Origin: Synergistetes bacterium HGW-Synergistetes-1
Lineage (GTDB): Bacteria; Synergistota; Synergistia; Synergistales; Synergistaceae
Length of the DNA: 64,000 nucleotides
Assembly: GCA_002839185.1 (NCBI GenBank)
Contig: PGXO01000010.1
Span: 1 to 64,000, forward strand
Reading direction: 5' to 3'
Shown piece after piece: positions 1 through 64,000 of this stretch; position 1 is the first letter of the stretch, and every line of letters starts with the position of its first letter. The notes below the pieces were generated by a model. That model was given only the letters and a program-made list of their open reading frames with translations, had not been told where the DNA came from and searched no databases. The translations under genes were made by a program, and so were the position numbers.

Positions 1-779
1 CATTTCGATCTGACCTATATCAAATATTATCACCTTTGGCCGTAACAAGCCACACAAAAAAATAGCAGTTGATCAAATTAACATACTATATGAATATATG
101 AAAAGACTATAGGGGGCAAACCTGGACTAAATGCGGCTGAGATACCGTTAAGACAGCCGGGGAGAGCACCGGCGGCAGCGATTGGCAAGCGTGGGCAAGC
201 GGTTGTTAAAGGCAGGCGGGGAGTGCATCCGCAGGGAATTTGCAGCCTTTGAGCTGTGGTGAATTCGCGACATTACAATAGTGAAGCTGCCGTAAAACCA
301 TCGGCGTGAAACTGTGGTGAAGCAATGGTGAAACGGTTGTAAGGGCATAAAGAGATCACTGTCGCTGGTAAATTAGCATCGCTTCGCATCGGCGACAGGG
401 TAGCTGTTTCTTCTGTCCTATCAGGTGTTATCCAGGCAAACAGAAGATTTAAAGAAGATGTAGAAGCCGAAGTTCAACTGGGGAAAAAAGTCGAAGATAT
501 CCCCGAATTTTTGGGTTTGTGAATTATGTAGGTCTTACCCCGCTGACCTGCTTTTATAAACCATATTTACATAAATTACGACGAATATATGATCAACAAT
601 AACACTTATTACGACGATATTTTGATTAAATTTTTACGTTAAATACGTAAAGAATTAGCATCGCTTCGCATCGCGGTGAACTCAGGATCTATGACCCAAT
701 TCTAAACGGCTTGAAGGGCCGCATATTCCCGGGGTGAAGGTAATGATAGAAATGTTAGATATGACCATAGGTCTTGCCC
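1..779. repeat. Non-coding stretch with dispersed repeat modules and a gene remnant
   Basis: About 121-380 holds a copy of a dispersed module seen again near 5186-5320 and, inverted, near 26838-26970. It carries short hairpin words such as GAATTTGCAGCC and a TGAAACGGTTGTA core. A 59-codon open frame without a start (343-522) ends in KVEDIPEFLGL and a TGA. It looks like the 3' remnant of a gene fused to repeat DNA; I do not recognise the parent. A second GCATCGCTTCGCATCGCGG word lies near 658-676. Between 523 and 650 the DNA is AT-rich and I see no gene. Confidence 0.6.
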
Positions 780-1766
780 TTATAGGTCTTCTTTATATGG
801 TGGCGTTTTTTTGAGATCTTCTCTGATTTTGCGGTACATAACGATCGGGCCGTCTCCGGGGAGGAGCTTTTCATCGGATCTTAATGCGGAAGCTTTGGGC
901 TTTTGTGTGATAACGATCCTCTTATCCTGCCTTTCGATTTTTATGTTCGCAAATTTGCCTATATAGGCAATAAAGCTGTTCAGTGGCCTGAAGCTTGTAG
1001 CTTTGCAGTAAAACCTGATGTAAAGGACGGTATTTTCATCATCAACGGGAGCAAAATAGATAATGACTTTAATCTTCTCGCTGATGTGGTTCACCCAGAC
1101 ATTGGGGAACATAAAGGAGACATGGGTATCCTTTATGACGCACTCTTCCGGCGACCGGGGCTTTTGCCCGTGATCCTGCTCGTTATTGGCGCTGGTGGTC
1201 AGGATCCCGTCTTCCCAGATCACCTTAGGGCCATTGACCAGGGTCTTGTTTCCTCTTCCGATGGTGCTTTTATGTACGAAAGGAAGATGCACTACATCCA
1301 ACTGGTTTTCAATGCATCTTGAATAGTGCGAGTTCCAGTGGTCTTCGACCTCGCTGAAGACGTAAGAATCATCGATCTCATTATCAAAGAACGGAAGATC
1401 CTGTTTGATTTTTTCCTCGTCGCCATACCACATATAGATGATGCCGTTTCCTTCCCTGACGGGGTAGTGCCTGACGTTATACCGACTGATGTCAGCGGCA
1501 GAGGATGTCCCATTTGCGGGAATAAAAGTACATTGGCCGATCTTATTAAATTCAAGTCCATGGAAAGGGCATTGGATGCAGTCATCCTTGACCTTGCCTA
1601 AGCTAAGCGCAGCGCCGCGATGGGTGCACTGGTCGACCACACAGCCAAGTTCGCCTTTGCTGTTTCTGAATAACGCCAGATCCAGACCCATACGTTTTAC
1701 GCCCGTGATCCGGTCAGCCTTGACTGCTTTTGATGGCAGTATTGCATACCACTGATTTGCGATCAT
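780..1766 (-). CDS. Rieske [2Fe-2S] non-heme iron oxygenase
   Basis: The product (328 aa) is a Rieske-type ring-hydroxylating or demethylating oxygenase. The N-terminal Rieske centre shows CTHRGA followed by CPFHGLEF (C-x-H...C-x2-H). The mononuclear iron site appears as NQLDVVHLPFVH (D-x2-H-x4-H). I chose the inner ATG beginning MIANQWYAIL because AGGGAG lies about 9 nt upstream; a longer frame starts at 1796. Family members need O2 and a reductase partner. No reductase is next door, so electrons must come from elsewhere. Its neighbours are repeat DNA, and its presence beside anaerobic-looking genes suggests acquisition. The substrate cannot be read from sequence; the pheophorbide/vanillate branch is only a guess. 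Confidence 0.85.
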   Translation of the reverse strand: MIANQWYAILPSKAVKADRITGVKRMGLDLALFRNSKGELGCVVDQCTHRGAALSLGKVKDDCIQCPFHGLEFNKIGQCTFIPANGTSSAADISRYNVRHYPVREGNGIIYMWYGDEEKIKQDLPFFDNEIDDSYVFSEVEDHWNSHYSRCIENQLDVVHLPFVHKSTIGRGNKTLVNGPKVIWEDGILTTSANNEQDHGQKPRSPEECVIKDTHVSFMFPNVWVNHISEKIKVIIYFAPVDDENTVLYIRFYCKATSFRPLNSFIAYIGKFANIKIERQDKRIVITQKPKASALRSDEKLLPGDGPIVMYRKIREDLKKTPPYKEDL

Positions 1767-1799
1767 TCCATAGGCTCCCTGCATAAAAATAGTCAACGA

Positions 1800-2055
1800 T
1801 CAGTGAATCAACTCTTTATTCTGTTTGTTGTAAGCTAAAAGTCCCGGTTTTGCAACGGAAAATCCCTCAAATTGAATAAAGGCTGTCGGATCAACGCCGG
1901 GAGGAGCATCCGCCGGGGAATTTGCAGCGTCTGCGCTGCGGAGAATTCGCGACATTTGTCGCCGGTGAATTTGCATTGTTTCGCATCGCGGTGAATTCAA
2001 GATTTATGACTGCCAATTAACCGATGAATGGTTCTTTCAGCAAATTCTCCGTGGC
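1800..2055. repeat. Dispersed palindromic repeat modules
   Basis: Gap between the Rieske gene and the DUF488 promoter region. It contains modules found elsewhere in the first 27 kb: AATTTGCAGCGTCTGCGCTGC with a flanking GAATTCGCGAC (compare 5191-5223 and 236-268) and the GCATTGTTTCGCATCGCGG word. I see no credible gene here. Confidence 0.6.
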
Positions 2056-2152
2056 TTGAAAAGCCACAATTTCCGGTGGGAATTGCATTTGAGGGGGATA
2101 GATTGGGAGCATTGTGATGACAAGGTCAAAAATATGTCTGTCAGGGTTTGTG

Positions 2153-2181
2153 TTGTCCGATGCTTACGGCTAGAGTATAAT
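2153..2181 (+). promoter_or_regulatory. Sigma-70-type promoter for the DUF488 gene
   Basis: TTGTCC (2153-2158) and a perfect TATAAT (2176-2181) are separated by exactly 17 bp. The GTG start at 2203 follows 21 bp later with GAGGTGG (2191-2197) as ribosome-binding site. This supports the short form of the gene over a longer upstream frame. Confidence 0.65.
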
Positions 2182-2202
2182 AACGACAACGAGGTGGTTC
2201 TG

Positions 2203-2694
2203 GTGAACACAATTTATACAATTGGATATCAAGGTGTAAATATTGAGGAGTTTATAAAATACTTAAAAAATAACAAAATCGAAGTTCTTGCCGATGTTCG
2301 GCAGCGGCCATATTCACGTAAGGCCGGATTTTCTAAACAAGCGCTTAACATCAAACTGTCGGAAGTTGGTATTGCCTATAAACATTTTGAAGCTTTGGGA
2401 TGTCCTGTTCAGATCAGAGATCAATACAAAGTTGATGCAAATTGGTCTGCTTACTGCGAAAGTTACAATAAATTTTTAGTCAATGAATCCATTATATTAG
2501 AATCACTTGCTTCATTTATCAAAAGCTTTCCCTGTGCGATCTTTTGTTTTGAAGCTAACGCGAATTTCTGTCACCGCTCGTTGATAGCAAAATCAATTGC
2601 ACTGATGCACCCTGAACTTACGATCAACAACTTGTCTTTTGAAAAACAACCTAAAAAAGAGACCCCTGTTCAGCTTCGCCTGTGCTGGTCTTAG
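2203..2694 (+). CDS. DUF488 family protein
   Basis: A 163-aa protein starting at GTG (VNTIYTIGYQG). DUF488 hallmarks are present: the N-terminal TIGYQG, the central DVRQRPYSRK loop and the CFEANANFCHRSL motif, with paired Cys and a CHR near the end. The biochemical role of the family is not settled. An open frame reaches back to 2056, but the promoter TATAAT at 2176-2181 and the GAGGTGG before the GTG favour this start. Its 3' end overlaps the convergent reading frame ending at 2651 by 44 bp. The gene sits alone between repeat-rich gaps, consistent with accessory DNA. Confidence 0.8.
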   Translation: MNTIYTIGYQGVNIEEFIKYLKNNKIEVLADVRQRPYSRKAGFSKQALNIKLSEVGIAYKHFEALGCPVQIRDQYKVDANWSAYCESYNKFLVNESIILESLASFIKSFPCAIFCFEANANFCHRSLIAKSIALMHPELTINNLSFEKQPKKETPVQLRLCWS

Positions 2695-3049
2695 GAGGAT
2701 ATAGGAGACTGACAGCGAGCCACTGGTTTGGGTGTTGGTGTATGTTACCTAAAAGTAACTTCAAGTCTCTTGTTTTCATATATGATTCCATTCGTGCCCT
2801 AAAAGGTTCTTGCCAGCCTTCTCCATTAGATTTTAAACAATTAAAGTACAAAGCCCCGCTTTCCCAATCAGTAATTTTAAGTTTGACTTCTCGGTCTTCA
2901 GTATCCGAAGTTTTTGCATTAAAAACATAATAGAAATCATAAGGGATCTTTCGAAGTGTGAATCTGGGCAGCCCGGCCTCTTGAGGAGTGAAAAGGGAAT
3001 TTTCATTCTCAAATATTTTGAATGAAGCAATGGGGGCAGACCTACACAA
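2651..3049 (-). pseudogene. Unrecognised protein, probably 5'-truncated
   Basis: An open frame of 132 codons convergent with the DUF488 gene, overlapping it by 44 bp. The protein reads like the C-terminal part of a soluble protein (FTLRKIPYDFYYVF, KLKITDWESGALYFN) and ends EAEQGSLF. The only upstream start is a TTG inside repeat-like DNA (CAATTG next to GGGGCAG, as in the repeat family), with no ribosome-binding site, so the original 5' end seems lost. I do not recognise the family. Pairing with DUF488 may reflect an old two-gene unit. Confidence 0.45.
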
Positions 3050-3177
3050 TTGACAGATCCAGAAAACTATTTGATCGCCGTCTTGTCCATTTGTTGATCA
3101 ATACTAGCGCGTGTTTCCCTTTGTGGTTTACTCACACATGTAATTTCAGCGATCAGGGAAAAGACAGGATGATATAA

Positions 3178-3216
3178 AACCCCCAACTGCTGAGGTTTAC
3201 TCGGCAGTTGGGGGTT
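3178..3216 (-). terminator. Strong hairpin, terminator-like on the minus strand
   Basis: AACCCCCAACTGC (3178-3190) pairs perfectly over 13 bp with GCAGTTGGGGGTT (3204-3216). On the minus strand the stem is followed by TTTTATAT. It lies downstream of the DUF3795 gene and could end its transcript. A remnant of an IS200/IS605-type subterminal hairpin is an alternative. The surrounding 3050-3378 has no convincing gene. Confidence 0.5.
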
Positions 3217-3378
3217 AATCGCGGCAAGATTGTTACTATAAGATAGATCTGACTTATGTTTAAGTATCAAAATTGGGTCTTCAAAGATTTTTTTGTTTTG
3301 ATCTTGGATAATTAAACAAGCTTTTTGCCAGCTTAATTTTTGGGTTATCCTGGACAGCAAGATCACCTGTCCATTGAC

Positions 3379-3822
3379 TCATATCTGAGGTCCTTTTCCA
3401 ATTACCATCTTGCCTCTGTAGTATTTATTTTTGAATTCAGCAGCATTATCGGCAAATTTTTCTAATCCCTGGCTTTGAATATATGAAAGATTGTAAACCT
3501 TCAAATTATGGGGCAGCTTATCTGCACGGTCAGCAGCAGGATTTAACTTAGGACAGGGATAATCTGCACATTCAAAACAAAAATTGACTTTTCGCTCCTG
3601 CGCACATTGATAGGTTTCACATTCTCCATCGATCGCCGGACAGTCCCCTTCTCCCATTCTGCATCCAGGACAAGACAGGCGTTCGGCACTTATACCCACA
3701 CTTACAAGATACTTCAACAATTGAGGATTTTCCTTAGCTTTGTGGCATTCGCATTCAGCACAATAAATACCACAGACTGCGGTCATTTCAAACACTTTAG
3801 ATGATTTATCCAATTCGTTCAT
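3379..3822 (-). CDS. DUF3795 cysteine-rich protein
   Basis: A 147-aa soluble protein with the cysteine pattern of DUF3795 proteins: CGIYCAECECH near residue 17, then CPGCRMGEGDCPA, CETYQC and CFECADYPCP. The cysteines probably bind zinc or another metal; the function is unknown. The ATG has a good ribosome-binding site (GGGGAGG, about 11 nt upstream). It is single-gene, with a strong hairpin downstream at 3178-3216. Confidence 0.8.
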   Translation of the reverse strand: MNELDKSSKVFEMTAVCGIYCAECECHKAKENPQLLKYLVSVGISAERLSCPGCRMGEGDCPAIDGECETYQCAQERKVNFCFECADYPCPKLNPAADRADKLPHNLKVYNLSYIQSQGLEKFADNAAEFKNKYYRGKMVIGKGPQI

Positions 3823-4089
3823 TTTAGAATCGACCTCCCCATCTAGTTATTACTATAATAATATTAACATCAAAGCTTATCTACACCCATGTATTTTCAT
3901 GGCACCAAAGGGAGACATGTAGATCACCATTGTCGTTGCGATAGTCGTTCTTGAAGGTGTGATCCTTCATTGCTGATATTCTAAATACGGGCATGATCGG
4001 CAAGAGGCCAGGAAAGGTGCATTTACCTGTGGTTTTTAATTGCCGGGGATAGTTTTTGAAACTTGCCGGCCGTTTAGGGGGCAATTGCA

Positions 4090-4260
4090 TTAAAAGGCTG
4101 TTAGCTCTTCGACCTGCATCAATTCATAGATCGTGTTTAATGTCCTATAGGCGTAAATATTGCAGGCGGTAGAGATTATAATGACTATCATTGAAATAAT
4201 TACGACTGCCCTGTAGATCTTCTCTTTCCTCTCCAACGGCATATCTTCAAACTTTTTCAT
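4090..4260 (-). CDS. Small membrane protein, 56 aa
   Basis: Short gene with a clear ribosome-binding site (GAGGT, 8 nt before ATG). The protein begins MKKFEDMPLERKEKIYR, a charged cytoplasmic start, then has one hydrophobic segment at about residues 18-36 (AVVIISMIVIII) and a polar tail ending EELTAF. One transmembrane helix, N-in, is likely. The TAA stop overlaps an ATG (TAATG) of a doubtful downstream frame (3881-4090). I do not recognise the family. The gene is divergent from the exported protein at 4414. Confidence 0.6.
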   Translation of the reverse strand: MKKFEDMPLERKEKIYRAVVIISMIVIIISTACNIYAYRTLNTIYELMQVEELTAF

Positions 4261-4413
4261 TAAGCACTACCTCTTCAATAGGATCACGACATAAATTGAT
4301 TATCCGCGAACTACGTGTTTTACCATTGCCGGAGCATTAGTGTGTGTTTGCCGATGCATAAATTCAGCAGAGGAGTACAATAAAATTTGATAGATTTGAA
4401 GGAGGAATATTAC

Positions 4414-4956
4414 ATGGATATGAAAAAACTTATAGTTACCATGTTGGTTTTTGCGATGCTGTTTGTTGCTCCCATTGCATCTTTTGCGGAAACAACAGAA
4501 ACTGTAGCTGTAACTACCGCTCAGGATGAAAATGTCGCAAACTCCATTTCAGAAACTTACAATATGACCGTTACCTCACAGGAGATAGCTGATCTGCATG
4601 CTGCATCTCTCGGTTACGGCGAGATATCAACAGCATATGGTATCTCTTCGCTGTCGGGTGTGACAGTTAGTGAGTTGCTTGGTATGAGGGCAGCTATGGG
4701 CTGGGGCGAGATAGCCGCAACTTACGGAGTGAAAGTCTCTGATGTTAACAGAAATACTCATGCCGTTGAAAATTCGCTTAAGAATATGGAGAAAGAAAAC
4801 AACAGGGCCTCAAATCAGAAGGGGCTAAATGCTGGTAACTCCAATAATTCCAATGCGGGCGGCAACTGCGGCGGTAATGGCAACGGCAACGGTGGCGGCA
4901 ACGGCGGCGGTAACGGCGACGGTAACGGCGGCGGTAACGGCGGCGGGAAAAAGTAA
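4414..4956 (+). CDS. Exported protein with two GYGE/GWGE repeats and a Gly/Asn-rich tail
   Basis: A 180-aa protein starting MDMKKLIVTM after GGAGG (8 nt spacing). It has a signal peptide with likely cleavage after ASFA. The middle holds two related motifs, LGYGEISTAYG and MGWGEIAATYGV, about 36 residues apart. The C-terminus from about residue 143 is low complexity (GNGNGNGGGNGGG type with a lone Cys) and ends GKK. Such tails are typical of flexible surface or wall-associated regions. No enzyme motif is visible and the function is unknown. A clear terminator follows at 5024. Confidence 0.75.
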   Translation: MDMKKLIVTMLVFAMLFVAPIASFAETTETVAVTTAQDENVANSISETYNMTVTSQEIADLHAASLGYGEISTAYGISSLSGVTVSELLGMRAAMGWGEIAATYGVKVSDVNRNTHAVENSLKNMEKENNRASNQKGLNAGNSNNSNAGGNCGGNGNGNGGGNGGGNGDGNGGGNGGGKK

Positions 4957-5023
4957 CCTTTTCTGCTATAACAAGTAACTGTACAAAGGTTATACTTTTG
5001 GACGGTTTATAGGTTTGACATCA

Positions 5024-5057
5024 GGGGTTTTTGGCTTTTGCCAAAGACCCCTTTTTT
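5024..5057 (+). terminator. Rho-independent terminator
   Basis: GGGG...TTGGC (from 5024) pairs with GCCAA...CCCC and is followed by TTTTTT. It ends the transcript of the exported Gly/Asn-rich protein gene. Confidence 0.85.
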
Positions 5058-5059
5058 GC

Positions 5060-5480
5060 AGCACCATAGTGGAAAGGCCTTCAGACAGATCGCTTGACCA
5101 CTCCCCAACTGTTTCACGCGACCGCATTTGTCACAGTTTCACGATTCTATAGGCAATGAAGGGATCTGCCGCGTCTACGCGACGGGGAATTTGCAGCCTC
5201 AAGGCTGCGGTGAATTCGCGACTTTACAATGGTGAAGCTGCCGGAAAACCATCGGCGTGAAACTATAGTCAAGCAGTAGTGAAACGGTTGTAGTGGCATG
5301 AAGAGATCGTCTTCGCTGGAGAATTTGCCTGACTGAGTCAGGCGGAGAATTAATGATTTAAGGGCAAATTAAACGCTGAATAGTCCCTTCAGCAAATTCA
5401 ACACGAGTGTTTTTCTCGTAAATTCACCCAAGTGCATTTCTAGCATATTCCCCGCGGCTTGAAAAGCCGCAGCCCCCACA
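5060..5480. repeat. Block of dispersed palindromic repeat modules
   Basis: The block between the terminator and the XRE operon holds an inverted copy of the CTGTTTCACGCGACCG module (about 5107-5150), a copy of the GAATTTGCAGCC...GAATTCGCGAC module (5189-5223) and the TGAAACGGTTGTA core (5279-5292). Small hairpin words GCCTGACTGAGTCAGGC (5328-5344) and GCGGCTTGAAAAGCCGC (5454-5470) follow. The same modules occur at 121-380, 20800-20880, 22690-22800 and 26510-27110. No gene is seen. Confidence 0.7.
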
Positions 5481-5567
5481 TAAGGCGTGTCATAAAATTT
5501 AATTAAATTACTATTGTTTTTATGACAAACGAAGCATATAATAATGACGATGGAAAGGATGAGTGAT

Positions 5568-5912
5568 ATGAGTAAAATTAATATGATCGCTGAACGGATA
5601 AAAGAATTTCGGAAGAACAGTGGATTGAGTCAAGCTAATATCGCCTGTTTCCTTGGTGTTGATCAAAGCCTGATCTCAAAAGCTGAAAATGGCGAACGCA
5701 GCCTTTCGGTGGAGATGCTTGAAAAACTTGCTGCTCTGTACGGAGTAAGTATGTTGGACTTTGAAGAAGACTCTTTGCCGGTCAGCCCGCTTAAATTTGC
5801 TTTGCGGGCAGGAGAACTGACAACAGTAGATATGGAGGCTGTCAGTGCAATAAATCGCATCGCACTCAACTCTGAATTTATGGCTGATTTGCTTGCAGGA
5901 GAGCAAAGATGA
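5568..5912 (+). CDS. XRE-family transcriptional regulator
   Basis: A 114-aa protein with an N-terminal Cro/C1-type helix-turn-helix (RIKEFRKNSGLSQANIACFL...DQSLISKAENGERSL, about residues 9-50), followed by a short C-terminal segment. The start at 5568 has GGAAAGG 9 nt upstream; upstream in-frame ATGs at 5559 and 5544 are less well placed. The stop overlaps the ATG of the metallopeptidase gene by 4 bp, so the two are translationally coupled. In XRE/ImmA pairs the XRE protein usually represses its own operon and is cut by the protease. With the PIN gene it forms a three-gene unit resembling a toxin-antitoxin system. Confidence 0.85.
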   Translation: MSKINMIAERIKEFRKNSGLSQANIACFLGVDQSLISKAENGERSLSVEMLEKLAALYGVSMLDFEEDSLPVSPLKFALRAGELTTVDMEAVSAINRIALNSEFMADLLAGEQR

Positions 5913-6670
5913 TCTGCACTGCCGATATTATGACAAAATCAATTAAACTTAGAACGAAACTTGGCGAAGATGCCAATTCACCCATTGATATTTTTGCACT
6001 TGCGCAGGACATCGAACAACTAACGATCGTCTATTATCCGATGGGTGAAAATCTAAGCGGGATCTGCCTGAAAGGTGCTGCCGGCAATAATGTCATAGCG
6101 ATCAATTCTTTGATGACCGTAGGGCGGCAGCGCTTTTCATTAGCCCACGAGTTGTACCATTTATATTTCGATAAGAATATGACAGCGGTTTGTGCCCAAA
6201 AAATCGGTATGGGTCAGGAAACCGAGAAAGAGGCAGACTTGTTTGCGTCCTATTTCCTCATGCCGGCTGCGGCACTTCAAACAAAGGTTGAAATGCTGAA
6301 AGCAAAAAACAACAGCGATGATCTTTCAATTCATGATGTGATCAGATTAGAGCAGTATTTTCAAGTCAGCCATCAGGCTGCTGTCATACGTCTTAGGCAA
6401 GACAAGCTGCTGAATGCAGATGCAGCTGATGCGATGATGTCGGAAGGTGTCCGGCGATTTGCGGAAAGCATGGGATACAGTACCGAGCTCTACAAACCAC
6501 TGCCTGCCGAAAAACAGTATATGACTTATGGCAATTATATCGACCAGGCGGAACAAGTTTTAAAAAGAGGACTAGTCTCTGATGGAAAATATGAAGAGTT
6601 GCTCCTCACTGCATTTCGCTCTGATCTGGTTTATGGCGGCAATGAAGAAGGTGAGGAAGTAATTGACTGA
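5909..6670 (+). CDS. ImmA/IrrE-family metallopeptidase
   Basis: A 253-aa soluble zinc protease. The HExxH site is HELYHLYF at about residues 80-87, followed by EKEADLFASYFLMP, the expected third-ligand region. Family members cleave an XRE repressor to derepress a mobile or stress locus; the adjacent XRE gene is the natural substrate (inference). ATG overlaps the XRE stop (ATGA). The 3' end overlaps the PIN gene start by 8 bp, giving one tight operon. The C-terminal 90 residues have no obvious motif. Confidence 0.85.
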   Translation: MICTADIMTKSIKLRTKLGEDANSPIDIFALAQDIEQLTIVYYPMGENLSGICLKGAAGNNVIAINSLMTVGRQRFSLAHELYHLYFDKNMTAVCAQKIGMGQETEKEADLFASYFLMPAAALQTKVEMLKAKNNSDDLSIHDVIRLEQYFQVSHQAAVIRLRQDKLLNADAADAMMSEGVRRFAESMGYSTELYKPLPAEKQYMTYGNYIDQAEQVLKRGLVSDGKYEELLLTAFRSDLVYGGNEEGEEVID

Positions 6671-7193
6671 GCCTCTCTTCTTTGATAATGACTGCCTTTC
6701 AGCTTTTTTGTGGACCGGAGACGAAAGTCTTCTCGTAAAACTTTACCTGGGAAGAATTATGATCTCCATGCATGTTTACATAGAGCTTTCCTCTCCCGGC
6801 GTAGAGCACCTTCGGAGACGAGTCGATTTGTTGTTAAGTTCAGGTAATGCCGTGCAAATATCAATAGAGTCCGACACGAAAGCATATACCATTTATCGCA
6901 AGCTCACCTCAGAACCGGATGCAGGGCATAAAATTATCGGTAAGGGAGAGGCTGCCGCGATCGCACTTGCCAAATGCAACGATGGGATCCTGGCAAGCAA
7001 TAACCTAAAAGACATTGCCGATTATGTGAGTGATTATGGCTTACAACACCTCACAACAGGTGACATCCTCAAAGAGGCGTTGGAACGCGGCTTTATAGAT
7101 GAGGTACAGGGCAATTTGATCTGGAGTAAAATGTTGGCAAAACGGCGAAAACTTGGGTTTGTCTCTTTTTCAGATTTTCTTGCCGCCAATTAG
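6663..7193 (+). CDS. PIN-domain protein (VapC-like, DUF3368 type)
   Basis: A 176-aa PIN-fold putative RNase. Acidic residues sit where a PIN active site expects them: FFDNDCLSAFLW at the N-terminus, GKGEAAAIALA in the middle and SNNLKDIADY towards the C-terminus. The start is a TTG that overlaps the upstream stop by 8 bp, so translation is coupled to the metallopeptidase. With XRE and ImmA it suggests a toxin controlled by a protease-sensitive repressor. The end reads LAAN with a TAG inside CAATTAGGGGGATTTGCAG, which resembles the repeat family, so the 3' end may have been captured by a repeat. Confidence 0.75.
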   Translation: MTEPLFFDNDCLSAFLWTGDESLLVKLYLGRIMISMHVYIELSSPGVEHLRRRVDLLLSSGNAVQISIESDTKAYTIYRKLTSEPDAGHKIIGKGEAAAIALAKCNDGILASNNLKDIADYVSDYGLQHLTTGDILKEALERGFIDEVQGNLIWSKMLAKRRKLGFVSFSDFLAAN

Positions 7194-7253
7194 GGGGATT
7201 TGCAGCGTCTGCCTATCTTTACGACTGCTGTGCCGCAGGGGTGACTATGGCAG

Positions 7254-8135
7254 TCATGTTTGCATGGGTGAGGGTAAGGCCGGTTTTTTCTTATCTTTAA
7301 GTATTTCCCCAATGTATGTTGAACCCAATATAAGGATCCCGCCGATGATTTGAAGGACGGTCAGTTTCTCTCCGATGAAGATCACGCTGAATAAGATGCC
7401 GAATAAGGGCTCCAGGTAACTGTAGAGTACTATTTCAAGATATTTCATCTGTGTGGTCAGGGAGAAGAATATGGTATAGACGATACCGGTATGCAATACG
7501 CCTAACAGAATGGTATAAATGACTGCCGCAGCATCCAGATCCCGAACCGTTAATATATTCCCTTCTGCCAGTACAAATGGCAGTAAAACGATCATCGCTG
7601 CAGATATTTGTACGAAAGTCCCGGTTTGATTATCCACCCTGGATCTTATGCTCCGGTTAATAAGGATAATTGTTGCATAGAGCATTCCTGAAACTGCACT
7701 GAGTGCCATTCCCAAGTACCCGTATCCCTCTGACAGATTTTGTCCGACGATCATAAACAGCCCCAGAAATGAGAAGAAAACCACAGCGATTTGAATCTTT
7801 GAAATGGTCTCTTTCAGTAAAAGGGGGGCGGCTATCATCACATAGACCGGACACATGTTATAGATGATCACAGCTGATGAGATACTTGTATGCTTATATC
7901 CATAGAATAAAGTCAGCCAGCCAAAGCCCAATAACGAGCCCGAAATGATGTAAGGCTTTAAAAGCCGCCATTCCACCTTTTCAGTCTTTTTCATTTTCAA
8001 TACCGCAAAAAGAACCGGCAGCGCGATCAATGCCCTTAGGAAAGCCAGGCTCAGCGCAGACAATGGAATGGATCTTGTAAAAACTCCCAAACTGCCCCAT
8101 ATGACCATAACAAGAACTAATTTGATTCTGTTCAT
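7254..8135 (-). CDS. DMT-superfamily transporter (EamA domain)
   Basis: A 293-aa integral membrane protein with about ten hydrophobic helices in two EamA halves. It begins MNRIKLVLVMVIWGSLGVFT and includes WLTLFYGYKHTSISSAV at the end of the first repeat. The start at 8135 follows AAGGAG with good spacing; a longer frame begins at 8174. Such proteins export amino acids or metabolites; the substrate is not readable. It lies 71 bp downstream of an AraC-type regulator on the same strand and is probably co-transcribed with it or controlled by it. Confidence 0.85.
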   Translation of the reverse strand: MNRIKLVLVMVIWGSLGVFTRSIPLSALSLAFLRALIALPVLFAVLKMKKTEKVEWRLLKPYIISGSLLGFGWLTLFYGYKHTSISSAVIIYNMCPVYVMIAAPLLLKETISKIQIAVVFFSFLGLFMIVGQNLSEGYGYLGMALSAVSGMLYATIILINRSIRSRVDNQTGTFVQISAAMIVLLPFVLAEGNILTVRDLDAAAVIYTILLGVLHTGIVYTIFFSLTTQMKYLEIVLYSYLEPLFGILFSVIFIGEKLTVLQIIGGILILGSTYIGEILKDKKKPALPSPMQT

Positions 8136-8206
8136 AAGCTCACTCCTTATATTCAGCTGCGTCAAGGTTAGCAAATATTAAGGAGCTGTATTGTATAAAA
8201 TTGACA

Positions 8207-8995
8207 CTATCCTTTTAATTGCGCTAAATATGTTGCCGGTGTGGTCCCATACATTTTTTTAAATTCCCGTATCAGATGAGCCTGGTCGTAAAAGTTTAAT
8301 GCCTCACATATTTCGAAAACGTCTGTGCCTTTGCCTAACAACCTTTTTGCTTCCGCTACCCTATGTTGTAAATGGTATGCCGCAGGTGTGGTTAGATAAG
8401 ATTTTTTAAAATTCCTTATTATCGTGAACTTGTTAAGTCCGGTCAATTGCTGAAGCTTATCCAATGTAATGACGTCCTTTACGTGATTTAAGATATATTC
8501 ACGAATCGTTGCGGCAATATCCGATGTATTTGAAGCGGCAGCTTTCGTAATGTCTTTTTCTGCAAACTCTATCAATAGTTCAATAAGAATATTTTCCAAG
8601 GTGTCCGGGATCTTTTCGGTCAGCAGCTGTTCGATAAAGCCAATTAATTTTTGTACTCGATCGCCTGTTAATTTTTTTGCCTGATCAAATCTTATTAAAT
8701 CGCCATAATAGCCGGGATCAACATATAAAATCGTGTATGCCCAGTGATCGAGATCTTTAGGTGAGCAACAGTGAGTCATCAACGGCGGAATAATCACGCC
8801 GTCGCCTGTTTCATAGTGGATAGTCCTGTCGTTCAATTTTAAGTCGGTGGATCCTTCTATGATATAACCCAGTGTAAGTTCATTATGGACATGGGCCTTG
8901 TATGCATGGGGATCGTTTGAGCACAGCTTGATCTCCACGCCTTCAATAATGCTTCTGCAATATTCCATATGCCTCTCTTTCTCGATACTGCTCAT
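8207..8995 (-). CDS. AraC-family transcriptional regulator with cupin sensor
   Basis: A 262-aa regulator. The N-terminal half is a cupin-like ligand-binding domain (HNELTLGYIIEG, IPPLMTHCC). The C-terminal half, from about residue 165, has the two AraC helix-turn-helices (TLDKLQQLTGLNKFTIIRNF and VFEICEALNFYDQAHLIREF) ending in the usual FKKMYGTTPATY. The start has GGAGG about 10 nt upstream. The downstream transporter gene is its likely target, by analogy with AraC regulators that control LysE or EamA exporters; the effector is unknown. Confidence 0.88.
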   Translation of the reverse strand: MSSIEKERHMEYCRSIIEGVEIKLCSNDPHAYKAHVHNELTLGYIIEGSTDLKLNDRTIHYETGDGVIIPPLMTHCCSPKDLDHWAYTILYVDPGYYGDLIRFDQAKKLTGDRVQKLIGFIEQLLTEKIPDTLENILIELLIEFAEKDITKAAASNTSDIAATIREYILNHVKDVITLDKLQQLTGLNKFTIIRNFKKSYLTTPAAYHLQHRVAEAKRLLGKGTDVFEICEALNFYDQAHLIREFKKMYGTTPATYLAQLKG

Positions 8996-9059
8996 ATGAT
9001 CTCATCCTCCAGCGGAAACCCTCTCCGCCCGTATCTGCGACTGTTTCCACCAAACGCAA

Positions 9060-9307
9060 TTGGGATTTAGAGCGAGTGATGACGACGCAAGGATCTGCCG
9101 GAAAAACATCCGGCGGGAGTCAGTAGGGAATCGATTGGAAATCAGTTGGTCCTTAGTTCTTCACAATTGCTTCGCCACTGCTTCGCGGCGATGAAATCGC
9201 CACTTCGCGCGGCATCACCATGCCGCACTTCGCCAAAGTATTGAAAGATACGTCGAAGTGAAGGATTTTGAGTGTTGCTAAGTCAGCGCCGCTATAAATC
9301 TCAATTG
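9060..9307. repeat. Repeat block at the 3' end of the ProC-like gene
   Basis: It contains the double-hairpin word GGCGATGAAATCGCC / GCGGCATCACCATGCCGC (9187-9223) and a half-copy of the 126-bp palindrome family (about 9250-9307, ending CAATTG). The same order recurs at 21145-21262 and 23224-23340 and inverted at 26590-26710. The TGA of the ProC-like gene (9301-9303) lies inside the terminal CAATTGA of this half-element. Confidence 0.7.
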
Positions 9308-10098
9308 CGCCAATTGCACGATTTCTGCCAAGCAGCATAGTATGATTCCTTAACCGCCGACCTGAAGCACATCCTGTCCATCACGCGGAGGCTCTCTACC
9401 GAAGTTCCTGCGGGCGTACACGCCTGGGTGATCAGTTCCTTTATGTCTGCGCCGCTCTCTTCCCACATCTTCAGGCATCCTTTGATCGTCTGGAAAACCA
9501 TTTCAACTGAAGTTTTATAGTCCAGGCCGCACAAAACTGCGGAATCGATCATCGATTCGAAATAACAGAGGACAGGTGCAGGGCTGGTCAAAGAGGTAAA
9601 TATGTCTATTTTGTCCTCCGAAACGCTGAAGCATCTGCCCAGAGTACTGATCAGGGCAAGCACATCCGTCTTTTCTTCCGGGGTGATGTTCCCGTTTAAT
9701 GTCACAGGCACTGCACCCTCTCCCACCCTGCTGGGCGGGTTGGGAAGTATCCTTACCGCTTTGATGTTTTCTATCGAATTCTCATAAAAAGAGAGCGGGA
9801 TCCCTGCTGCTACTGAGATCAGGATTTTTTTACCCATATTTACAGACTTAAGGTCGTTGATGACTGACGGCACAATGTGGGGGCGGACGCATATGAAGAT
9901 AATGTCACAAGAGTTCGCCGCATCGGCATTATCCTTAGCAGCGCTTATTCCATATTTTAATTCTAATTCTGCCGTTCTCGAGACATCAGGTTCTGATACA
10001 ACGATTGAAGAACCCTCAGCAGCACCGCTCTCAATAAATCTGTTGATCAGTATCTCAGCAATATGTCCCGATCCAATGAACGCTATCTTTTGCCGCAT
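9301..10098 (-). CDS. Pyrroline-5-carboxylate reductase family protein
   Basis: A 265-aa NAD(P)-dependent reductase of the ProC fold: Rossmann motif IGSGHIAEILINRF at the N-terminus, FICVRPHIV in the middle, then NPPSRVGEGAVPVT and the C-terminal helical segment with TPAGTSVESLRVMD. Genuine ProC enzymes usually have a PGGTT motif and NTP; here they read PAGTS and NPP, so it may be a divergent ProC or a paralog with another imine substrate. The last residues (CNWRN) run into repeat DNA, which supplies the stop. Confidence 0.75.
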   Translation of the reverse strand: MRQKIAFIGSGHIAEILINRFIESGAAEGSSIVVSEPDVSRTAELELKYGISAAKDNADAANSCDIIFICVRPHIVPSVINDLKSVNMGKKILISVAAGIPLSFYENSIENIKAVRILPNPPSRVGEGAVPVTLNGNITPEEKTDVLALISTLGRCFSVSEDKIDIFTSLTSPAPVLCYFESMIDSAVLCGLDYKTSVEMVFQTIKGCLKMWEESGADIKELITQACTPAGTSVESLRVMDRMCFRSAVKESYYAAWQKSCNWRN

Positions 10099-10210
10099 GA
10101 CTTACACCTCCGGTTAACTCTGTACATAATGCACAGTCAAGGAATCTACAGATTTCATATGGGTATTATATACCGCGGGGGAATTTGCCACTTCGTCGAG
10201 TCTTATGGAG

Positions 10211-10239
10211 TTGACAAGTAAACGCTCGTTAACTATAAT
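10211..10239 (+). promoter_or_regulatory. Consensus promoter of the TetR gene
   Basis: TTGACA (10211-10216), 17 bp spacer, TATAAT (10234-10239): a full consensus sigma-70 promoter. The operator palindrome described next covers the spacer and the initiation region. The ATG at 10280 follows with AAGGAGG. Confidence 0.8.
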
Positions 10240-10260
10240 ACTGGTGAACGAGCGTTTACT
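10217..10260. promoter_or_regulatory. Operator palindrome for TetR autoregulation
   Basis: Perfect 14-bp inverted repeat: AGTAAACGCTCGTT (10217-10230) and AACGAGCGTTTACT (10247-10260), 16 bp apart. One arm fills the promoter spacer and the other lies just downstream of the -10 box. A bound TetR dimer would block RNA polymerase. Its position before the tetR-like gene implies autoregulation (inference). Confidence 0.75.
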
Positions 10261-10279
10261 GCATAAGGAGGATCCCTGG

Positions 10280-10906
10280 ATGGCCGACACAAAAGAAAAT
10301 ATTTTGCACACTGCGCTCCGCCTGTTTGCGCGGGATGGATATGAGGCCGCTTCAGTCAGCGATATCGCCGGGGAGCTTGGCATCACAAAAGGAGCTTTAT
10401 ATAAGCACTATAAGAATAAGCAAGATATTTTTAACAGCATTGTGGAGCGTATGTATCAGATCGATGCTGAAAGAGCGAAAAAGTTTGAAGTGCCGGAGGA
10501 AACATTTGACAGGTCACCGGAGGCCTACCGGAATACTGATATGGATAAGATCACGGCTTTCATCGAAGCGCAGTTTCATTTTTTGACGGAGGATGAATTT
10601 GCCCGTAATTTCCGAAAAATGCTTATATTAGAGCAATACAGAAACCCGGAAATTGCCGAACTGTATCAAAAATGCCTTGTAAGCGGACCGGTCAGTTATA
10701 TAGAAGATCTATTCCGTGAAATGATGGAAAGGGGTATTTGGGACAAAAGCGATCCGAAACAGCTTGCACTTGAGTTTTATGCGCCGTTTTATCTGCTGCT
10801 TAGTATTTCGGATGCGTCGCCTGAGAATAAAGAGCCCGCTAAGTTGCTAACGGTGCACATAGAGCGTTTTATAGAAAAGAACCCCGCACTGCGTAAAGAC
10901 AAATAA
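10280..10906 (+). CDS. TetR/AcrR-family transcriptional regulator
   Basis: A 208-aa regulator with an N-terminal TetR helix-turn-helix (ENILHTALRLFARDGYEAAS, then DIAGELGITKGALYKHYKNK, about residues 5-50). The C-terminal ligand domain resembles TetR_C proteins that include FMLILEQYRN-type helices. The start at 10280 is fixed by AAGGAGG 8 nt upstream; the longer frame from 10205 would translate through the operator. It probably represses its own promoter and the methyltransferase gene 46 bp downstream, which has no separate terminator between. Confidence 0.88.
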   Translation: MADTKENILHTALRLFARDGYEAASVSDIAGELGITKGALYKHYKNKQDIFNSIVERMYQIDAERAKKFEVPEETFDRSPEAYRNTDMDKITAFIEAQFHFLTEDEFARNFRKMLILEQYRNPEIAELYQKCLVSGPVSYIEDLFREMMERGIWDKSDPKQLALEFYAPFYLLLSISDASPENKEPAKLLTVHIERFIEKNPALRKDK

Positions 10907-10952
10907 TGACCGGTGCGACACAAATTAATAGACGAAGATAAGGAGTATGACA

Positions 10953-11744
10953 ATGGAAGATATGACGATCCACGAATTTGATTTTGCACTCATAAATGAA
11001 TTTTTCATAGAACTTGAACGCCAAGGGCCAGGCAGTCCCGAAGAAACGATCAGGGCGTTGAGTTTTATACGGAACCTTTCAGATAAAACAAAAATAGCAG
11101 ATCTGGGCTGCGGCACAGGTTTTCAGACAATGGTCCTGGCACAAAACACAGAAGCCACAATAACCGCACTGGACCTTTTCGCCGGTTCGATCGACAAACT
11201 TAACGCAAAAGCCAAAATACTTGGTTTACAGAACAGGGTCAAGGGTGTCGTCGGTTCAATGGACGATCTGCCCTTTGGAGACGAGGAATTCGATATCATA
11301 TGGTCTGAGGGAGCCATTGGCAATATAGGTTTTGAAAAAGGCCTGGCCCACTGGAAGCGCTTCCTCAAAAAAGAGGGATACGTCGCCGTGACATATGAGT
11401 CATGGTTTACAGACGAGCGCCCCGCTGAAATTGAAAAATGGTGGACAGACGCAGTCCCTGAGATCAGCACGATAGCGCACAATATTGCTGTCATGCAAAA
11501 AACAGGATACGTTCCAGTTGCCGCATTTACGCTGCCCGAAACCTGCTGGACAGAAAATTATTTTGCACCGCAAAAAGCCAGACAGGAGGAATTCCTGAAA
11601 AAGCACGCGGGGAATAAGGCCGCCGAGAATATGATCGCATTCATGAGGCGCGAGGCAGAACTATATGAAAAATACAAGCGGTACTATGGGTATGTCTTCT
11701 ATATTGGCAAAAAAGTTGGCAATTGGGGCATATCGGAGCGCTAG
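10953..11744 (+). CDS. SAM-dependent methyltransferase (class I)
   Basis: A 263-aa methyltransferase with motif I IADLGCGTGFQT, acidic loop ALDLFAGS, motif IV region FDIIWSEGAI and the post-motif GFEKGLAHWKRFLKK. The start follows AGGAG with 7 nt spacing. It sits behind the TetR gene, probably in one operon. The substrate is unknown. The last seven residues (NWGISER) and the TAG stop come from a 126-bp palindromic repeat element that starts at 11720, so the native C-terminus was probably replaced by insertion. Confidence 0.85.
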   Translation: MEDMTIHEFDFALINEFFIELERQGPGSPEETIRALSFIRNLSDKTKIADLGCGTGFQTMVLAQNTEATITALDLFAGSIDKLNAKAKILGLQNRVKGVVGSMDDLPFGDEEFDIIWSEGAIGNIGFEKGLAHWKRFLKKEGYVAVTYESWFTDERPAEIEKWWTDAVPEISTIAHNIAVMQKTGYVPVAAFTLPETCWTENYFAPQKARQEEFLKKHAGNKAAENMIAFMRREAELYEKYKRYYGYVFYIGKKVGNWGISER

Positions 11745-11845
11745 CTTAGCAACACTTGCGGTCCTGCGCGTCAACGTATGCCCAATACGCCTCCGCTTGA
11801 ACCACTGCGTGTTGCGTCGCTATCATCTCCGATCTGCCCCAATTG
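11720..11845. repeat. 126-bp palindromic element, full copy (type I)
   Basis: Terminal inverted repeats CAATTGGGGCATATCGGAG and CTCCGATCTGCCCCAATTG match at 18 of 19 positions, and the inner sequence continues the dyad (CTAGCTTAGCAAC with GTTGCGTCGCTAT), so the whole unit can fold into one long hairpin. Exactly 126 bp, the same as the copy at 21268-21393. It covers the end of the methyltransferase gene. No coding capacity. Confidence 0.8.
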
Positions 11846-12033
11846 CAATTTTGGAGACGCTATCGCTAAAACCTAAAAGCACAGCGCTGACTTAACAAGG
11901 CTTGCGGAACCTCCCTTCGACGTATTGATATACGCCTTCAAAAGGCTCCGCTGCGCATTGCGTCGTCATCATCTGTTCTCTATCCCAATTGCGATATTAG
12001 GAGGCTATCGCTAAAACCAAAAGCACGTCGTCA
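11846..12033. repeat. Degenerate type I element copies
   Basis: From about 11880 to 11991 the DNA matches the reverse complement of the 21268-21393 element (CTTCGACGTATTGATATACG in the middle; the right end reads ATCCCAATTG). Short flanking fragments repeat CTATCGCTAAAACC (11864-11877 and 12006-12019). The GGDEF gene's stop codon lies in the word GATGATGACGACG, which belongs to the element. Confidence 0.65.
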
Positions 12034-12900
12034 TCATCCTTTGACTATGTTCTTACCTTCTGATTTTGCCTCGTATAACTTTTTATCCGCATTATTGATG
12101 AGTTCATCAAGGGTCTTTTCATTTTGGAGACATTTTACTCCAATGCTTACAGAAACCTTGACCGGTGTTGCATCAGAAATATTTATCTCTGCTTCTGCAA
12201 TGGCAGCCCTTATACGTTCAGCAACCATGAGTACTGTTTCTGAATTCGCATGTACCAAACCGATTAAAAATTCATCTCCCCCATAACGCCCAAGGATATC
12301 AAAACCACGCATCTCACTTTTTGCTGTGGCAGCAACTTTTGTCAGGACAAGATCTCCGGCACTGTGTCCATATTTATCATTAATGTTTTTAAAATCATCA
12401 ATGTCCATCATTAAAATGCCAAGTGGCAAAGCATCATTTCGTGCCTGGTTGAAAACCTCTGTCAGTAATTGATGAGAATATTGTCGATTATAGGTTTGAC
12501 ACAAAGCATCATTTTGTGCCATTTCCTTGAGTAATTGACCTTCAACTTTATCTGTAACATCCATACAGCTGCCGATGAAGCCAATAAAAATATTATTCTT
12601 ATCGTAAAAAGGGACTCCGCGATCATTGATCCATCTGTATTGACCGTCGTATCTTTTGAGACGATAGTCCATTTCAAACGGACGCTGCAGTTTAAAATTA
12701 TCAAGAAAGATTTTTACGCATCTGTCTAAATCGTCTGGGTAAACGCCTGCAGCCCATCCAAATCCATATTCCTCTTCCATAGTGCGCCCTGTGAAATTGA
12801 GCCATGTTTTATTAAAGTAATTGCATCCGGTACTAAGATCAGCTCTCCATATCATGTTTGGAGAAGAATCAACGATCAGTTGGTACTGTTCAAGATCCAT
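12034..12900 (-). CDS. PAS-GGDEF diguanylate cyclase
   Basis: A 288-aa cytoplasmic protein. The N-terminal PAS domain (about residues 1-120, SPNMIWRADLSTGCNYFN to FIGSCMDVTD) senses a signal. The C-terminal GGDEF domain has the intact active-site loop RYGGDEFLIG and the metal-binding MMDIDDFKNIND. It should make c-di-GMP from two GTP. I see no RxxD inhibition site five residues before GGDEF. There is no clear ribosome-binding site before the ATG, so the start is uncertain. Its 3' end touches repeat DNA. It lies just downstream of the 1441-aa sensor on the same strand. Confidence 0.85.
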   Translation of the reverse strand: MDLEQYQLIVDSSPNMIWRADLSTGCNYFNKTWLNFTGRTMEEEYGFGWAAGVYPDDLDRCVKIFLDNFKLQRPFEMDYRLKRYDGQYRWINDRGVPFYDKNNIFIGFIGSCMDVTDKVEGQLLKEMAQNDALCQTYNRQYSHQLLTEVFNQARNDALPLGILMMDIDDFKNINDKYGHSAGDLVLTKVAATAKSEMRGFDILGRYGGDEFLIGLVHANSETVLMVAERIRAAIAEAEINISDATPVKVSVSIGVKCLQNEKTLDELINNADKKLYEAKSEGKNIVKG

Positions 12901-12951
12901 CAATTTATGAAGAGGGGAAAATTTACTTTCAGCGCCTGGTGGAATTACGAC

Positions 12952-15900
12952 TCACCTGAAGATTTCATCTGACAATACTTGATTTACGAACACATCCACG
13001 ATTTCAGGGTCAAATTGTGTTCCGGAGCACATCTTCAGCTCTTTAACGGCTTCCTCTTTGTCCATTTTATTTCGGTAACTTCTTTCGCTGGTCATTGCAT
13101 CATAGGTATCGGCAACACTGATTATCCTTGCTTCAAGCGGTATTGCTTCACCCTTGAGCCCATTCGGATATCCACTGCCATCCCAATTTTCATGATGACT
13201 TAGGACAAACTTTGCTAATTCCGAAAATTCATCTGTTGAACTTAGCAGCCTCCAACCGATCTCCGGATGTCTTTCAATGTGGCCTCTTTCATCAATGGTC
13301 AGGTTTCCCGGTTTATTCAGGATCCTTTCATCGACTCCTATTTTGCCAATATCATGGATCAGCCCGGCGATTTTCATCTTATTTACAGCATCCTTATCCA
13401 TATTCATTTTAGAAGCTATAGCCTGACAAATCCTGCTCACTCTATTTGAATGTGCAGCCTCCCGGTTGCTTTTTTCAAATAATGTGTTCATGATCAGATC
13501 TGTTATTTTGCTTCTGATACTTGAACGCTCATACAGCTTGTGTCTATACATATGGTTTTCGGCGTTAGCAATGATCTCGACAATTGACTGTTTCTCCGTT
13601 TTCTTCGTGTCATACCCATAGGAAAGTGACAAATCCATATTTGCCACCTTTTCATTAGATGCCAGCTCTTTTATAAAATTTGAGATCTGCAATGCTTCAG
13701 GAGCTGCAGTCTTTGGCAACAGGACAACAAATTCGTCACCGCCGATCCTGGCAGCAATGTCATCTTCGCGGCATGCCTTTTTGATCGCTTCCGCGGACTT
13801 TTTAAGCAGAACATCTCCCAGATCGTGTCCAAAGGAATCGTTGACCAGCTTCAATCCGTTTACATCAAACATAATGATCGACAATGGAAGGTTTTCGGGC
13901 GTGTCTAATTTTTTTAATTCCTGTTCAAAGTATCTTCTGTTATATAACCCCGTGAGGTGGTCATGGTAGCTTAAATAGAGCAGTTCATTTTCTGCCTTCT
14001 TGCGATCTGTTATATCCATGAAAGTAACAAGGCTGGCCCAGGGTTTGCCTTGGATGTCATTGACAGGGGTACCGAATACCTCCAAAAGTATTCTTGATCC
14101 GTCAGAACGCTCAACCACCATGTCGTCGATATGAGATTTGAAGCCTTTCATTCCCAGCGTGATCGGCATCTCATTTGCGGGATAATGTTTTTGTGTATTT
14201 CCTTTAAATGCCTTATAAACTTCAGAAAGATTGTGCTCATTTGCATCAGGAAGTATTCCGCTGCCCATTAAGGCTTTGCCCGTTTCATTTACGACTAACG
14301 GTCTTCCCTCCGCAGAATCGACCATGAAAACTCCGACAGGAAGAATTTTCAGCAGGGAAGCAAAAAGATCGTTCTGCTTTTTGACAGACTCTTCTGCAAG
14401 GGTCTTTTCCGTCACATCATCGAAAATGGCAACAATTTCTCCGGACGGCAGCTTATAAACACGGTTCTCGTACCAATTGGAGAATTTTTCGTCAACATAA
14501 ATTTTGGTTGGGTAATAGGCCGGTTCCCCGGTTTTCCAGACGTTTTGAAAAACCGGGATCAATCCATATTCGTCAATTTTTGGCCGAAGGTCATACAGGC
14601 TTTTTCCCAATACCTCTGTTTTTTCTTTTCCTTCTGCCTTAAGGGCGGCCTTATTGAAATCCCGGATAATATAATCTTTTCCATATTGTCCATCATTAAG
14701 AACTTCGTAAATAGCTGCACCGGCAGACATTTCATTAAACAGGGACTGGAATCTGAAAATGTTTTCTTTGGAAGTTTTTTCTGCTTCCTTACGTTCCGTG
14801 ATGTTCTGAGTATGGATTGCGATCTCTTCACCCATCGATACGACTACCAAGCGCAGCCATGCCGGCTTGGAAATTACCTCTCCGGCATTGATCTCTTCTA
14901 ATATTTTAGTTTCCCCTGTGTTTGCTACTTGCTTATATGCTTCAAAAACAACTGTTCCGCTATGATCCGGAAAAAGGTCCAGCACCCTTTTGCCGATTAT
15001 CTCCTGAGGATCTGTTTGATTGATAGTTGCGATGGCCTGATTTTCATAAACCCATGTGAAGTCAATGATCTCACCTGTCTCGTTGCGGACGGGATGAAGG
15101 ATGGTAAATCCGTCGGGAGATATTTCCTGTGCGACCCTAAATCTCTCCTCGCTCTTTCGCAGAGCTTCCTCGGTCTGTTTCCTGGCTGTGATATCCGTGT
15201 TGCTGCCACGATACCCCAGCAGGCTCCCATCATCTTTTAAAATAGGAAGCCCATTAGTTGAGAGAACCACCATAACACCGGTTTTTGTCAGTGCTTTGTT
15301 TTCCAACTCATGGAACAGGTCCTTTCGCTCGAATACATCTAAAGCATTCTTTTTGAATCCATCACGCTCTTCTTCCGGACAAAGGTCGTAGAAATGTTTC
15401 TTCTGGATCAGCTCTTCAGAACGGTACCCCAGGACTTCTTCACACACATGATCTACAAAAGTAAACAGACCTTGTTCATCAACTTCCCACGTAAACGTTC
15501 GGCTTTGCTCGCTTAATTGTTTATAGCGCTCTTCGCTTTCGATCAACGCCCTCTCGGCCATCCTTTGATTGGTAATGTCCTGCAGTATGCAGTGTGTCTG
15601 TTTGAACTCTCCGTCGGTCGAATAAGCGATCTTTCCCTCGAATGACATAACCAGCCGCTGTCCGTCTTTTCTCACCATCTCAAACTCACTGTGAATATAC
15701 CCCTGAGCTTTGAATACAGGAAAGCGTTGGCGAAACCCTTCCACACATTCAGGGCAAAGGAAATCACCAAACCATTTGCCAATAACTTCTTCCCTTGTAT
15801 AACCTAATGTATCAAGCCATTTCTGATTGACCTCAATAAAACGGCCTTCTTGATCCAGCGATTGATACCCCAGGGGAGCTTTGTTGAACAAAAGTTGGAA

Positions 15901-17277
15901 TCTTTCCTCACTCTGCTTTAATTCCTTTTCCATTTTCTTTCGGTCGGTAATTTCAATTGCTACCTCGATGGCTCCGATTATGTTTCCTTCCTCGTCGCGG
16001 ATGGGCGAAGCCTTTGAAAGCCAATTGCCTTGCGACTCAGGCCAATGGTCTTGATTTTGCGGAGTCAGTTCAGCCTCACTGTTTTCACCGGTGGCTATAG
16101 CCGTAAGTACCGGACAGCCCAGACACGGCCCGGAAAGATTCCAAATGGAATAGCATTTCTTGCCTACAATATCCTGTAATGATAACCCGGTAGCCTCCTC
16201 GTATGCCTGATTCGCCCATACGATGTTTTGTTCTTTATCATGGAATGCTGCAATCACCGGAGCTTTTTGTAACAGCTCTGATTTGAAGATATTCTCTCTA
16301 AGGCTCTTTCTCAATAACTCTTCTCTCTTTTTTCTCCCGCGAATGTCCCGGGCAGTTCCCCAAAGAGAAGTAATGTTGCCGTTCGGATCTTTTTCTGCCT
16401 CGCCGCACACCCACATCCAGCCATTTGATCCATCTTTGGTTAGGGTTTCAAGCTCTAATTCGAAAGGGGTACCGGTCATCTTTATCAGATCAATTGATGC
16501 CGACAGTCTTTCCCAACTTTCCGGAGTAAACAACGTCATGATCTCTGTGTATGTCGGGGCCGGCAGAGCAGGATCAAAACCATGCATTTTATAGAGCTCT
16601 TCCGTCCCAAATACCTCATTTGTCGCCAGATCCAGCCGCCATGTTCCAACATGTGCGATTCTCTGCGATTTCAATAAGTCTTTTAAATTAAGGCTAAGTT
16701 GTTTTTGGGTCTCAATAAGAGCAGCCCCGGTATCTTTAAACTCTTCATTAAGCTCTGTCAGTTCCAACTTTTCAACTGTCATCTCAATGATCATCTGGGT
16801 AATGTTCGCCAAAAAACGGATCACTGTTTCGGCTTTTTCTTTTGAAACTACCGGAACTTCCTTGAGAGCTTCAATATAGGCTTGCTCATCGAATCCATAT
16901 TTTTGGGCTTGTTTTACAAAGAAAGAAAAATCCGGCTCTTCAAAAAAGAACTGCCCCGAGAAAAAGTTCGCAACATGCTCTCCCCTTATCACTATCGGCA
17001 GCCCTACATCGATCAATCCATTCTCACATTTGTAAAAATGATATTTTTCATCTTTACTGATTTGTCTGACTAACTCGGTGTCGCTGAAAATACAGTTGGA
17101 AGCGGTCTCGCAATTTTTCCGGTGAAAATCACTGCAAATTCGTCTCCATCCGGATTTGGAAAGGATATTTCCATCAAGGTCCAGAATGGCAGTTACAAAA
17201 CCTGTTGATTTGCTAAAGCCTTCAAGTAAAGTGTCCGCTTTTTCAAAATCAAAATAGTCTATAATTTTAGTTTTCAT
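12952..17277 (-). CDS. Large multi-PAS GGDEF/HD-GYP c-di-GMP signalling protein
   Basis: A 1441-aa soluble protein. The N-terminus (about 1-170) looks like a PocR-type ligand-binding domain with spaced cysteines (RRICSDFHRKNCETASNC). About seven PAS/PAC segments follow (about 205-1080), each ending in a DIT/NIT-type motif, one with a CLGCP cysteine pair near residue 385. A GGDEF domain (about 1085-1240) keeps RIGGDEFVVLLP, and a C-terminal HD-GYP domain (about 1250-1430) keeps LIHDIGKIG, HHENWDGSGYPNGL and DTYDAMTS. It can therefore both make and degrade c-di-GMP. No membrane segment is seen. With the 288-aa cyclase and the EAL protein it makes a signalling cluster. Confidence 0.9.
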   Translation of the reverse strand: MKTKIIDYFDFEKADTLLEGFSKSTGFVTAILDLDGNILSKSGWRRICSDFHRKNCETASNCIFSDTELVRQISKDEKYHFYKCENGLIDVGLPIVIRGEHVANFFSGQFFFEEPDFSFFVKQAQKYGFDEQAYIEALKEVPVVSKEKAETVIRFLANITQMIIEMTVEKLELTELNEEFKDTGAALIETQKQLSLNLKDLLKSQRIAHVGTWRLDLATNEVFGTEELYKMHGFDPALPAPTYTEIMTLFTPESWERLSASIDLIKMTGTPFELELETLTKDGSNGWMWVCGEAEKDPNGNITSLWGTARDIRGRKKREELLRKSLRENIFKSELLQKAPVIAAFHDKEQNIVWANQAYEEATGLSLQDIVGKKCYSIWNLSGPCLGCPVLTAIATGENSEAELTPQNQDHWPESQGNWLSKASPIRDEEGNIIGAIEVAIEITDRKKMEKELKQSEERFQLLFNKAPLGYQSLDQEGRFIEVNQKWLDTLGYTREEVIGKWFGDFLCPECVEGFRQRFPVFKAQGYIHSEFEMVRKDGQRLVMSFEGKIAYSTDGEFKQTHCILQDITNQRMAERALIESEERYKQLSEQSRTFTWEVDEQGLFTFVDHVCEEVLGYRSEELIQKKHFYDLCPEEERDGFKKNALDVFERKDLFHELENKALTKTGVMVVLSTNGLPILKDDGSLLGYRGSNTDITARKQTEEALRKSEERFRVAQEISPDGFTILHPVRNETGEIIDFTWVYENQAIATINQTDPQEIIGKRVLDLFPDHSGTVVFEAYKQVANTGETKILEEINAGEVISKPAWLRLVVVSMGEEIAIHTQNITERKEAEKTSKENIFRFQSLFNEMSAGAAIYEVLNDGQYGKDYIIRDFNKAALKAEGKEKTEVLGKSLYDLRPKIDEYGLIPVFQNVWKTGEPAYYPTKIYVDEKFSNWYENRVYKLPSGEIVAIFDDVTEKTLAEESVKKQNDLFASLLKILPVGVFMVDSAEGRPLVVNETGKALMGSGILPDANEHNLSEVYKAFKGNTQKHYPANEMPITLGMKGFKSHIDDMVVERSDGSRILLEVFGTPVNDIQGKPWASLVTFMDITDRKKAENELLYLSYHDHLTGLYNRRYFEQELKKLDTPENLPLSIIMFDVNGLKLVNDSFGHDLGDVLLKKSAEAIKKACREDDIAARIGGDEFVVLLPKTAAPEALQISNFIKELASNEKVANMDLSLSYGYDTKKTEKQSIVEIIANAENHMYRHKLYERSSIRSKITDLIMNTLFEKSNREAAHSNRVSRICQAIASKMNMDKDAVNKMKIAGLIHDIGKIGVDERILNKPGNLTIDERGHIERHPEIGWRLLSSTDEFSELAKFVLSHHENWDGSGYPNGLKGEAIPLEARIISVADTYDAMTSERSYRNKMDKEEAVKELKMCSGTQFDPEIVDVFVNQVLSDEIFR

Positions 17278-17968
17278 CTGCCAACACCCTTTACGGAAAT
17301 ATCTGGATTTTTTAAAGTTCCGCTTCTGAGAGAGTTCTTGTTAAAAACCGATATGTCAGAGAATATATATTGAAGCTTTGACTGCTTTTCAGGTCTATAT
17401 GACATTTTTCAGACATCATTTAAAAAGGCCTAATAGTTTAATGATATTTGTCTAAATAACTTAATTTTCAAATAAAAGTATACAGTAATGATTCGCAAAA
17501 CGCAATTATTTTAAGGTGTGCAGGGGGATCTGCAGCGCCTGCGCTGCAAAGAATTTGCGGCTTTTCGAGCCGCGGGGAATCATGGCGTACACGCCATAAT
17601 GAATGAAACTCAAATTAATCAATGATATAGCCCCTCCTTGTCGCTCCCCGACGATGCTAAACGGGAGTCCGGCGGCTTTGGGTTTAGGGGTTGTAAATCC
17701 AGTAATAGTCAAGACCCAGAGACACTGGACCTCCGATCTCAAAGCGCATTCGAAATGGTTCGAGCACTGAGGTCAATTTAAAAAGTTTTCCTAACGGAAA
17801 ACAGTGCTCTCCCGATAAAGGCACTTGGGGACGATGATAAAGGACTAAGGTCTCAGGTTGTAACAACTGCTTGCCGATAGCTTGCCAATGTTTGCTAACA
17901 GCTTGACTGTCTTTACGACTGCTTCACGGCGATCAAATCCCCACTTCGCGCGGCCGGGATAAATACAA
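17278..17968. repeat. Intergenic stretch with repeat modules, including a 78-79 bp double-hairpin unit
   Basis: 17278-17505 is AT-rich upstream DNA of the large sensor gene with no gene. From 17520 on, modules appear: GCAGCGCCTGCGCTGC (17532-17547), CGGCTTTTCGAGCCG (17558-17572), ATGGCGTACACGCCAT (17581-17596), and at about 17732-17809 one copy of the double-hairpin unit that forms the array at 22853-23089. The left flank CCAGTAATAG and right flank CTCCCGATAA are shared with the other copies. Confidence 0.7.
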
Positions 17969-18733
17969 TTATGATTTATAGCTGTCCGGTTTTTCTAAAG
18001 GTTTTGTCGGATACGGTGCAAATTCGATATGAAGGATCGGCGTTTCATCCATACTGATTTCAGCCTCATTTAGAATCAGGTCAAGCACATGACCGCCTTT
18101 TTGGCAGTCGTCTGAAAGAAAGTGCAAATGATAGCCTGCAGCATTTGTATTACCCATGTATGCTGGCATCCAAAACCCCACCAGCCTTCCGGATATTTCG
18201 TGGTATTCAAATACACTCTGTTCCTTCAGCGCATCGGAAAGGAGCGGGAATGGCGGCTGATATGGGCCGACACTGCGTACTTTTATTGATTGAAATTTCC
18301 CTTTAATGACGATGGCGTACGGCAAATCATTCCGTTTCCGTAGTCCATCAAGCTTTGTTCTCAATAGATCAAAGTCCATACCGTCGGTCCCGATTTTTTT
18401 AGTTATATCTGCCTCAAAAGACGTTACTGCGTAAAACGGGCTTTGTACATTGTCGTTTTCGACAGTTACTTTTCCTGTCTTAGCTGCTTTATATACCACG
18501 CCGTCCAGTATGATCATCTCTCCGTCAAGTCCGGTAAATGTCCCCAAACCGACATTCCCCTGCGATTTTATCTTTTCAACAGAAGCCACGCTCTCATAAT
18601 TCCCCGCTAAAAGTGCCTCTATTGTCGACCCCTGATAAAGAGTCTCCCTGTTCGGCTGTGGATCTGCAAATGCAGAAAATGGAAATGTGATAAAGAAGAG
18701 AAAAAAGGATGATATCAATACAGTTTTCTTCAT
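17969..18733 (-). CDS. Alpha-acetolactate decarboxylase, exported form
   Basis: A 254-aa protein with a signal peptide (MKKTVLISSFFLFF... cut after AFA) followed by the acetolactate decarboxylase domain. It shows EALLAGNYES, GTFTGLDGEMIILDG, FWMPAYMGNTNAAGYHLHFL and the metal-binding H-x-H...H cluster (YHLHFL, KGGHVLD). The family converts acetolactate to acetoin and CO2. Export to the periplasm is unusual and separates it from cytoplasmic acetolactate synthase. The ribosome-binding site AAGGGAG lies 11 nt upstream. It follows the NlpC/P60 gene by 61 bp on the same strand. Confidence 0.88.
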   Translation of the reverse strand: MKKTVLISSFFLFFITFPFSAFADPQPNRETLYQGSTIEALLAGNYESVASVEKIKSQGNVGLGTFTGLDGEMIILDGVVYKAAKTGKVTVENDNVQSPFYAVTSFEADITKKIGTDGMDFDLLRTKLDGLRKRNDLPYAIVIKGKFQSIKVRSVGPYQPPFPLLSDALKEQSVFEYHEISGRLVGFWMPAYMGNTNAAGYHLHFLSDDCQKGGHVLDLILNEAEISMDETPILHIEFAPYPTKPLEKPDSYKS

Positions 18734-18794
18734 AAATTTTTAACTCCCTTTCTGAGGTGAATACTTTGGACGTAAATATTATACGTTTAGAACT

Positions 18795-20210
18795 TTATCT
18801 GAAAGAAATTGAATTCGTAAAAGCGTTTATATGCTCAAGGCCAGCCCATGTCTTAAGTGACAGATCGCTTACAATTATTTTCATGATACGCTGTTTTTCC
18901 TTTCTGCCGTCAGAATAATGAATTGTATGGCTGCCGAGGGAATGGATAGCATAGTGTACTCCGTTGTTCCGGCCAAGATATATCATAACGTGTCCCTTCA
19001 TAAAGAGAACATCTCCGGCGGATACTGCCTCAGAAATCAAGGCATCACGCTGAGAGTAACTCAGCCCTTCGAACGAAGTGCTTACACCTGCCGTTTTAGC
19101 CTGCTGACCTGAGTTACGGGGAAGAAATATTCCAAACACCCTATAAACATCATTGACTAACCCTGAACAATCCTCGCTTTCCATGAGACCTCCCCAGCCG
19201 TAGCAAGCGCCGTAAAACTTAAAACTTTGTCTGATCAGATTGGCTCGTGTGTACGGGAGAAAGCCTTCGTTGACATTATCGTTATTAACAAAAATAAACT
19301 GTTTCTCTTCAAAAAATGTTCCGTCTGCCCTGCGGCGCGGTATGAGCACGATAAATGCATTGGAGTACTTTGCCTTTATAAGCATTCGGCTGCCCATCTG
19401 ATAAAGGACATCTTCTCCCTCTGAATGAACAAATAAGTTGCGTGCAGTAACGACAAGAAATTTCTGCGGAAGCACATAATCAAGCCATTTTGTCCTGTCA
19501 GTAACTGCTGTGTCCTCCGCCTTTATCCAGCCTCTGTAGTTGTACATCTGAACATAAAAGAATTTTCCGGATCCACTGGCATAAAGGATAATCAAAGGTT
19601 CACCCGGGTCTACTGCAGTCTCCTGCAGGTTATCGAAAAAAACATCGTCTGCTGTATCAAAAAGCCCTTCTGACATTGGAAGAGTACGAAGATCAGTGCG
19701 CCTGACAGTAATGCCGTAACGAATGGGAATAAAACCACTCAGGACTCTTAAATTCAGTTCTTTTTTCAGAAGTGCTCTCTCTTCATCGCTAAAAAGTATT
19801 CCGCCACGATAAAGTTTGCTGTTAAGAACACTTACATCAGAAACTTTCTGTCTGAGAACTTCCCCGTCATTTGTATCAGGTAAGATCTGCAGATCCTGAA
19901 TTGACGGTGATTTTCCGGCGATCTCCAAATTAAACGCCCTTATCTGCTCACCGGTCAAAATAACCTTGTCCGAATCCTTGGCGACGGAAATCCAGAATTC
20001 AGGGTCTGTCAGCTTTGCATCCTTGGTTATACCTGCGCCTGAGGCCGCTGAATTACCAAAAGAAAATAATAAGACCATCAGTGATAAGCAGCACAATGGC
20101 AACCGAAAACGTTTCTCTATCGTACTCAGCTCCTTCTGTTCACCAAAAAATATTGAATCATATTTCAAATCTGCTGCTGCAGCATATATAGTTACAGGAG
20201 AATGATACAA
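18795..20210 (-). CDS. Exported SH3 / NlpC-P60 cell-wall hydrolase
   Basis: Up to 471 aa. A hydrophobic signal segment (LPLCCLSLMVLLFSFGNSAAS) precedes SH3-type modules (FLVVTARNLFVHS, SGSGKFFYVQMYNYRGWIK) and a C-terminal NlpC/P60 domain with catalytic Cys in SEDCSGLVNDVYR and His in KGHVMIYLG and YAIHSLG. It should cleave gamma-D-Glu-diaminoacid bonds in murein peptides. The only upstream start in frame is the TTG at 20210; the signal segment begins about residue 33, so translation may start further in (AAGGAG at about 20120-20130 has no normal start codon behind it). The start is therefore uncertain. It is divergent from the gene at 20260. Confidence 0.82.
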   Translation of the reverse strand: MYHSPVTIYAAAADLKYDSIFFGEQKELSTIEKRFRLPLCCLSLMVLLFSFGNSAASGAGITKDAKLTDPEFWISVAKDSDKVILTGEQIRAFNLEIAGKSPSIQDLQILPDTNDGEVLRQKVSDVSVLNSKLYRGGILFSDEERALLKKELNLRVLSGFIPIRYGITVRRTDLRTLPMSEGLFDTADDVFFDNLQETAVDPGEPLIILYASGSGKFFYVQMYNYRGWIKAEDTAVTDRTKWLDYVLPQKFLVVTARNLFVHSEGEDVLYQMGSRMLIKAKYSNAFIVLIPRRRADGTFFEEKQFIFVNNDNVNEGFLPYTRANLIRQSFKFYGACYGWGGLMESEDCSGLVNDVYRVFGIFLPRNSGQQAKTAGVSTSFEGLSYSQRDALISEAVSAGDVLFMKGHVMIYLGRNNGVHYAIHSLGSHTIHYSDGRKEKQRIMKIIVSDLSLKTWAGLEHINAFTNSISFR

Positions 20211-20259
20211 TCTGTCTGGGTATGTACTGTCCTATTATAATGAGAGGGTGTGAAAAAAG

Positions 20260-20787
20260 ATGAAAAAATTTTTACTGCTGCTGATAATATTTTTGGCTGC
20301 CGCTTGCCAGGTTTTTGCAGCAGAGGATGAAAACACAAATACATCTGATTCTTTCAGGGCTTACTGTAAAACTGAAATGGCAAAAGTCCTTGATACTTAT
20401 AAAGGCGAGCAATACTCCGTCGTTTATAAGGAATCTGGCAAAAAACCTGAGCACTGGAAGAAGACTTCAGAAAGTGTGGACCCTGCTTACGATATAGAGA
20501 TCCAAAAATCAGCAGGACCTGGGGAAACGGAAACCGGAATACTTATTGTAAAACACTCAACTGCATTTTATGCCGATAATTATGACTCTGAAGAAGCGGC
20601 AAAGGAAGAAACAACGGTAGTAAATTCGGCTAAAAATGTATATAAATTTTTTATGTCATACGAAAACAAAGAGTGGGTTTTGACAAAAGTAATGAAATAT
20701 ACCCACTGGCAGAAGAAAAAATGGCACACAATGCCGCCAACAAGTGTTTTTGAGATACTTCAGAGCAGAAATGAAGTAAAACAGTAG
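20260..20787 (+). CDS. Exported protein of unknown function
   Basis: A 175-aa protein with a signal peptide MKKFLLLLIIFLAAACQVFA. LAAAC could be a weak lipobox, but VFA before AED also fits signal peptidase I. The mature part is charged and has WHT and TSVFEILQ near the end. I do not recognise a family. GAGGG lies about 11 nt upstream of the ATG. It is divergent from the NlpC/P60 gene, so the two may share a regulatory region. Repeat modules begin right after the stop. Confidence 0.7.
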   Translation: MKKFLLLLIIFLAAACQVFAAEDENTNTSDSFRAYCKTEMAKVLDTYKGEQYSVVYKESGKKPEHWKKTSESVDPAYDIEIQKSAGPGETETGILIVKHSTAFYADNYDSEEAAKEETTVVNSAKNVYKFFMSYENKEWVLTKVMKYTHWQKKKWHTMPPTSVFEILQSRNEVKQ

Positions 20788-20799
20788 AGAGCGGCCGGG

Positions 20800-21267
20800 G
20801 GTCCATTAAATGGTGAAACTGCGACAAATACGGTCGCGTGAAACAATGGTGAAGCGATAGTGAAACAGTTGTAGGGACGAGCAAACAATAGATTATGGCA
20901 AAACCCAGTAATAGACAAGGTTCAAAGCCACTGGTTCCCCGATCTCAAAGCGCATTCGAAATGGTTCGAGCACTGAGGATAATTTTTAATGTTTTCCTTA
21001 CGGAAAACGGTGCTCCCGATAAGAGCATACGGGAATGACGGGGAGAGGCCCGAGGTTGAGTTTATATAATTGCCGATGCTTGCCAATTGCTCGCCGCCGG
21101 AGATCTTCCCGGCTGCATTAAACAAATGCTTCCCAACCGCTTCCCGGCGATGAAATCGCCACTTCGCGCGGCATCTTCATGCCGCACTTCGCCACTGTCT
21201 CAGCATACGTCGAAGTGAAGGATTTTGAGTGTTGCTAAGTCAGCGCCGCAAGATGCCCCAAGTGCCG
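20800..21267. repeat. Mosaic of repeat modules
   Basis: In order: the TGCGACAAATACGGTCGCG module (20819-20837; also 22735-22746 region and inverted at 5110 and 27040), the AACCCAGTAATAGACAAG flank, one double-hairpin unit (about 20937-21015) containing GTTTTCCTTACGGAAAAC, the TTGCCAATTGCTCGCCGCCGG module (21080-21100), GGCGATGAAATCGCC and GCGGCATCTTCATGCCGC, and a half type I element (about 21193-21262). The same order recurs at 22690-23340. Confidence 0.75.
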
Positions 21268-21393
21268 TAATTGGGATTTAGAGCGAGTGATAACGACGCA
21301 ATGCGCAGCGGAGCCTCACGAAGGCGTATATCAATACGTCGAAGTGAGGCTTCGCAAGCTTTGCTAAGTTAGCGCCGCTCTAAATCCCAATTA
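21268..21393. repeat. 126-bp palindromic element, full copy (type I)
   Basis: TAATTGGGATTTAGAGCG at the left end and CGCTCTAAATCCCAATTA at the right end are perfect 18-bp inverted repeats. The dyad continues inward (TAACGACGCAATGC with GCTTTGCTAAGTTA; AGCCTCAC with GTGAGGCT; GTAT with ATAC), so nearly the whole unit pairs with itself. It lies 7 bp beyond the stop of the DUF4143 ATPase gene. Confidence 0.85.
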
Positions 21394-21400
21394 CCTGGGA

Positions 21401-22621
21401 TTAAAGATAATTGACCGGTATAACTTTATCCTCACCATGAAGGGTGATAAGACTGTCATACATGCAAACAACACCGCCTTGTCCCCGTTTTATCCCGGGG
21501 ATCTTATCGAGGATACGGAAGGCGGAAATATCTTTTTTACCCGGGTCGGCATGTTTTTTGATCTCAATCGGATGTAGCGTTTGGTTCTGCAGGATCAGCA
21601 GGTCGATCTCATTCATATCCTTGTCACGGTAAAAGAAGAGCGGGATATCTTTCCCTTTGTTCAAGTAACTTTTTATGACTTCTGCAATTACAAAAGTCTC
21701 GAAAAACGCTCCTGCCATTGCCCCGTTTTGCATTACTTCAGATGTGTTCCATTTTGTAAGATAAGCAGCAAGTCCCGTATCAAGAAAATATATCTTGGGT
21801 GTTTTAACGGCACGCTTAATAAGGTTGTTATGATAAGGCTGAAGCAGATAAACGACCTGCGATGTCTGCAATATTGATAACCAACGTTCTGCAGTTGGTC
21901 CACTTATATTCACATCACGGGCAACTGACGCAAGATTTAAGAGCTGACCTGTGCAGGCCGCCAACACTGTCATGAATTTCAAAAATTTGCTTTCATCGCC
22001 GACTTGCGTCAGATCACGCACGTCACGCTCTATATATGTTTTGACATAAGAACCATAGAAAACTGTCCAGTCAACATCCTTTTCGGCATACACCTGAGGC
22101 ATGCTCCCTTTAAAAATAGTATTCCATATTTCCTTATAGGATATTTCCTTTAGATCCTTTTTCCTGCCTTCATAGTATTCCTCTGTCGGGATAAAAGGGT
22201 CATCAAACACGACTCCATTAATTTCGCGAAGTGACAGCCCAAGCAGTTCGATGAAACCAAGTCTTCCCGCAAGCGACTCAGTGACATTCTTCATCATTAC
22301 AAATCGCTGGGAGCCCGACATATAGAATTGTCCTTTTTTATGTTCTGAATCAATTATCATCTTTATGTACGGAAAGAGGTTAGGGGCATATTGAATTTCA
22401 TCCACGAATACCGGCGGTGGGGTGTTCTTAAAAAAAGTCCCGGGTTCATCCCGCGCTGACTGAAGCATGATCGGATCATCAAGTGTCACATATCTGAAGT
22501 TCTCCGCGATCCTTTTCAAAAGGGTCGTTTTGCCAACCTGACGAGGCCCGGTAACAAGCACCGCACCAAACATTTTTGATATATTTTTAACTGTTTCCTC
22601 TGCGTGCCTATGAATATACAT
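21401..22621 (-). CDS. AAA ATPase with DUF4143 domain
   Basis: A 406-aa protein. The N-terminal AAA_14 domain has Walker A TGPRQVGKTTLL, Walker B-like PVFVDEIQY and sensor MSGSQRF. The C-terminal DUF4143 region contains FFYRDKDMNEIDLLI and HPIEIKK, a nuclease-like E-x-K arrangement typical of this family. The start at 22621 has AAGGAG with about 7 nt spacing. These solitary ATPases are common in accessory DNA and their role is unknown. The gene is bracketed by repeat elements on both sides. Confidence 0.88.
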   Translation of the reverse strand: MYIHRHAEETVKNISKMFGAVLVTGPRQVGKTTLLKRIAENFRYVTLDDPIMLQSARDEPGTFFKNTPPPVFVDEIQYAPNLFPYIKMIIDSEHKKGQFYMSGSQRFVMMKNVTESLAGRLGFIELLGLSLREINGVVFDDPFIPTEEYYEGRKKDLKEISYKEIWNTIFKGSMPQVYAEKDVDWTVFYGSYVKTYIERDVRDLTQVGDESKFLKFMTVLAACTGQLLNLASVARDVNISGPTAERWLSILQTSQVVYLLQPYHNNLIKRAVKTPKIYFLDTGLAAYLTKWNTSEVMQNGAMAGAFFETFVIAEVIKSYLNKGKDIPLFFYRDKDMNEIDLLILQNQTLHPIEIKKHADPGKKDISAFRILDKIPGIKRGQGGVVCMYDSLITLHGEDKVIPVNYL

Positions 22622-22689
22622 GCCGCGTCTCCTTTCGTCTAATATAATATTGCATATTATCATAGCCGATTTATTGCAGGAAATCAAGG

Positions 22690-22852
22690 GGAGGGGCGGC
22701 CAGGGGTCCCATTAGATGGTGTAACTGCGACAAATACGGTCGCGTGAAGCCGTGGTGAAGGGATAGTGAAACGGTTGTAGGGACGTGCAAGCATAGGCAA
22801 GTAAAAGGTTGGGGCAAAACCCAGTAATAGACAAGATTCAAAACCACTGGTT
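22690..22852. repeat. Repeat modules leading into the 79-bp array
   Basis: Copy of the 20800-20936 segment: TGCGACAAATACGGTCGCG (22726-22744), the TGAAACGGTTGTAGGGACG core and the left flank CCCAGTAATAGACAAG of the double-hairpin unit. No gene is seen. Confidence 0.7.
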
Positions 22853-23089
22853 TCCCGATCTCAAAGCGCATTCGAAATGGTTCGAGCACTGAGGTTAATT
22901 TAAAAAATTTTCCTGACGGAAAATAGTGCTCTCCCGATCTCAAAGCGCATTCGAAATGGTTCGAGCACTGAGGATAATTTTTAATGTTTTCCTTACGGAA
23001 AACGGTGCTCTCCCGATCTCATAGCGCATTCGAAATGTTTCGAGCACTATGGTTAATTTAAAAAGTTTTCCTGACGGAAAATAGTGCTC
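22853..23089. repeat. Three tandem copies of a 79-bp double-hairpin unit (type II)
   Basis: Units 22853-22931, 22932-23010 and 23011-23089 are each exactly 79 bp and start TCCCGATCTCA. Each has a small hairpin around TTCGAAATGGTTCGA and a second, TTTTCC...GGAAAA, enclosed by GAGCAC (unit positions 32-37) pairing with GTGCTC (74-79). The third unit differs at paired positions (CATAG with CTATG). The array is followed by TCCCGATAAG. Confidence 0.9.
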
Positions 23090-23348
23090 TCCCGATAAGG
23101 GTCGTCCTGGACGACGGAGAGAGACCCGAGGTTGAGTTTATATAATTGCTTGCCGATGCTTGCCAATTGCTCGCCGCCGGAGATCTTCCCGGCTGCATTA
23201 AACAACTGCTTCCCAACCGCTTCCCGGCGATGAAATCGCCACTTCGCGCGGCATCTTAATGCCGCACTTCGCCACTGTCTCAGCATACGTTGAAGTGAAG
23301 GAGCATTGCGTTTTGCTAAGTCAGCGCCGCGAGATGCCCCAATTGCCG
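23090..23348. repeat. Repeat modules between the array and the composite element
   Basis: Nearly the same as 21016-21267: TTGCCAATTGCTCGCCGCCGG, GGCGATGAAATCGCC, GCGGCATCTTAATGCCGC and a half type I element ending GCCCCAATTG. Duplication of a roughly 400-bp block (compare 20905-21262) seems likely. No gene is seen. Confidence 0.7.
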
Positions 23349-23553
23349 TAATTGGGGCAGATCGGAGATGATAGCGACGCAACATGCAGTGGTTCATCTC
23401 GAAACGCACTCGAAATATTTCGAATGCCATGGACTATCTAAATGTTTCCTTAACAGGAAACAGCATTCTCATGAAAGCGGAGGCGTATTGGGCATACGTT
23501 AACGCGCAGGACCGCAAATGTTGCTATGCTAGCGCTCCGATATGCCCCAATTA
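23349..23553. repeat. Composite: type I element with a 79-bp type II unit inserted
   Basis: The ends are TAATTGGGGCAGATCGGAG and CTCCGATATGCCCCAATTA. Outside 23397-23475 the sequence follows the reverse complement of the 11720-11845 element closely. The extra 79 bp (23397-23475) are a diverged type II unit; 205 minus 126 equals 79. The right end supplies the TAA stop of the EAL-domain gene (23551-23553). Confidence 0.85.
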
Positions 23554-26337
23554 CAACAGTTGCTTGATAGCATCATCCTGATCCATAGGCCGCGCTATGA
23601 GGTACCCCTGAATCTTTTCGCATCCGTTTTTCAGCAGATACTCCTTCTGCTCTTCGTACTCTACACCTTCGGCGATCACGAAGTGTCCCATCTTATGGGC
23701 TATGGATATTATTTCTGCAGTAATCGCTTTTTCTGAGTCAACCTCTAAGAGCTTATCGATAAAATATTTATCGATCTTCAGGCAGTCGACATTTAACTCG
23801 TGCTCTCTTGCAAGTGAGGAATATCCGGTACCGAAGTCATCGATTCCAATGCGGATCCCTTTTTCTCTTAAGTTGCCGAGTATGCAGTTAATTTCACCGT
23901 AATCTGAAGAGAATACCGACTCCGTTATCTCAATTCCAATATTTTCCGGACTGACATGCATTTCATCGATCATCTTAAACAGATCTTCAGTGAAATCATT
24001 TGCCAGCAGCTGAATGGCAGAGACGTTGATCGAAACGTTGATATCGCCATGTCCTGCCTCCTTCAGTCTGTTAATGAAACCGAAGCCCTTAAGTATAATT
24101 TTATTGCCGATCGGGATTATTAGTTTTGTTTTCTCCGCAATTGGTATGAATTCAAGCGGCGAAACGGACCCAAGTTTTTCACTTTTTAATCTTGCAAGTG
24201 CCTCAAAACCGGAGATGCGGTTTGACGTGAGATCAAGTATCGGCTGATATTGCAGGTATAAACCTCCGTCACTATCATTATCGGCGATCGTGGTAAGCTC
24301 GCTTTTTATGATTTGTTCCCGGACAATTTCTTTTTCCGTTTCAGAATCATAAAAATAGACGTTAAAATCATTTCCCTGAATATTAAGCGCTTTTTCAGAT
24401 GAGATGAGGAGTTTTTTCAAAAGCTGGTCCGCACTGAGCTCGTTGTCCTTATCTATCTCAACTATTCCTATTCCTGCTCCGACTCTTTCCGGCGAAAGGA
24501 AAAAGTCCAGAGTCCTTATAATGGCATTGCTGAATTCAAGCAATTCATCCTTGTCTTTGTAGTCTTTGATGAAGAAGACAAAACGGTTCTCATGGGCATG
24601 GAACAGTGTGCGCTTGTCCGTGCAGAATTTTTTAAGGGAATCGGATATTTTTTTGATCAGTACCTGCGTATAGTTAAATCCGTAAGCTGTGGTCAAAGAC
24701 TGTATCGAAGAGATGTTAACACACACAAGAGCTTTATTGTTCTCTGTATGCATGATCGCATCATTCGTCAGCGTCTTCTCCATATAATTTCTGTTATAAA
24801 GGTTGGTCCATTTGTTATGGTCATTGTTATACCTGAGAGTATTTTCAATTTCTTTTCGGTCTGATATATCGATGATGATGCCCTCAAGAGCCACCACTTC
24901 TCCCTGCTCGTCAAAAATGCCTTCTGCCAGTTCAAGGACCCACTTGCGTTTTCCATCGATCGTTGTGATCTCATATTCATACTTAAACGGCAGTCGCTCA
25001 GGAAGGGTACGCTCCCACTCCTTTAAGAGAAGCGCGCGATATTCCGGCGTTATGATATCGTTGAATGAGATGTCCCTGTTGTTGATAAGGCTTTCCGGAT
25101 GATATCCTGTCAGTTCCACACAACCGTCGGAAACATACTGCATTGTCCACTCCGGATCATAATTGCACCTGTATGCCATGCCGGGAATATGAGAAAGGAG
25201 AACGGCTTTACTGCGCTCGCTTTCCCTGAGTGACTCTTCTGCCGCTTTGCGCATAGATATGTCCTCGAGAAGACAGAGATGCAAAGACTGCATATCCGAA
25301 CCGCCCAAAAGATGAGATATCTTCATGTTTGTCCATACGCTCGATCCGTCAGGTCTCAAAAACCGCTTTTCTATTGAATAACCATCAATTTTACCCGCCT
25401 TGAACTGATCGAATTTTTCCAGATCTGCCGCCAGGTCGCCCGGGTGTGTAATTTCTGTCCATACTATTTTCATTAATTCACTGCTTTTCCAACCAATGAT
25501 CCGTTCGAACATGGGATTGATATTCAAATGTATATATTCCGATCGTGAGACAAAGCTCTTGCCATTAACGATCGCGATCCCCGTCGGGGCCTGGTCGAAC
25601 ACGCTGCGATAGAGGGCTTCGTTCAGAGCCAGTTTTTTACCCATTTCTATAAGTGTGGAATTCTGACTCCATAAGCGAAGCAGGACAAAAAAGAGGACAA
25701 GCAGGCTTAATACGATCACCAAATCAGGGATCATGCGTTCCTTCAGGCGGGCATACCATTCCGATGCAGAATAGTCTATCCCGAAGACTGCAATGACTTT
25801 TCCGTTTGCCGGGTCTTTTATTGGTACAAGTACGCTCATCCATGTTCCCCATCTGTCAGATGTAGGTCCGGTCAGCTCTGTTTTAGCTGATATAAAGATC
25901 GATCTTAAGGTTTCATCCGCCTCATCATATATTTGTCCCGGAGGCGAATAATCCGGTGAATCGGGCGGTTCTGAATCTGCAAGAATAATAATATCGCCAT
26001 TTCGTTGTGACATAAGGTAGGCAAAACGAATCGGATTGGTTGTGTTAACAAGCTCTGAGAGACTAAGTTTTGTCGCGATGTATTCATGTTTTGCAGTGTC
26101 TTCTTCACTGCCTGACAGCTCTGCTATATGTTGATGAGGCAAAAGAGCTCGCACCGACTCAGCCAGCATAATGGCTTCAGATGAGGCAGCTTCGTTGTAC
26201 CTGTTCCATGAGAAACGTAAATGGAGGGCAATAACAGACAATACCAGGACGGTAAGAACGATCCCATGTATCAGATTTTGTCTGGAATGAAGGTTGCCGG
26301 ATGAAGAAGATTTATTTGTACTTGTTTCACCCACCAT
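23551..26337 (-). CDS. Membrane sensor with PAS, degenerate GGDEF and EAL domains
   Basis: A 928-aa protein. Near the N-terminus a membrane helix (about 25-43) precedes a periplasmic sensor segment (about 45-200); a second helix (about 205-225) is followed by two PAS domains. The GGDEF region is degenerate (HAHENRFVFF where GGDEF is expected). The EAL domain keeps FEALARL, ITESVFSS, GIDDFGTGYSSL, LKIDKYFI and AEGVEYEEQ, so phosphodiesterase activity on c-di-GMP is likely. The start at 26337 follows AGAGGTG. Its stop is the first three bases of a repeat element. Confidence 0.88.
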   Translation of the reverse strand: MVGETSTNKSSSSGNLHSRQNLIHGIVLTVLVLSVIALHLRFSWNRYNEAASSEAIMLAESVRALLPHQHIAELSGSEEDTAKHEYIATKLSLSELVNTTNPIRFAYLMSQRNGDIIILADSEPPDSPDYSPPGQIYDEADETLRSIFISAKTELTGPTSDRWGTWMSVLVPIKDPANGKVIAVFGIDYSASEWYARLKERMIPDLVIVLSLLVLFFVLLRLWSQNSTLIEMGKKLALNEALYRSVFDQAPTGIAIVNGKSFVSRSEYIHLNINPMFERIIGWKSSELMKIVWTEITHPGDLAADLEKFDQFKAGKIDGYSIEKRFLRPDGSSVWTNMKISHLLGGSDMQSLHLCLLEDISMRKAAEESLRESERSKAVLLSHIPGMAYRCNYDPEWTMQYVSDGCVELTGYHPESLINNRDISFNDIITPEYRALLLKEWERTLPERLPFKYEYEITTIDGKRKWVLELAEGIFDEQGEVVALEGIIIDISDRKEIENTLRYNNDHNKWTNLYNRNYMEKTLTNDAIMHTENNKALVCVNISSIQSLTTAYGFNYTQVLIKKISDSLKKFCTDKRTLFHAHENRFVFFIKDYKDKDELLEFSNAIIRTLDFFLSPERVGAGIGIVEIDKDNELSADQLLKKLLISSEKALNIQGNDFNVYFYDSETEKEIVREQIIKSELTTIADNDSDGGLYLQYQPILDLTSNRISGFEALARLKSEKLGSVSPLEFIPIAEKTKLIIPIGNKIILKGFGFINRLKEAGHGDINVSINVSAIQLLANDFTEDLFKMIDEMHVSPENIGIEITESVFSSDYGEINCILGNLREKGIRIGIDDFGTGYSSLAREHELNVDCLKIDKYFIDKLLEVDSEKAITAEIISIAHKMGHFVIAEGVEYEEQKEYLLKNGCEKIQGYLIARPMDQDDAIKQLL

Positions 26338-26367
26338 TATAAAGACACCTCTTTCTTCCAACGGCAC

Positions 26368-27215
26368 AAATTTTAAAAAACCAGGCAGGGAATGGCTGAG
26401 TACATCTTTATTTAAGCATTGCTAATTATGGCTGCCGCATTCAGATAAAAACCCCATATGTATCTATTTAAATAGTTAAATAATAAGCTTATTGGGTAAC
26501 CGATGCAATACTTATATATGCGGCAGAGCAATTGCGGCAAGTGAGGCATCGCGCGGCGCTAGCTTAGCAACATTTGCTCCTCCTTCATTGCAATTGGGGC
26601 ATCTCTAAGCCCTAGCTTAGCAACATTTGTGGTCCTGCGCTTCAACGTATGCTGAGACAATGGCGAAGTGCGGCATGAAGATGCCGCGCGAAGTGGCGAT
26701 TCCATCGCCGCGAAGCGGTTGGGAAGCAGTTGTTAAATGCAGCCGGGAAAGATCTCCGGCGGCGAGCAATTGGCAAGCATCGGTAAGCAATTGTATAAAC
26801 TCACCGCCTGACCCCGTCAGGCAAATTCTCCGCGATGCGAAGCGATGCAAATTCACCAGCGACAGTGATCTCTTTCTGCCCCTACAACCGTTTCACCATT
26901 GCTTCACCACAGCTTCACGCCGATGGTTTTTCGGCAGCTTCACTATTGTAAAGTCGCAAATTCTCCGTCGGATGTTGTTTCCGACTGCCCTTACAACTGC
27001 TTGCCAACTGCTCGCCGGTCTTTACTATCGCTCACCATTGCTTCACGCGACCGTATTTGTCGCAGTTTCACCATAGTTCAGGCATTACTGTATAGTTTAT
27101 TTTTATAAACGCTACGACCGCTTCACAATTGCTTAACGCCGATGGGCTTTCGGCAGTTTCTCGCGGTGCAGAACACCGCAGTTTCGCGCCAGATGTTTCT
27201 ATGGCAGTAATAATC
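26368..27215. repeat. Repeat-rich gap beside tRNA-Leu
   Basis: 26368-26510 is the upstream region of the EAL gene. From 26530 the modules appear inverted relative to 21016-21260: half type I elements (CTAGCTTAGCAACATTTG), GCGGCATGAAGATGCCGC (26671-26688), GGCGATTCCATCGCC (26695-26709), CGGCGGCGAGCAATTGGCAA, then the TACAACCGTTTCACC and CACGCGACCGTATTTGTCGC modules. No gene is seen. Confidence 0.7.
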
Positions 27216-27301
27216 TGGTGCCGGGAGGGGGGGTCGAACCCCCACGAGTGTTACCTCGGAGGATTTTGAGTCCTCTGCGTCTGCCATTCCGCCATCCCGG
27301 C
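27216..27301 (-). tRNA. tRNA-Leu (CAA anticodon)
   Basis: An 86-nt minus-strand gene. Acceptor arm GCCGGGA pairs with TCCCGGC, and CCA is encoded. The anticodon stem-loop is GAGGA CTCAAAA TCCTC, giving anticodon CAA. The T-arm contains GGGGGTTCGACCCCC, and a long variable arm is present as expected for a class II tRNA. Its 3' end faces the repeat-rich accessory region. Confidence 0.95.
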
Positions 27302-27415
27302 AATATGCTGACCCGGATATTCTAGCGGAATTATTGGTTAACCGCAATGCCTTTACCTGTTAAAATGTTGTAAGATATACGGGTGACAAAGAAGCGGCGA
27401 TTAGGGGGACAAAAG

Positions 27416-27910
27416 ATGAAAAATATTATTCTTTCGCACTATACAGTCAGAGATATTGAGCCCGAACCGTGGAAAGAGACATGGGACAACCTCGTCGATT
27501 TCGGCGAGAGGATGGCGCCCAAGCTTGAACCTATGAATATAAAGCTGAAGCTCAGGAAGGTGATCCTTGACGAGATCACCCAGGAGACCCTGATGGCCGG
27601 CAACATGGTGACGATCCAGTCACCGGAGATCGAAGTAAAAGAGACTCCTATAGAGGAACTCATTATGCTCGAAGTCGGATTTGCCGAGTGTGATTCCTGC
27701 AGGGTGCCTGACGGAGTAGGATTTCCCTGCCGGACACTGAAAGATTTTGACGGAAATGACAGGATGGTCCTGCCTGAGGAATTCTTCATGGAGGCTACAC
27801 TTCGCGTTGCTTTCAAATCACAGCATGAGGGAAGCTGCAGCTGCTCTGACTGTTCTTCCTGCGCCAGCGGATGCGGCGACGAGGAACAGGGCATACGCCA
27901 CAAAGACTGA
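27416..27910 (+). CDS. DUF2703 cysteine-containing protein
   Basis: A 164-aa soluble protein. The middle has GFAECDSCRVPDGVGFPCRT, the cysteine arrangement of DUF2703 proteins, and the C-terminus has a dense cysteine tail (CSCSDCSSCASGCG). Metal or thiol chemistry is plausible; no activity is established. AGGGGGAC lies just upstream of the ATG. The next gene, an adenosyltransferase, starts 20 bp after the stop, so they form an operon. Confidence 0.75.
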   Translation: MKNIILSHYTVRDIEPEPWKETWDNLVDFGERMAPKLEPMNIKLKLRKVILDEITQETLMAGNMVTIQSPEIEVKETPIEELIMLEVGFAECDSCRVPDGVGFPCRTLKDFDGNDRMVLPEEFFMEATLRVAFKSQHEGSCSCSDCSSCASGCGDEEQGIRHKD

Positions 27911-27930
27911 AGTGTCTGAAGGAGAATAAA

Positions 27931-28443
27931 ATGGCAGATATAAAAATCACCACCAAAGGCGGAGACAAAGGCACCACTTCACTCGGTGACGGTACGAGAA
28001 TAGCAAAGGATGACAGAAGGGTAGAACTCTACGGGACACTGGATGAATGCCAGGCTGCGATGGGACTGGCACGTGCCTTGTGCGTATCTCCAAAGACAGC
28101 TGAGGACATCTTCTTCCTGGAAGATTATCTTTTCAACGCAATGGCATACTTTGCAGAATGCGATTTTCCCGAACCGGACCCTCAAATACTGGAGAACGTA
28201 TCTTTAAGGGTGGCAGCATCGATTAAAGAGGCACAGATATTCGTCAGACCGGGGGACTCTTCCTGCGGGGCAGCGCTGCACCTTGCAAGGACAATAGCAA
28301 GAAGGGCCGAAAGGACGGCGACTCCGCTGTTCAGGGAGAAAGAGATAACAGAGAAGAGCTACGCCTTTTTGAACAGGCTTTCCGATGTGATTTACATGAT
28401 CTCGCTAAAGGTCGACGAGGAAGAGCGGGAAAAGAAAAACTGA
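27931..28443 (+). CDS. Cob(I)alamin adenosyltransferase, PduO type
   Basis: A 170-aa enzyme that transfers the adenosyl group of ATP to cob(I)alamin to give coenzyme B12. It shows the N-terminal ATP loop TKGGDKGTTSLGDG, the RVELYGTLDECQA motif and the C-terminal RRAERTATPLF...AFLNRLSDVIY signature. GGAG precedes the ATG. A frame extends back to 27871 inside the DUF2703 gene but lacks a ribosome-binding site. No cobalamin riboswitch is apparent upstream. A bidirectional terminator follows. Confidence 0.92.
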   Translation: MADIKITTKGGDKGTTSLGDGTRIAKDDRRVELYGTLDECQAAMGLARALCVSPKTAEDIFFLEDYLFNAMAYFAECDFPEPDPQILENVSLRVAASIKEAQIFVRPGDSSCGAALHLARTIARRAERTATPLFREKEITEKSYAFLNRLSDVIYMISLKVDEEEREKKN

Positions 28444-28449
28444 AATTTA

Positions 28450-28482
28450 AAAAACATGGGCGGCTTCGGCCGCCCTTTTTTG
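28450..28482. terminator. Bidirectional terminator between convergent genes
   Basis: GGGCGGC TTCG GCCGCCC (28458-28475) followed by TTTTTT and preceded by AAAAAA. It can end the adenosyltransferase transcript and the rarA transcript from the other side. Confidence 0.9.
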
Positions 28483-28498
28483 TTCCAATAAAGTCGTA

Positions 28499-29818
28499 TT
28501 ATGATCCCTGCTCATCGGCAGTGTCGTCCGCGAACCTTTTCCAGAAGAGCTTGAGCCTCTCTTTGATCCGCGCCTCGGCACCAAGTTTTCCGGGATAGTA
28601 GAAACGCCTCTGTTCGGGCAGGTATGCCTGAGGGACCCAGTGGCCTGGCGAGTCATGGGGATATTGATAGCCTTCACCGTCATTCCTGAGATGGTAGGGA
28701 ACTTCCATGAGATCTCCCTCTTCCACCGCTTTCATGGCAGCCCTTATACCGAGGTATGAGCTGTTGCTCTTTGGTGCGGATGCAAGATAGACGACTGCCT
28801 GGCCCAGTATGATGTCGGCTTCGGGAAGTCCGACCCTGTCAACTGCCGCGGCAGCGTTCTGCGCCACGACAAGAGCCATGGAATCTGCAAGCCCGACATC
28901 TTCGGATGCGAATATACAGAGCCTCCTGCAGATGAACCGGAGGTCGTCCCCCGCCGCAAGCATCCTAGCAAGCCAGTAGAGCGCTGCATCGGGGTCTGAT
29001 CCTCTAAGGCTTTTTATGAGGGCTGATATTACCGCGTAATGGTCATCTGAGACCCTGTCATACCTCTGGGTCGCCATTCCGGTGCTTTCGGCGATGATCT
29101 TGAGCGTTACCTCACGGCCGCCTCCGAGGGCGACAGCTGACGCAGCTGCTTCGAGCCTTGTCAGAGCCTGCCTGGCATCCCCTCCTGCAAGCAAGGCAAG
29201 CTTGCCAATGACTGACTTGTCGGCCGTCACTTCAAGCATTCCAAGCCCGCGCACTTTGTCAGAGAGCGCGTTTTCAAGCAATGATGCTATGTTTTCCTCA
29301 TCAAGGGGTTTCAGCGTGTAGACGACCATGCGTGAGAGGAGCGTCTTATTTATCTCGAACCAGGGGTTTTCTGTAGTTGTGCCGACAAGTATTATGTCGC
29401 CTGTCTCCACAGAGGGCAGCAGTACGTTCTGCTGTTTTGTGTTGAAGTGATATATTTCATCCACAAATGCTATTGCGGATCTGCCTGATGTTCTTTTTGA
29501 TGCTTTGGCCTGATCAACAAGGGTGCGCAAAGTTTCAACCTTGGCGCTTACTGCGTTTATCTCAAGCAGTTCCCTGCCTGTGGTTTTGGACATAATGCGG
29601 ACAAGAGTGGTCTTTCCGACTCCGGGAGGACCATAGAGTATGCAGCTGGGGACTTTGCCCCCTTCAAGCATTATACGGAGAGGTTTTCCCGGACCAAGAA
29701 TGTGCTCCTGCCCTGCGTAATCATCAAGGTTGTCCGGCCGCATACGTTCAGCCAGCGGAATTTCATAAATTGGAATTTTATGATCTTTTTCCGGGCCGAA
29801 AAGGCTTCCTTCTTCCAT
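28499..29818 (-). CDS. rarA: Replication-associated recombination protein A (RarA/MgsA)
   Basis: A 439-aa AAA+ ATPase acting at stalled forks. It has the RPDNLDDYAGQEHILG N-terminus, Walker A YGPPGVGKTTLVR, Walker B AFVDEIYHF (usual DEIHRF changed to DEIYHF), LVGTTTENPWF sensor and the C-terminal MgsA tetramerisation region ending GKLGAEARIKERL. The length is normal. The ATG follows the HAD stop immediately (TAAATG), so the two genes are coupled. A probable 6S RNA lies upstream of the HAD gene. Confidence 0.93.
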   Translation of the reverse strand: MEEGSLFGPEKDHKIPIYEIPLAERMRPDNLDDYAGQEHILGPGKPLRIMLEGGKVPSCILYGPPGVGKTTLVRIMSKTTGRELLEINAVSAKVETLRTLVDQAKASKRTSGRSAIAFVDEIYHFNTKQQNVLLPSVETGDIILVGTTTENPWFEINKTLLSRMVVYTLKPLDEENIASLLENALSDKVRGLGMLEVTADKSVIGKLALLAGGDARQALTRLEAAASAVALGGGREVTLKIIAESTGMATQRYDRVSDDHYAVISALIKSLRGSDPDAALYWLARMLAAGDDLRFICRRLCIFASEDVGLADSMALVVAQNAAAAVDRVGLPEADIILGQAVVYLASAPKSNSSYLGIRAAMKAVEEGDLMEVPYHLRNDGEGYQYPHDSPGHWVPQAYLPEQRRFYYPGKLGAEARIKERLKLFWKRFADDTADEQGS

Positions 29819-30799
29819 TTAGAAGATCTTTCTTTCTATGAACCTCGTCAGGTCAAGTGAGTTCTTAGGTGCCTTGATGCCCTCTTCTTCTGTAGTTACG
29901 GTGATCATGGGATAACGGGATGCAAGGTACTTTTTTGCGATGGAAGATATGGTAAGCCCCATAAAGTACGGCTCAAAGGACTGATTGTTCTTCCATTCCG
30001 TGGGGCCAAGTATATAGTCACTGGATACGGTAATAGTGCCCACACAAAGGGCTGCGACCCTTACAAGCCAGCAGTCAAGGGTCGGCGAGGTCGTTTCGGG
30101 AAGTTCAAAAGCAAGCTCGAATGCCGCATGGAGCCATTTTTCACCCCGCTTGGCAAATATCTCACGATATTCCCAAGGCGTTATGGGCTTCGGTTCATCA
30201 AGATCTGCAACAAAATCAGTCATTTTGGGGTAAGCGACATCTGACCAGGCGGTCCAGTCAGGCTCATCCCTCTGGACAAGCACTGCCCTCATTCCTGCTC
30301 TTCTTGCTCCCTGGAGATCATAAAGAAAATCCCCGACAAGAAGGCATTCAGCGGGTTCAAGGCATATAGAACGAGCGGCCTCTGCAAGCGAGCGCGGATG
30401 CGGTTTTACCTTTTTCTGTTCGTCCCTGCTCCATACTTTCTCCGGAAGCTTGAGTCCGATCGTCTTTGCTGCCAGTTCTATGGATTCCCTGCAATTTCTG
30501 GATACGATAGTGTAAGGAATGTTTCTGGCCTTAAGCCAGTCGATAAGCTCGAAAGCTCCCGGAATGGGTTCTGCTTTACCTGCGCCTTCCATTTCGAGGT
30601 CGCAGAGCTCTTTCATAAATGATGCCTGATTTTCGGGAGAAAGTGTTGAAGCATCTTCAAGCAGCATAGCCCGACGTCCCCCGTAATAACGTTCCCTTAA
30701 TCCGGAGAAATCAAGCTTGGTGTCTGCTATTACACCATCCCAGTCAAGGATAAAACCTCTTGAGCCTGAGGGGTGCCAAAATGGTGGTTTGATGTTCAT
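29819..30799 (-). CDS. HAD-superfamily phosphatase with C-terminal extension
   Basis: A 326-aa protein. HAD motif I is GFILDWDGVIADT, motif II the TIVSRN region, motif III around KKVKPHPRS and motif IV LLVGDFLYDLQGARRAG, as in phosphoglycolate-phosphatase-like enzymes. From about residue 200 an extra domain of about 120 residues follows that I do not recognise. The start at 30799 has AAGGAG 8 nt upstream. It is coupled to rarA downstream. Confidence 0.82.
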   Translation of the reverse strand: MNIKPPFWHPSGSRGFILDWDGVIADTKLDFSGLRERYYGGRRAMLLEDASTLSPENQASFMKELCDLEMEGAGKAEPIPGAFELIDWLKARNIPYTIVSRNCRESIELAAKTIGLKLPEKVWSRDEQKKVKPHPRSLAEAARSICLEPAECLLVGDFLYDLQGARRAGMRAVLVQRDEPDWTAWSDVAYPKMTDFVADLDEPKPITPWEYREIFAKRGEKWLHAAFELAFELPETTSPTLDCWLVRVAALCVGTITVSSDYILGPTEWKNNQSFEPYFMGLTISSIAKKYLASRYPMITVTTEEEGIKAPKNSLDLTRFIERKIF

Positions 30800-30834
30800 G
30801 ACTTTGCTCCTTACTGTTGTTTTCAAAGATGCCA

Positions 30835-31025
30835 AAAATACCCCGCAAGAGCCGTGTACGGAAGGTCTTGACCCGCTCCTGAAAGAGGATTAGAACTCCA
30901 CCCGCAAAGCTTGGTCAACCGACGAGGTCTCCGCCGCTAACGGGAAAAAAGTTCAGCCGGGATTTATTGTTGGCTCAAGACACAACCCGTATTCCACGTA
31001 CTCCGCAGGGTCGATTTTAGATTCT
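30835..31025 (-). ncRNA. ssrS: Probable 6S RNA
   Basis: On the minus strand about 190 nt can fold into a single long rod. The ends pair (ACCCTGCGGAG / CTCTTGCGGGGT, then CGTG / CACG and TACGG / CCGTA, then CTTGAGCC / GGGTCAAG with one mismatch). A central open bubble carries a small TCCTCTTTCAGGAG hairpin on its 3' side. A terminal stem is closed by GAACT / AGTTC and CCCG / CGGG. This is the 6S architecture (RNA polymerase decoy). The neighbour rarA is a known syntenic partner of 6S RNA in several phyla. A promoter sits directly upstream and the 3' end runs into ATTTTT. Confidence 0.75.
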
Positions 31026-31031
31026 TACCCA

Positions 31032-31059
31032 ATTATAGCTTTAAGAATAAAAAAAACAA
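31032..31059 (-). promoter_or_regulatory. Promoter of the probable 6S RNA
   Basis: Minus-strand TATAAT (31037-31032) with TTGTTT 16 bp upstream (31059-31054). Initiation about 7 nt downstream would place the RNA 5' end near 31025. Confidence 0.6.
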
Positions 31060-31175
31060 GAGTACCAGTGTATACAGGCATCATCAGGCTTCTGGCACCA
31101 GTGATAAATCCCGCTTGTCATAGTATAATCATATTGCCGGGCTGACCGGCGTACCCTTCCGGAGGTGATAGTTAG

Positions 31176-34100
31176 TTGTTCAATATCGCGGTTCATGGAC
31201 ACTTCTACCAACCGCCGCGCGAAGATCCATGGCTGAACGCGGTGTTAAAGGATCCCACAGCAGCTCCTGCCCATGACTGGAACCAAAGAATAGCCAACGA
31301 ATGCTACAAACCAAACTGTGCGGCAAAAATACTTGGATCAGACGGCCGGATCATATCGGTCATAAACAATTATTCTCACCTGAGCTTTAACTTTGGCCCT
31401 ACCCTTCATAGATGGATCGAGAAAGAAGATCCCGCACTTGACCTGACCCTTATAGAATCAGGAAAAAAAGCAATATCCCAGTGTTACAGCCATATGATCA
31501 TGCCCCTTGCTTCCGCAGAGGACAAAAAGACCCAGACCATATGGGGCATAAAAGACTTTGAATATAGGTTCAAAAGAAAGCCTAAAGGGATGTGGCTTCC
31601 GGAGACAGCCGTTGACATTTCAACCCTCGAAGTCCTGAGTGAAAACGGGATAGCTTTTACTATCCTTGCTCCAAGACAGTGCGGCGCTGTAAATATGGAT
31701 GGCAAATGGAAAGAGACACCTGAAGGGAACGGCCTTGATGTTACGCTGCCATACCTCTGCAGGCTCCCTTCAGGAAGGGCGATAACTATAGTCTTTTATC
31801 ATGGGGAACTTGCGCATGACATAGCTTTCGGCGGGCTCCTGGAAAACGGAGACAGATTCCGGGATGCGCTTGTAGGCGCTGTAAAGATCCGAGCTGCAGA
31901 CAGGCTTCTCGTAGTTGCGACAGACGGTGAGACATACGGCCATCACCATAAGTTTGGAGAGATGGCGCTGGCCCGTCTTTTTGAAAGGTTTGACCAGGAC
32001 TCTGAAATCTCACTTCCTGACATAGGGACCTTTCTTGAAAACCATCCGGCCAAATATGAGTGCCGCATAAGAGAAAACTCATCATGGTCCTGCGTACACG
32101 GGATCGAGCGCTGGAGAAGCAACTGCGGGTGCAGCACGGGCGGGAAACCAGGCTGGAACCAGTCGTGGAGAGCTCCGTTAAGGGAAGCGTTCGACAAGCT
32201 GGCGGGCAAGATCGACGAGGCATTTTACGAAACAGTCTCGCCCTATTTCGATCCATGGGATCTGAGAAACATATCGATCGAACACTACCGTTTGGCGAAG
32301 GCAGACAGAAAAAAAGAGTATGAAGATGGAATGGAATTCCTTTCAAAATACCTGGGCGGGATAGGTGAAAAAGAGGGGGCCTCGATGCTCGCGATGCTTG
32401 AGGCAGAGCGGATGCGGATGTTCATGTTCACTTCGTGCGGATGGTTTTTTAACGATATCTCAGGCGTGGAAACAAAACAGGTCATCTCTTTCGCTGTAAG
32501 AGCAGCAGAGCTTGCCGGCAACGTGATAGAAAAAGACTTCATAACTGACCTCCTGACCGATCTGCGAAAAGCCAGGGGCAACGATAAAAAATATACCAAT
32601 GCAAGGATACTGGCTGAGCGGGATATAATTTCGAAGATACCTGCGGGCAGAAACGGGAAACAGACTAACGGAGCGCTGAGATCTACAGGCTCTGCATTAA
32701 TTTCCGAGGCAGAAGGCAACCAATTTGGAGGAGAAAATATGACAGACATGAATTATGGCGGAAATCTTGCCCAATCGATCCTATCTACACTTGAAAGAGA
32801 TCCTGCATTCAGGAATGTTGCCTATTTTTCGATGGAGATAGGACTTACTCCGGAGATCCCGACCTATTCAGGCGGTCTGGGAATATTGGCCGGAGACATA
32901 CTTAAGAGTGGGGCAGATCTTGGAGTGCCTATGGTCGGAATTACACTCCTCTACAAAAAAGGCTATTTTGCACAGAAAATAAACGAACAGGGAAGACAAA
33001 CAGAAAGACCTGTGGAATGGGACCCGACAGAGCTTCTTACGCAGCTGCCCAACAGGGTCTCAGTCGTCATGAACGGCAGAAGCGTCTCGGTAGGAGTCTG
33101 GTCCTACACGATAATCGGATATTCAGGCCATCCGATCCCGATCCTCTTCCTTGATACTGACCTCCCCGAAAACACGCCTGAGGACAGGGCGCTGACTGAT
33201 GAGCTCTATGGGGGCGACAACAGATACAGGCTGTGCCAGGAACTTATACTGGGGATAGGCGGACTGAGGATACTTCGTGACCTGGGATACCGAAATGTAA
33301 AGACCTTCCACCTTAACGAGGGACATGCCGGCTTTATCACTCTTGAACTATTGAGGGAGCAGGGCTACCCCGACCTCCAGAAAGTACGCAACCAGGTCGT
33401 CTTCACAACGCATACCCCCGTCGAAGCAGGCCATGACTTCTTCTCTTATGACCTGATAAATGCGGTCATTGAGAGCACCTTCATTGAAAAGCTTAAGAAC
33501 ACCATAGGCGGAAGCGGACTCTCGATGACAGACCTTGCGCTTAAGTTCAGCAGGTATGTCAACGGAGTATCCAAGAAACATGCAGAGGTCAGCAGGGCCA
33601 TGTTCAACTCTGATTCCATCGACTGGGTAACTAACGGTGTCCACTCCACCACATGGACATGTGAATCATTCGCGGCATTGTATGACAAATACATCCGTGG
33701 CTGGCGTTCAAACACCAGCAGGCTGATGCAGGCAATACAGATCCCGAACGAAGAGATCTGGGAGGCTCACCAGACTGCAAAGCTCAAGCTCCTGGATATG
33801 GTATATGAGGAGACCGGGCAGAAACTGGATCCTGAAATCCTTACGATAGGGTTTGCAAGAAGGGCTGCAACCTATAAAAGAGCTGACCTCGTCTTTACTG
33901 ACATAAAAAGGCTTCTGGAGATCGGGGACGGCAGGATACAGTTCATATTCTCGGGAAAGGCTCATCCCCACGATGAACCCGGAAAGGACATCCTTCAGAA
34001 AATATTCAACATATCGAAGGAACTGGGGAAAACAATGCCCGTGGTCTTCATCGAAAATTACAACATCGCTCCTGCAAAGCTGATAACGTCAGGAGTGGAC

Positions 34101-34475
34101 CTCTGGCTCAACACACCGGTAAGGCCGAGAGAGGCCTCCGGTACAAGCGGAATGAAATGCGTACACAACGGAATAATGAACTTCTCGGTCCTGGACGGAT
34201 GGTGGATCGAGGGCTGCCTTGAAGGTCATACGGGCTGGGCCATAGGACCAGAACCGGGTCCCGATGACATGAAAGGCTACAATGAAGCAGAGGACGCGGA
34301 TGATCTCTACAGGAAACTTCAGAATAAGATCCTGCCCCTCTATTACAACAACAGACCAAGGTGGATAAGGATGATGAAGCTGGCTATTTCGATAAACGCG
34401 AGTTACTTCAACACACACAGGGTAGTCAGGGAATATTGCGAGAAAGCTTACGGAACTGTTTTCAGGGGCCTTTAA
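31176..34475 (+). CDS. Fusion of GH57-like (DUF3536-type) domain and alpha-glucan phosphorylase
   Basis: A 1099-aa protein from a TTG start with a perfect GGAGGTGA 7 nt upstream. Residues about 1-480 form a GH57-like alpha-glucan hydrolase/branching-type domain (AVHGHFYQPPREDPW, PKGMWLPETAVD, VATDGETYGHHHKFGEMA). Residues about 522-1099 form a GT35 phosphorylase of the short alpha-glucan type (FSMEIGLTPEIPTYSGGLG, FHLNEGHAGF, VNGVHSTTW) with the PLP lysine in GTSGMK. It should release glucose-1-phosphate from glycogen. The linker contains an in-frame ATG at 32739 preceded by GGAGGAG, so a stand-alone phosphorylase may also be made. It is followed 3 bp later by glgA. Confidence 0.88.
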   Translation: MFNIAVHGHFYQPPREDPWLNAVLKDPTAAPAHDWNQRIANECYKPNCAAKILGSDGRIISVINNYSHLSFNFGPTLHRWIEKEDPALDLTLIESGKKAISQCYSHMIMPLASAEDKKTQTIWGIKDFEYRFKRKPKGMWLPETAVDISTLEVLSENGIAFTILAPRQCGAVNMDGKWKETPEGNGLDVTLPYLCRLPSGRAITIVFYHGELAHDIAFGGLLENGDRFRDALVGAVKIRAADRLLVVATDGETYGHHHKFGEMALARLFERFDQDSEISLPDIGTFLENHPAKYECRIRENSSWSCVHGIERWRSNCGCSTGGKPGWNQSWRAPLREAFDKLAGKIDEAFYETVSPYFDPWDLRNISIEHYRLAKADRKKEYEDGMEFLSKYLGGIGEKEGASMLAMLEAERMRMFMFTSCGWFFNDISGVETKQVISFAVRAAELAGNVIEKDFITDLLTDLRKARGNDKKYTNARILAERDIISKIPAGRNGKQTNGALRSTGSALISEAEGNQFGGENMTDMNYGGNLAQSILSTLERDPAFRNVAYFSMEIGLTPEIPTYSGGLGILAGDILKSGADLGVPMVGITLLYKKGYFAQKINEQGRQTERPVEWDPTELLTQLPNRVSVVMNGRSVSVGVWSYTIIGYSGHPIPILFLDTDLPENTPEDRALTDELYGGDNRYRLCQELILGIGGLRILRDLGYRNVKTFHLNEGHAGFITLELLREQGYPDLQKVRNQVVFTTHTPVEAGHDFFSYDLINAVIESTFIEKLKNTIGGSGLSMTDLALKFSRYVNGVSKKHAEVSRAMFNSDSIDWVTNGVHSTTWTCESFAALYDKYIRGWRSNTSRLMQAIQIPNEEIWEAHQTAKLKLLDMVYEETGQKLDPEILTIGFARRAATYKRADLVFTDIKRLLEIGDGRIQFIFSGKAHPHDEPGKDILQKIFNISKELGKTMPVVFIENYNIAPAKLITSGVDLWLNTPVRPREASGTSGMKCVHNGIMNFSVLDGWWIEGCLEGHTGWAIGPEPGPDDMKGYNEAEDADDLYRKLQNKILPLYYNNRPRWIRMMKLAISINASYFNTHRVVREYCEKAYGTVFRGL
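32726..32741 (+). promoter_or_regulatory. Internal ribosome-binding site and start within the fusion gene
   Basis: GGAGGAG (about 32727-32733), 5-6 nt spacing, then ATG at 32739, in frame (codon 522) exactly at the domain boundary. A strong Shine-Dalgarno inside a coding region at this position suggests a second product consisting of the phosphorylase domain alone. Confidence 0.55.
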
Positions 34476-34478
34476 AAA

Positions 34479-35960
34479 ATGATAGCCTATAAACATTTTA
34501 CGCTCAAGGTGCTCCACATTGCTCCCGAGTGTTCTCCGCTCGCAAAAAAAGGCGGGCTTGGGGATGTTGTCGGTACGCTTCCGAAAGCCCTAAAAAAACA
34601 GAGCATTGACGCAAGGGTCTTGATGCCGGCGTGGCCCGGCGTACTCGAGAAGGCCGAAGAGGTGGGAACTCTCAACAGAGTGCCGCTCGGAGAGATCAGC
34701 GTCGCACTGAACTGGCGTGCCTATACTGCCTCAGTCCTTGAGGCTGAGGTCAACGGACTTCATATATATCTGCTCGACCAGCCTGAACTCTTTTCCGACC
34801 CGTGCATTTACCCCGAAAAACTGGATGCTGAGACTGTGCTTCCATTTATGTTCCTTTCTTTTGCTCCTTTCGAGCTCCTGAGGCTGACCGGGTGGAAACC
34901 GCAGTTCCTGCATGCCCACGACTGGCCGACTGCCCCTGTATCCGCAGCTTTGAAATGGCACAGGTATTATTCATACTTCAACGGAGATTACGATACAGTC
35001 TTCACCATACACAACCTTGCATTCCAGGGAATAATCGACCATTCTGTCCTTGACGGCTGGGGATTCAGCCAGAAGGCATATTCCAACCTTGATATGGACA
35101 GCATGGAGTTCTTTGGTCAGCTGAACATGATGAAGGGCGCCATCACAACCTCCGAAGCATTCACAACAGTAAGCCCTAACTACTCCTGGGACATCCAGAC
35201 TCCCAACGGCGGCCTTGGCCTTGACGGTGTAATAGTCGCCCACAGGAACAAGCTGCGCGGAATAATCAACGGGATAGACTACGACATATGGAACCCTGAA
35301 ACAGACAGCCTTCTCCCTGCCAACTACAGTCTGAAGGACATGACGGGAAAGGAAGAGTGCCGAAAAGCCCTCTTAAAAGAATGCGGCTGGAAGGAAGACA
35401 ATAGGCCCATTTTCATATTTGTCGGAAGGCTGACGGAGCAAAAAGGGATAGACATAATGCTTGAAGCGGTCAAACCCTTTCTGGCAAAAAAGGCCAGATG
35501 CGTGATAGTCGGATCCGGCAACGATCTTTACACCAGAAGGATAAATGAGTTTCAAAAAGAAAACCCCGGCTCGGTGCACGCTATCCTCGAGTTCAACGAG
35601 AGCAAGGCGCATCTTACATACGCCGGAGGAGATATACTGCTGATGCCATCCCTATTCGAACCATGCGGCCTTTCTCAGCTGATAGCTTTTACCTACGGCA
35701 CGATCCCTGTTGCGAGGGCAACAGGAGGGCTTGCCGATACTATCATAGACGCTGACGGATCACCTGACGGAACCGGCTTTCTATTCAAGGAATTCACTTC
35801 AGAGGAACTAGAAAAAGCCATCGAAAGGGCTATCACAGCTAAAAAAGATAATGCAAGATGGGAGAATATAATCAAAAACGCGATGAATTCCGATTTTTCA
35901 TGGGATAATTCGGCAAAGGCCTACGCGGAACTCTACAGGGACATACTGACATCAGACTGA
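34479..35960 (+). CDS. glgA: Glycogen synthase (ADP-glucose, GT5)
   Basis: A 493-aa GT5 enzyme that extends glycogen from ADP-glucose. It has the N-terminal AKKGGLGDVVGTLPKAL (KxGGL nucleotide-sugar loop), LHAHDWPTAPV, FTIHNLAFQG, NGIDYDIWNP and the C-terminal FVGRLTEQKGIDIM and MPSLFEPCGLSQLIA. The length is normal. It starts 3 bp after the phosphorylase-fusion stop, so both belong to one operon, and glgC follows after a 235-bp gap. Confidence 0.93.
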   Translation: MIAYKHFTLKVLHIAPECSPLAKKGGLGDVVGTLPKALKKQSIDARVLMPAWPGVLEKAEEVGTLNRVPLGEISVALNWRAYTASVLEAEVNGLHIYLLDQPELFSDPCIYPEKLDAETVLPFMFLSFAPFELLRLTGWKPQFLHAHDWPTAPVSAALKWHRYYSYFNGDYDTVFTIHNLAFQGIIDHSVLDGWGFSQKAYSNLDMDSMEFFGQLNMMKGAITTSEAFTTVSPNYSWDIQTPNGGLGLDGVIVAHRNKLRGIINGIDYDIWNPETDSLLPANYSLKDMTGKEECRKALLKECGWKEDNRPIFIFVGRLTEQKGIDIMLEAVKPFLAKKARCVIVGSGNDLYTRRINEFQKENPGSVHAILEFNESKAHLTYAGGDILLMPSLFEPCGLSQLIAFTYGTIPVARATGGLADTIIDADGSPDGTGFLFKEFTSEELEKAIERAITAKKDNARWENIIKNAMNSDFSWDNSAKAYAELYRDILTSD

Positions 35961-36195
35961 TCTTTTACACAAATGCAACGTTGGTGAGACGAACTTTTTA
36001 TAAAACCGAAATATAATAAATGAATGATTGTAACCATTATAAAAAACCATATCGTTTGTTTTTTTATAGGCTATAATTGTTTTGTAGTATCAGTGCTTCA
36101 TATGTGATCCTTAACACTGCGTGATCTAAAAATGACTGACTTTTGTCCCCAAAATGGCAAGGCATCGTTAAAAAGATTTTTAAGGAGGGGTTAAG
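35961..36195 (+). promoter_or_regulatory. Upstream region of glgC
   Basis: AT-rich gap containing TATAAT near 36072-36077 (in GGCTATAATTG) as a likely -10 box, with no strong -35 match. The glgC ribosome-binding site AAGGAGGGG lies at 36181-36189. No gene or hairpin terminator for glgA is evident. Confidence 0.4.
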
Positions 36196-37500
36196 ATGAT
36201 CCATGGCAAGTACGGTCGTGTCCTGGGCATGGTACTGGCGGGGGGTAAGGGCGAACGACTGATGCCGCTTACAAAATACAGAGCTAAGCCTGCTGTCCCT
36301 TTCGCAGCAAAGTACAGGATCATAGATTTCGCGCTTTCCAACATGGTCAACAGCGGCCTTTTTTCAATTTATTGCATGATACAATTCAAAAGCCAGTCAC
36401 TCCATGAACATATAGGAAAGGGATGGCAGTTTGGAAGTGCCCTCCGCGGCCGTGACTTTTTCGTCAATGTCGTACCTGCACAAATGTGGGATGGAGAACG
36501 CTGGTACGAGGGAACGGCTGATGCCATATTCCAGAACCTTCATCTGGTTACCCTTTTCAATGCAGACAGGATATGCATTTTTGCGGCTGACCATGTCTAC
36601 AAGATGGACATCGAACAGATGCTCCAGTACCACATGGAAAACAAAGCGGATGTCACTGTTTCCGCATACGTTGTGCCATCTTCTGAAGCGAACCAGTTCG
36701 GGTGCATAGCAACAGATGAGACAGGACGGATAATCGACTTCGTAGAAAAACCGGACGTACCTCCTGAGATCCCGGGAAGGCCCGGCTTCAGTTTCGTTTC
36801 AATGGGAAACTACATTTTTGAACGGGAGACACTGGAAGAATCTGTACTTTCAGACAACGAGATCAAAGAGAGCTCACACGATTTCGGCAGGGATATAATC
36901 CCCTCCTTATACAAAAACCAGAAAGTAATGGCCTATGATTTCTCCACCAACGTGCTGCCCGGAGGAGACAGGCCTTACTGGAAAGACGTGGGAAGCATAA
37001 AAGCCTATTGGGAAGCTCAGATGGACCTTCTCAAGCACCCCTCTGAGCTGAGCCTTTTCAACCAGCAGTGGCCGATAAGGACAGTATCTTATTCCGATCC
37101 TCCGGGATTCACCTATCCCGCAGCAGACCACTCCTGTTCGGTCGACGGGTGCCTAAGGGCGGAAGCCAGCCGTGTTCTGGGAGCATATGTCAGGAAGAGC
37201 GTCCTTTCCAGGAATTGCGTGATCAAGCCCGGAGCTGTCGTTGAAGAATCAATAATCGGCCAGAACGTTGAGGTCGGAGAGAACTGCAGGCTCCGCAGGG
37301 TCATAGTTGATGCGCACAACATTATCCCGCCGGGAACCTCTATCGGCTTCGATCCTGTCGAGGACGCAAAGAATTATCATCTGGACCCAAGTTCGGGTGT
37401 GGTAGTTCTGGGCATGCCCAAAATACAGCTGAGAAAAAAACTCATAATACCCGGAAGCTATGAACAGCTCTTCCGTTCGCCCGATGAGACAGGTTTCTAG
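36196..37500 (+). CDS. glgC: Glucose-1-phosphate adenylyltransferase
   Basis: A 434-aa ADP-glucose pyrophosphorylase, the first committed step of glycogen synthesis. It has the N-terminal GMVLAGGKGERLMPLT nucleotide loop, AKPAVPFAAKYRIIDF, FAADHVYKMD, VEKPDVP and PYWKDVGSIKAYW, then a left-handed beta-helix C-terminus (RNCVIKPGAVVEESIIG). The ATG is 7 nt from AAGGAGGGG. The 3' end overlaps the glutaminase frame. With glgA and the phosphorylase fusion it gives synthesis and breakdown of glycogen in one locus. Confidence 0.94.
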   Translation: MIHGKYGRVLGMVLAGGKGERLMPLTKYRAKPAVPFAAKYRIIDFALSNMVNSGLFSIYCMIQFKSQSLHEHIGKGWQFGSALRGRDFFVNVVPAQMWDGERWYEGTADAIFQNLHLVTLFNADRICIFAADHVYKMDIEQMLQYHMENKADVTVSAYVVPSSEANQFGCIATDETGRIIDFVEKPDVPPEIPGRPGFSFVSMGNYIFERETLEESVLSDNEIKESSHDFGRDIIPSLYKNQKVMAYDFSTNVLPGGDRPYWKDVGSIKAYWEAQMDLLKHPSELSLFNQQWPIRTVSYSDPPGFTYPAADHSCSVDGCLRAEASRVLGAYVRKSVLSRNCVIKPGAVVEESIIGQNVEVGENCRLRRVIVDAHNIIPPGTSIGFDPVEDAKNYHLDPSSGVVVLGMPKIQLRKKLIIPGSYEQLFRSPDETGF

Positions 37501-38467
37501 TTCGGTCCTGGGCTCCTCCGACGAGAGGGGATCGGATCGCAGGATTATACAGAAAGCTCTAGAAAAGGCAGTAGACGAGGGAAAACGGGTTACAAAAACC
37601 GGCAGAGTAGCAACATACATTCCCGAACTGTCCAAAGCCGACCCCGAACACGTGGGGGTATGCATAAAGACAGTAACGGGAGAGACTTATTCTGCAGGGG
37701 ACTGGCATGAACCGTTCACGATGCAGAGCATATCTAAGACGATATCTCTGACACTGGCCCTGCAGACAGCCGGGTATGACAAGGTTTTCAGCAAAGTCGG
37801 ACTTGAACCGACCGGCGATTCTTTCAATTCAATAGTGAAACTTGAGACCAGAACGGCTCACCCGCTGAACCCCATGATAAACGCCGGCGCGATAGCTACA
37901 GCCAGCTGCATACCGGGAGAAGACCCCTTCGAACTTTATCTGGATCTTGCAAGAAAAGTCTGTCTCAACAAAAGTCTCTCTATAAACCTCGAAGTATACC
38001 TCTCAGAAAAACGCGCCGGGATGAGAAACCGCTCTATGGCATACTGGATGAAGAGCGAGAACATAATTGAAGGAGATCCCGAAGATGCGCTCGACCTCTA
38101 TTTCAGGATGTGCTCCGTCAACGTAACTGCCGAAGACCTCGCAAACTGGGGAATGGTACTCGCAAACGACGGTGTCGACCCTATAAGCGGAGAGAGACTC
38201 GCTGAAAGCTGGATAGTCAGGATCGTTAAAACATTCATGGTCACCTGCGGTATGTACGATGGTTCCGGTGAATTTGCGATCAAAGCAGGGATACCATCAA
38301 AAAGCGGAGTAGGGGGAGGCATCCTTTCCGTCGTAGAAGGCAGGATGGGGATTGGAGTTTTCAACCCCTCACTTGACTTTAAGGGAAACAGCGTAGGAGG
38401 CATGCACCTCTTAGAGCATCTTTCAAAAAGCCTGGGCCTGCACTACTTTGCCGGCAAGCAACTGTAA
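37484..38467 (+). CDS. glsA: Glutaminase A
   Basis: A 327-aa serine-dependent beta-lactamase-type glutaminase (glutamine to glutamate and ammonia). It has the catalytic S-x-x-K in TMQSISKTISL, then NPMINAGAIA, LDLYFRMCSVNVT and SGVGGGILSVVEG. The start is ambiguous: ATG at 37484 overlaps the glgC end by 17 bp, and an ATG at 37460 would overlap more. Overlap with glgC suggests co-transcription, an odd pairing of nitrogen and glycogen metabolism. Confidence 0.9.
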   Translation: MRQVSSSVLGSSDERGSDRRIIQKALEKAVDEGKRVTKTGRVATYIPELSKADPEHVGVCIKTVTGETYSAGDWHEPFTMQSISKTISLTLALQTAGYDKVFSKVGLEPTGDSFNSIVKLETRTAHPLNPMINAGAIATASCIPGEDPFELYLDLARKVCLNKSLSINLEVYLSEKRAGMRNRSMAYWMKSENIIEGDPEDALDLYFRMCSVNVTAEDLANWGMVLANDGVDPISGERLAESWIVRIVKTFMVTCGMYDGSGEFAIKAGIPSKSGVGGGILSVVEGRMGIGVFNPSLDFKGNSVGGMHLLEHLSKSLGLHYFAGKQL

Positions 38468-38730
38468 ATGCGGGCTAGCAATAGGCAAGACAGCGGGGAA
38501 GAGTCCCCCGCGGGAGTCTGTTGGGAATCAATGGGGTAAGGCAGAGAAGTGCGTCTCAATACTCGACGCACTTCTCTTTAGTATCTGAGACCGAATTCAC
38601 CGCAGCGTCAACGCTGCAATTCCCCGCAGAAGCCTCTCGCGACCGTCTTTCCAACTGATTCCCAACAGATTTGCAATCGATTTCCAACTGACTCCCGCGG
38701 AAGCTTCTCCGCCATATCTTAAGCATTTTA
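38468..38730. repeat. Repeat modules after glsA
   Basis: The only sizeable repeat block right of the tRNA-Leu. It has GGGAGTCTGTTGGGAATCA (38512-38530) and its inverted partner TGATTCCCAACAGA (38659-38672), plus CAGCGTCAACGCTG (38603-38616) between AATTC words. Similar text occurs at 9116-9145. Confidence 0.6.
38543..38580 (+). terminator. Rho-independent terminator after glsA
   Basis: AGAGAAGTGCGTC (38543-38555) pairs perfectly over 13 bp with GACGCACTTCTCT (38565-38577), followed by a short T-rich run. Confidence 0.65.
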
Positions 38731-38734
38731 TGTA

Positions 38735-38763
38735 TTGACAACATAGACAATAAATAGTAATCT
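38735..38763 (+). promoter_or_regulatory. Promoter of the Rrf2/isc operon
   Basis: TTGACA (38735-38740), 17 bp, TAATCT (38758-38763). The start codon follows about 30 bp later. If the Rrf2 protein autoregulates like IscR, its site would overlap this region. Confidence 0.55.
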
Positions 38764-38792
38764 TCACTAGCTTGGTAGGGATGGTGAGGATT

Positions 38793-39263
38793 ATGGCAAT
38801 TTCACAAAAGTGTCAATACGCTCTTAGAGCTATATACGAGCTCGCGCTACATCAGGATGAGGGTCCCTGCAAGATAGGGGCCATTGCCGAAGCGCAGTCT
38901 ATACCGGTACGTTTCCTTGAAAACATCCTCAACAGCCTCAAAGGCGCGGACATTGTCGATTCCGCGAGAGGCAAAGAGGGCGGATATTATCTTCTTAAGC
39001 CTGCCGACAAAATTACAGTCGGAGAGGTGATAAGGTTCGTCCAGGGGCCCCTCGGACCCGTTGAATGCACGAGCCGCGTGGATGATGACTGCGATTTTTA
39101 CAGCGACTGCGTCTTCAGACCACTTTGGGACAAGGCAAGGGCAGCACTTGAAAGCGTTTATGACGGAACAACGTTCCAGGATCTCGTCGATCAGTCAGCG
39201 AATATTTGCAGGATACCTCAGTGTAGCTGCAATAAAAAGAAGATAGAATCTAAATCTAATTAA
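38793..39263 (+). CDS. Rrf2/IscR-family Fe-S-sensing regulator
   Basis: A 156-aa regulator with an N-terminal winged helix (MAISQKCQYALRAIYELALH, IPVRFLENILNSLKGADIVD) and three spaced cysteines CTSRVDDDCDFYSDC (about residues 92-106), matching the Fe-S ligand set of IscR. The tail has extra Cys (CRIPQCSC). The start is not certain: ATG 38793 or ATG 38781, with GGTGAGG between them. It is the first gene of a regulator-desulfurase-scaffold operon, so it probably controls Fe-S assembly by autorepression. Confidence 0.88.
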   Translation: MAISQKCQYALRAIYELALHQDEGPCKIGAIAEAQSIPVRFLENILNSLKGADIVDSARGKEGGYYLLKPADKITVGEVIRFVQGPLGPVECTSRVDDDCDFYSDCVFRPLWDKARAALESVYDGTTFQDLVDQSANICRIPQCSCNKKKIESKSN

Positions 39264-39276
39264 GAGGTGACTTGTT

Positions 39277-40452
39277 ATGACACCGCGTAAAGTTTATCTG
39301 GACAACTCAGCAACAACTCAGGTAGATAAGAGAGTGCTCGAAGCAATGCTTCCCTATTTCTCGGAAGATTACGGAAACCCGAACAGTCTCCATGCCTGGG
39401 GAAGACAAGCACGGGCTGGAGTGGACAAAGCCCGCGCACAGGTGGCAGAGCTTATCGGAGCGCAGCCGAAGGACATAATCTTTACCGGAGGCGGGAGCGA
39501 AGCCGACAACCTGGCCATCAAGGGAGCGGCATGGGCCCTGAAGGATAAAGGAAAACACATAATCACCAGCTCGATCGAGCATCACGCTCTTCTGGACACA
39601 GTTAAATGGCTCGGGAAGAACGGATTTGACTACACTATCCTTCCCGTTGACGAGACGGGAATGGTAGATCCCAAGGAACTGGAAGCGGCTATCAGGCCCG
39701 ATACGATACTTGCCTCGATTATGTTCGCAAACAATGAGATAGGGACTATCGAACCCGTAGCCGAACTTGGCGAGGTCTGCCGCAAACATGGAGTGCTTTT
39801 CCATACAGACGGAGTACAGGCCACGGGGCACATAAAAATCGACGTCAAGGATCTTCCGATAGACATGATGACCATGGCTGCCCACAAGATGTACGGTCCC
39901 AAAGGAGTAGGCGCCCTCTATGTCAGAAAAGGCATCAAGCTTATCCCGGTGATACACGGAGGCGGCCAGGAGTTTGGAGTTCGTTCCGGGACGGAAAACA
40001 CACCGGGACTCGTAGGCTTCGGAATGGCGGCGGAACTAGCTGCAAACCGTCTGGCAAGCGGCGAGATCAACAACGAGATGCGTCTGCGTGACAAACTGAT
40101 CGACGGCCTAATGGAAAGGATACCGGAGATCACACTGACAGGGCACAGGACAAAGAGGCTGCCATACCACGCCAGCATCTGCGTCAAGTATGTCGAGGGC
40201 GAGGGTATGCTCCTCCTTATGGACGCAGCAGGTATAGGGGTATCAAGCGGATCGGCCTGCACCTCGGGAAGCCTGGAACCAAGCTATGTCCTGCTTTCAC
40301 TTGGACTTGACCACCCGACGGCGCACGGCTCTGTAAGGATGACGCTGAGCAAAGATACGAGCGATGAGGACATCGATTATGTTCTGGAGAAATTCCCGCC
40401 AATCGTAGAAAAGCTGCGTTCTATGTCGCCTTTCTACAAGAAAAACCAATAA
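39277..40452 (+). CDS. iscS: Cysteine desulfurase (IscS/NifS)
   Basis: A 391-aa class V PLP enzyme that takes sulfur from cysteine as a protein persulfide. It has the PLP lysine in TMAAHKMYGPKGVG, the active cysteine loop SSGSACTSGSLEPS, and the N-terminal VYLDNSATTQVD. It follows the Rrf2 gene by 13 bp and precedes the scaffold gene by 35 bp. NifS and IscS cannot be separated cleanly by sequence; the short scaffold favours ISC/NIF-type housekeeping assembly. Confidence 0.93.
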   Translation: MTPRKVYLDNSATTQVDKRVLEAMLPYFSEDYGNPNSLHAWGRQARAGVDKARAQVAELIGAQPKDIIFTGGGSEADNLAIKGAAWALKDKGKHIITSSIEHHALLDTVKWLGKNGFDYTILPVDETGMVDPKELEAAIRPDTILASIMFANNEIGTIEPVAELGEVCRKHGVLFHTDGVQATGHIKIDVKDLPIDMMTMAAHKMYGPKGVGALYVRKGIKLIPVIHGGGQEFGVRSGTENTPGLVGFGMAAELAANRLASGEINNEMRLRDKLIDGLMERIPEITLTGHRTKRLPYHASICVKYVEGEGMLLLMDAAGIGVSSGSACTSGSLEPSYVLLSLGLDHPTAHGSVRMTLSKDTSDEDIDYVLEKFPPIVEKLRSMSPFYKKNQ

Positions 40453-40487
40453 ATATTGAATATCCCTGACTAAGGAGATGTTAGATC

Positions 40488-40991
40488 ATGTACACCGAAA
40501 AAGTAGTAGATTACTTTATGAATCCCAGAAACGCAGGCAAGATGGATGACGCTAACGCGATAGGTGAAGTAGGAAATCCGAGATGCGGAGACGTGATGAA
40601 AATATATCTTAAGATCAACGACCAGGAGGTCATTGAAGATATAAAGTTCGAAACCTTCGGTTGCGCGGCAGCCATAGCGACAAGCTCGATGATAACCGAA
40701 ATGGTAAAGGGCAAGACGATCACAGAAGCGCTGAAGATAAACAACAAAGACGTAGCGGAGGCCCTCGGAGGTCTGCCCCCTGCCAAGTTGCACTGTTCAC
40801 TCCTTGCACAGGAGGGGATCGAAGCAGCCGTTGCAGATTACTTCATCCGTAAGACCGGCAAGGCTCCAGAGGGATTCAAAACCAACACGACCTGCACAGC
40901 CTGTGGAGGTTCATGCGGAGAAAGCGCCGGACATGACCACGAAGAGGAAGAAGAAACATTTGTGAGCGAGGACCATCGTGCTGCAGAATAA
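40488..40991 (+). CDS. iscU: Fe-S scaffold protein (IscU/NifU N-terminal type)
   Basis: A 167-aa scaffold. The three cluster cysteines are in NPRCGDVMKIY, ETFGCAAAIATSS and AKLHCSLLAQEG. Beyond the usual about 125 residues it carries a tail with CTACGGSC and a His/Glu-rich end, close to NifU-like variants with an extra cysteine motif. It forms an operon with the desulfurase; its 3' end overlaps the MOSC gene by 14 bp. Confidence 0.92.
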   Translation: MYTEKVVDYFMNPRNAGKMDDANAIGEVGNPRCGDVMKIYLKINDQEVIEDIKFETFGCAAAIATSSMITEMVKGKTITEALKINNKDVAEALGGLPPAKLHCSLLAQEGIEAAVADYFIRKTGKAPEGFKTNTTCTACGGSCGESAGHDHEEEEETFVSEDHRAAE

Positions 40992-41430
40992 AAATGAGCC
41001 AGGAAAGATAATAGCGGTCTGCACATCCCCTGAAAAAGGGATGATAAAGCATGACGTGAGAGAAGGTCTCCTTCTTGAGGAACTGGGAATAGAGGGAGAT
41101 GCACACGCCGGATTCATGCACCGCCAGGTGAGCCTGATCGCTGTCGAAGACATAAGGACCATGATGGAAAAGCTCCCGGACCTTGTACCCGGAAGCTTCG
41201 CAGAGAACCTGACGACTGAGGGATTCGACCTTTCTGCCCTAAAGATAGGCGACAGGCTCAAAGTCGGGGAAACGATCCTCGAGGTCTCGCAGATAGGCAA
41301 GGAATGCCATACGAAATGCGAGGTCTTCAGAAAGACCGGCGACTGCATAATGCCCAAAAAGGGAATTTTCACCCGTGTCATCAAGGGCGGAAAAGTAAAG
41401 ACAGGAGATACTGTCCGGTTCGATAATTAG
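40978..41430 (+). CDS. MOSC-domain protein
   Basis: A 150-aa protein with a MOSC fold (GIEGDAHAGFMHRQVSLIA, FAENLTTEGFDLSAL, IGKECHTKCEVFRKTGDC). MOSC proteins bind molybdenum cofactor or act as sulfur carriers at a conserved cysteine; ECHTKC supplies candidates. The GTG start overlaps the iscU stop region by 14 bp, so translation is probably coupled. Placement in the ISC operon suggests a sulfur-transfer link to molybdopterin (inference). A terminator follows. Confidence 0.82.
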   Translation: MLQNKNEPGKIIAVCTSPEKGMIKHDVREGLLLEELGIEGDAHAGFMHRQVSLIAVEDIRTMMEKLPDLVPGSFAENLTTEGFDLSALKIGDRLKVGETILEVSQIGKECHTKCEVFRKTGDCIMPKKGIFTRVIKGGKVKTGDTVRFDN

Positions 41431-41449
41431 ATCATTCGGCCTGACCTCA

Positions 41450-41487
41450 GGCAGCCGGGCGCTATATGCGCCTGCTGCCTTTTTTTA
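41450..41487 (+). terminator. Rho-independent terminator of the isc operon
   Basis: GGCAG...GGGCGC TATAT GCGCC...CTGCC followed by TTTTTTT. Confidence 0.9.
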
Positions 41488-41514
41488 TAAGGAAGGCGTC
41501 ACGGAGGAGATAAA

Positions 41515-43494
41515 ATGAGCGGTACTGAACACAAAAAAGAACATGACAAGAATGCCGAACAACATGAACACGAATGCTCATGCTGCTCATGCTCCGCAAA
41601 TGAAAATATTTTCTGCGAATGCGAAGACGATGAGAACGAAGAAAAGGCTGTTTTTGCCAGGGAGATAAAATTACTCTCGGCAGCAGCAATAGTATTCGTC
41701 ATGCTGCTCGTCACAGAAGAATTCTATTCCGGTTCAGTCAACGGAGTCCTGCTGGGTTCGGCTTTCATCGCCCTATACCTGGTCTGCGGCATGCCTGTAC
41801 TGAGATCGGCACTCCGTGCGATATCGAGGTTTGATATTTTCAACGAGTTTACCCTTATGGGAGCGGCCACGCTCTCCGCCGTAGCGATAGGGGAGATGTC
41901 GGAAGCTGTCGGTGTCATGCTCTTTTACAGGTTGGGAGAGGCTTTCCAGGAGAGGGCTTCCTCCGGATCCAGGCGTTCGATAAAAGCCCTGCTGGCGACC
42001 AAACCCCTATCAGCAAGGGTAATAAAAGATGGTGAACCGATCGATGTAGACCCGAAAGAGATAGTAAAGGGGGACATCATTCAGGTCATGCCCGGTGAGA
42101 TGATACCCATCGACGGCATCATAAGATCCGGAGCCTCGGATATCGATTCATCTTCTATGACCGGTGAATCGGTCCCCGTCCATGCCATCCAGGGAGATCC
42201 GGTACACGGAGGCACTCTTGCCCTTGACGGACTCATCACAATAGAGGCAGCAGGTCCCTTTGAAGATTCCACCATCGCAAGGATGCTTGAGATGGTACAG
42301 AACGCGGCAGCACGGAAATCACCCACTGAAAGGTTTATCACAAGATTTGCAAAATGGTATACTCCCGCTGTTTTCGCCATGGCCTCTATGGTGGCATTCA
42401 TCCCGCCGCTTACCGGCAACGGGGACCTTAGGGAATGGTTTTACAGGGGACTGGTACTGCTGGTCATATCCTGCCCCTGCGCACTTGTAATATCGATACC
42501 TCTTGGATATTTCGGGGGTATCGGAAGCGCTTCTAAAAGAGGGATACTCGTAAAGGGAGCCAATGTCTTTGATGCTCTGAGCAAGGTGACGACTGCAATA
42601 TTCGACAAGACAGGGACCCTTACATACGGCCGTTTCAAGGTCACAAAAGTTGTCCCGTTTGGAGAGGTCAGCAGGGAAGATCTTCTGAAAACCGCTGCAG
42701 CAGTCGAGATGGGATCTACTCACCCTGTGGCGGCATCGATAATTGAAGCTGCGGGGGAGACGGAGATCGACAATGAGGCTCTCATCACACAATCCTCCGG
42801 AAAAGGGATGATCCTTACAAAGGGGGATTCTGTCACAGCAGCAGGAAACGCAGCCCTTATGAGAGATTTCGGCATCACACCGGAGGAAGTCTCCACTCAC
42901 GGAACTATAGTCCATGTCATGAAAGACAATCTGTATATGGGATACATAGTCCTTCAGGACAGCCTCAGAAAAGAATCGGGAAGGGCAATAAGAGAGCTGC
43001 GCGAGCAGGGGATAAAAGAGGTCTATATGCTTACAGGAGACCGTGAAAGCGTAGCCAGGCTGATTTCAGATGAACTCGGCCTCGACGGGTATCGTTCCGA
43101 ACTTATGCCTGAGGATAAAGTTGAAGCATTGAAGGAGATATGCAAAGGAGAGACTGAAAAGACGCTCTATGTAGGCGACGGCATAAACGACGGCCCTGTT
43201 CTTGTGACCTCGGAGACGGGCATAGCCATGGGAGGGTTCGGCTCGCAGGTCGCAGTTGAAGTTGCAGATGCGGTCATTCTTGACGACTCCCCTCTTAAGG
43301 TTGTTGAACTTCTCCGTATAGCGAGAAAGACACGTACTATCGTCTGGCAGAATGTCTTCATGGCTCTGGGCGTAAAAGGCATATTCCTTATCGGGGGCGC
43401 GGCGGGGATAGCCGGCCTCTGGGAAGCGGTCTTCGCCGATGTCGGCGTCGCCCTGCTTGCGATCCTCAATGCGACAAGGGCATCAAGAGCATAA
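41515..43494 (+). CDS. P1B-type heavy-metal ATPase (Zn/Cd-type)
   Basis: A 659-aa metal-exporting ATPase. Instead of an HMA domain the N-terminus is a His/Cys-rich tail (HEHECSCCSCSANENIFCEC). Membrane helices, SSMTGESVPV, the intramembrane SCPCALVIS followed by PLGYFGG, phosphorylation site FDKTGTLTYG and VGDGINDGPVL are all present. The CPC plus PLG pattern fits P1B-2 (Zn2+/Cd2+/Pb2+) pumps rather than copper pumps. GGAG precedes the ATG. It stands alone between two terminators. Confidence 0.9.
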   Translation: MSGTEHKKEHDKNAEQHEHECSCCSCSANENIFCECEDDENEEKAVFAREIKLLSAAAIVFVMLLVTEEFYSGSVNGVLLGSAFIALYLVCGMPVLRSALRAISRFDIFNEFTLMGAATLSAVAIGEMSEAVGVMLFYRLGEAFQERASSGSRRSIKALLATKPLSARVIKDGEPIDVDPKEIVKGDIIQVMPGEMIPIDGIIRSGASDIDSSSMTGESVPVHAIQGDPVHGGTLALDGLITIEAAGPFEDSTIARMLEMVQNAAARKSPTERFITRFAKWYTPAVFAMASMVAFIPPLTGNGDLREWFYRGLVLLVISCPCALVISIPLGYFGGIGSASKRGILVKGANVFDALSKVTTAIFDKTGTLTYGRFKVTKVVPFGEVSREDLLKTAAAVEMGSTHPVAASIIEAAGETEIDNEALITQSSGKGMILTKGDSVTAAGNAALMRDFGITPEEVSTHGTIVHVMKDNLYMGYIVLQDSLRKESGRAIRELREQGIKEVYMLTGDRESVARLISDELGLDGYRSELMPEDKVEALKEICKGETEKTLYVGDGINDGPVLVTSETGIAMGGFGSQVAVEVADAVILDDSPLKVVELLRIARKTRTIVWQNVFMALGVKGIFLIGGAAGIAGLWEAVFADVGVALLAILNATRASRA

Positions 43495-43532
43495 CTTCTT
43501 TACCTCCAACAATACCCGAAGGCATAAAAATC

Positions 43533-43571
43533 AAGCCGGCCCACTATTTGAAAGCGGGGCCGGCCTTTTAT
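43533..43571. terminator. Terminator between convergent genes
   Basis: AAGCCGGCCC (43533-43542) pairs with GGGGCCGGCCTT (43556-43567), followed by TTTT. It lies between the Zn-ATPase gene and the CoA-disulfide-reductase gene. Confidence 0.85.
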
Positions 43572-43588
43572 TCCATCTTTATCAGTGA

Positions 43589-45259
43589 TCAGGGTTTTGT
43601 CTCACAGGAACATATCGAGCAGTCGCGGAAGAGACATCCTCCGTCAAGGTTGGAAACATCAAAACCTTCCTGCTTCATGAGGCACGCGGCGTAGTAGCCC
43701 TCTTTTCCGTTTCTGCAGTGGACATATACAGGCTTGTTTCTGTCCAGCTGGCTGAGCTTTCCGCGAAGTTCCTCAAGAGGTATGCGACGGAAGCCGTCTA
43801 TTCTTACTTCAGAGACAGAGATGTCATCGTCTCCCCTGACATCTATGAATATGGCCTCTTCTTCGGCAGGCATTCCTTCGATCGAGTTCCATTCGACCTT
43901 TTCAAGTTTTCCGGACAGAACGTTTTCAATGACGAACCCGACCATGTTTACCGCGTCCTTAGGGGTCCCGAAAGGAGGCGAGTATGCCAGCTCAAGCTCT
44001 GTGAGGTCATAAGCCGTCGCACCCATGCGGATGGAGGCGGCCAGTACGTCGCAGCGTTTGTCTACTCCCGTGCGACCGACTATCTGAGCACCGAGGATCC
44101 TTCCTGTCGGCACCTCGAAGACGACCTTCATCGCCATTTCCTCTCCGCCGGGGTAATAGCCGGCATGGGGATGATGGTAGACCAGCACCTTGTCAAAATC
44201 AAGGCCGTTCCTCTGTGCCTCTTTTTCACTCAGCCCCGTAAAAGCAACTGTCATATCGAATATCTTCAGTATCCCAGTGCCCTGTATCCCGCCGTACCTG
44301 CTCTTTATTCCGGCAATGTTGTCTGCGGCAATGCGCCCCTGCTTGTTGGCGGGACCTGCAAGAGCTACCGAAGCAGGCTTTCCCGTGATGAAGTTTTTCA
44401 CCTCTGTCACATCGCCGACTGCATAAATATCCGGATCCGAGGTCATCATACGGTCATCGACCTTTATGAAACCGCGCTCGTTGATATCGAGTCCTGCTTC
44501 TTTGGCAAGCTCGCTCTGAGGCTTCGCACCGACTGACATCAAGACCATATCCGTCCCGACCCCGCTCTCCCGAAGCCTGACCGTAAGGCCGTCACCGTTC
44601 TTCTCTATGGCAGTGACTCCATCATTTAGGATGACCTCTATCCCTTTTTCCGTGACATATTTATTGACAAGGACAGCCATGTCTGAGTCCAAAGGCGCGA
44701 TAAGGTGATCGCTCAGCTCTACTATGGTTATCTTCTGGCCGGACTCAGCCAGATTTTCGGCAACTTCGAGCCCGATGGCGCCTCCGCCCACTATCACTAC
44801 GTTTTTCACTTTTTTATCGCTGATAAACTCTTTTATCTTCACAGCATCGGGAATGTTCCAAAGGGTAAAAACCCCCTCTGAATCTATACCCGGGATGTTT
44901 GGACGGAAGGGGAAAGACCCTGTTGAAATGATCAGTTTGTCATAGCTTTCTGTGTACTTTTTCCCGGTTACGAGGTCTTCGGCTTCTACTTTTTTATTCT
45001 CCGTGTCTATAGAAGTAACTCTGTTATTCACTCTTGCGTCAATATTATTCTTCCTGACAAACTGCTCAGGAGTCCTCACTATCAGCTTGTTGACGTCATC
45101 GACTATCCTTCCGCCGAGGAAGTACGGCAGGCCGCAGGCAGCAAATGAGACGTAAGGGCCCTTCTCAAACATTATTATCTCAGCCTTCTCGTCAAGCCTG
45201 CGCAGCCTCGCCGCTGCAGTAGCTCCTCCTGCGACTCCGCCTATTACCAGCACCTTCAT
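43589..45259 (-). CDS. FAD-dependent CoA-disulfide reductase with rhodanese domain
   Basis: A 556-aa flavoprotein: N-terminal FAD motif VIGGVAGGATAAARLRRLD, active cysteine in VSFAACGLPYFLGG, NAD motif VIVGGGAIGLEVAENLAESG, FAD motif DIYAVGDVTEV, then a C-terminal rhodanese domain from about residue 460 with catalytic YVHCRNGKEGYYAAC. Such CoADR-Rhd enzymes reduce CoA-disulfide, polysulfide or CoA-persulfide with NAD(P)H. The end has a cysteine-rich tail (CLFRDCSICSC). GGGGGC lies upstream of ATG 45259. It is divergent from the TGA-containing redox gene at 45420. Confidence 0.92.
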   Translation of the reverse strand: MKVLVIGGVAGGATAAARLRRLDEKAEIIMFEKGPYVSFAACGLPYFLGGRIVDDVNKLIVRTPEQFVRKNNIDARVNNRVTSIDTENKKVEAEDLVTGKKYTESYDKLIISTGSFPFRPNIPGIDSEGVFTLWNIPDAVKIKEFISDKKVKNVVIVGGGAIGLEVAENLAESGQKITIVELSDHLIAPLDSDMAVLVNKYVTEKGIEVILNDGVTAIEKNGDGLTVRLRESGVGTDMVLMSVGAKPQSELAKEAGLDINERGFIKVDDRMMTSDPDIYAVGDVTEVKNFITGKPASVALAGPANKQGRIAADNIAGIKSRYGGIQGTGILKIFDMTVAFTGLSEKEAQRNGLDFDKVLVYHHPHAGYYPGGEEMAMKVVFEVPTGRILGAQIVGRTGVDKRCDVLAASIRMGATAYDLTELELAYSPPFGTPKDAVNMVGFVIENVLSGKLEKVEWNSIEGMPAEEEAIFIDVRGDDDISVSEVRIDGFRRIPLEELRGKLSQLDRNKPVYVHCRNGKEGYYAACLMKQEGFDVSNLDGGCLFRDCSICSCETKP

Positions 45260-45419
45260 TTTTGCTGCCCCCTTTTTGTTCTGTCGGATGTTTTTCATAA
45301 TAAAATATATAGCATAGCAATATATTAACATCATTCCTATGCCCGCTGTACATAGATGATCATATAACGGATAATCAGTAAAAGCTGCAAATAATTCTTA
45401 TGCAAAGGGGATGGACTGT

Positions 45420-45770
45420 ATGCTGTTCATATGTTTACCGACTTGAGAGACCTGCAAAAAAGCCAAGGAATGGCTTGACAAAAACAAGATCAAATACAGG
45501 GAGCGCGACATAAAGATCGACAACCCCACCTCAGAGGAAATAACAAAATGGCACAAAATGAGCGGGGCTGACCTGAAAAAATTTTTCAACACAAGCGGAC
45601 AGGTCTACAAAAGCCTTGAACTTAAGGATAAGCTGCCGGATATGACCGAATGTGAGCAGATAAAGCTGCTTGCCACCGATGGGATGCTTGTCAAAAGGCC
45701 CCTTATCGTAGGAGATGATTTTGTCATCACCGGCTTCAGAGAGGAAGAATGGGAAGAAAAACTTATTTGA
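45420..45770 (+). CDS. ArsC/Spx-family thioredoxin-fold protein, probable selenoprotein
   Basis: A frame of 116 residues read through one in-frame TGA (codon 9, 45444-45446). It begins MLFICLPT, then TGA, then ETCKKAKEWLDK. Cysteine homologs of the family have a CxxC motif here, and the TGA falls exactly on the first Cys, giving U-x-x-C. The rest is intact: EEITKWHKMSG, LKKFFNTSGQVYKSL, DGMLVKRPLIVG. AAAGGGG is 9 nt before the ATG. A 6-bp hairpin with a purine loop containing GG begins 13 nt after the TGA, matching bacterial SECIS geometry. It is divergent from a CoA-disulfide reductase. Alternatives: a nonsense-mutated pseudogene or a sequencing error. Confidence 0.82.
45460..45476 (+). other. 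SECIS-like hairpin behind the in-frame TGA
   Basis: AAGCCA (45460-45465) pairs with TGGCTT (45471-45476), with a 5-nt loop AGGAA. The loop starts 20 nt after the TGA, and a G is the second loop base, as the bacterial SECIS consensus expects (loop 16-37 nt downstream, G within the first two loop bases). Confidence 0.65.
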
Positions 45771-45871
45771 TGATCATTTGAATTATGAGGCAATGATCTC
45801 CAATATCAGATAACGCTTCAGAACTTACGGAAAGCTCTATCTGTGCTGCCTGTTGATTTCAAAAGCCCCGA

Positions 45872-45906
45872 AATAAGGGGAGCTGTCAGCTCCCCTTATT
45901 TTTTGT
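45872..45906 (+). terminator. Rho-independent terminator
   Basis: AATAAGGGGAGCT (45872-45884), GTC loop, AGCTCCCCTTATT (45888-45900), then TTTTTG. It follows the ArsC/Spx-like gene by about 100 bp. Confidence 0.9.
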
Positions 45907-46024
45907 CCATTCAGTGAATATGCCCCTTGACTCTTTTTGCCTCAGGCATGAAAATTACACTTCTACCAATTTTACGGTAAAGTGATAAATCTGCATGCTG
46001 AGTAACTTATAGGAGGGCCTGAAA

Positions 46025-46519
46025 ATGGAAAAAGAGATAAGGAAAAAAATACTCGGGATACTTGAAAAGGATGCCAGGCTGAACGCTAAGGACATCGCCT
46101 CAATGCTGGGATGCGACGCTGGCGAGACAGCCGCCGAAATAAATGCGATGGAAAAGGAAAATATCATCTGCGGATACCATGCCTTTATAAACTGGGACAA
46201 GACTGACGACGAAAAGATCTCCGCTCTTATCGAGCTGAAAGTCACACCCCAGAGAGGCAACGGCTTCGACAAGATCGCGGAAAAGATCTATCAGTTCCCG
46301 GAGGTAGAGTCTCTTTACCTCATGTCGGGAGGATATGATTTCACAGTGATACTGAAAAAAGCGACCATGAAGGAGATCGCTTTCTTCGTTTCCTCAAAAC
46401 TCGCGGTAATAGATGAGGTGCAGAACACTGCCACACACATAGTGCTTGTAAGGTATAAGGACCACGGCACTTCGTTCATAGAACCCCACAAAGATCTGAG
46501 GATGGTCGTAACGCCGTGA
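46025..46519 (+). CDS. Lrp/AsnC-family transcriptional regulator
   Basis: A 164-aa regulator with an N-terminal helix-turn-helix (ILGILEKDARLNAKDIASML) and a C-terminal RAM ligand domain (VESLYLMSGGYDFTVILK). AGGAGGG precedes the ATG. The stop overlaps the GTG start of the aminotransferase gene by 4 bp, so the pair is coupled; it likely senses an amino acid and controls this operon. Confidence 0.9.
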   Translation: MEKEIRKKILGILEKDARLNAKDIASMLGCDAGETAAEINAMEKENIICGYHAFINWDKTDDEKISALIELKVTPQRGNGFDKIAEKIYQFPEVESLYLMSGGYDFTVILKKATMKEIAFFVSSKLAVIDEVQNTATHIVLVRYKDHGTSFIEPHKDLRMVVTP

Positions 46520-47679
46520 GGGACTTCATCTGCGAAAAGATCAAAAAGATAAAGCCCTCAGGCATACGCAGGCTTTTTGACATAGCCAACGAGATTCCTG
46601 ACGTAATATCCCTCGGGGTCGGCGAACCTGATTTCGACACTCCATGGCACGTCAGGGAGGAAGGTATGTACGCACTTCAGAAGGGGCGCACATTTTACAC
46701 CTCCAATGCCGGGCTTCCCGAGCTCAGGGACGAGATATGCAAAAACGTCAAAAGAAAATACGGTCTTGATTACGACAGCAAAAACGAGGTGGTTGTGACG
46801 ATCGGAGGAAGCGAGGCTATAGACATTGCCTTAAGGGCGCTTCTGGATCCGGGTGACGAGGTGGTCTACCCCGAACCTTGCTTCGTCTCATACCAGCCAT
46901 GCATACTGCTTTCTGACGGAGTGCCCGTGCCGATACCGCTCAGCTCCGATACGGAGTTCCGCCTGACGCCTGACAAACTTGAAGCCGCGATAACCGGAAA
47001 GACCAAGGCTCTTCTTATGTCGTACCCAAGCAACCCTACAGGAGCCATAATGGAGCGGGAAGATCTTGAAAAGATCGCCGAAGTGGTACGCAGGCACGAC
47101 CTTATAGTGATAACGGACGAGATATACAGCGAACTTTCCTATAGGGGAGCTCATGTAAGCATTGCAAATATGCCCGGCATGCAGGAACGAACGATACTCA
47201 TCAACGGATTTTCCAAGGCCTACGCCATGACAGGTTGGCGTCTTGGTTATGCGCTTGCTCCGGCCCATATCATGGAATACATGCTGAAGATCCACCAGTT
47301 CGCCATAATGTCCGCCCCTACTGTCAGCCAGTATGCTGCTGTGGCAGCACTGAGGGACGGCGACAAAGACATCGAGATGATGAAGGCATCATACGACCAG
47401 AGAAGACGTTTCCTCATGGAGGCGTTCAGGGAGATGGGACTTCCCTGCTTTGAGCCGTACGGCGCTTTCTACGTCTTCCCCGACATTTCGGAGTTCAAAA
47501 TGACCTCGGAAGATTTCTGTACGGCACTTCTAAAAGCGGAGAACGTTGCCGTTGTTCCCGGCTCGGCATTCGGCGAGTGCGGAGACAAACACGTCAGGAT
47601 CTCTTACGCCTACTCTGTCGATACTCTGAAAGAAGCAATGAAAAGGATGGCTCGTTTTATTGAGGGGCTGAGGCAATAA
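46516..47679 (+). CDS. Class I/II PLP-dependent aminotransferase
   Basis: A 387-aa fold-type I aminotransferase of the aspartate/aromatic group. It has the N-terminal ISLGVGEPDFDTPWHV, SYPSNPTGAIM, the PLP lysine in INGFSKAYAMTGWRLGY and C-terminal VVPGSAFGECGDKHVRISY with the substrate-carboxylate arginine. The GTG start overlaps the Lrp stop. The substrate is probably an amino acid; exact specificity is not readable. Confidence 0.9.
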   Translation: MRDFICEKIKKIKPSGIRRLFDIANEIPDVISLGVGEPDFDTPWHVREEGMYALQKGRTFYTSNAGLPELRDEICKNVKRKYGLDYDSKNEVVVTIGGSEAIDIALRALLDPGDEVVYPEPCFVSYQPCILLSDGVPVPIPLSSDTEFRLTPDKLEAAITGKTKALLMSYPSNPTGAIMEREDLEKIAEVVRRHDLIVITDEIYSELSYRGAHVSIANMPGMQERTILINGFSKAYAMTGWRLGYALAPAHIMEYMLKIHQFAIMSAPTVSQYAAVAALRDGDKDIEMMKASYDQRRRFLMEAFREMGLPCFEPYGAFYVFPDISEFKMTSEDFCTALLKAENVAVVPGSAFGECGDKHVRISYAYSVDTLKEAMKRMARFIEGLRQ

Positions 47680-47698
47680 CCCTTTTGATATTAAAATC

Positions 47699-47736
47699 AG
47701 GGGGGCCGCGGACGTCAGTCTGCTGCTCCCCTTTTA
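47699..47736. terminator. Terminator between convergent genes
   Basis: AGGGG.GC.GC.GAC (47699-47715) pairs imperfectly with GTC.GC.GC.CCCCT (47719-47732), followed by TTTT. Confidence 0.65.
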
Positions 47737-47758
47737 TTTAAATTTCACTAAGGTTTTG

Positions 47759-48940
47759 TCAGCTCAGTGCGGTTTTCGCGCCGCACTTCACAGAGTTGAT
47801 GATCCCTTCGATCTGCTCATCGCTCATGTTTATGTTAAGCCCGGTCATTACCGCCCTGCAGAGGAGAGCTTCTGTCCCTGCCATGGTTTCGGGTGCATAT
47901 GAGGGAGATTTTGTCCCAAATATGTCTTTTTCTCCCATCTCTTCAAGCGCCTTCCAGTGTTTTGCGTAGTGCCATGTGTTTTCCGATATTATGCTGAAAC
48001 CGGTCCCAGCCTCCCCGGCCGCGCGCCTGAAACTCACAGCGGCCTCCGGTGAGGGCAGCATGAATATCAGATGGGAAGCCGTATCGCCTTCAACGTTGTG
48101 CAGCGGGCGGGCCTTTATCCCGGTCTCCTTGACTGCGTCCAGTATCTTTTTCTTTGTTGCCCTCAGCTTGTCCAGCGTAGCATCCATCTTGTCCAGGGCA
48201 ATTACGCCCAGCGCACCCTGGAGCTCGCTCAGCCTGTAGTTGACTCCAAGACCAAACTTGCCCTCTTCGCCCCTGTCGTGCGCCTTGCTGTGGATATGTC
48301 CATGGTCATGGTAGCAGTCCATCCTGAAGAAGAGATCTTCATCGTCTGTTAAGACTATCCCTCCCTCTCCAACAGTGAGGGTCTTATTGGGATCAAAGCT
48401 CCAGGTCCCGCACTTGCCTATCGATCCGAGATACCTTCCTTTATACGTCCCTCCGACAACCTCGCAGGCATCTTCGATAACAGGAATGCTGTGTTTCCTT
48501 CCGATCTCCATGAATGGGTCAAGATCAGCTGCCCCTCCAAACATGTGCACGGGCATTATCGCTTTTGTCCTTTCGGTTATCAGCTTTTCTGCTGATAGAG
48601 GGTCAAGACTGAGCGTCTCATCTATCTCCCCGAGCACGGGGACTGCTCCGCATGCGACTATAGCCTCTATAGTCGCGATGAAGGTGAAAGGAGAAGTAAT
48701 TACCTCATCTCCAGGATCCACTCCTATTCCTTTGAGGGCGACGATAAGCGCGGCAGTGCCGTTTGTAAGGGCAAGCGCATGCTTTGATCCCGTTATTTTT
48801 TCAGCCTTCGCTTCAAATTCTTCCACACGGTATATGCCGTTTCTCACAGAGTGAGAACCGTACCTGTGGATCATCTTTCTTTCAATGACATCAGTCAGTG
48901 CCTGAATTTCTTCCATTCCAAATATCTCGGTTCCTGCCAT
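47759..48940 (-). CDS. kdnA: DegT/DnrJ-type aminotransferase, probable 8-amino-Kdo synthase KdnA
   Basis: A 393-aa sugar aminotransferase with LALTNGTAALIVALKGIG, TSPFTFIATIEAI, PVIEDACEVVGG, PLP-lysine region WSFDPNKTLTVGEGGIV and NYRLSELQGALG. By context it would convert 8-oxo-Kdo to 8-amino-3,8-dideoxy-Kdo: it directly follows a KdnB-like alcohol dehydrogenase and KdsB, the gene set defined in Shewanella. GGGGAGG precedes the ATG. Alone it could be any nucleotide-sugar aminotransferase; the neighbourhood makes KdnA the best call. Confidence 0.82.
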   Translation of the reverse strand: MAGTEIFGMEEIQALTDVIERKMIHRYGSHSVRNGIYRVEEFEAKAEKITGSKHALALTNGTAALIVALKGIGVDPGDEVITSPFTFIATIEAIVACGAVPVLGEIDETLSLDPLSAEKLITERTKAIMPVHMFGGAADLDPFMEIGRKHSIPVIEDACEVVGGTYKGRYLGSIGKCGTWSFDPNKTLTVGEGGIVLTDDEDLFFRMDCYHDHGHIHSKAHDRGEEGKFGLGVNYRLSELQGALGVIALDKMDATLDKLRATKKKILDAVKETGIKARPLHNVEGDTASHLIFMLPSPEAAVSFRRAAGEAGTGFSIISENTWHYAKHWKALEEMGEKDIFGTKSPSYAPETMAGTEALLCRAVMTGLNINMSDEQIEGIINSVKCGAKTALS

Positions 48941-48976
48941 AATGATTCCTCCCCGGTCAGATCAGCCGTCTCTTTC

Positions 48977-50095
48977 TTAGTTTCCGGTCATTTCTCTATA
49001 GGCATTTCTTACAAACTCCGAAGTTGCCTCCGCCTGCCAGTTTTTTCCAAAACAGCTTTGCCACAGTTTTTCCATACCGAGAGCAGTCTTTGTCATCTTG
49101 TCTATGTCTTTTTCGCTTATTCCATAGTGTGAAGCATTGGGAAACGGTATCCCGTTCAATTCAAGGAATCTGATTGTATCCGCGTATCCGTCAGGGTAAA
49201 TTTCCTCCATGGCCAGCATCGAAATCGTTACAGCAACACTGTGGGGCAAATGAGGAGAAGAATTGCTGAGTCCGTATGACAGAGCATGTGCAGCACCTAC
49301 CCTTCCTTCAATGCTGCTGCTTCCCCCAAGCACTGAAGCCATCGCAGCTTTTATTGCAGTCCCTGTTTCATGCCTGTCCATTTTATGTGATAGCGCATCT
49401 CTTGCCAGCATCAGCCCCTTTGACGCATCAGTAAGTGCATCCTCTGAGCTGGTCCTGCTTTTTGTGATTTCGTAATGATGGTAATAGCAGTCCATAAGCG
49501 TAAAGAACCTGTTGACTTTTGTTGCGCCTGCTGAAAGCTGCGGGTCAATAAACGCAACAGCGGGCTCAACAAATTTATTGTTTATGCCAAGTTTTTTTTC
49601 AGGGCCTCTCAATACCGCTATGGGGGTTATTTCTGCACCTGTTCCGTTAAGCGTTGGAAGTACCCATATATCAAGTCCTTTATTCATTTCCATGTCATAT
49701 CCCTGATATCCGGACGATGGTCCCGGATTTGCGGTACAGATGGCAGCTGCTTTCGTCAGATCCATTGTCGAACCGCCGCCCACCGCTACAGCCAGATCCG
49801 GAAAACTGGGATCTGACCTTATCAGTTCAGCCAGCCTGTCAACGTCTCCTGTCTTCGGTTCTGAGACTGACGCATCAAAAATGAAAACAGGGGCACGGTT
49901 GAACAGGGGACGAAAAACCTCCTGCTCAAGGAGAGCGCTGTCTAGGACAAAATATGGCCTCCTTGACTCGCATTCAAGTTTTTTTATCAGATCTCCGACT
50001 CCGTCATCTGAACAGATCACTGCAGTTGGAAAATTCGTTTTCCACCAGGGTGAGGAATTTACAAAAGCCTTTATATTTGTTGGAACACTTACCAT
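48977..50095 (-). CDS. kdnB: Iron-type alcohol dehydrogenase, probable Kdo 8-oxidase KdnB
   Basis: A 372-aa member of the iron-containing dehydrogenase family with the NAD loop AVGGGSTMDLTKAAAI and LPTLNGTGAEITPIAV. Metal-site histidines lie in GRVGAAHALSYGLSN and SPHLPHSVAV. In the KdnAB pathway it oxidises C8 of Kdo to an aldehyde for the aminotransferase. The start at 50095 follows AGGAG by 9 nt. It lies between kdsB and kdnA on one strand, with gaps of 99 and 36 bp. Confidence 0.82.
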   Translation of the reverse strand: MVSVPTNIKAFVNSSPWWKTNFPTAVICSDDGVGDLIKKLECESRRPYFVLDSALLEQEVFRPLFNRAPVFIFDASVSEPKTGDVDRLAELIRSDPSFPDLAVAVGGGSTMDLTKAAAICTANPGPSSGYQGYDMEMNKGLDIWVLPTLNGTGAEITPIAVLRGPEKKLGINNKFVEPAVAFIDPQLSAGATKVNRFFTLMDCYYHHYEITKSRTSSEDALTDASKGLMLARDALSHKMDRHETGTAIKAAMASVLGGSSSIEGRVGAAHALSYGLSNSSPHLPHSVAVTISMLAMEEIYPDGYADTIRFLELNGIPFPNASHYGISEKDIDKMTKTALGMEKLWQSCFGKNWQAEATSEFVRNAYREMTGN

Positions 50096-50194
50096 TTTCA
50101 ACTTCTCCTTTTATATTCTCCCGGCTGTCACGATCAAAACAGATCTTTTCTGCTTCGTTGAGCTGCGTGCGTATTTCCGACTCTTACTGAAACG

Positions 50195-50938
50195 TCACGG
50201 AAAGGTCTGGAAATTCGAGGGGTCTGAAAGGTGTTCCTCTATCTTCAGCAGGTCGTTGGGGGTATCTATCTCTATAGTGTCGCGTTCCGTTACGATGCAC
50301 CTTATGGAATAGCCTCTTTCCAGTACCCTCAGCATCTCAAGGCTCTCTGTCTTCTCAAGCGGAGTCTGCTTCCACTTTGAAAACTCAAGCAGTAGATCAC
50401 GCCTCCAGGCGTAGGGTCCGATGTGCTTGTACCATGTTCCTTCAGAACTCCGCCGGAAGGGTATCGGGGAACGGCTGAAGTAGAGTCCTTTACCATTCCT
50501 GTCAAAGACCATCTTAACAATGTCGGGAGATATTATCTCTTCATCCCGTTCGATCTTTTTTGCGAGAAGGGCAAGTGAGACATCCTGAGCAGAGCTTAGC
50601 ACCTCAATTAGAGGGTCTATCATGTCGCTGCCGACAAGGGGATCATCCACCTGCACATTTATTACATATTCTGAGGGGATCCTCTCTGCGGCCCATGCTA
50701 CACGGTCTCCACCGCTGGGAAGATCGGGGGGGGTCATCATTGCCTCTCCTCCGTTTTCACGGACAAGCGCAGCTATTCTTTCATCGTCTGTGGCGACGAC
50801 TATCCTGTCTACATTTCTGCATCTGCTGACATTTGAAAGAACTCTTATGACAAGCGGTACCCCAGCTATCGGAATGAGGGGTTTTCCTGGAAGTCTTGTA
50901 CTTGCAAATCTTGCGGGGATCACTGCAAGGGTCTTCAT
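50195..50938 (-). CDS. kdsB: CMP-Kdo (or CMP-8-amino-Kdo) synthetase
   Basis: A 247-aa cytidylyltransferase that activates Kdo-type sugars for lipopolysaccharide. It has the N-terminal VIPARFASTRLPGKPL, DRIVVATDDERIA, PSGGDRVAWAAE, INVQVDDPLVG (usual QGDEP replaced by QVDDP), YFSRSPIPF, HIGPYAWRRDLL and the EIDTPNDL end. The start at 50938 has AAGGAGG. QVDDP rather than QGDEP may reflect preference for the 8-amino sugar, as the two genes downstream would supply it (inference). Confidence 0.88.
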   Translation of the reverse strand: MKTLAVIPARFASTRLPGKPLIPIAGVPLVIRVLSNVSRCRNVDRIVVATDDERIAALVRENGGEAMMTPPDLPSGGDRVAWAAERIPSEYVINVQVDDPLVGSDMIDPLIEVLSSAQDVSLALLAKKIERDEEIISPDIVKMVFDRNGKGLYFSRSPIPFRRSSEGTWYKHIGPYAWRRDLLLEFSKWKQTPLEKTESLEMLRVLERGYSIRCIVTERDTIEIDTPNDLLKIEEHLSDPSNFQTFP

Positions 50939-51065
50939 CCCTCTAACCTCCTTTTCAGACAGCTTATGCAGTGTATGGCCGAAAATATCGGCTTTCTCTG
51001 CTGTCATTTTTTGGTTAGAGGCCAAGAATAATCCTCTTTAATAAAATTGTCAAATACTTTTTTGC

Positions 51066-51091
51066 ACAAAAAAAGCCGCGTATAAGCGGCC
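51066..51091 (-). terminator. Terminator of the exported-protein gene
   Basis: On the minus strand GGCCGC TTATA CGCGGC followed by TTTTTTT. It lies just after the stop at 51127. Confidence 0.8.
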
Positions 51092-51126
51092 TCAGGATGG
51101 ATATTTTTAAAAAAATAATGCAGGCC

Positions 51127-51531
51127 TTACTGTTCGAGCGTATAGATCGTCCACTTCAGAGAGGCTGCTTTTTTTGCCAGTTTGAGATCTCCTTTGAAAT
51201 AAAGGCCTTTGAACTGCTTGTCCTCACCGGGAGCCAGCAAGATCTCCTCGATGAAGATATCACCGATCTCTTTCCTGTTATCTCCTACAAAGCTGCAGGC
51301 AGCTGAAAATTTGACAGGAGCTTCACCTTTGTTCACCAAGGTTATGTTTACTCCCTCTGATGTTACCTTGAGCCCACGGTACTCGACGGGAGCACCGTTG
51401 GGTATCTGCCCCTTTGAGCTGAAAACAGCAAAAGCCGGCATGGCAAAGATCAGTATCAGGATCATAGATATAGCTATTCTTTTCAATCCGGGCAACCCCG
51501 CTTCCTTTTCTGAATGTTTAAATTTTATCAT
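51127..51531 (-). CDS. Membrane-anchored or exported protein of unknown function
   Basis: About 134 aa from the ATG at 51531. A short charged N-terminus (MIKFKHSEKEAGLPGLKR) is followed by a hydrophobic signal or anchor (IAISMILILIFAMPAFA) and a small beta-rich domain (VEYRGLKVTSEGVNITLVN, PGEDKQFKGLYFKG, KWTIYTLEQ) that looks like a periplasmic Ig-like module. The frame is open back to 51699 through the tRNA-Ser, which cannot be coding. No strong ribosome-binding site distinguishes 51531 from 51567. The function is unknown. Confidence 0.65.
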   Translation of the reverse strand: MIKFKHSEKEAGLPGLKRIAISMILILIFAMPAFAVFSSKGQIPNGAPVEYRGLKVTSEGVNITLVNKGEAPVKFSAACSFVGDNRKEIGDIFIEEILLAPGEDKQFKGLYFKGDLKLAKKAASLKWTIYTLEQ

Positions 51532-51617
51532 ATATGTCCCATTATCAGTTTCTTTACGAGTAGCCATATCAGCAAAAAAACCTGTATCCATTATAGGGAG
51601 TGTCGTATCATTAAAAC

Positions 51618-51652
51618 AATAAGCGGCCCCCATAAAGGAAGCCGCCTTATAT
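51618..51652 (-). terminator. Terminator downstream of tRNA-Ser
   Basis: On the minus strand AAGGCGGC ... GCCGCTT with a T-rich run (ATTGTTTT) after it. It ends the tRNA transcript. Confidence 0.7.
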
Positions 51653-51658
51653 AAAGCC

Positions 51659-51746
51659 TGGCGGAGAGCAGAGGATTCGAACCCCTGGGGCTGTGACACC
51701 CAACTGATTTCAAGTCAGTCACCATAGACCACTCGGACAGCTCTCC
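51659..51746 (-). tRNA. tRNA-Ser (UGA anticodon)
   Basis: An 88-nt minus-strand gene. Acceptor GGAGAGC pairs with GCTCTCC, then G and an encoded CCA. The anticodon arm ACTGA CTTGAAA TCAGT gives TGA. A long variable arm (GGGTGTCACAGCCCC) marks class II, and the T-arm contains GGTTCGAATCC. Confidence 0.95.
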
Positions 51747-51818
51747 GGACAACGTTAATATTATAGCGGCCTTTTCATTTCAGGCAAGTCTTTATGTGAT
51801 CTTTTTTGGAGGTTGGCC

Positions 51819-53981
51819 ATGTCAGAACTAAAAATGTCTTTTCGCGTAACAGGTATGACCTGTACTACCTGTTCGAAAATAGTTGAAAGAGCACTCTCGA
51901 AAGTCGAGGGGGTATCTTATGCTTCCGTCAATCTTGCGACAGAAAGCGTCTTTGTTGCAGCGGACGGGTCTGTCACATTTGAGATGCTTGAGAATGCTGT
52001 TGAAAAAAGCGGGTATAAGATACTTAAAGAGGCCCCCGCAGACATAGATGACATAAAATACCGCGAGGCCAGAAAAGACCTCTTCTTCATCCTTCTGATC
52101 GGCATCCCCATGTCGGTACTGATGTTCATGCATATGGCAATGGGTATCCACTACCACTGGTACGGGATAATGGAGATAGTTGCGGGAGGCATCGCCATAT
52201 TCTGGGGCGGGCGCAAAACTCTCCGCGGGGCATGGATAGCAGTTGCACACGCCCACACTAACATGGATACGCTTATAGCTATCAGCGCCGTGGCCTCATG
52301 GGTGACAGCGCTCATGAATTATTCAGGTCTTGACATCCCTTCCTTCGGAACAATAGGAGTTATGATATTGATGCTCCACCTCACAGGCAGGTATATTGAG
52401 TCCCATCTGAGGGACAAGGCCGCAAAACAGGTGAAGGCGCTTATGACCCTTCAGCCGAGGGAAGCCCGTGTCGTCTCTGACGGCAAGACTCTCATGGTGC
52501 CAATTGAAGCGGTCAAACCTGACACGATGATCCAGGTCAACCCTGGTGAAAGGATCCCGCTTGACGGAATAGTTGAGGAAGGGCTTTCCGGAGTCGATGA
52601 ATCCCTTTTGACAGGCGAATCCCAGCCTGCAGTCAAGGATGTTGGGTCTGACGTCACAGGGGGAGCTATGAATCTCTCAGGCGTCCTTCTGATCAGGACA
52701 ACAAAAGTAGGTGAGGACACATTCCTCTCAAAAATGCTCGACCTGGTGAGGGAAGCCCAGGGGAGCAAGGTGCCCCTTCAGGATCTTGCAGACAGGATAA
52801 CCATAAAATTCGTCCCGGCCGTGATTTCGCTGGCTGTCATAAGCGCTTTGACATGGTTTTTCTTTTTCAACAGCCTTTCTGTCTATGTTGCGCCGCTGGC
52901 AGCATATCTCCCATGGCCAACGGCATTCAGTTCGCCTGTATCCGCGGCCGCATATTCCTTCGTGGCAACTCTGGTAATAGCATGTCCGTGCGCACTTGGA
53001 CTCGCGACTCCGCTTGCACTTGTAGTCAGCACCGGTGAGGCTTCAAAAAACGGTCTTCTGATAAGAAATGCGGAGGCCATCCAGACATTGCACGAAGTTG
53101 ACCATGCCATCCTCGACAAGACAGGCACACTGACCGTAGGCGAACCGGAAGTGCTTGAATGGGAACTTGAAGATGAGGCGATCCCCTTCGCCTTCGCCCT
53201 GGAATCCAATTCAGGACACCCTGTAGCCAAATCTGTCGTCAGGGCCTTGGGTACACGTGAGTACGACAAACCGGAAAGCGTTGAAGAGATACCTGGAGAG
53301 GGCGTGACAGGAAAATGGGGAGATGTCGAATGGTTCGTGGGCAGACCTCTCAACAGATCAAAATGGACAGCCAGATCTGCTCTTGCACGATCTATAGTTG
53401 AAGTGAGAAAAAACGACATCCCTGTCGGCTTTTTTGCCATCTCTGATCCGATAAGAGAAGATTCAAAAGAGGCTGTCTCAGCCCTGGCGAAACTTGGCAT
53501 AACCACGATGATGGCCACTGGAGACGGTATGGAGGCAGCACTGGAAATTGCCGAACAGGCAGGGATAAAGAACGTCAGATGGGAAGTCCGTCCCGAAGAT
53601 AAACTCTCAATAGTTAGGGAGACCCAGAGCAAGGGCAAGAAAGTTCTTATGGCAGGAGACGGAATAAACGATGCCGCAGCTCTGAAGGGCGCCCATGTCG
53701 GTGTAGCGATGGGCGGAGGTATGGATCTCGCGGTCGACAGCGCAGACATAGTGATCCTGAAAGGCGGCATCTCAAAAATAGTTTCGGCTGTTAAAATATC
53801 TGATAAGACATGGCAGGTAATCCGCCAGAATCTTTTTGGTGCATTTTTCTATAACATCATTGCCATCCCGCTTGCAATGCTGGGGCTGCTCCATCCGCTC
53901 GTAGCAGAGCTGGCGATGGCAGCAAGTTCTATTACAGTTATTTTGAACTCTCTTCGCATCTCAGGTTCGGCAGACAAATAA
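51819..53981 (+). CDS. copA: Copper-exporting P-type ATPase
   Basis: A 720-aa P1B-1 ATPase exporting Cu(I). The N-terminal HMA domain has GMTCTTCSKIVERAL. The membrane part has CPCALGLATPLAL, and the cytoplasmic part LLTGESQPAV, ILDKTGTLTVG, SNSGHPVAKSVV and AGDGINDAAALK. The ATG follows GGAGG by 6 nt. It is followed by a CopZ-like chaperone gene and an exported protein, a copper-handling operon. N-terminal TCTTC instead of the common TCxxC is still a CxxC site. Confidence 0.94.
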   Translation: MSELKMSFRVTGMTCTTCSKIVERALSKVEGVSYASVNLATESVFVAADGSVTFEMLENAVEKSGYKILKEAPADIDDIKYREARKDLFFILLIGIPMSVLMFMHMAMGIHYHWYGIMEIVAGGIAIFWGGRKTLRGAWIAVAHAHTNMDTLIAISAVASWVTALMNYSGLDIPSFGTIGVMILMLHLTGRYIESHLRDKAAKQVKALMTLQPREARVVSDGKTLMVPIEAVKPDTMIQVNPGERIPLDGIVEEGLSGVDESLLTGESQPAVKDVGSDVTGGAMNLSGVLLIRTTKVGEDTFLSKMLDLVREAQGSKVPLQDLADRITIKFVPAVISLAVISALTWFFFFNSLSVYVAPLAAYLPWPTAFSSPVSAAAYSFVATLVIACPCALGLATPLALVVSTGEASKNGLLIRNAEAIQTLHEVDHAILDKTGTLTVGEPEVLEWELEDEAIPFAFALESNSGHPVAKSVVRALGTREYDKPESVEEIPGEGVTGKWGDVEWFVGRPLNRSKWTARSALARSIVEVRKNDIPVGFFAISDPIREDSKEAVSALAKLGITTMMATGDGMEAALEIAEQAGIKNVRWEVRPEDKLSIVRETQSKGKKVLMAGDGINDAAALKGAHVGVAMGGGMDLAVDSADIVILKGGISKIVSAVKISDKTWQVIRQNLFGAFFYNIIAIPLAMLGLLHPLVAELAMAASSITVILNSLRISGSADK

Positions 53982-53991
53982 CAAGGAGGAC

Positions 53992-54201
53992 ATGAAAATG
54001 AAAAAATTTACACTCTTAATTCCGGAAATGATGTGCGGCCATTGTGAAAAACGCATCCGTGAAGCTGTTTCATCTCTTGGCGGAAACGTAATATCACTTG
54101 ATCTGGAGACAAAGATCGTGGAAGCAGAAGCAGATGTTTCAGAAGAAGTACTTATCAAAGCCATTGATGATGCAGGGTATGAGGCACAAATAAATAATTA
54201 A
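53992..54201 (+). CDS. copZ: Copper chaperone, HMA domain
   Basis: A 69-aa HMA protein with metal site PEMMCGHCEKRIREAV and the usual end IDDAGYEAQI. It binds Cu(I) and hands it to CopA. It lies 10 bp after copA with AAGGAGG, so it is in the same operon. The first ATG (53992) and the next (53998) both fit; I take 53992. Confidence 0.9.
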   Translation: MKMKKFTLLIPEMMCGHCEKRIREAVSSLGGNVISLDLETKIVEAEADVSEEVLIKAIDDAGYEAQINN

Positions 54202-54236
54202 TATGGTAAAATGATTTCAGATAAGGGGGAATAAAA

Positions 54237-54587
54237 ATGAAAAAGACCTTGATCTATGCCATTACAGCGCTATTGATACTGGTCTCAGCAGGTTCATCCT
54301 TCGCTCACCCCCCGAAAAATGCAAATGCAGTTTGGGACAAAGCGTCTGAGACCCTGACCGTAACAGCTGAGCACAGTGTCAACGATCCTGTTAAACATTA
54401 CATCCTCACTCTTACAGTATTTGAGGGCAATAAGCAGCTGCTTCTGAAACAGTACGATAAACAGGGAGATCCGGGCGGGTTCAGTGACAGGGTTATTTTA
54501 AAGGGACTGAAATCTGGTTCACATGTAAGGGTCCAGCTTGTATGCAACATTATGGGCTCAACAGAATCTGAAATAACTATTCCCTAG
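54237..54587 (+). CDS. Exported superoxide-reductase-like protein lacking a metal ligand
   Basis: A 116-aa protein with a signal peptide (cut after SSFA). The mature part resembles the iron-site domain of superoxide reductase/desulfoferrodoxin: AEHSVNDPVKHYILTLTVF matches the EHxx...HYI region, and VCNIMG aligns with the CNxHG motif, but the ligand His is Met. An exported SOR-like fold next to copA-copZ suggests a changed metal or a non-enzymatic role. AGGGGGA precedes the ATG. Family assignment rests on motifs only. Confidence 0.6.
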   Translation: MKKTLIYAITALLILVSAGSSFAHPPKNANAVWDKASETLTVTAEHSVNDPVKHYILTLTVFEGNKQLLLKQYDKQGDPGGFSDRVILKGLKSGSHVRVQLVCNIMGSTESEITIP

Positions 54588-54620
54588 TACATGAGGATTC
54601 CACAATAAAAAGCAAAAAAG

Positions 54621-54658
54621 AGAGGGAAGCCTTCCTGAGACCATGGGCTTCCCTCTTT
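54621..54658. terminator. Terminator between convergent genes
   Basis: AGAGGGAAGCC (54621-54631) pairs with GGCTTCCCTCT (54646-54656), flanked by A-rich and TTTAAT runs. Confidence 0.8.
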
Positions 54659-54694
54659 AATATCCTTAACCAGTCAGTTCAGAGAAATAACGGA

Positions 54695-55624
54695 TCAACT
54701 GTCGGTGATCTTTCCGTCAGGCCAGAAAAATTTAGTCGCCGGATCGCTGCCAGGCGCTACAGGAAATATCTTTTTGCCCTCCCAAAGTATCGAAGTACTG
54801 CCGGGTTTTCCTATCCTGACCCTAATCGGCAGGCCTGAGCTGACCTCATACTCCTTAAACTCACCGGGCTTCATAGTTCCTTCGAAGAGTATTTTCTCCC
54901 CCTGGCTTATCTTCGTCCATACATAGGCATTTTCAGCCGTCACCTTTACGGATCTGGGTCCGGCAGCCTGCTTCGTTACTCCGGCCTGCGTTTCCGGAGC
55001 TTTAGCGGCTTCAGCTGCCGGCTGAGGCTGTTTGCCGTCCATCCATGAGAGGTCTGTCTGCTCGTCTTTGCTGACAGTATCACCTGATACCGGGGGTACT
55101 GCTTGGTCTGCCGACAGCGGCGCTTCCGGCTGCTGCTCCCTGACTGTACCGGTCGTTCCTCCGTCTATAGGACTTGTTGCGGAAGTTTTAATGTCACCCC
55201 TGTACTGCCAGGTTATCCAGCCAGCAGCCCCAAGTGACAGAACTATCAAAAGATAGAGCCACAAAAAAGATCTCGGCTTGAATATCTTAGGAGAATCGCT
55301 GTAATTCGTTTCGTCCCCGGCAGGGATCGGCGGCTCTGCCGCTTTCTGCCTTTTGGTTATGACGTCGTAGCTTTTCCATATATCAGGAGCGCTGAGGTGA
55401 TCACAGTACTGTCGTATGAAACTCCTGACATAAGGGCCCTTTGGCAGATGATCAAGATCTCCCTCTTCGATCGCAGCCAGGTAGTGTTTCTGTATTTTGG
55501 TCACATTGGAAACATCTGCTATTGAAAGTCCCTGGGCTTCCCTTATGCTCTTCAGGCGTGACCCGAGTTCCTTTATCTGTATCTGGGTCTTTTGTTCTTC
55601 ATTATAAGTTTCTTTTTTTTCCAA
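54695..55624 (-). CDS. rodZ: RodZ-like protein with HTH and DUF4115
   Basis: A 309-aa bitopic protein. A cytoplasmic helix-turn-helix (about 20-85: LGSRLKSIREAQGLSIADVS, HYLAAIEEGDLDHLPKG, YVRSFIRQYCDHL) is followed by one membrane helix at about 120-140 (FLWLYLLIVLSLGAAGWITW), a Pro/Ala-rich linker and a C-terminal beta domain (DUF4115, VKVTAENAYVWTKIS). RodZ links MreB to the envelope. The TTG start has GGGGGC upstream. It overlaps the rpe 3' end by 23 bp. Confidence 0.85.
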   Translation of the reverse strand: MEKKETYNEEQKTQIQIKELGSRLKSIREAQGLSIADVSNVTKIQKHYLAAIEEGDLDHLPKGPYVRSFIRQYCDHLSAPDIWKSYDVITKRQKAAEPPIPAGDETNYSDSPKIFKPRSFLWLYLLIVLSLGAAGWITWQYRGDIKTSATSPIDGGTTGTVREQQPEAPLSADQAVPPVSGDTVSKDEQTDLSWMDGKQPQPAAEAAKAPETQAGVTKQAAGPRSVKVTAENAYVWTKISQGEKILFEGTMKPGEFKEYEVSSGLPIRVRIGKPGSTSILWEGKKIFPVAPGSDPATKFFWPDGKITDS

Positions 55625-56330
55625 TCTGACGCCCCCTTTCTGCGTTGACGCGCATTTCCCTGATCACCGCTGTCGGATCCGGCTTGCTGAATATTGCGCT
55701 TCCTGCGACCAGTACGTCACACCCATGTCTCACGGCAAGTTCCGTGTTGTCAGGGCCGATCCCGCCATCCATCTGGATAAGATAGCCGCCTTCGTTTGCC
55801 CTGCGCCATTCCGCCAGAGCCGATACTTTCTTAAGAGTTTCGGGTATGAATGACTGTCCACCGTATCCCGGATTGACTGACATTACCAGGACAAGGTCGA
55901 CCATGTGAAGGATAGGATATAGTATTTCAACGGGTGTTCCAGGGTTGATGGAAACGCCGCAGGGAACACCTTCGTGCCTTATGCTCTGGAGTACCCTATG
56001 TATGTGCGGGGTCGCTTCAGCGTGAACAGTCAGCACCGAAGGCTTCTCCGCAAGGAACATTCCTGTAAAGGCTTCCGGAGGTTCGACCATAATATGTACA
56101 TCAATAAATTTGTCTGGGTATCTCTTTCTTAGGGCCTTTAAAAGAGAGGGTCCGTATGAAAGGTTCGGCACAAAATGTCCGTCCATGATATCGAGGTGGA
56201 GCCATTCGGCTTCCTTCTCGATTTTTTCGATATCCCTCTCCATATTGAGGACATCCGCGGAAAGCAGTGAGGGCGAAATGATCACGCTCCTGCCTTCCAT
56301 CTCATTTATTATTTGAAACGATCCTGCCAT
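55602..56330 (-). CDS. rpe: Ribulose-phosphate 3-epimerase
   Basis: A 242-aa TIM-barrel epimerase of the pentose phosphate pathway (ribulose-5-P to xylulose-5-P). It has IISPSLLSADVLNMERD, LHLDIMDGHFVPNLSYGP, DVHIMVEPPEAF, SINPGTPVE, VMSVNPGYGGQSFIPETLKK, QMDGGIGPDN and VAGSAIF. The start at 56330 has GGGAGGTGA upstream; an inner ATG at residue 11 is possible. It overlaps the PASTA gene by 22 bp and rodZ by 23 bp. Confidence 0.94.
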   Translation of the reverse strand: MAGSFQIINEMEGRSVIISPSLLSADVLNMERDIEKIEKEAEWLHLDIMDGHFVPNLSYGPSLLKALRKRYPDKFIDVHIMVEPPEAFTGMFLAEKPSVLTVHAEATPHIHRVLQSIRHEGVPCGVSINPGTPVEILYPILHMVDLVLVMSVNPGYGGQSFIPETLKKVSALAEWRRANEGGYLIQMDGGIGPDNTELAVRHGCDVLVAGSAIFSKPDPTAVIREMRVNAERGRQIGKKRNL

Positions 56331-57463
56331 ACGAAGTCACCTCCCAGATAAATGGTAATCGTGGCCTGTCCGGCGTAAGGAACATTCATCGAGATATACT
56401 CGCTGCCATTTGCCATGACATCCTTAATGACCTTTGTTCCCGTGTCGTCTGTAAGCTCTATCTTCAGAGAGAGAGGTTTAGTCAGAGGCGGGACCTGGTA
56501 TCTCAGTTTTGCCGTTTTCTGAGCGACTGCAGGAACAGGTTTTTCCGGCTGCGGGACTTTTACAGGCTCTGCCTCGTTTTTGACTTCCACTTTATTTGCT
56601 TCTTGTGACGGAACGGGGGCCGGGTTTTCAGGCAGCTTCGTCGGGATATCAGAAGGTTCGGTGTTTTTGATCACAACAGTCCTGACGGCAGCGGCCCTCT
56701 GAGTATCCTGGTCGTCAGCCGGGGGTGTTTCACTGGATGCCTCGCCCGGCTTTAAAGCTCTTGCTATCGTAAGATTTATCAGCGTTCCGGCAGGGACGTT
56801 AGCCCCGTTCTTGGGATTGGTCCTTAATACCGTACCTGCAGCGACCTCTGCTGAAGGCGTTTCTGTACTGCTTCCCACTGTGAGTCCTATCTGTTCGAGC
56901 ACCTCGGCCGCCACATCAACTCCCTGGCCTTTGAGATCAGGGACGCTTACAAATGCACCTCCGCTGCTGCCGCCTGAACTGACAAGGAGGCTGACCATGC
57001 AGTTAGCCGCGACCTGCTGAGGTGCAGCTGGGTTTTGGGCAATTATCGATCCGGCGGGTTTAAGTTTATCTGTCACCCTGGTTATCTTGTCCACTTTAAA
57101 ACCCGCTTCGCTTAGCCTTTTTACGCCTTCCTCAAACTTCAGGCCCCTTACATCCGGGACCGGGAGTATGGATCCGCCTTTGCTGACCCTGACGATGACC
57201 ACTTTTCCCTTTGATACTTTCTCTCCTGCCGGGAGATTCTGAGAGATCACTGTGTCTGCCCTTTCAGGCGAATCGACCTGGTCGACTTTGGCAAGGAGTC
57301 CTTCCTTCTGAAGAGCTTCTACGGCATCTACTAGCTGCAGGCCTGCCATGTTTGGCACGGTGGCACTATTGTCCTCAATAAAAACTGTCTTTATCCCTAA
57401 ATATGCACTGGCTATGATCACTATAAATGCTATTACCATACCCCAGCGATGAATTTTACCCAT
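56309..57463 (-). CDS. Membrane-anchored PASTA-domain protein
   Basis: A 384-aa protein with an N-terminal membrane anchor (WGMVIAFIVIIASAYLGI), then three PASTA repeats (about 35-95, 100-170, 175-240; each with a VPxxxGL-type start such as VPNMAGLQLVDAVEAL) and a Pro/Lys/Glu-rich linker to a small C-terminal domain. PASTA repeats bind peptidoglycan fragments or lipid II. No kinase domain is attached, unlike the Ser/Thr kinase family. AAAGGGAG precedes the ATG. It sits between rsmB and rpe in one operon. Confidence 0.88.
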   Translation of the reverse strand: MGKIHRWGMVIAFIVIIASAYLGIKTVFIEDNSATVPNMAGLQLVDAVEALQKEGLLAKVDQVDSPERADTVISQNLPAGEKVSKGKVVIVRVSKGGSILPVPDVRGLKFEEGVKRLSEAGFKVDKITRVTDKLKPAGSIIAQNPAAPQQVAANCMVSLLVSSGGSSGGAFVSVPDLKGQGVDVAAEVLEQIGLTVGSSTETPSAEVAAGTVLRTNPKNGANVPAGTLINLTIARALKPGEASSETPPADDQDTQRAAAVRTVVIKNTEPSDIPTKLPENPAPVPSQEANKVEVKNEAEPVKVPQPEKPVPAVAQKTAKLRYQVPPLTKPLSLKIELTDDTGTKVIKDVMANGSEYISMNVPYAGQATITIYLGGDFVWQDRFK

Positions 57464-57484
57464 AAAAAACGCTCCCTTTCTCCT

Positions 57485-58804
57485 CTATTTGCGCTTTACA
57501 AGAAGCGCCAGATAGAAACCATCGATCCATGGAAGACCGGGCCAGATCAGAGTACCGTACGGTTTGCCCTTTGACATGAGCTTATGGCTTCTTTCAACGG
57601 GAACTTCGGTAAGTTCAGGGTGCTGAGCCATTACCGCAGCAACTACCTTCTCATTCTCTTCTCTGAACATGCTGCATGTGCTGTATGCCACAATGCCTCC
57701 CGGTGCAACGAGAGATACTGCTCTGTCAAGGAGTTTTTTTTGAAGATCCGCCGCATCTAAAACCATCTCGGGAGTTATCCTCCATTTGCTCTCCGGATGC
57801 CTTCCCCACGTACCGCTCCCGGTACATGGAGCATCCAGGAGTATCGCTTTAGGCTCTGTTTTAGGCTCAAGGCTGAGGGAATCTCCGCAGTAAAAACTGA
57901 CTCTGTCCCCGGTGCACATTCTTATCATCTCGTACTCTGCGGACTTTATCCGGCCTTCAGATATGTCCCATGCCTCGATCTTTGCTTCCGGCATCATATC
58001 AGCAAGCTGACCTGTCTTAATGCCCCGTCCGCAACACATATCAAGCAGAGGCTCACCCTTCCAGCGTCTGGAAAATGCATCCGCAACAAACATTGATGAC
58101 TCACTCTGAGGTGTTATCCTGCCCTCTGAAAATCCGGGGATCTCAAGCGGGTAAGGATTCGCCGGGGTGCGGACCGACCTCTCAAGAAAGGGGGATGACC
58201 AGGCTTTTTTCCCTGAAGCCCGGTACTCATGCAGCCATTCTTCCCTGTCTACTCCATGCGAAAGCCTGAGCGAAAGATATGTTCTCATTCCGCTTGACTT
58301 TACAAGGTGCTTTGCCTCCGATATAGACATGTCCTTGGACCACTGAGCAGCCGCCCACCCCGGGATACCCCAGTAAAGTGCCTGGTCCCTGAGTGCGCTG
58401 CTTTTTTTCAGCTCTGCCAGATATGGCTTGGCTTCATCTGCTACTGTATGCAGGACAGCATTGACAAGTCCTATATCGTGATCATCGCCTTTTGATTTTA
58501 TTGCCTGTACAAGGCCGTTGATGAGAACAGGAAGTGCGAAATATTTAAGCTCCACTATCCCTGCTATTCCAATCATAAGAGCGTTATGGGTAAGTTGCGA
58601 CATATCTTTTGTGTTGCGTCTGCAGTATTTCATGAGCAGATGCTTCCAGAGTCCCTGTCTTCTCAGCGAACAGTAAACGAGAGTCGCAGCAAGTACCCTG
58701 TCAGAAGGAGCAATATCCGTATATAACTTCCTGAGCGCTTCAGCGGCAAAGGCGCCTTCGCTTACTTCGCCATACACCTGGAGCGCTGCTTCAATACCTC
58801 TCAT
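57485..58804 (-). CDS. rsmB: 16S rRNA m5C967 methyltransferase RsmB
   Basis: A 439-aa protein with an N-terminal NusB-like helical domain (AALQVYGEVSEGAFAAEALR) and a C-terminal RNA m5C methyltransferase domain. The SAM loop is LLDMCCGRGIKTGQLA (family usually D-C-AAPGGKT, so divergent). The two catalytic cysteines are in LLDAPCTGSGTWG and VAYSTCSMFREENE. It methylates C967 of 16S rRNA. GAGGTGA precedes the ATG. First gene of the rsmB-PASTA-rpe-rodZ run. Confidence 0.9.
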   Translation of the reverse strand: MRGIEAALQVYGEVSEGAFAAEALRKLYTDIAPSDRVLAATLVYCSLRRQGLWKHLLMKYCRRNTKDMSQLTHNALMIGIAGIVELKYFALPVLINGLVQAIKSKGDDHDIGLVNAVLHTVADEAKPYLAELKKSSALRDQALYWGIPGWAAAQWSKDMSISEAKHLVKSSGMRTYLSLRLSHGVDREEWLHEYRASGKKAWSSPFLERSVRTPANPYPLEIPGFSEGRITPQSESSMFVADAFSRRWKGEPLLDMCCGRGIKTGQLADMMPEAKIEAWDISEGRIKSAEYEMIRMCTGDRVSFYCGDSLSLEPKTEPKAILLDAPCTGSGTWGRHPESKWRITPEMVLDAADLQKKLLDRAVSLVAPGGIVAYSTCSMFREENEKVVAAVMAQHPELTEVPVERSHKLMSKGKPYGTLIWPGLPWIDGFYLALLVKRK

Positions 58805-58863
58805 CGGGGCCGATCACCTCTATGTGCGGAATACCGCTTTTTCATGGAACGCTTCAAATATAA

Positions 58864-58895
58864 CAAAAAAGGAGGCAGCCTTATGCCACCTCCCG
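58864..58895 (-). terminator. Terminator of the membrane protease gene
   Basis: On the minus strand GGAGGTGGC ATAA GGCTGCCTCC followed by TTTTTT, 20 bp beyond the stop at 58914. Confidence 0.85.
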
Positions 58896-58913
58896 ATATT
58901 TTACACTATTTTT

Positions 58914-59603
58914 CTAGTCTCTGCGCATCCCTCTGAGGGCGAGCAGTCTTACCAGCTGAAGTATGGTCATGACAAGAGCTGCTATATAAGTGAGCGCGGC
59001 CGCATCGAGAACAGCTTTTGCACCGCCCACTTCGTTGCCTGCCAAAAGACCTGTCTCAGAAAGGAGCTTGAGTGCCCTCGCGCTCGCATCGAACTCTACG
59101 GGCAGGGTCACAAGATGGAATACAAGGACTCCGCAGAAGAGCAGTATGCCTATATTGAGCAGCGGGGTATAGCCCATTATCAGCCCTATGAAGAAAAGGG
59201 GCATGGAGACAGTAGAGCCAATATTAACAGCGGGAACTATCGAATTTCTGATGCGAAGGAAGGCATAGCCTTCTTTGTCCTGGATCGCATGTCCAACTTC
59301 ATGGGCAGCAACACCTATAGCGGCGATGCTTGAATTGCCCGATACCGCATCTGAAAGGCGAAGCACCTTGCTCCTCGGGTCATAATGGTCTGTAAGATGG
59401 CCCTGTATCCTCTCCACCCTTACATTGCCAAGCCCAAATTTATCAAGCAGGACCCTGGAGACCTGGTCCGCGGTTACGCCGCTTGCGGCCCTAACTTCAC
59501 TGTATCTTGAAAAAGCTCCCTTCACCTTGAACTGAGCCCAGAGAGAAAAGAGCATCGCAGGTATCAACAGAACTATGGTCGAATCCAAATATGGGAACAT
59601 CAT
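58914..59603 (-). CDS. Membrane zinc metallopeptidase (YugP-like)
   Basis: A 229-aa integral membrane protein of the neutral zinc peptidase family. The HExxH site is GVAAHEVGHAIQDKEGY (about residues 98-114). Helices sit at the N-terminus (STIVLLIPAMLFSLWAQF) and the second half, and PVEFDASARALKLL supplies the downstream Glu/Asp region. GGGAGGTG precedes the ATG. Substrates are unknown. It stands alone between rsmB and the sugar aminotransferase. Confidence 0.88.
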   Translation of the reverse strand: MMFPYLDSTIVLLIPAMLFSLWAQFKVKGAFSRYSEVRAASGVTADQVSRVLLDKFGLGNVRVERIQGHLTDHYDPRSKVLRLSDAVSGNSSIAAIGVAAHEVGHAIQDKEGYAFLRIRNSIVPAVNIGSTVSMPLFFIGLIMGYTPLLNIGILLFCGVLVFHLVTLPVEFDASARALKLLSETGLLAGNEVGGAKAVLDAAALTYIAALVMTILQLVRLLALRGMRRD

Positions 59604-59652
59604 TTTACGACACCTCCCTTGTAATATACTATATTAGTCTATATTAGTCAGA

Positions 59653-60801
59653 CTAATTGTGTCTTCCGTAAAATCCCGCAATCTCCTCGACGACTCTTTC
59701 CTGTTCCTCCGGCAGGAGTTCAGGAAAAATGGGCAGTGCCAGAACAGTGTCCGTCAGCATTTCAGAAACAGGGAAGTCCCCTTCTTTATATCCAAGGTAT
59801 GAGAAACAGTGCTGGAGATGGAGGGGCAGCGGATAGTAGACTCTTGTCACAACACCGCGCTCTTCGAGATATGCCTGGAGATCATCCCTTCTCTCAGCCT
59901 TAACTACATACTGGTGATATACATGTCTGTTGCCGGCAGCTTCGACCGGAAGAGTGACCTTGTCAAGAAGCCCCTTCTCTTTGAAGAGGATCATATATCT
60001 TTCGGCCACTATCCTGCGCTCTTCGTTCCACTCCTCCAGATGGCGGAGCCTTACTCTAAGTATGGCTGCCTGGACTGCATCAAGGCGGCTGTTTATCCCA
60101 ACTTCATCGTGGAAATATGTTTTGCCCGAACCGTGGACCCTAAGGCTCTTTATGCGTTCGGCGCCTTCCTTACCGTGAGGTATGGATACCATACCTCCGT
60201 CACCGTAGCAGCCGAGGTTTTTAGTCGGGAAGAATGAGAAACACCCCATATCTCCCATAGCCCCTGCCCTACAGATCTTTTTGTCGATCATCCTGTGGGC
60301 TCCAATTGCCTGGGCACAGTCCTCAATAAGAGCTATCCCTCTTTGGCTGAGTTCGTCCTTTATCAGTTCCAGCTTGCATGTCTGCCCGAAAAGGTGTACC
60401 GGGAGGACCGCCTTTGTCCTGGGGGTTATCTTTTCCATGACTGATTCCATGGAGAGATTGTAGGTGTCAGGTTCGACATCGGCAAAAACAGGTTTTGCAC
60501 CGTTCCTTGTTATACAGCTCGCCGTTGCAAAGAAGGTGAAGGGCGTAGTAATGACCTCGTCCCCCTCTTTGAGGCCCAGCGACATGATGGCCAGCACGAG
60601 GGCGTCAGTACCGGATGCACAACTTACCGTGCTTTCGACATCCAGGTATGCCGCTACCTCCTTCTCGAAGGCCTCAACTTCAGGTCCCAGAATAAAGTGC
60701 TGTGTCTCAAGCACCCTGTCGAGGGCGACTCTGACCTCTTCTTTTACCCTGTTGTAATTTCTTGTCAGATCAAAGGACGGTATTTTTTTCTGTCCTGTCA
60801 T
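59653..60801 (-). CDS. DegT/DnrJ/EryC1-family sugar aminotransferase
   Basis: A 382-aa PLP enzyme acting on nucleotide-linked keto-sugars for surface glycans: CASGTDALVLAIMSLGL, TTPFTFFATASCI, ALIEDCAQAIGA, PLP-lysine loop FSFFPTKNLGCYGDGGMV and GINSRLDAVQAAIL. It resembles WecE/ArnB-type transaminases. It lies just downstream of a GntR regulator on the same strand. It is a paralog of the KdnA-like protein at 47759. The sugar is unknown. Confidence 0.88.
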   Translation of the reverse strand: MTGQKKIPSFDLTRNYNRVKEEVRVALDRVLETQHFILGPEVEAFEKEVAAYLDVESTVSCASGTDALVLAIMSLGLKEGDEVITTPFTFFATASCITRNGAKPVFADVEPDTYNLSMESVMEKITPRTKAVLPVHLFGQTCKLELIKDELSQRGIALIEDCAQAIGAHRMIDKKICRAGAMGDMGCFSFFPTKNLGCYGDGGMVSIPHGKEGAERIKSLRVHGSGKTYFHDEVGINSRLDAVQAAILRVRLRHLEEWNEERRIVAERYMILFKEKGLLDKVTLPVEAAGNRHVYHQYVVKAERRDDLQAYLEERGVVTRVYYPLPLHLQHCFSYLGYKEGDFPVSEMLTDTVLALPIFPELLPEEQERVVEEIAGFYGRHN

Positions 60802-60815
60802 AACCCAATTCCTCC

Positions 60816-61532
60816 CTATGATGAAAATGCTTTATTCTGCTGAGCAAGACCATTCATGTTTGCCAGAAGATTTCTTCTCTCGTATGGTTTTTCAAGGACC
60901 GCATGAGAGTGGCGGAGATGGTCCCTCATTAATCTGTCCGCTGATTCTTCATCCCGGGACATGATCGATGCCAGTATTTTTCTGTGTTCCTCTGTGCTGT
61001 AATTTTTTTCCTCTGTGAATGGATCGTAGAAAAGAATATATACATTCGTTCGAAGAATTATATTTTCAACGTATTCGATGAGGACGATGTTTTTGCTTGC
61101 GTCAGCTATCAGCCTGTGGAAATTATTGTTTGCTTCGAGACTTGCCTCCAGGTCACGGGCGAGGAAGGCTGATTCCTCGTCCTTAAGCACCTCTTCGAAC
61201 CGTTCCGCAGTTCGCCTGTCGATACCATTTCTGCACGCCAGCTGAACGCTCAAAGCCTCAAGGTATCCCCGTACATCGTAAGCTCCCTCTACCTCTGCTG
61301 CGCTGGGAGCTGCGACTCTTGCCCCGCTGTTGGGAATGATCTTTACAAGCCCCTCGCTTGCAAGACGTCTAAGAGCTTCCCTGACAGGAGTTCGGCTGAC
61401 TCCCATCTCACTGGAGATCTTAACTTCGGGAAGCCTTTCCCCGGGCTTAAGCTGCTTGTTAACAATTCTGGACCGCAGCTCAAGATATACGAAATCTGAT
61501 GAAGTATTATAATAGCTTGAATAATGTATCAC
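60816..61532 (-). CDS. GntR-family regulator (FCD/FadR type)
   Basis: About 238 aa. It has an N-terminal winged helix (LELRSRIVNKQLKPGERL, PEVKISSEMGVSRTPVREAL, ASEGLVKIIPNSGARV) and a C-terminal FCD domain with metal-site histidines (NNNFHRLIADASKN, RDHLRHSHAVLE). The start is probably GTG at 61532, preceded by GGGGG with 7 nt spacing; an ATG at 61562 exists. The gene ends 14 bp before the sugar aminotransferase start, so it may control or share that operon. Confidence 0.88.
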   Translation of the reverse strand: MIHYSSYYNTSSDFVYLELRSRIVNKQLKPGERLPEVKISSEMGVSRTPVREALRRLASEGLVKIIPNSGARVAAPSAAEVEGAYDVRGYLEALSVQLACRNGIDRRTAERFEEVLKDEESAFLARDLEASLEANNNFHRLIADASKNIVLIEYVENIILRTNVYILFYDPFTEEKNYSTEEHRKILASIMSRDEESADRLMRDHLRHSHAVLEKPYERRNLLANMNGLAQQNKAFSS

Positions 61533-61660
61533 TAATTTTCCCCCTGAAACATATATCTTCAAAATGAAACTCTATACCTCAGCTCAACAACGTCTCATCA
61601 TAACATATATTCATACTATGGCAAGTTTGACATATATCGTTTTATGACTAGAATTATCCC

Positions 61661-61930
61661 ATGTGCAAACGACTTTTGGTCCTTATTCTTTCATTTGGAA
61701 CGATAATTGCCTTTGGCTATGCCTTGGGCGGCCTTGGTGGCTACATGTTCGATCAGGGCAAACCGCTGGTGATAGCTGCCGGTCTCATCGGGGGGGTCGT
61801 CTCCGCCATTCTCGCTCTTAAAATATGGAGGACTTACCTCAACGACATCGACAGAGAAAATGAAGAGGCAAAACTACGGGCTGAAAATGATCGCCTAAAA
61901 GAGCAGCCTCAGCTTACCGACGAGAAATAG
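61661..61930 (+). CDS. Small two-helix membrane protein (AtpZ/AtpI-like)
   Basis: An 89-aa protein with two hydrophobic helices (LLVLILSFGTIIAFGYALGG and PLVIAAGLIGGVVSAILAL) separated by a Gly-rich turn, and a charged C-terminal coil (NEEAKLRAENDRLKE). It resembles AtpZ/AtpI proteins of F-type ATP synthase operons, but no ATP synthase gene is near, so this is a weak call. Its 3' end overlaps the convergent LpxB-like gene by 22 bp. Confidence 0.6.
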   Translation: MCKRLLVLILSFGTIIAFGYALGGLGGYMFDQGKPLVIAAGLIGGVVSAILALKIWRTYLNDIDRENEEAKLRAENDRLKEQPQLTDEK

Positions 61931-63105
61931 CCACAGACCTTATCTGCTATCTTTGAAGCCGCACCCCGTTCAAGAAGGATATCTGAGTATCCCGTCACTA
62001 TCTCTCTCAGCCTTTCGGGATCAGAAACAAGCTCTTCAACAAGCCCTGCGACCATAGACGGCGTCATGACTCCTCTGTGTTCAGGAACGATCTCTTTTCC
62101 TGCCATCCTGTTCGGAAGCGACGCATATTTAAGTCTCCCGCTGTACCAGTAAATCAGTTTTTTCTTGAGTCTCCTTGCGCCCGGAACAGACATAGGTATT
62201 ATCCCCGGGATCCCGTCAAGGGGGATGTTCTCAGCCTGGTTCAAAGGAACTACAGTAAGGAGGGGCACACAGAGCGAGGTTATCTGCAGGTTGTTTGTGC
62301 CCGGAAAAGCAACAGCAAGGGTAGAGGCTTTGATAGCCTCAAAATTGTTTTCGCGTATAAACCTTATCCTTCCCGGACCATCCCATAATATTTCCTCCGC
62401 AGCCGATCCGCCTGTCCAATTCAGGCCAGCCTCATCAAGGCCTTCGATGAGCAGTTTTTCATCAACGGTAGGAGCAACAGGCAAAAAGGCATGGTAGTTT
62501 GGGTGGTTTCTCAAAAGCTCCATTGCAGCGCATGAAAAAAAGGGAAATCCATCCCGGTATTCGAATGGCCTGCTGCCCGGCAAAAAAGATACAGCTTCCT
62601 CATCCCCGGACAGACCCATTATCTTCCTTGCTTCATCTGCATCTTCGCATTCGGGGGCGCTGTCAAATATAAGGTTCCCGACCCTGGTCACATGATCCCT
62701 TTTGACTCCCTGAAGTGCAAATCTATTTTCAGCGGCTGCATCCGGCACAAAATAATGGCCGACGCGAGATTTCCATCTCGGCCTTGCCGTGTATATCATC
62801 CATACACATCTCAGTTTCGCTGATAGTATGGCGCCGAAGAAGGGATCTCCCCCTAGCTGCAGGACGAGCCTTTTGGTTCCCTTCAACGCCACGGAGGTAT
62901 TCCATAACTCTTTAAAGGTGGATACAGAGTCTATCCCTTCGATCTCTTTTCCATACTCCGCCTCCATTCCGCTGGCATACTGGCAGGGCAGGACAACAAG
63001 AGAGACCTTTGCGGGAAAACCTTTTGAGGCAAGCTGCGATACTACCGGCTTTACCCATCCGGATACTTCTCCGGGCGAATTAGTCAAAATAAAAAGTTCG
63101 TCCAT
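61909..63105 (-). CDS. LpxB-like glycosyltransferase
   Basis: A 398-aa protein resembling lipid-A-disaccharide synthase (GT19): N-terminal LTNSPGEVSGWVKPVVSQL, VGHYFVPDAAAENRF, VSFLPGSRPFEYR, FPGTNNLQITSLCVPLLTVV. It is more divergent than typical LpxB, so the acceptor may differ. It fits outer-membrane lipid synthesis in a Kdo-making organism. No other lpx gene is adjacent; gyrB is divergent. Confidence 0.75.
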   Translation of the reverse strand: MDELFILTNSPGEVSGWVKPVVSQLASKGFPAKVSLVVLPCQYASGMEAEYGKEIEGIDSVSTFKELWNTSVALKGTKRLVLQLGGDPFFGAILSAKLRCVWMIYTARPRWKSRVGHYFVPDAAAENRFALQGVKRDHVTRVGNLIFDSAPECEDADEARKIMGLSGDEEAVSFLPGSRPFEYRDGFPFFSCAAMELLRNHPNYHAFLPVAPTVDEKLLIEGLDEAGLNWTGGSAAEEILWDGPGRIRFIRENNFEAIKASTLAVAFPGTNNLQITSLCVPLLTVVPLNQAENIPLDGIPGIIPMSVPGARRLKKKLIYWYSGRLKYASLPNRMAGKEIVPEHRGVMTPSMVAGLVEELVSDPERLREIVTGYSDILLERGAASKIADKVCGYFSSVS

Positions 63106-63166
63106 TTTTCCAATACCACTCTTTCCACTTTCAACGTCACGTAATGTAACAGAGGAACATTGAGCA

Positions 63167-63421
63167 ATGAGATGGTATAATTATAAGGTTAAAAATTACA
63201 GATTGGGGACCTGGTCATTGTTTATTCCTCTTGAAGGCGAAAGTATCATTTGCCTTGCCAACACAGTAGCCATTTATAAGACAGAAAACGGAACAGAGAT
63301 ACTCAAAAGAGACGGCTCTGTCATCAGGACCGGATTCACCCCGACTACCCTAAAAAAACGACAGCTTGATTTCCTCAGCAAAATGACGATCAATGGAAGG
63401 AGTTCATCAATAAATGGATAA
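63167..63421 (+). CDS. RemB/YaaB-like DUF370 protein
   Basis: An 84-aa protein with [18 protein letters not shown], matching the DUF370 core. In Bacillus and relatives yaaB lies directly before gyrB, as here, and RemA/RemB-type proteins regulate biofilm or osmotic genes. The stop (63419-63421) overlaps the gyrB start. No recF precedes it, unlike the Bacillus order. The start is taken at the first ATG, with AGAGG about 10 nt upstream. Confidence 0.75.
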
Positions 63422-64000
63422 TATGTGCATTCCAAACAACTCAATGCTGACAAAAGATTCCGAGTACTCAGCAAAGGATATTCATGTGCTTGAAGGTCTC
63501 GTGGCCGTAAGAAAACGGCCCGGGATGTATATAGGAGACCAGGGACCGCGAGGCCTGCACCATCTGGTATACGAGGTAGTAGACAATTCGATCGACGAAT
63601 CCCTGGCGGGTTTCTGCGACACTATCAACGTGACGATAAACGTGGATGGAAGCGTAACAGTTGTAGACAACGGACGCGGGATACCAACAGAAGATCATGA
63701 GTCCGGAAAATCGGCGGCAGAAGTGGTAATGACTATCCTGCACGCGGGCGGCAAGTTCGACAAAAGCGCATATCAGGTCTCAGGCGGACTCCATGGAGTT
63801 GGCGTATCTGTGGTCAACGCCCTTTCCGAATGGCTTGAACTGACTATCTGGAGGGAAGGCAAGGAACACCATCAGCGCTACGAGCGGGGGATCCCGGTAA
63901 CGGCCCTTTGTGTGGCAGGCGATACTGACATGAGAGGAACACGAGTCCAGTTCATGCCGGATGAAGAAATTTTTTCCTCCATTGAATTCCAGGCCGATGT
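63414..64000 (+). CDS. gyrB: DNA gyrase subunit B, 5' part (cut by window end)
   Basis: 195 codons of gyrB are present. It has the N-terminal ATPase features [68 protein letters not shown] and [19 protein letters not shown] 63414 with AAGGAG about 11 nt upstream overlaps the RemB stop by 8 bp; ATG 63423 is a second candidate. The frame is open to 64000 and continues beyond the window. Confidence 0.95.

Follow-up and report, generated by a model that had tools for sequence, protein, structure and literature searches.

The 79-bp block lodged within one copy of a 126-bp palindromic repeat of the window (the whole stretch of 64,000 nucleotides analysed here) is probably, though far from certainly, a copy of a small, non-coding and non-autonomous mobile module that inserts at the junctions between the 5' arm and the loop of stem-loops and is moved in trans. 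Precise ends, a recurrent site, the formation of arrays and a folded body speak for such a module, whereas the fact that only one event lies outside of REP-like stem-loops, and that no enzyme was found, speaks against it. The earlier note on this DNA, which described the filled palindrome, missed the regular host of the unit, the REP-like stem-loop, and it is the filled/empty pairs of these stem-loops, not the palindrome pair, on which the proof that the units come and go rests.

The regular site of the unit lies in a 33-bp REP-like stem-loop, at the point where the 5' arm meets the loop, and 0, 1, 2 or 3 units stand there head to tail. When empty, this stem-loop reads CTGGATCCCCGA-TnnnnGCAYT-CGGGGACGACG and is predicted to fold into a 7-bp stem with a 9-nt loop, the unit being inserted exactly at the end of the 5' arm; 11 exact empty copies are present in the same genome (the reversed pattern gave 0), and 68 distinct ones in the collected loci. 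A unit profile search of these loci returned 85 distinct unit copies, 84 of them with a left end, and 83 of those 84 follow either a REP-like 5' arm or another unit, the sole exception being the insert in the window's palindrome (all of these unit and stem-loop counts are lower bounds). The units are 77-80 bp long, begin with TCTC... and end with ...CYGA, are non-coding and contain internal hairpins. The stem-loops of the window that carry them are the following:

17725-17836, forward strand: REP-like stem-loop with one a-type unit (17737-17815)
20931-21041, forward strand: one-unit REP-like stem-loop (unit 20943-21019), the unit being without 2 bases of the array's middle unit
22847-22858, forward strand: 5' arm of a REP-like stem-loop, CTGGTTTCCCGA, the orthologous stem-loop in G001:C28 being empty
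22859-23095, forward strand: three head-to-tail 79-bp a-type units (22859-22937, 22938-23016 and 23017-23095)
23096-23117, forward strand: loop remainder and 3' arm of the array's stem-loop, ending in GGACGACGG

The tandem array (three 79-bp units, TRF score 404) had been noted before at 22853-23089; the three units of 79 bp stand, but their natural phase is 22859-23095, because it is this phase that matches both hosts. Four subtypes of unit-carrying stem-loops were distinguished (CAYTCGGG, CATACGGG, GCGTCC and ACCGGG), for which matching empty forms were also seen, and unit types and stem-loop types are mixed, with subtypes a, b and d each occurring in more than one stem-loop subtype (a in at least two, b in three as well as in the palindrome). 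As the c-type unit of G016, which belongs to a different genus, has been dispersed together with its arms as one composite, many of the copies need not represent separate unit insertions. Insertion is mostly after CCGA, and also after GGCA and TTCA, with no conserved target tetranucleotide; the 7-bp repeat TCCCGAT on either side of the a-type units might be taken for a duplication, but the right ends of b-type units are consistently different.

The comings and goings of the unit were followed by comparing related sites, for which three tracts of the window are needed:

20791-21322, forward strand: duplicated block A, containing the one-unit stem-loop and the first part of an empty palindrome
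22701-23404, forward strand: duplicated block B, containing the three-unit stem-loop and the first part of the filled palindrome
21267-21394, forward strand: empty palindrome-family element of another subtype, sharing the unusual GTAATT..AATTAC termini, in the corresponding position of block A

Between the gene at 21407 and the beginning of the array at 22859, the window is matched by G001:C28, which past this orthologous site has an empty stem-loop vs. 3 x 79 bp in the window; in both, the 3' arm ends 21 nt after the site. Within G001 itself, two duplicated blocks of one contig hold 2 units (79 + 78 bp) and none, respectively, with the left flank identical at 149/156 positions and the right flank recognisable past the hairpin. 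Blocks A and B of the window hold one unit vs. three, their flanks being identical at 129/148 and 272/300 positions; the block A unit and the middle unit of block B agree in all of the 77 aligned bases, although the block flanks are only 87-91% identical, and the three block B units differ among themselves by 5-11 of 79. Judging by these identities, such a pattern would not have come from a plain recent tandem duplication of one unit and would rather fit a separate arrival or local conversion. Filled and empty pairs thus differ by whole units (0 vs. 3, 0 vs. 2 and 1 vs. 3). G002 has the neighbouring genes of the 17.7-kb and 20.9-kb sites, but at these orthologous places the repeats are absent.

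The body of the unit is folded, with two helices common to the 66 distinct full-length copies. Helix B (GAGCAC/GTGCTC, also GAATGC/GCATTC, GGGCAC/GTGCCC and GGACAC/GTGTCC) is 91.6% paired with 75 both-side changes, slid controls being 31-59% paired with at most 20 changes, and the inner helix C (TTTTCC/GGAAAA, also TTTCCT/AGGAAA and TTTACC/GGTAAA) is 96% paired with 62 both-side changes, vs. 48-74% and at most 13 changes in its slid controls. Altogether, the predicted fold of the unit accounts for 137 both-side changes, the shuffle maximum being 56; as these changes follow the subtypes, they represent few events, though several subtypes agree. A third conserved hairpin near the left end of the unit is without compensatory support.

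The palindrome which also received a unit, and its empty partner, are organized as follows:

23349-23396, forward strand: left half of the palindrome (ERIC-like, filled copy), ending in ..GGTTCA, recognised by identity to the reverse complement of 11720-11845
23397-23475, forward strand: inserted module, consisting of a 78-bp b-type unit, TCTC..CATGA (23397-23474), and an extra A (23475)
23476-23553, forward strand: right half of the 126-bp palindrome, as aligned with 11720-11845
11720-11845, reverse strand: empty 126-bp palindrome (fold z -6.5)
Junction expected for an empty form of 23349-23553: GGTTCAAGCGG

The element at 23349-23553 is a 126-bp imperfect palindrome with 79 extra bp, and the extra block that had been reported at 23397-23475 is borne out by the alignment with the reverse complement of 11720-11845, in which 120/126 aligned bases are identical and the single gap is 79 bp long. 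The empty element is predicted to form a long hairpin (-37.5 kcal/mol, with 0/200 shuffles as good), and the single-strand fold of the filled copy has a z of -6.7; for the 28 distinct full-length copies of the family, the consensus fold contains 36 pairs, 21 of them changed on both sides, with 95.6% of cells paired vs. 86% when shuffled and 30-38% when slid. In its size and as a long imperfect palindrome the element is like ERIC, the 127-bp enterobacterial palindrome, but it is unlike ERIC in sequence, and a search against E. coli (20,395 records; blastn words of 11, E 0.01) gave no match. Half-palindromes (a right half with a different left hairpin), many of which are seen across the genome, immediately precede the full elements of both duplicated blocks, at 23283-23347 and 21203-21266. 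A methyltransferase-like ORF, 10947-11744, enters the empty palindrome, which supplies its last residues (..WGISER) and stop codon. Palindrome-family copies are also found within a few hundred bases of the ends of contigs C2, C3, C7, C9, C12 and C13 of G000, and these repeats therefore probably break the assembly.

The previous description of the block as a diverged relative of the tandem unit holds, with 50-53 of 79 positions identical and scores of 68-77 vs. a shuffled maximum of 39. More exactly, the block is of sister subtype b, and while the gap and the tandem units do both measure 79 bp, as had been pointed out, this is partly a coincidence, since the b unit is 78 bp in its usual host and the 79th base of the gap is the extra A. 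The closest relative found of the insert, 96% identical, resides in another species of the genus (G006:C326), not in the same genome. The filled junctions read GGTTCA^TCTC..CATGA^A^AGCGG: the left end of the insert is exactly that of the unit, and at the right end the CCTGA of the unit carries one substitution and is followed by an additional A (CTCATGAA vs. CTCCTGAT). To within 1 bp, the ends in the palindrome (GGTTCA^TCTC..TGA^) are the same as those in the stem-loops (CCCGA^TCTC..CYGA^T), and target duplication is not evident at the palindrome. In the predicted fold of the empty palindrome, the site GGTTCA^AGCGG falls in an internal loop, between two unpaired A's past the arm GGTTC, and so both hosts seem to have been entered at, or one base past, the end of the 5' arm, a parallel which, for one palindrome event, is suggestive only.

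Insertion is the right direction at 23349-23553. The block was sought in the 28 distinct full-length palindrome copies and is present in none, empty palindromes being the rule in the same genome and in the genus, and this makes 11720-11845 the empty form, not a deletion. The earlier note had named an ancestral long form, shared by all relatives and reduced at 11720-11845 by the loss of the block, as the outcome that would overturn its filled vs. empty reading; with 28/28 relatives short, the same deletion would have had to happen independently many times over. The corresponding element of block A is short too, the filled copy and its empty partner are 95% identical, no supporting point was found and the long form is barely credible. 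Blocks A and B both end in a family element with GTAATT..AATTAC termini, empty in A and filled in B, but the two elements are of different subtypes, so that the control falls short of a clean pair of alleles. That two repeats were merely joined in the draft genome is hardly less implausible: several contigs of the same genome do end near such repeats and the assembly is strained, but the flanks are continuous sequence within a 163-kb contig, and the closest match of the insert is in another species rather than being a second copy in the same genome. The G002 ortholog of the gene adjoining 23553 has no filled palindrome next to it. The claim that the pair documents a unit moving as a discrete module can be kept as far as the discreteness is concerned, but 23349-23553 and 11720-11845 are paralogous, not alleles of one site, and a single palindrome event is insufficient alone to reveal the way in which the module moved. 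Elements of the 126-bp type gave no support to a fixed insertion point, a test of which the note had suggested, since only one family copy carries the block, no second filled 126-bp element exists among the copies and the recurrent site is in the 33-bp REP-like stem-loop; one further candidate, the junction G016:C17 (query 32-73), turned out to be an ordinary stem-loop with a unit.

As for how the unit might travel, the module would move as a folded single strand, its enzyme being supplied in trans and now absent from the genome or not recognised, and would insert without a clear target duplication. The terminal CCCGA of the a-type units copies the 5' arm of the stem-loop and might thereby restore an intact site at each insertion, and head-to-tail arrays could then arise because a fresh site would be left each time; in the predicted fold of 20929-21043, the hairpin is re-formed at the right end of the unit. 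The stronger proposition, that this is a new miniature mobile DNA in which a folded single strand homes to the stem/loop junctions of other palindromic repeats and a 3' end copying the target's 5' arm rebuilds the target, so that units pile up, is offered only tentatively and may well prove too bold. Comparable doubt attaches to illegitimate recombination/template switching, in which the unit would have been copied in after pairing of the palindrome with a filled stem-loop over short stretches common to both, array length coming from unequal exchange and the filled/empty stem-loops from gene conversion, all of it without any transposition of the unit's own: the left contexts do share TGGTTC (REP-like arm CACTGGTTCCCCGATCTC at 20929-20946; palindrome CAGTGGTTCA) and the right sides AAGCG, duplicated blocks are plentiful in the region, a transposase was not found and the right end of the insert is altered, yet recombination at the shared stretches would bring in a left-hand CCCG and a right-hand TAAG, neither of which is present, the junctions falling instead on the unit's own ends, and identical ends recur in the four stem-loop subtypes. 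Less probable still is that the units are functional RNA modules under selection in transcripts, a role that has been considered for BOX too, with the nesting incidental; the compensatory changes that two helices show in 66 distinct full-length copies would agree with it, but single-strand DNA transposition would preserve the helices equally well, Rfam at gathering and relaxed thresholds returned only tRNAs, and several truncated copies of the unit persist.

A mobile module moved in trans calls for an enzyme, and the host (a 2.17-Mb Synergistaceae genome whose same-genus relatives include UBA6101) offers no obvious one. The Y1/HUH transposase (PF01797) has 0 hits in the host genome and in G001, the two richest in units, and the IS110 recombinase (PF01548) none in the genus; either the enzyme has been lost, or another enzyme or plain recombination acts. 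The Y1 transposase was rejected as the mobiliser, being absent from the host and, in G002 and G007, bordered by its own GGGGTCAGACCTACACATT repeats, which are unrelated to the unit. These Y1 genes, of 311 aa, adjoin the GGGGTCAGACCTACACATT repeats at L185 (G002:C17), L187 (G002:C3) and L186 (G007:C53), with tandem copies at L187 and an in-frame stop in the G007 copy. The conserved left end of the unit occurs in 9/188 Synergistota genomes (8/8 of the host genus and 1 of a sister genus), the reversed left-end control giving 0 hits in the same 188, and the unit-bearing public records are nearly all Synergistaceae MAGs. The plasmid and phage collections searched gave no match, and a pattern scan of IMG/VR viral contigs gave none. 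Units in a Caldisericia MAG (L162, JAQVSG010000108.1) and a Clostridiaceae MAG (L178, JAAYPO010000104.1) have the same flanks as known loci (the 17.7-kb site of the window and the host-genus locus G006:C211), and both contigs were probably binned with the wrong organism.

Much of this has counterparts already described, namely, BOX-type inner tandem blocks, Correia forms, nested REPs, transposase-less CGTC-REPs and REP-targeting IS. As in the boxA - n x boxB - boxC elements of Streptococcus (PMC3049150), two outer modules surround 0 to several inner tandem copies, the copy number differs between loci and the inner module folds for the most part independently of the outer ones. The likeness is one of architecture only: here a 33-bp stem-loop forms the outer element, the unit of 77-80 bp contains internal hairpins, target duplication is not evident and one of the inner modules lies within an unrelated palindrome. 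The Correia/NEMIS repeats of Neisseria (forms of 107 and 155 bp; PMC2229807) are likewise palindromic repeats that may or may not contain an internal block, of 50 bp in their case, but here only one palindrome copy is filled and the block also exists independently in another family of repeats. The CGTC-tagged REPs, with which no transposase goes and of which dimers nested in palindromes have been reported (PMC3733652), also resemble the stem-loop: its reverse strand, CGTC-GTCCCCGAG...TCGGGGATCCAG, has the CGTC tag and the CCA(G) tail of the published consensus, again without a transposase. However, it carries an inserted unit, and its predicted stem of 7 bp and loop of 9 nt (~9-11 nt) depart from the 8-9 bp and the 4-5 nt of most published families, which is why it is called REP-like here and not a CGTC-REP member. 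IS1397, IS621 and ISPpu9/10 also have fixed insertion points within short palindromes, in their case REPs (PMC1525189), but they encode a transposase, and ISPpu9/10 make 2-bp repeats, whereas the unit is non-coding and 77-80 bp long. Regarding the IS200/IS605-derived (REP/REPIN) elements, the unit has subterminal hairpins (the covarying helices B and C and the conserved left-end hairpin), but Y1 (HUH) hits are confined to G002 and G007. No description of one inner module that occupies stem/loop junctions in two unrelated palindromic hosts was met with in the literature consulted.

A module of REP loops found once inside a larger unrelated palindrome is a clear example of the nesting of small mobile repeats, and the empty, single, double and triple sites in two unrelated hosts make up a well-bounded natural system for studying how the smallest repeats multiply without a travelling transposase, which is a general question for CGTC-type REPs as well (PMC3733652). 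One of the truncated units, at 202-280 of L151 (G004:C102), is cut off after ~22 bp directly upstream of the start of a gene, which reads MKICFVGTGYVGL and is UDP-sugar dehydrogenase-like.
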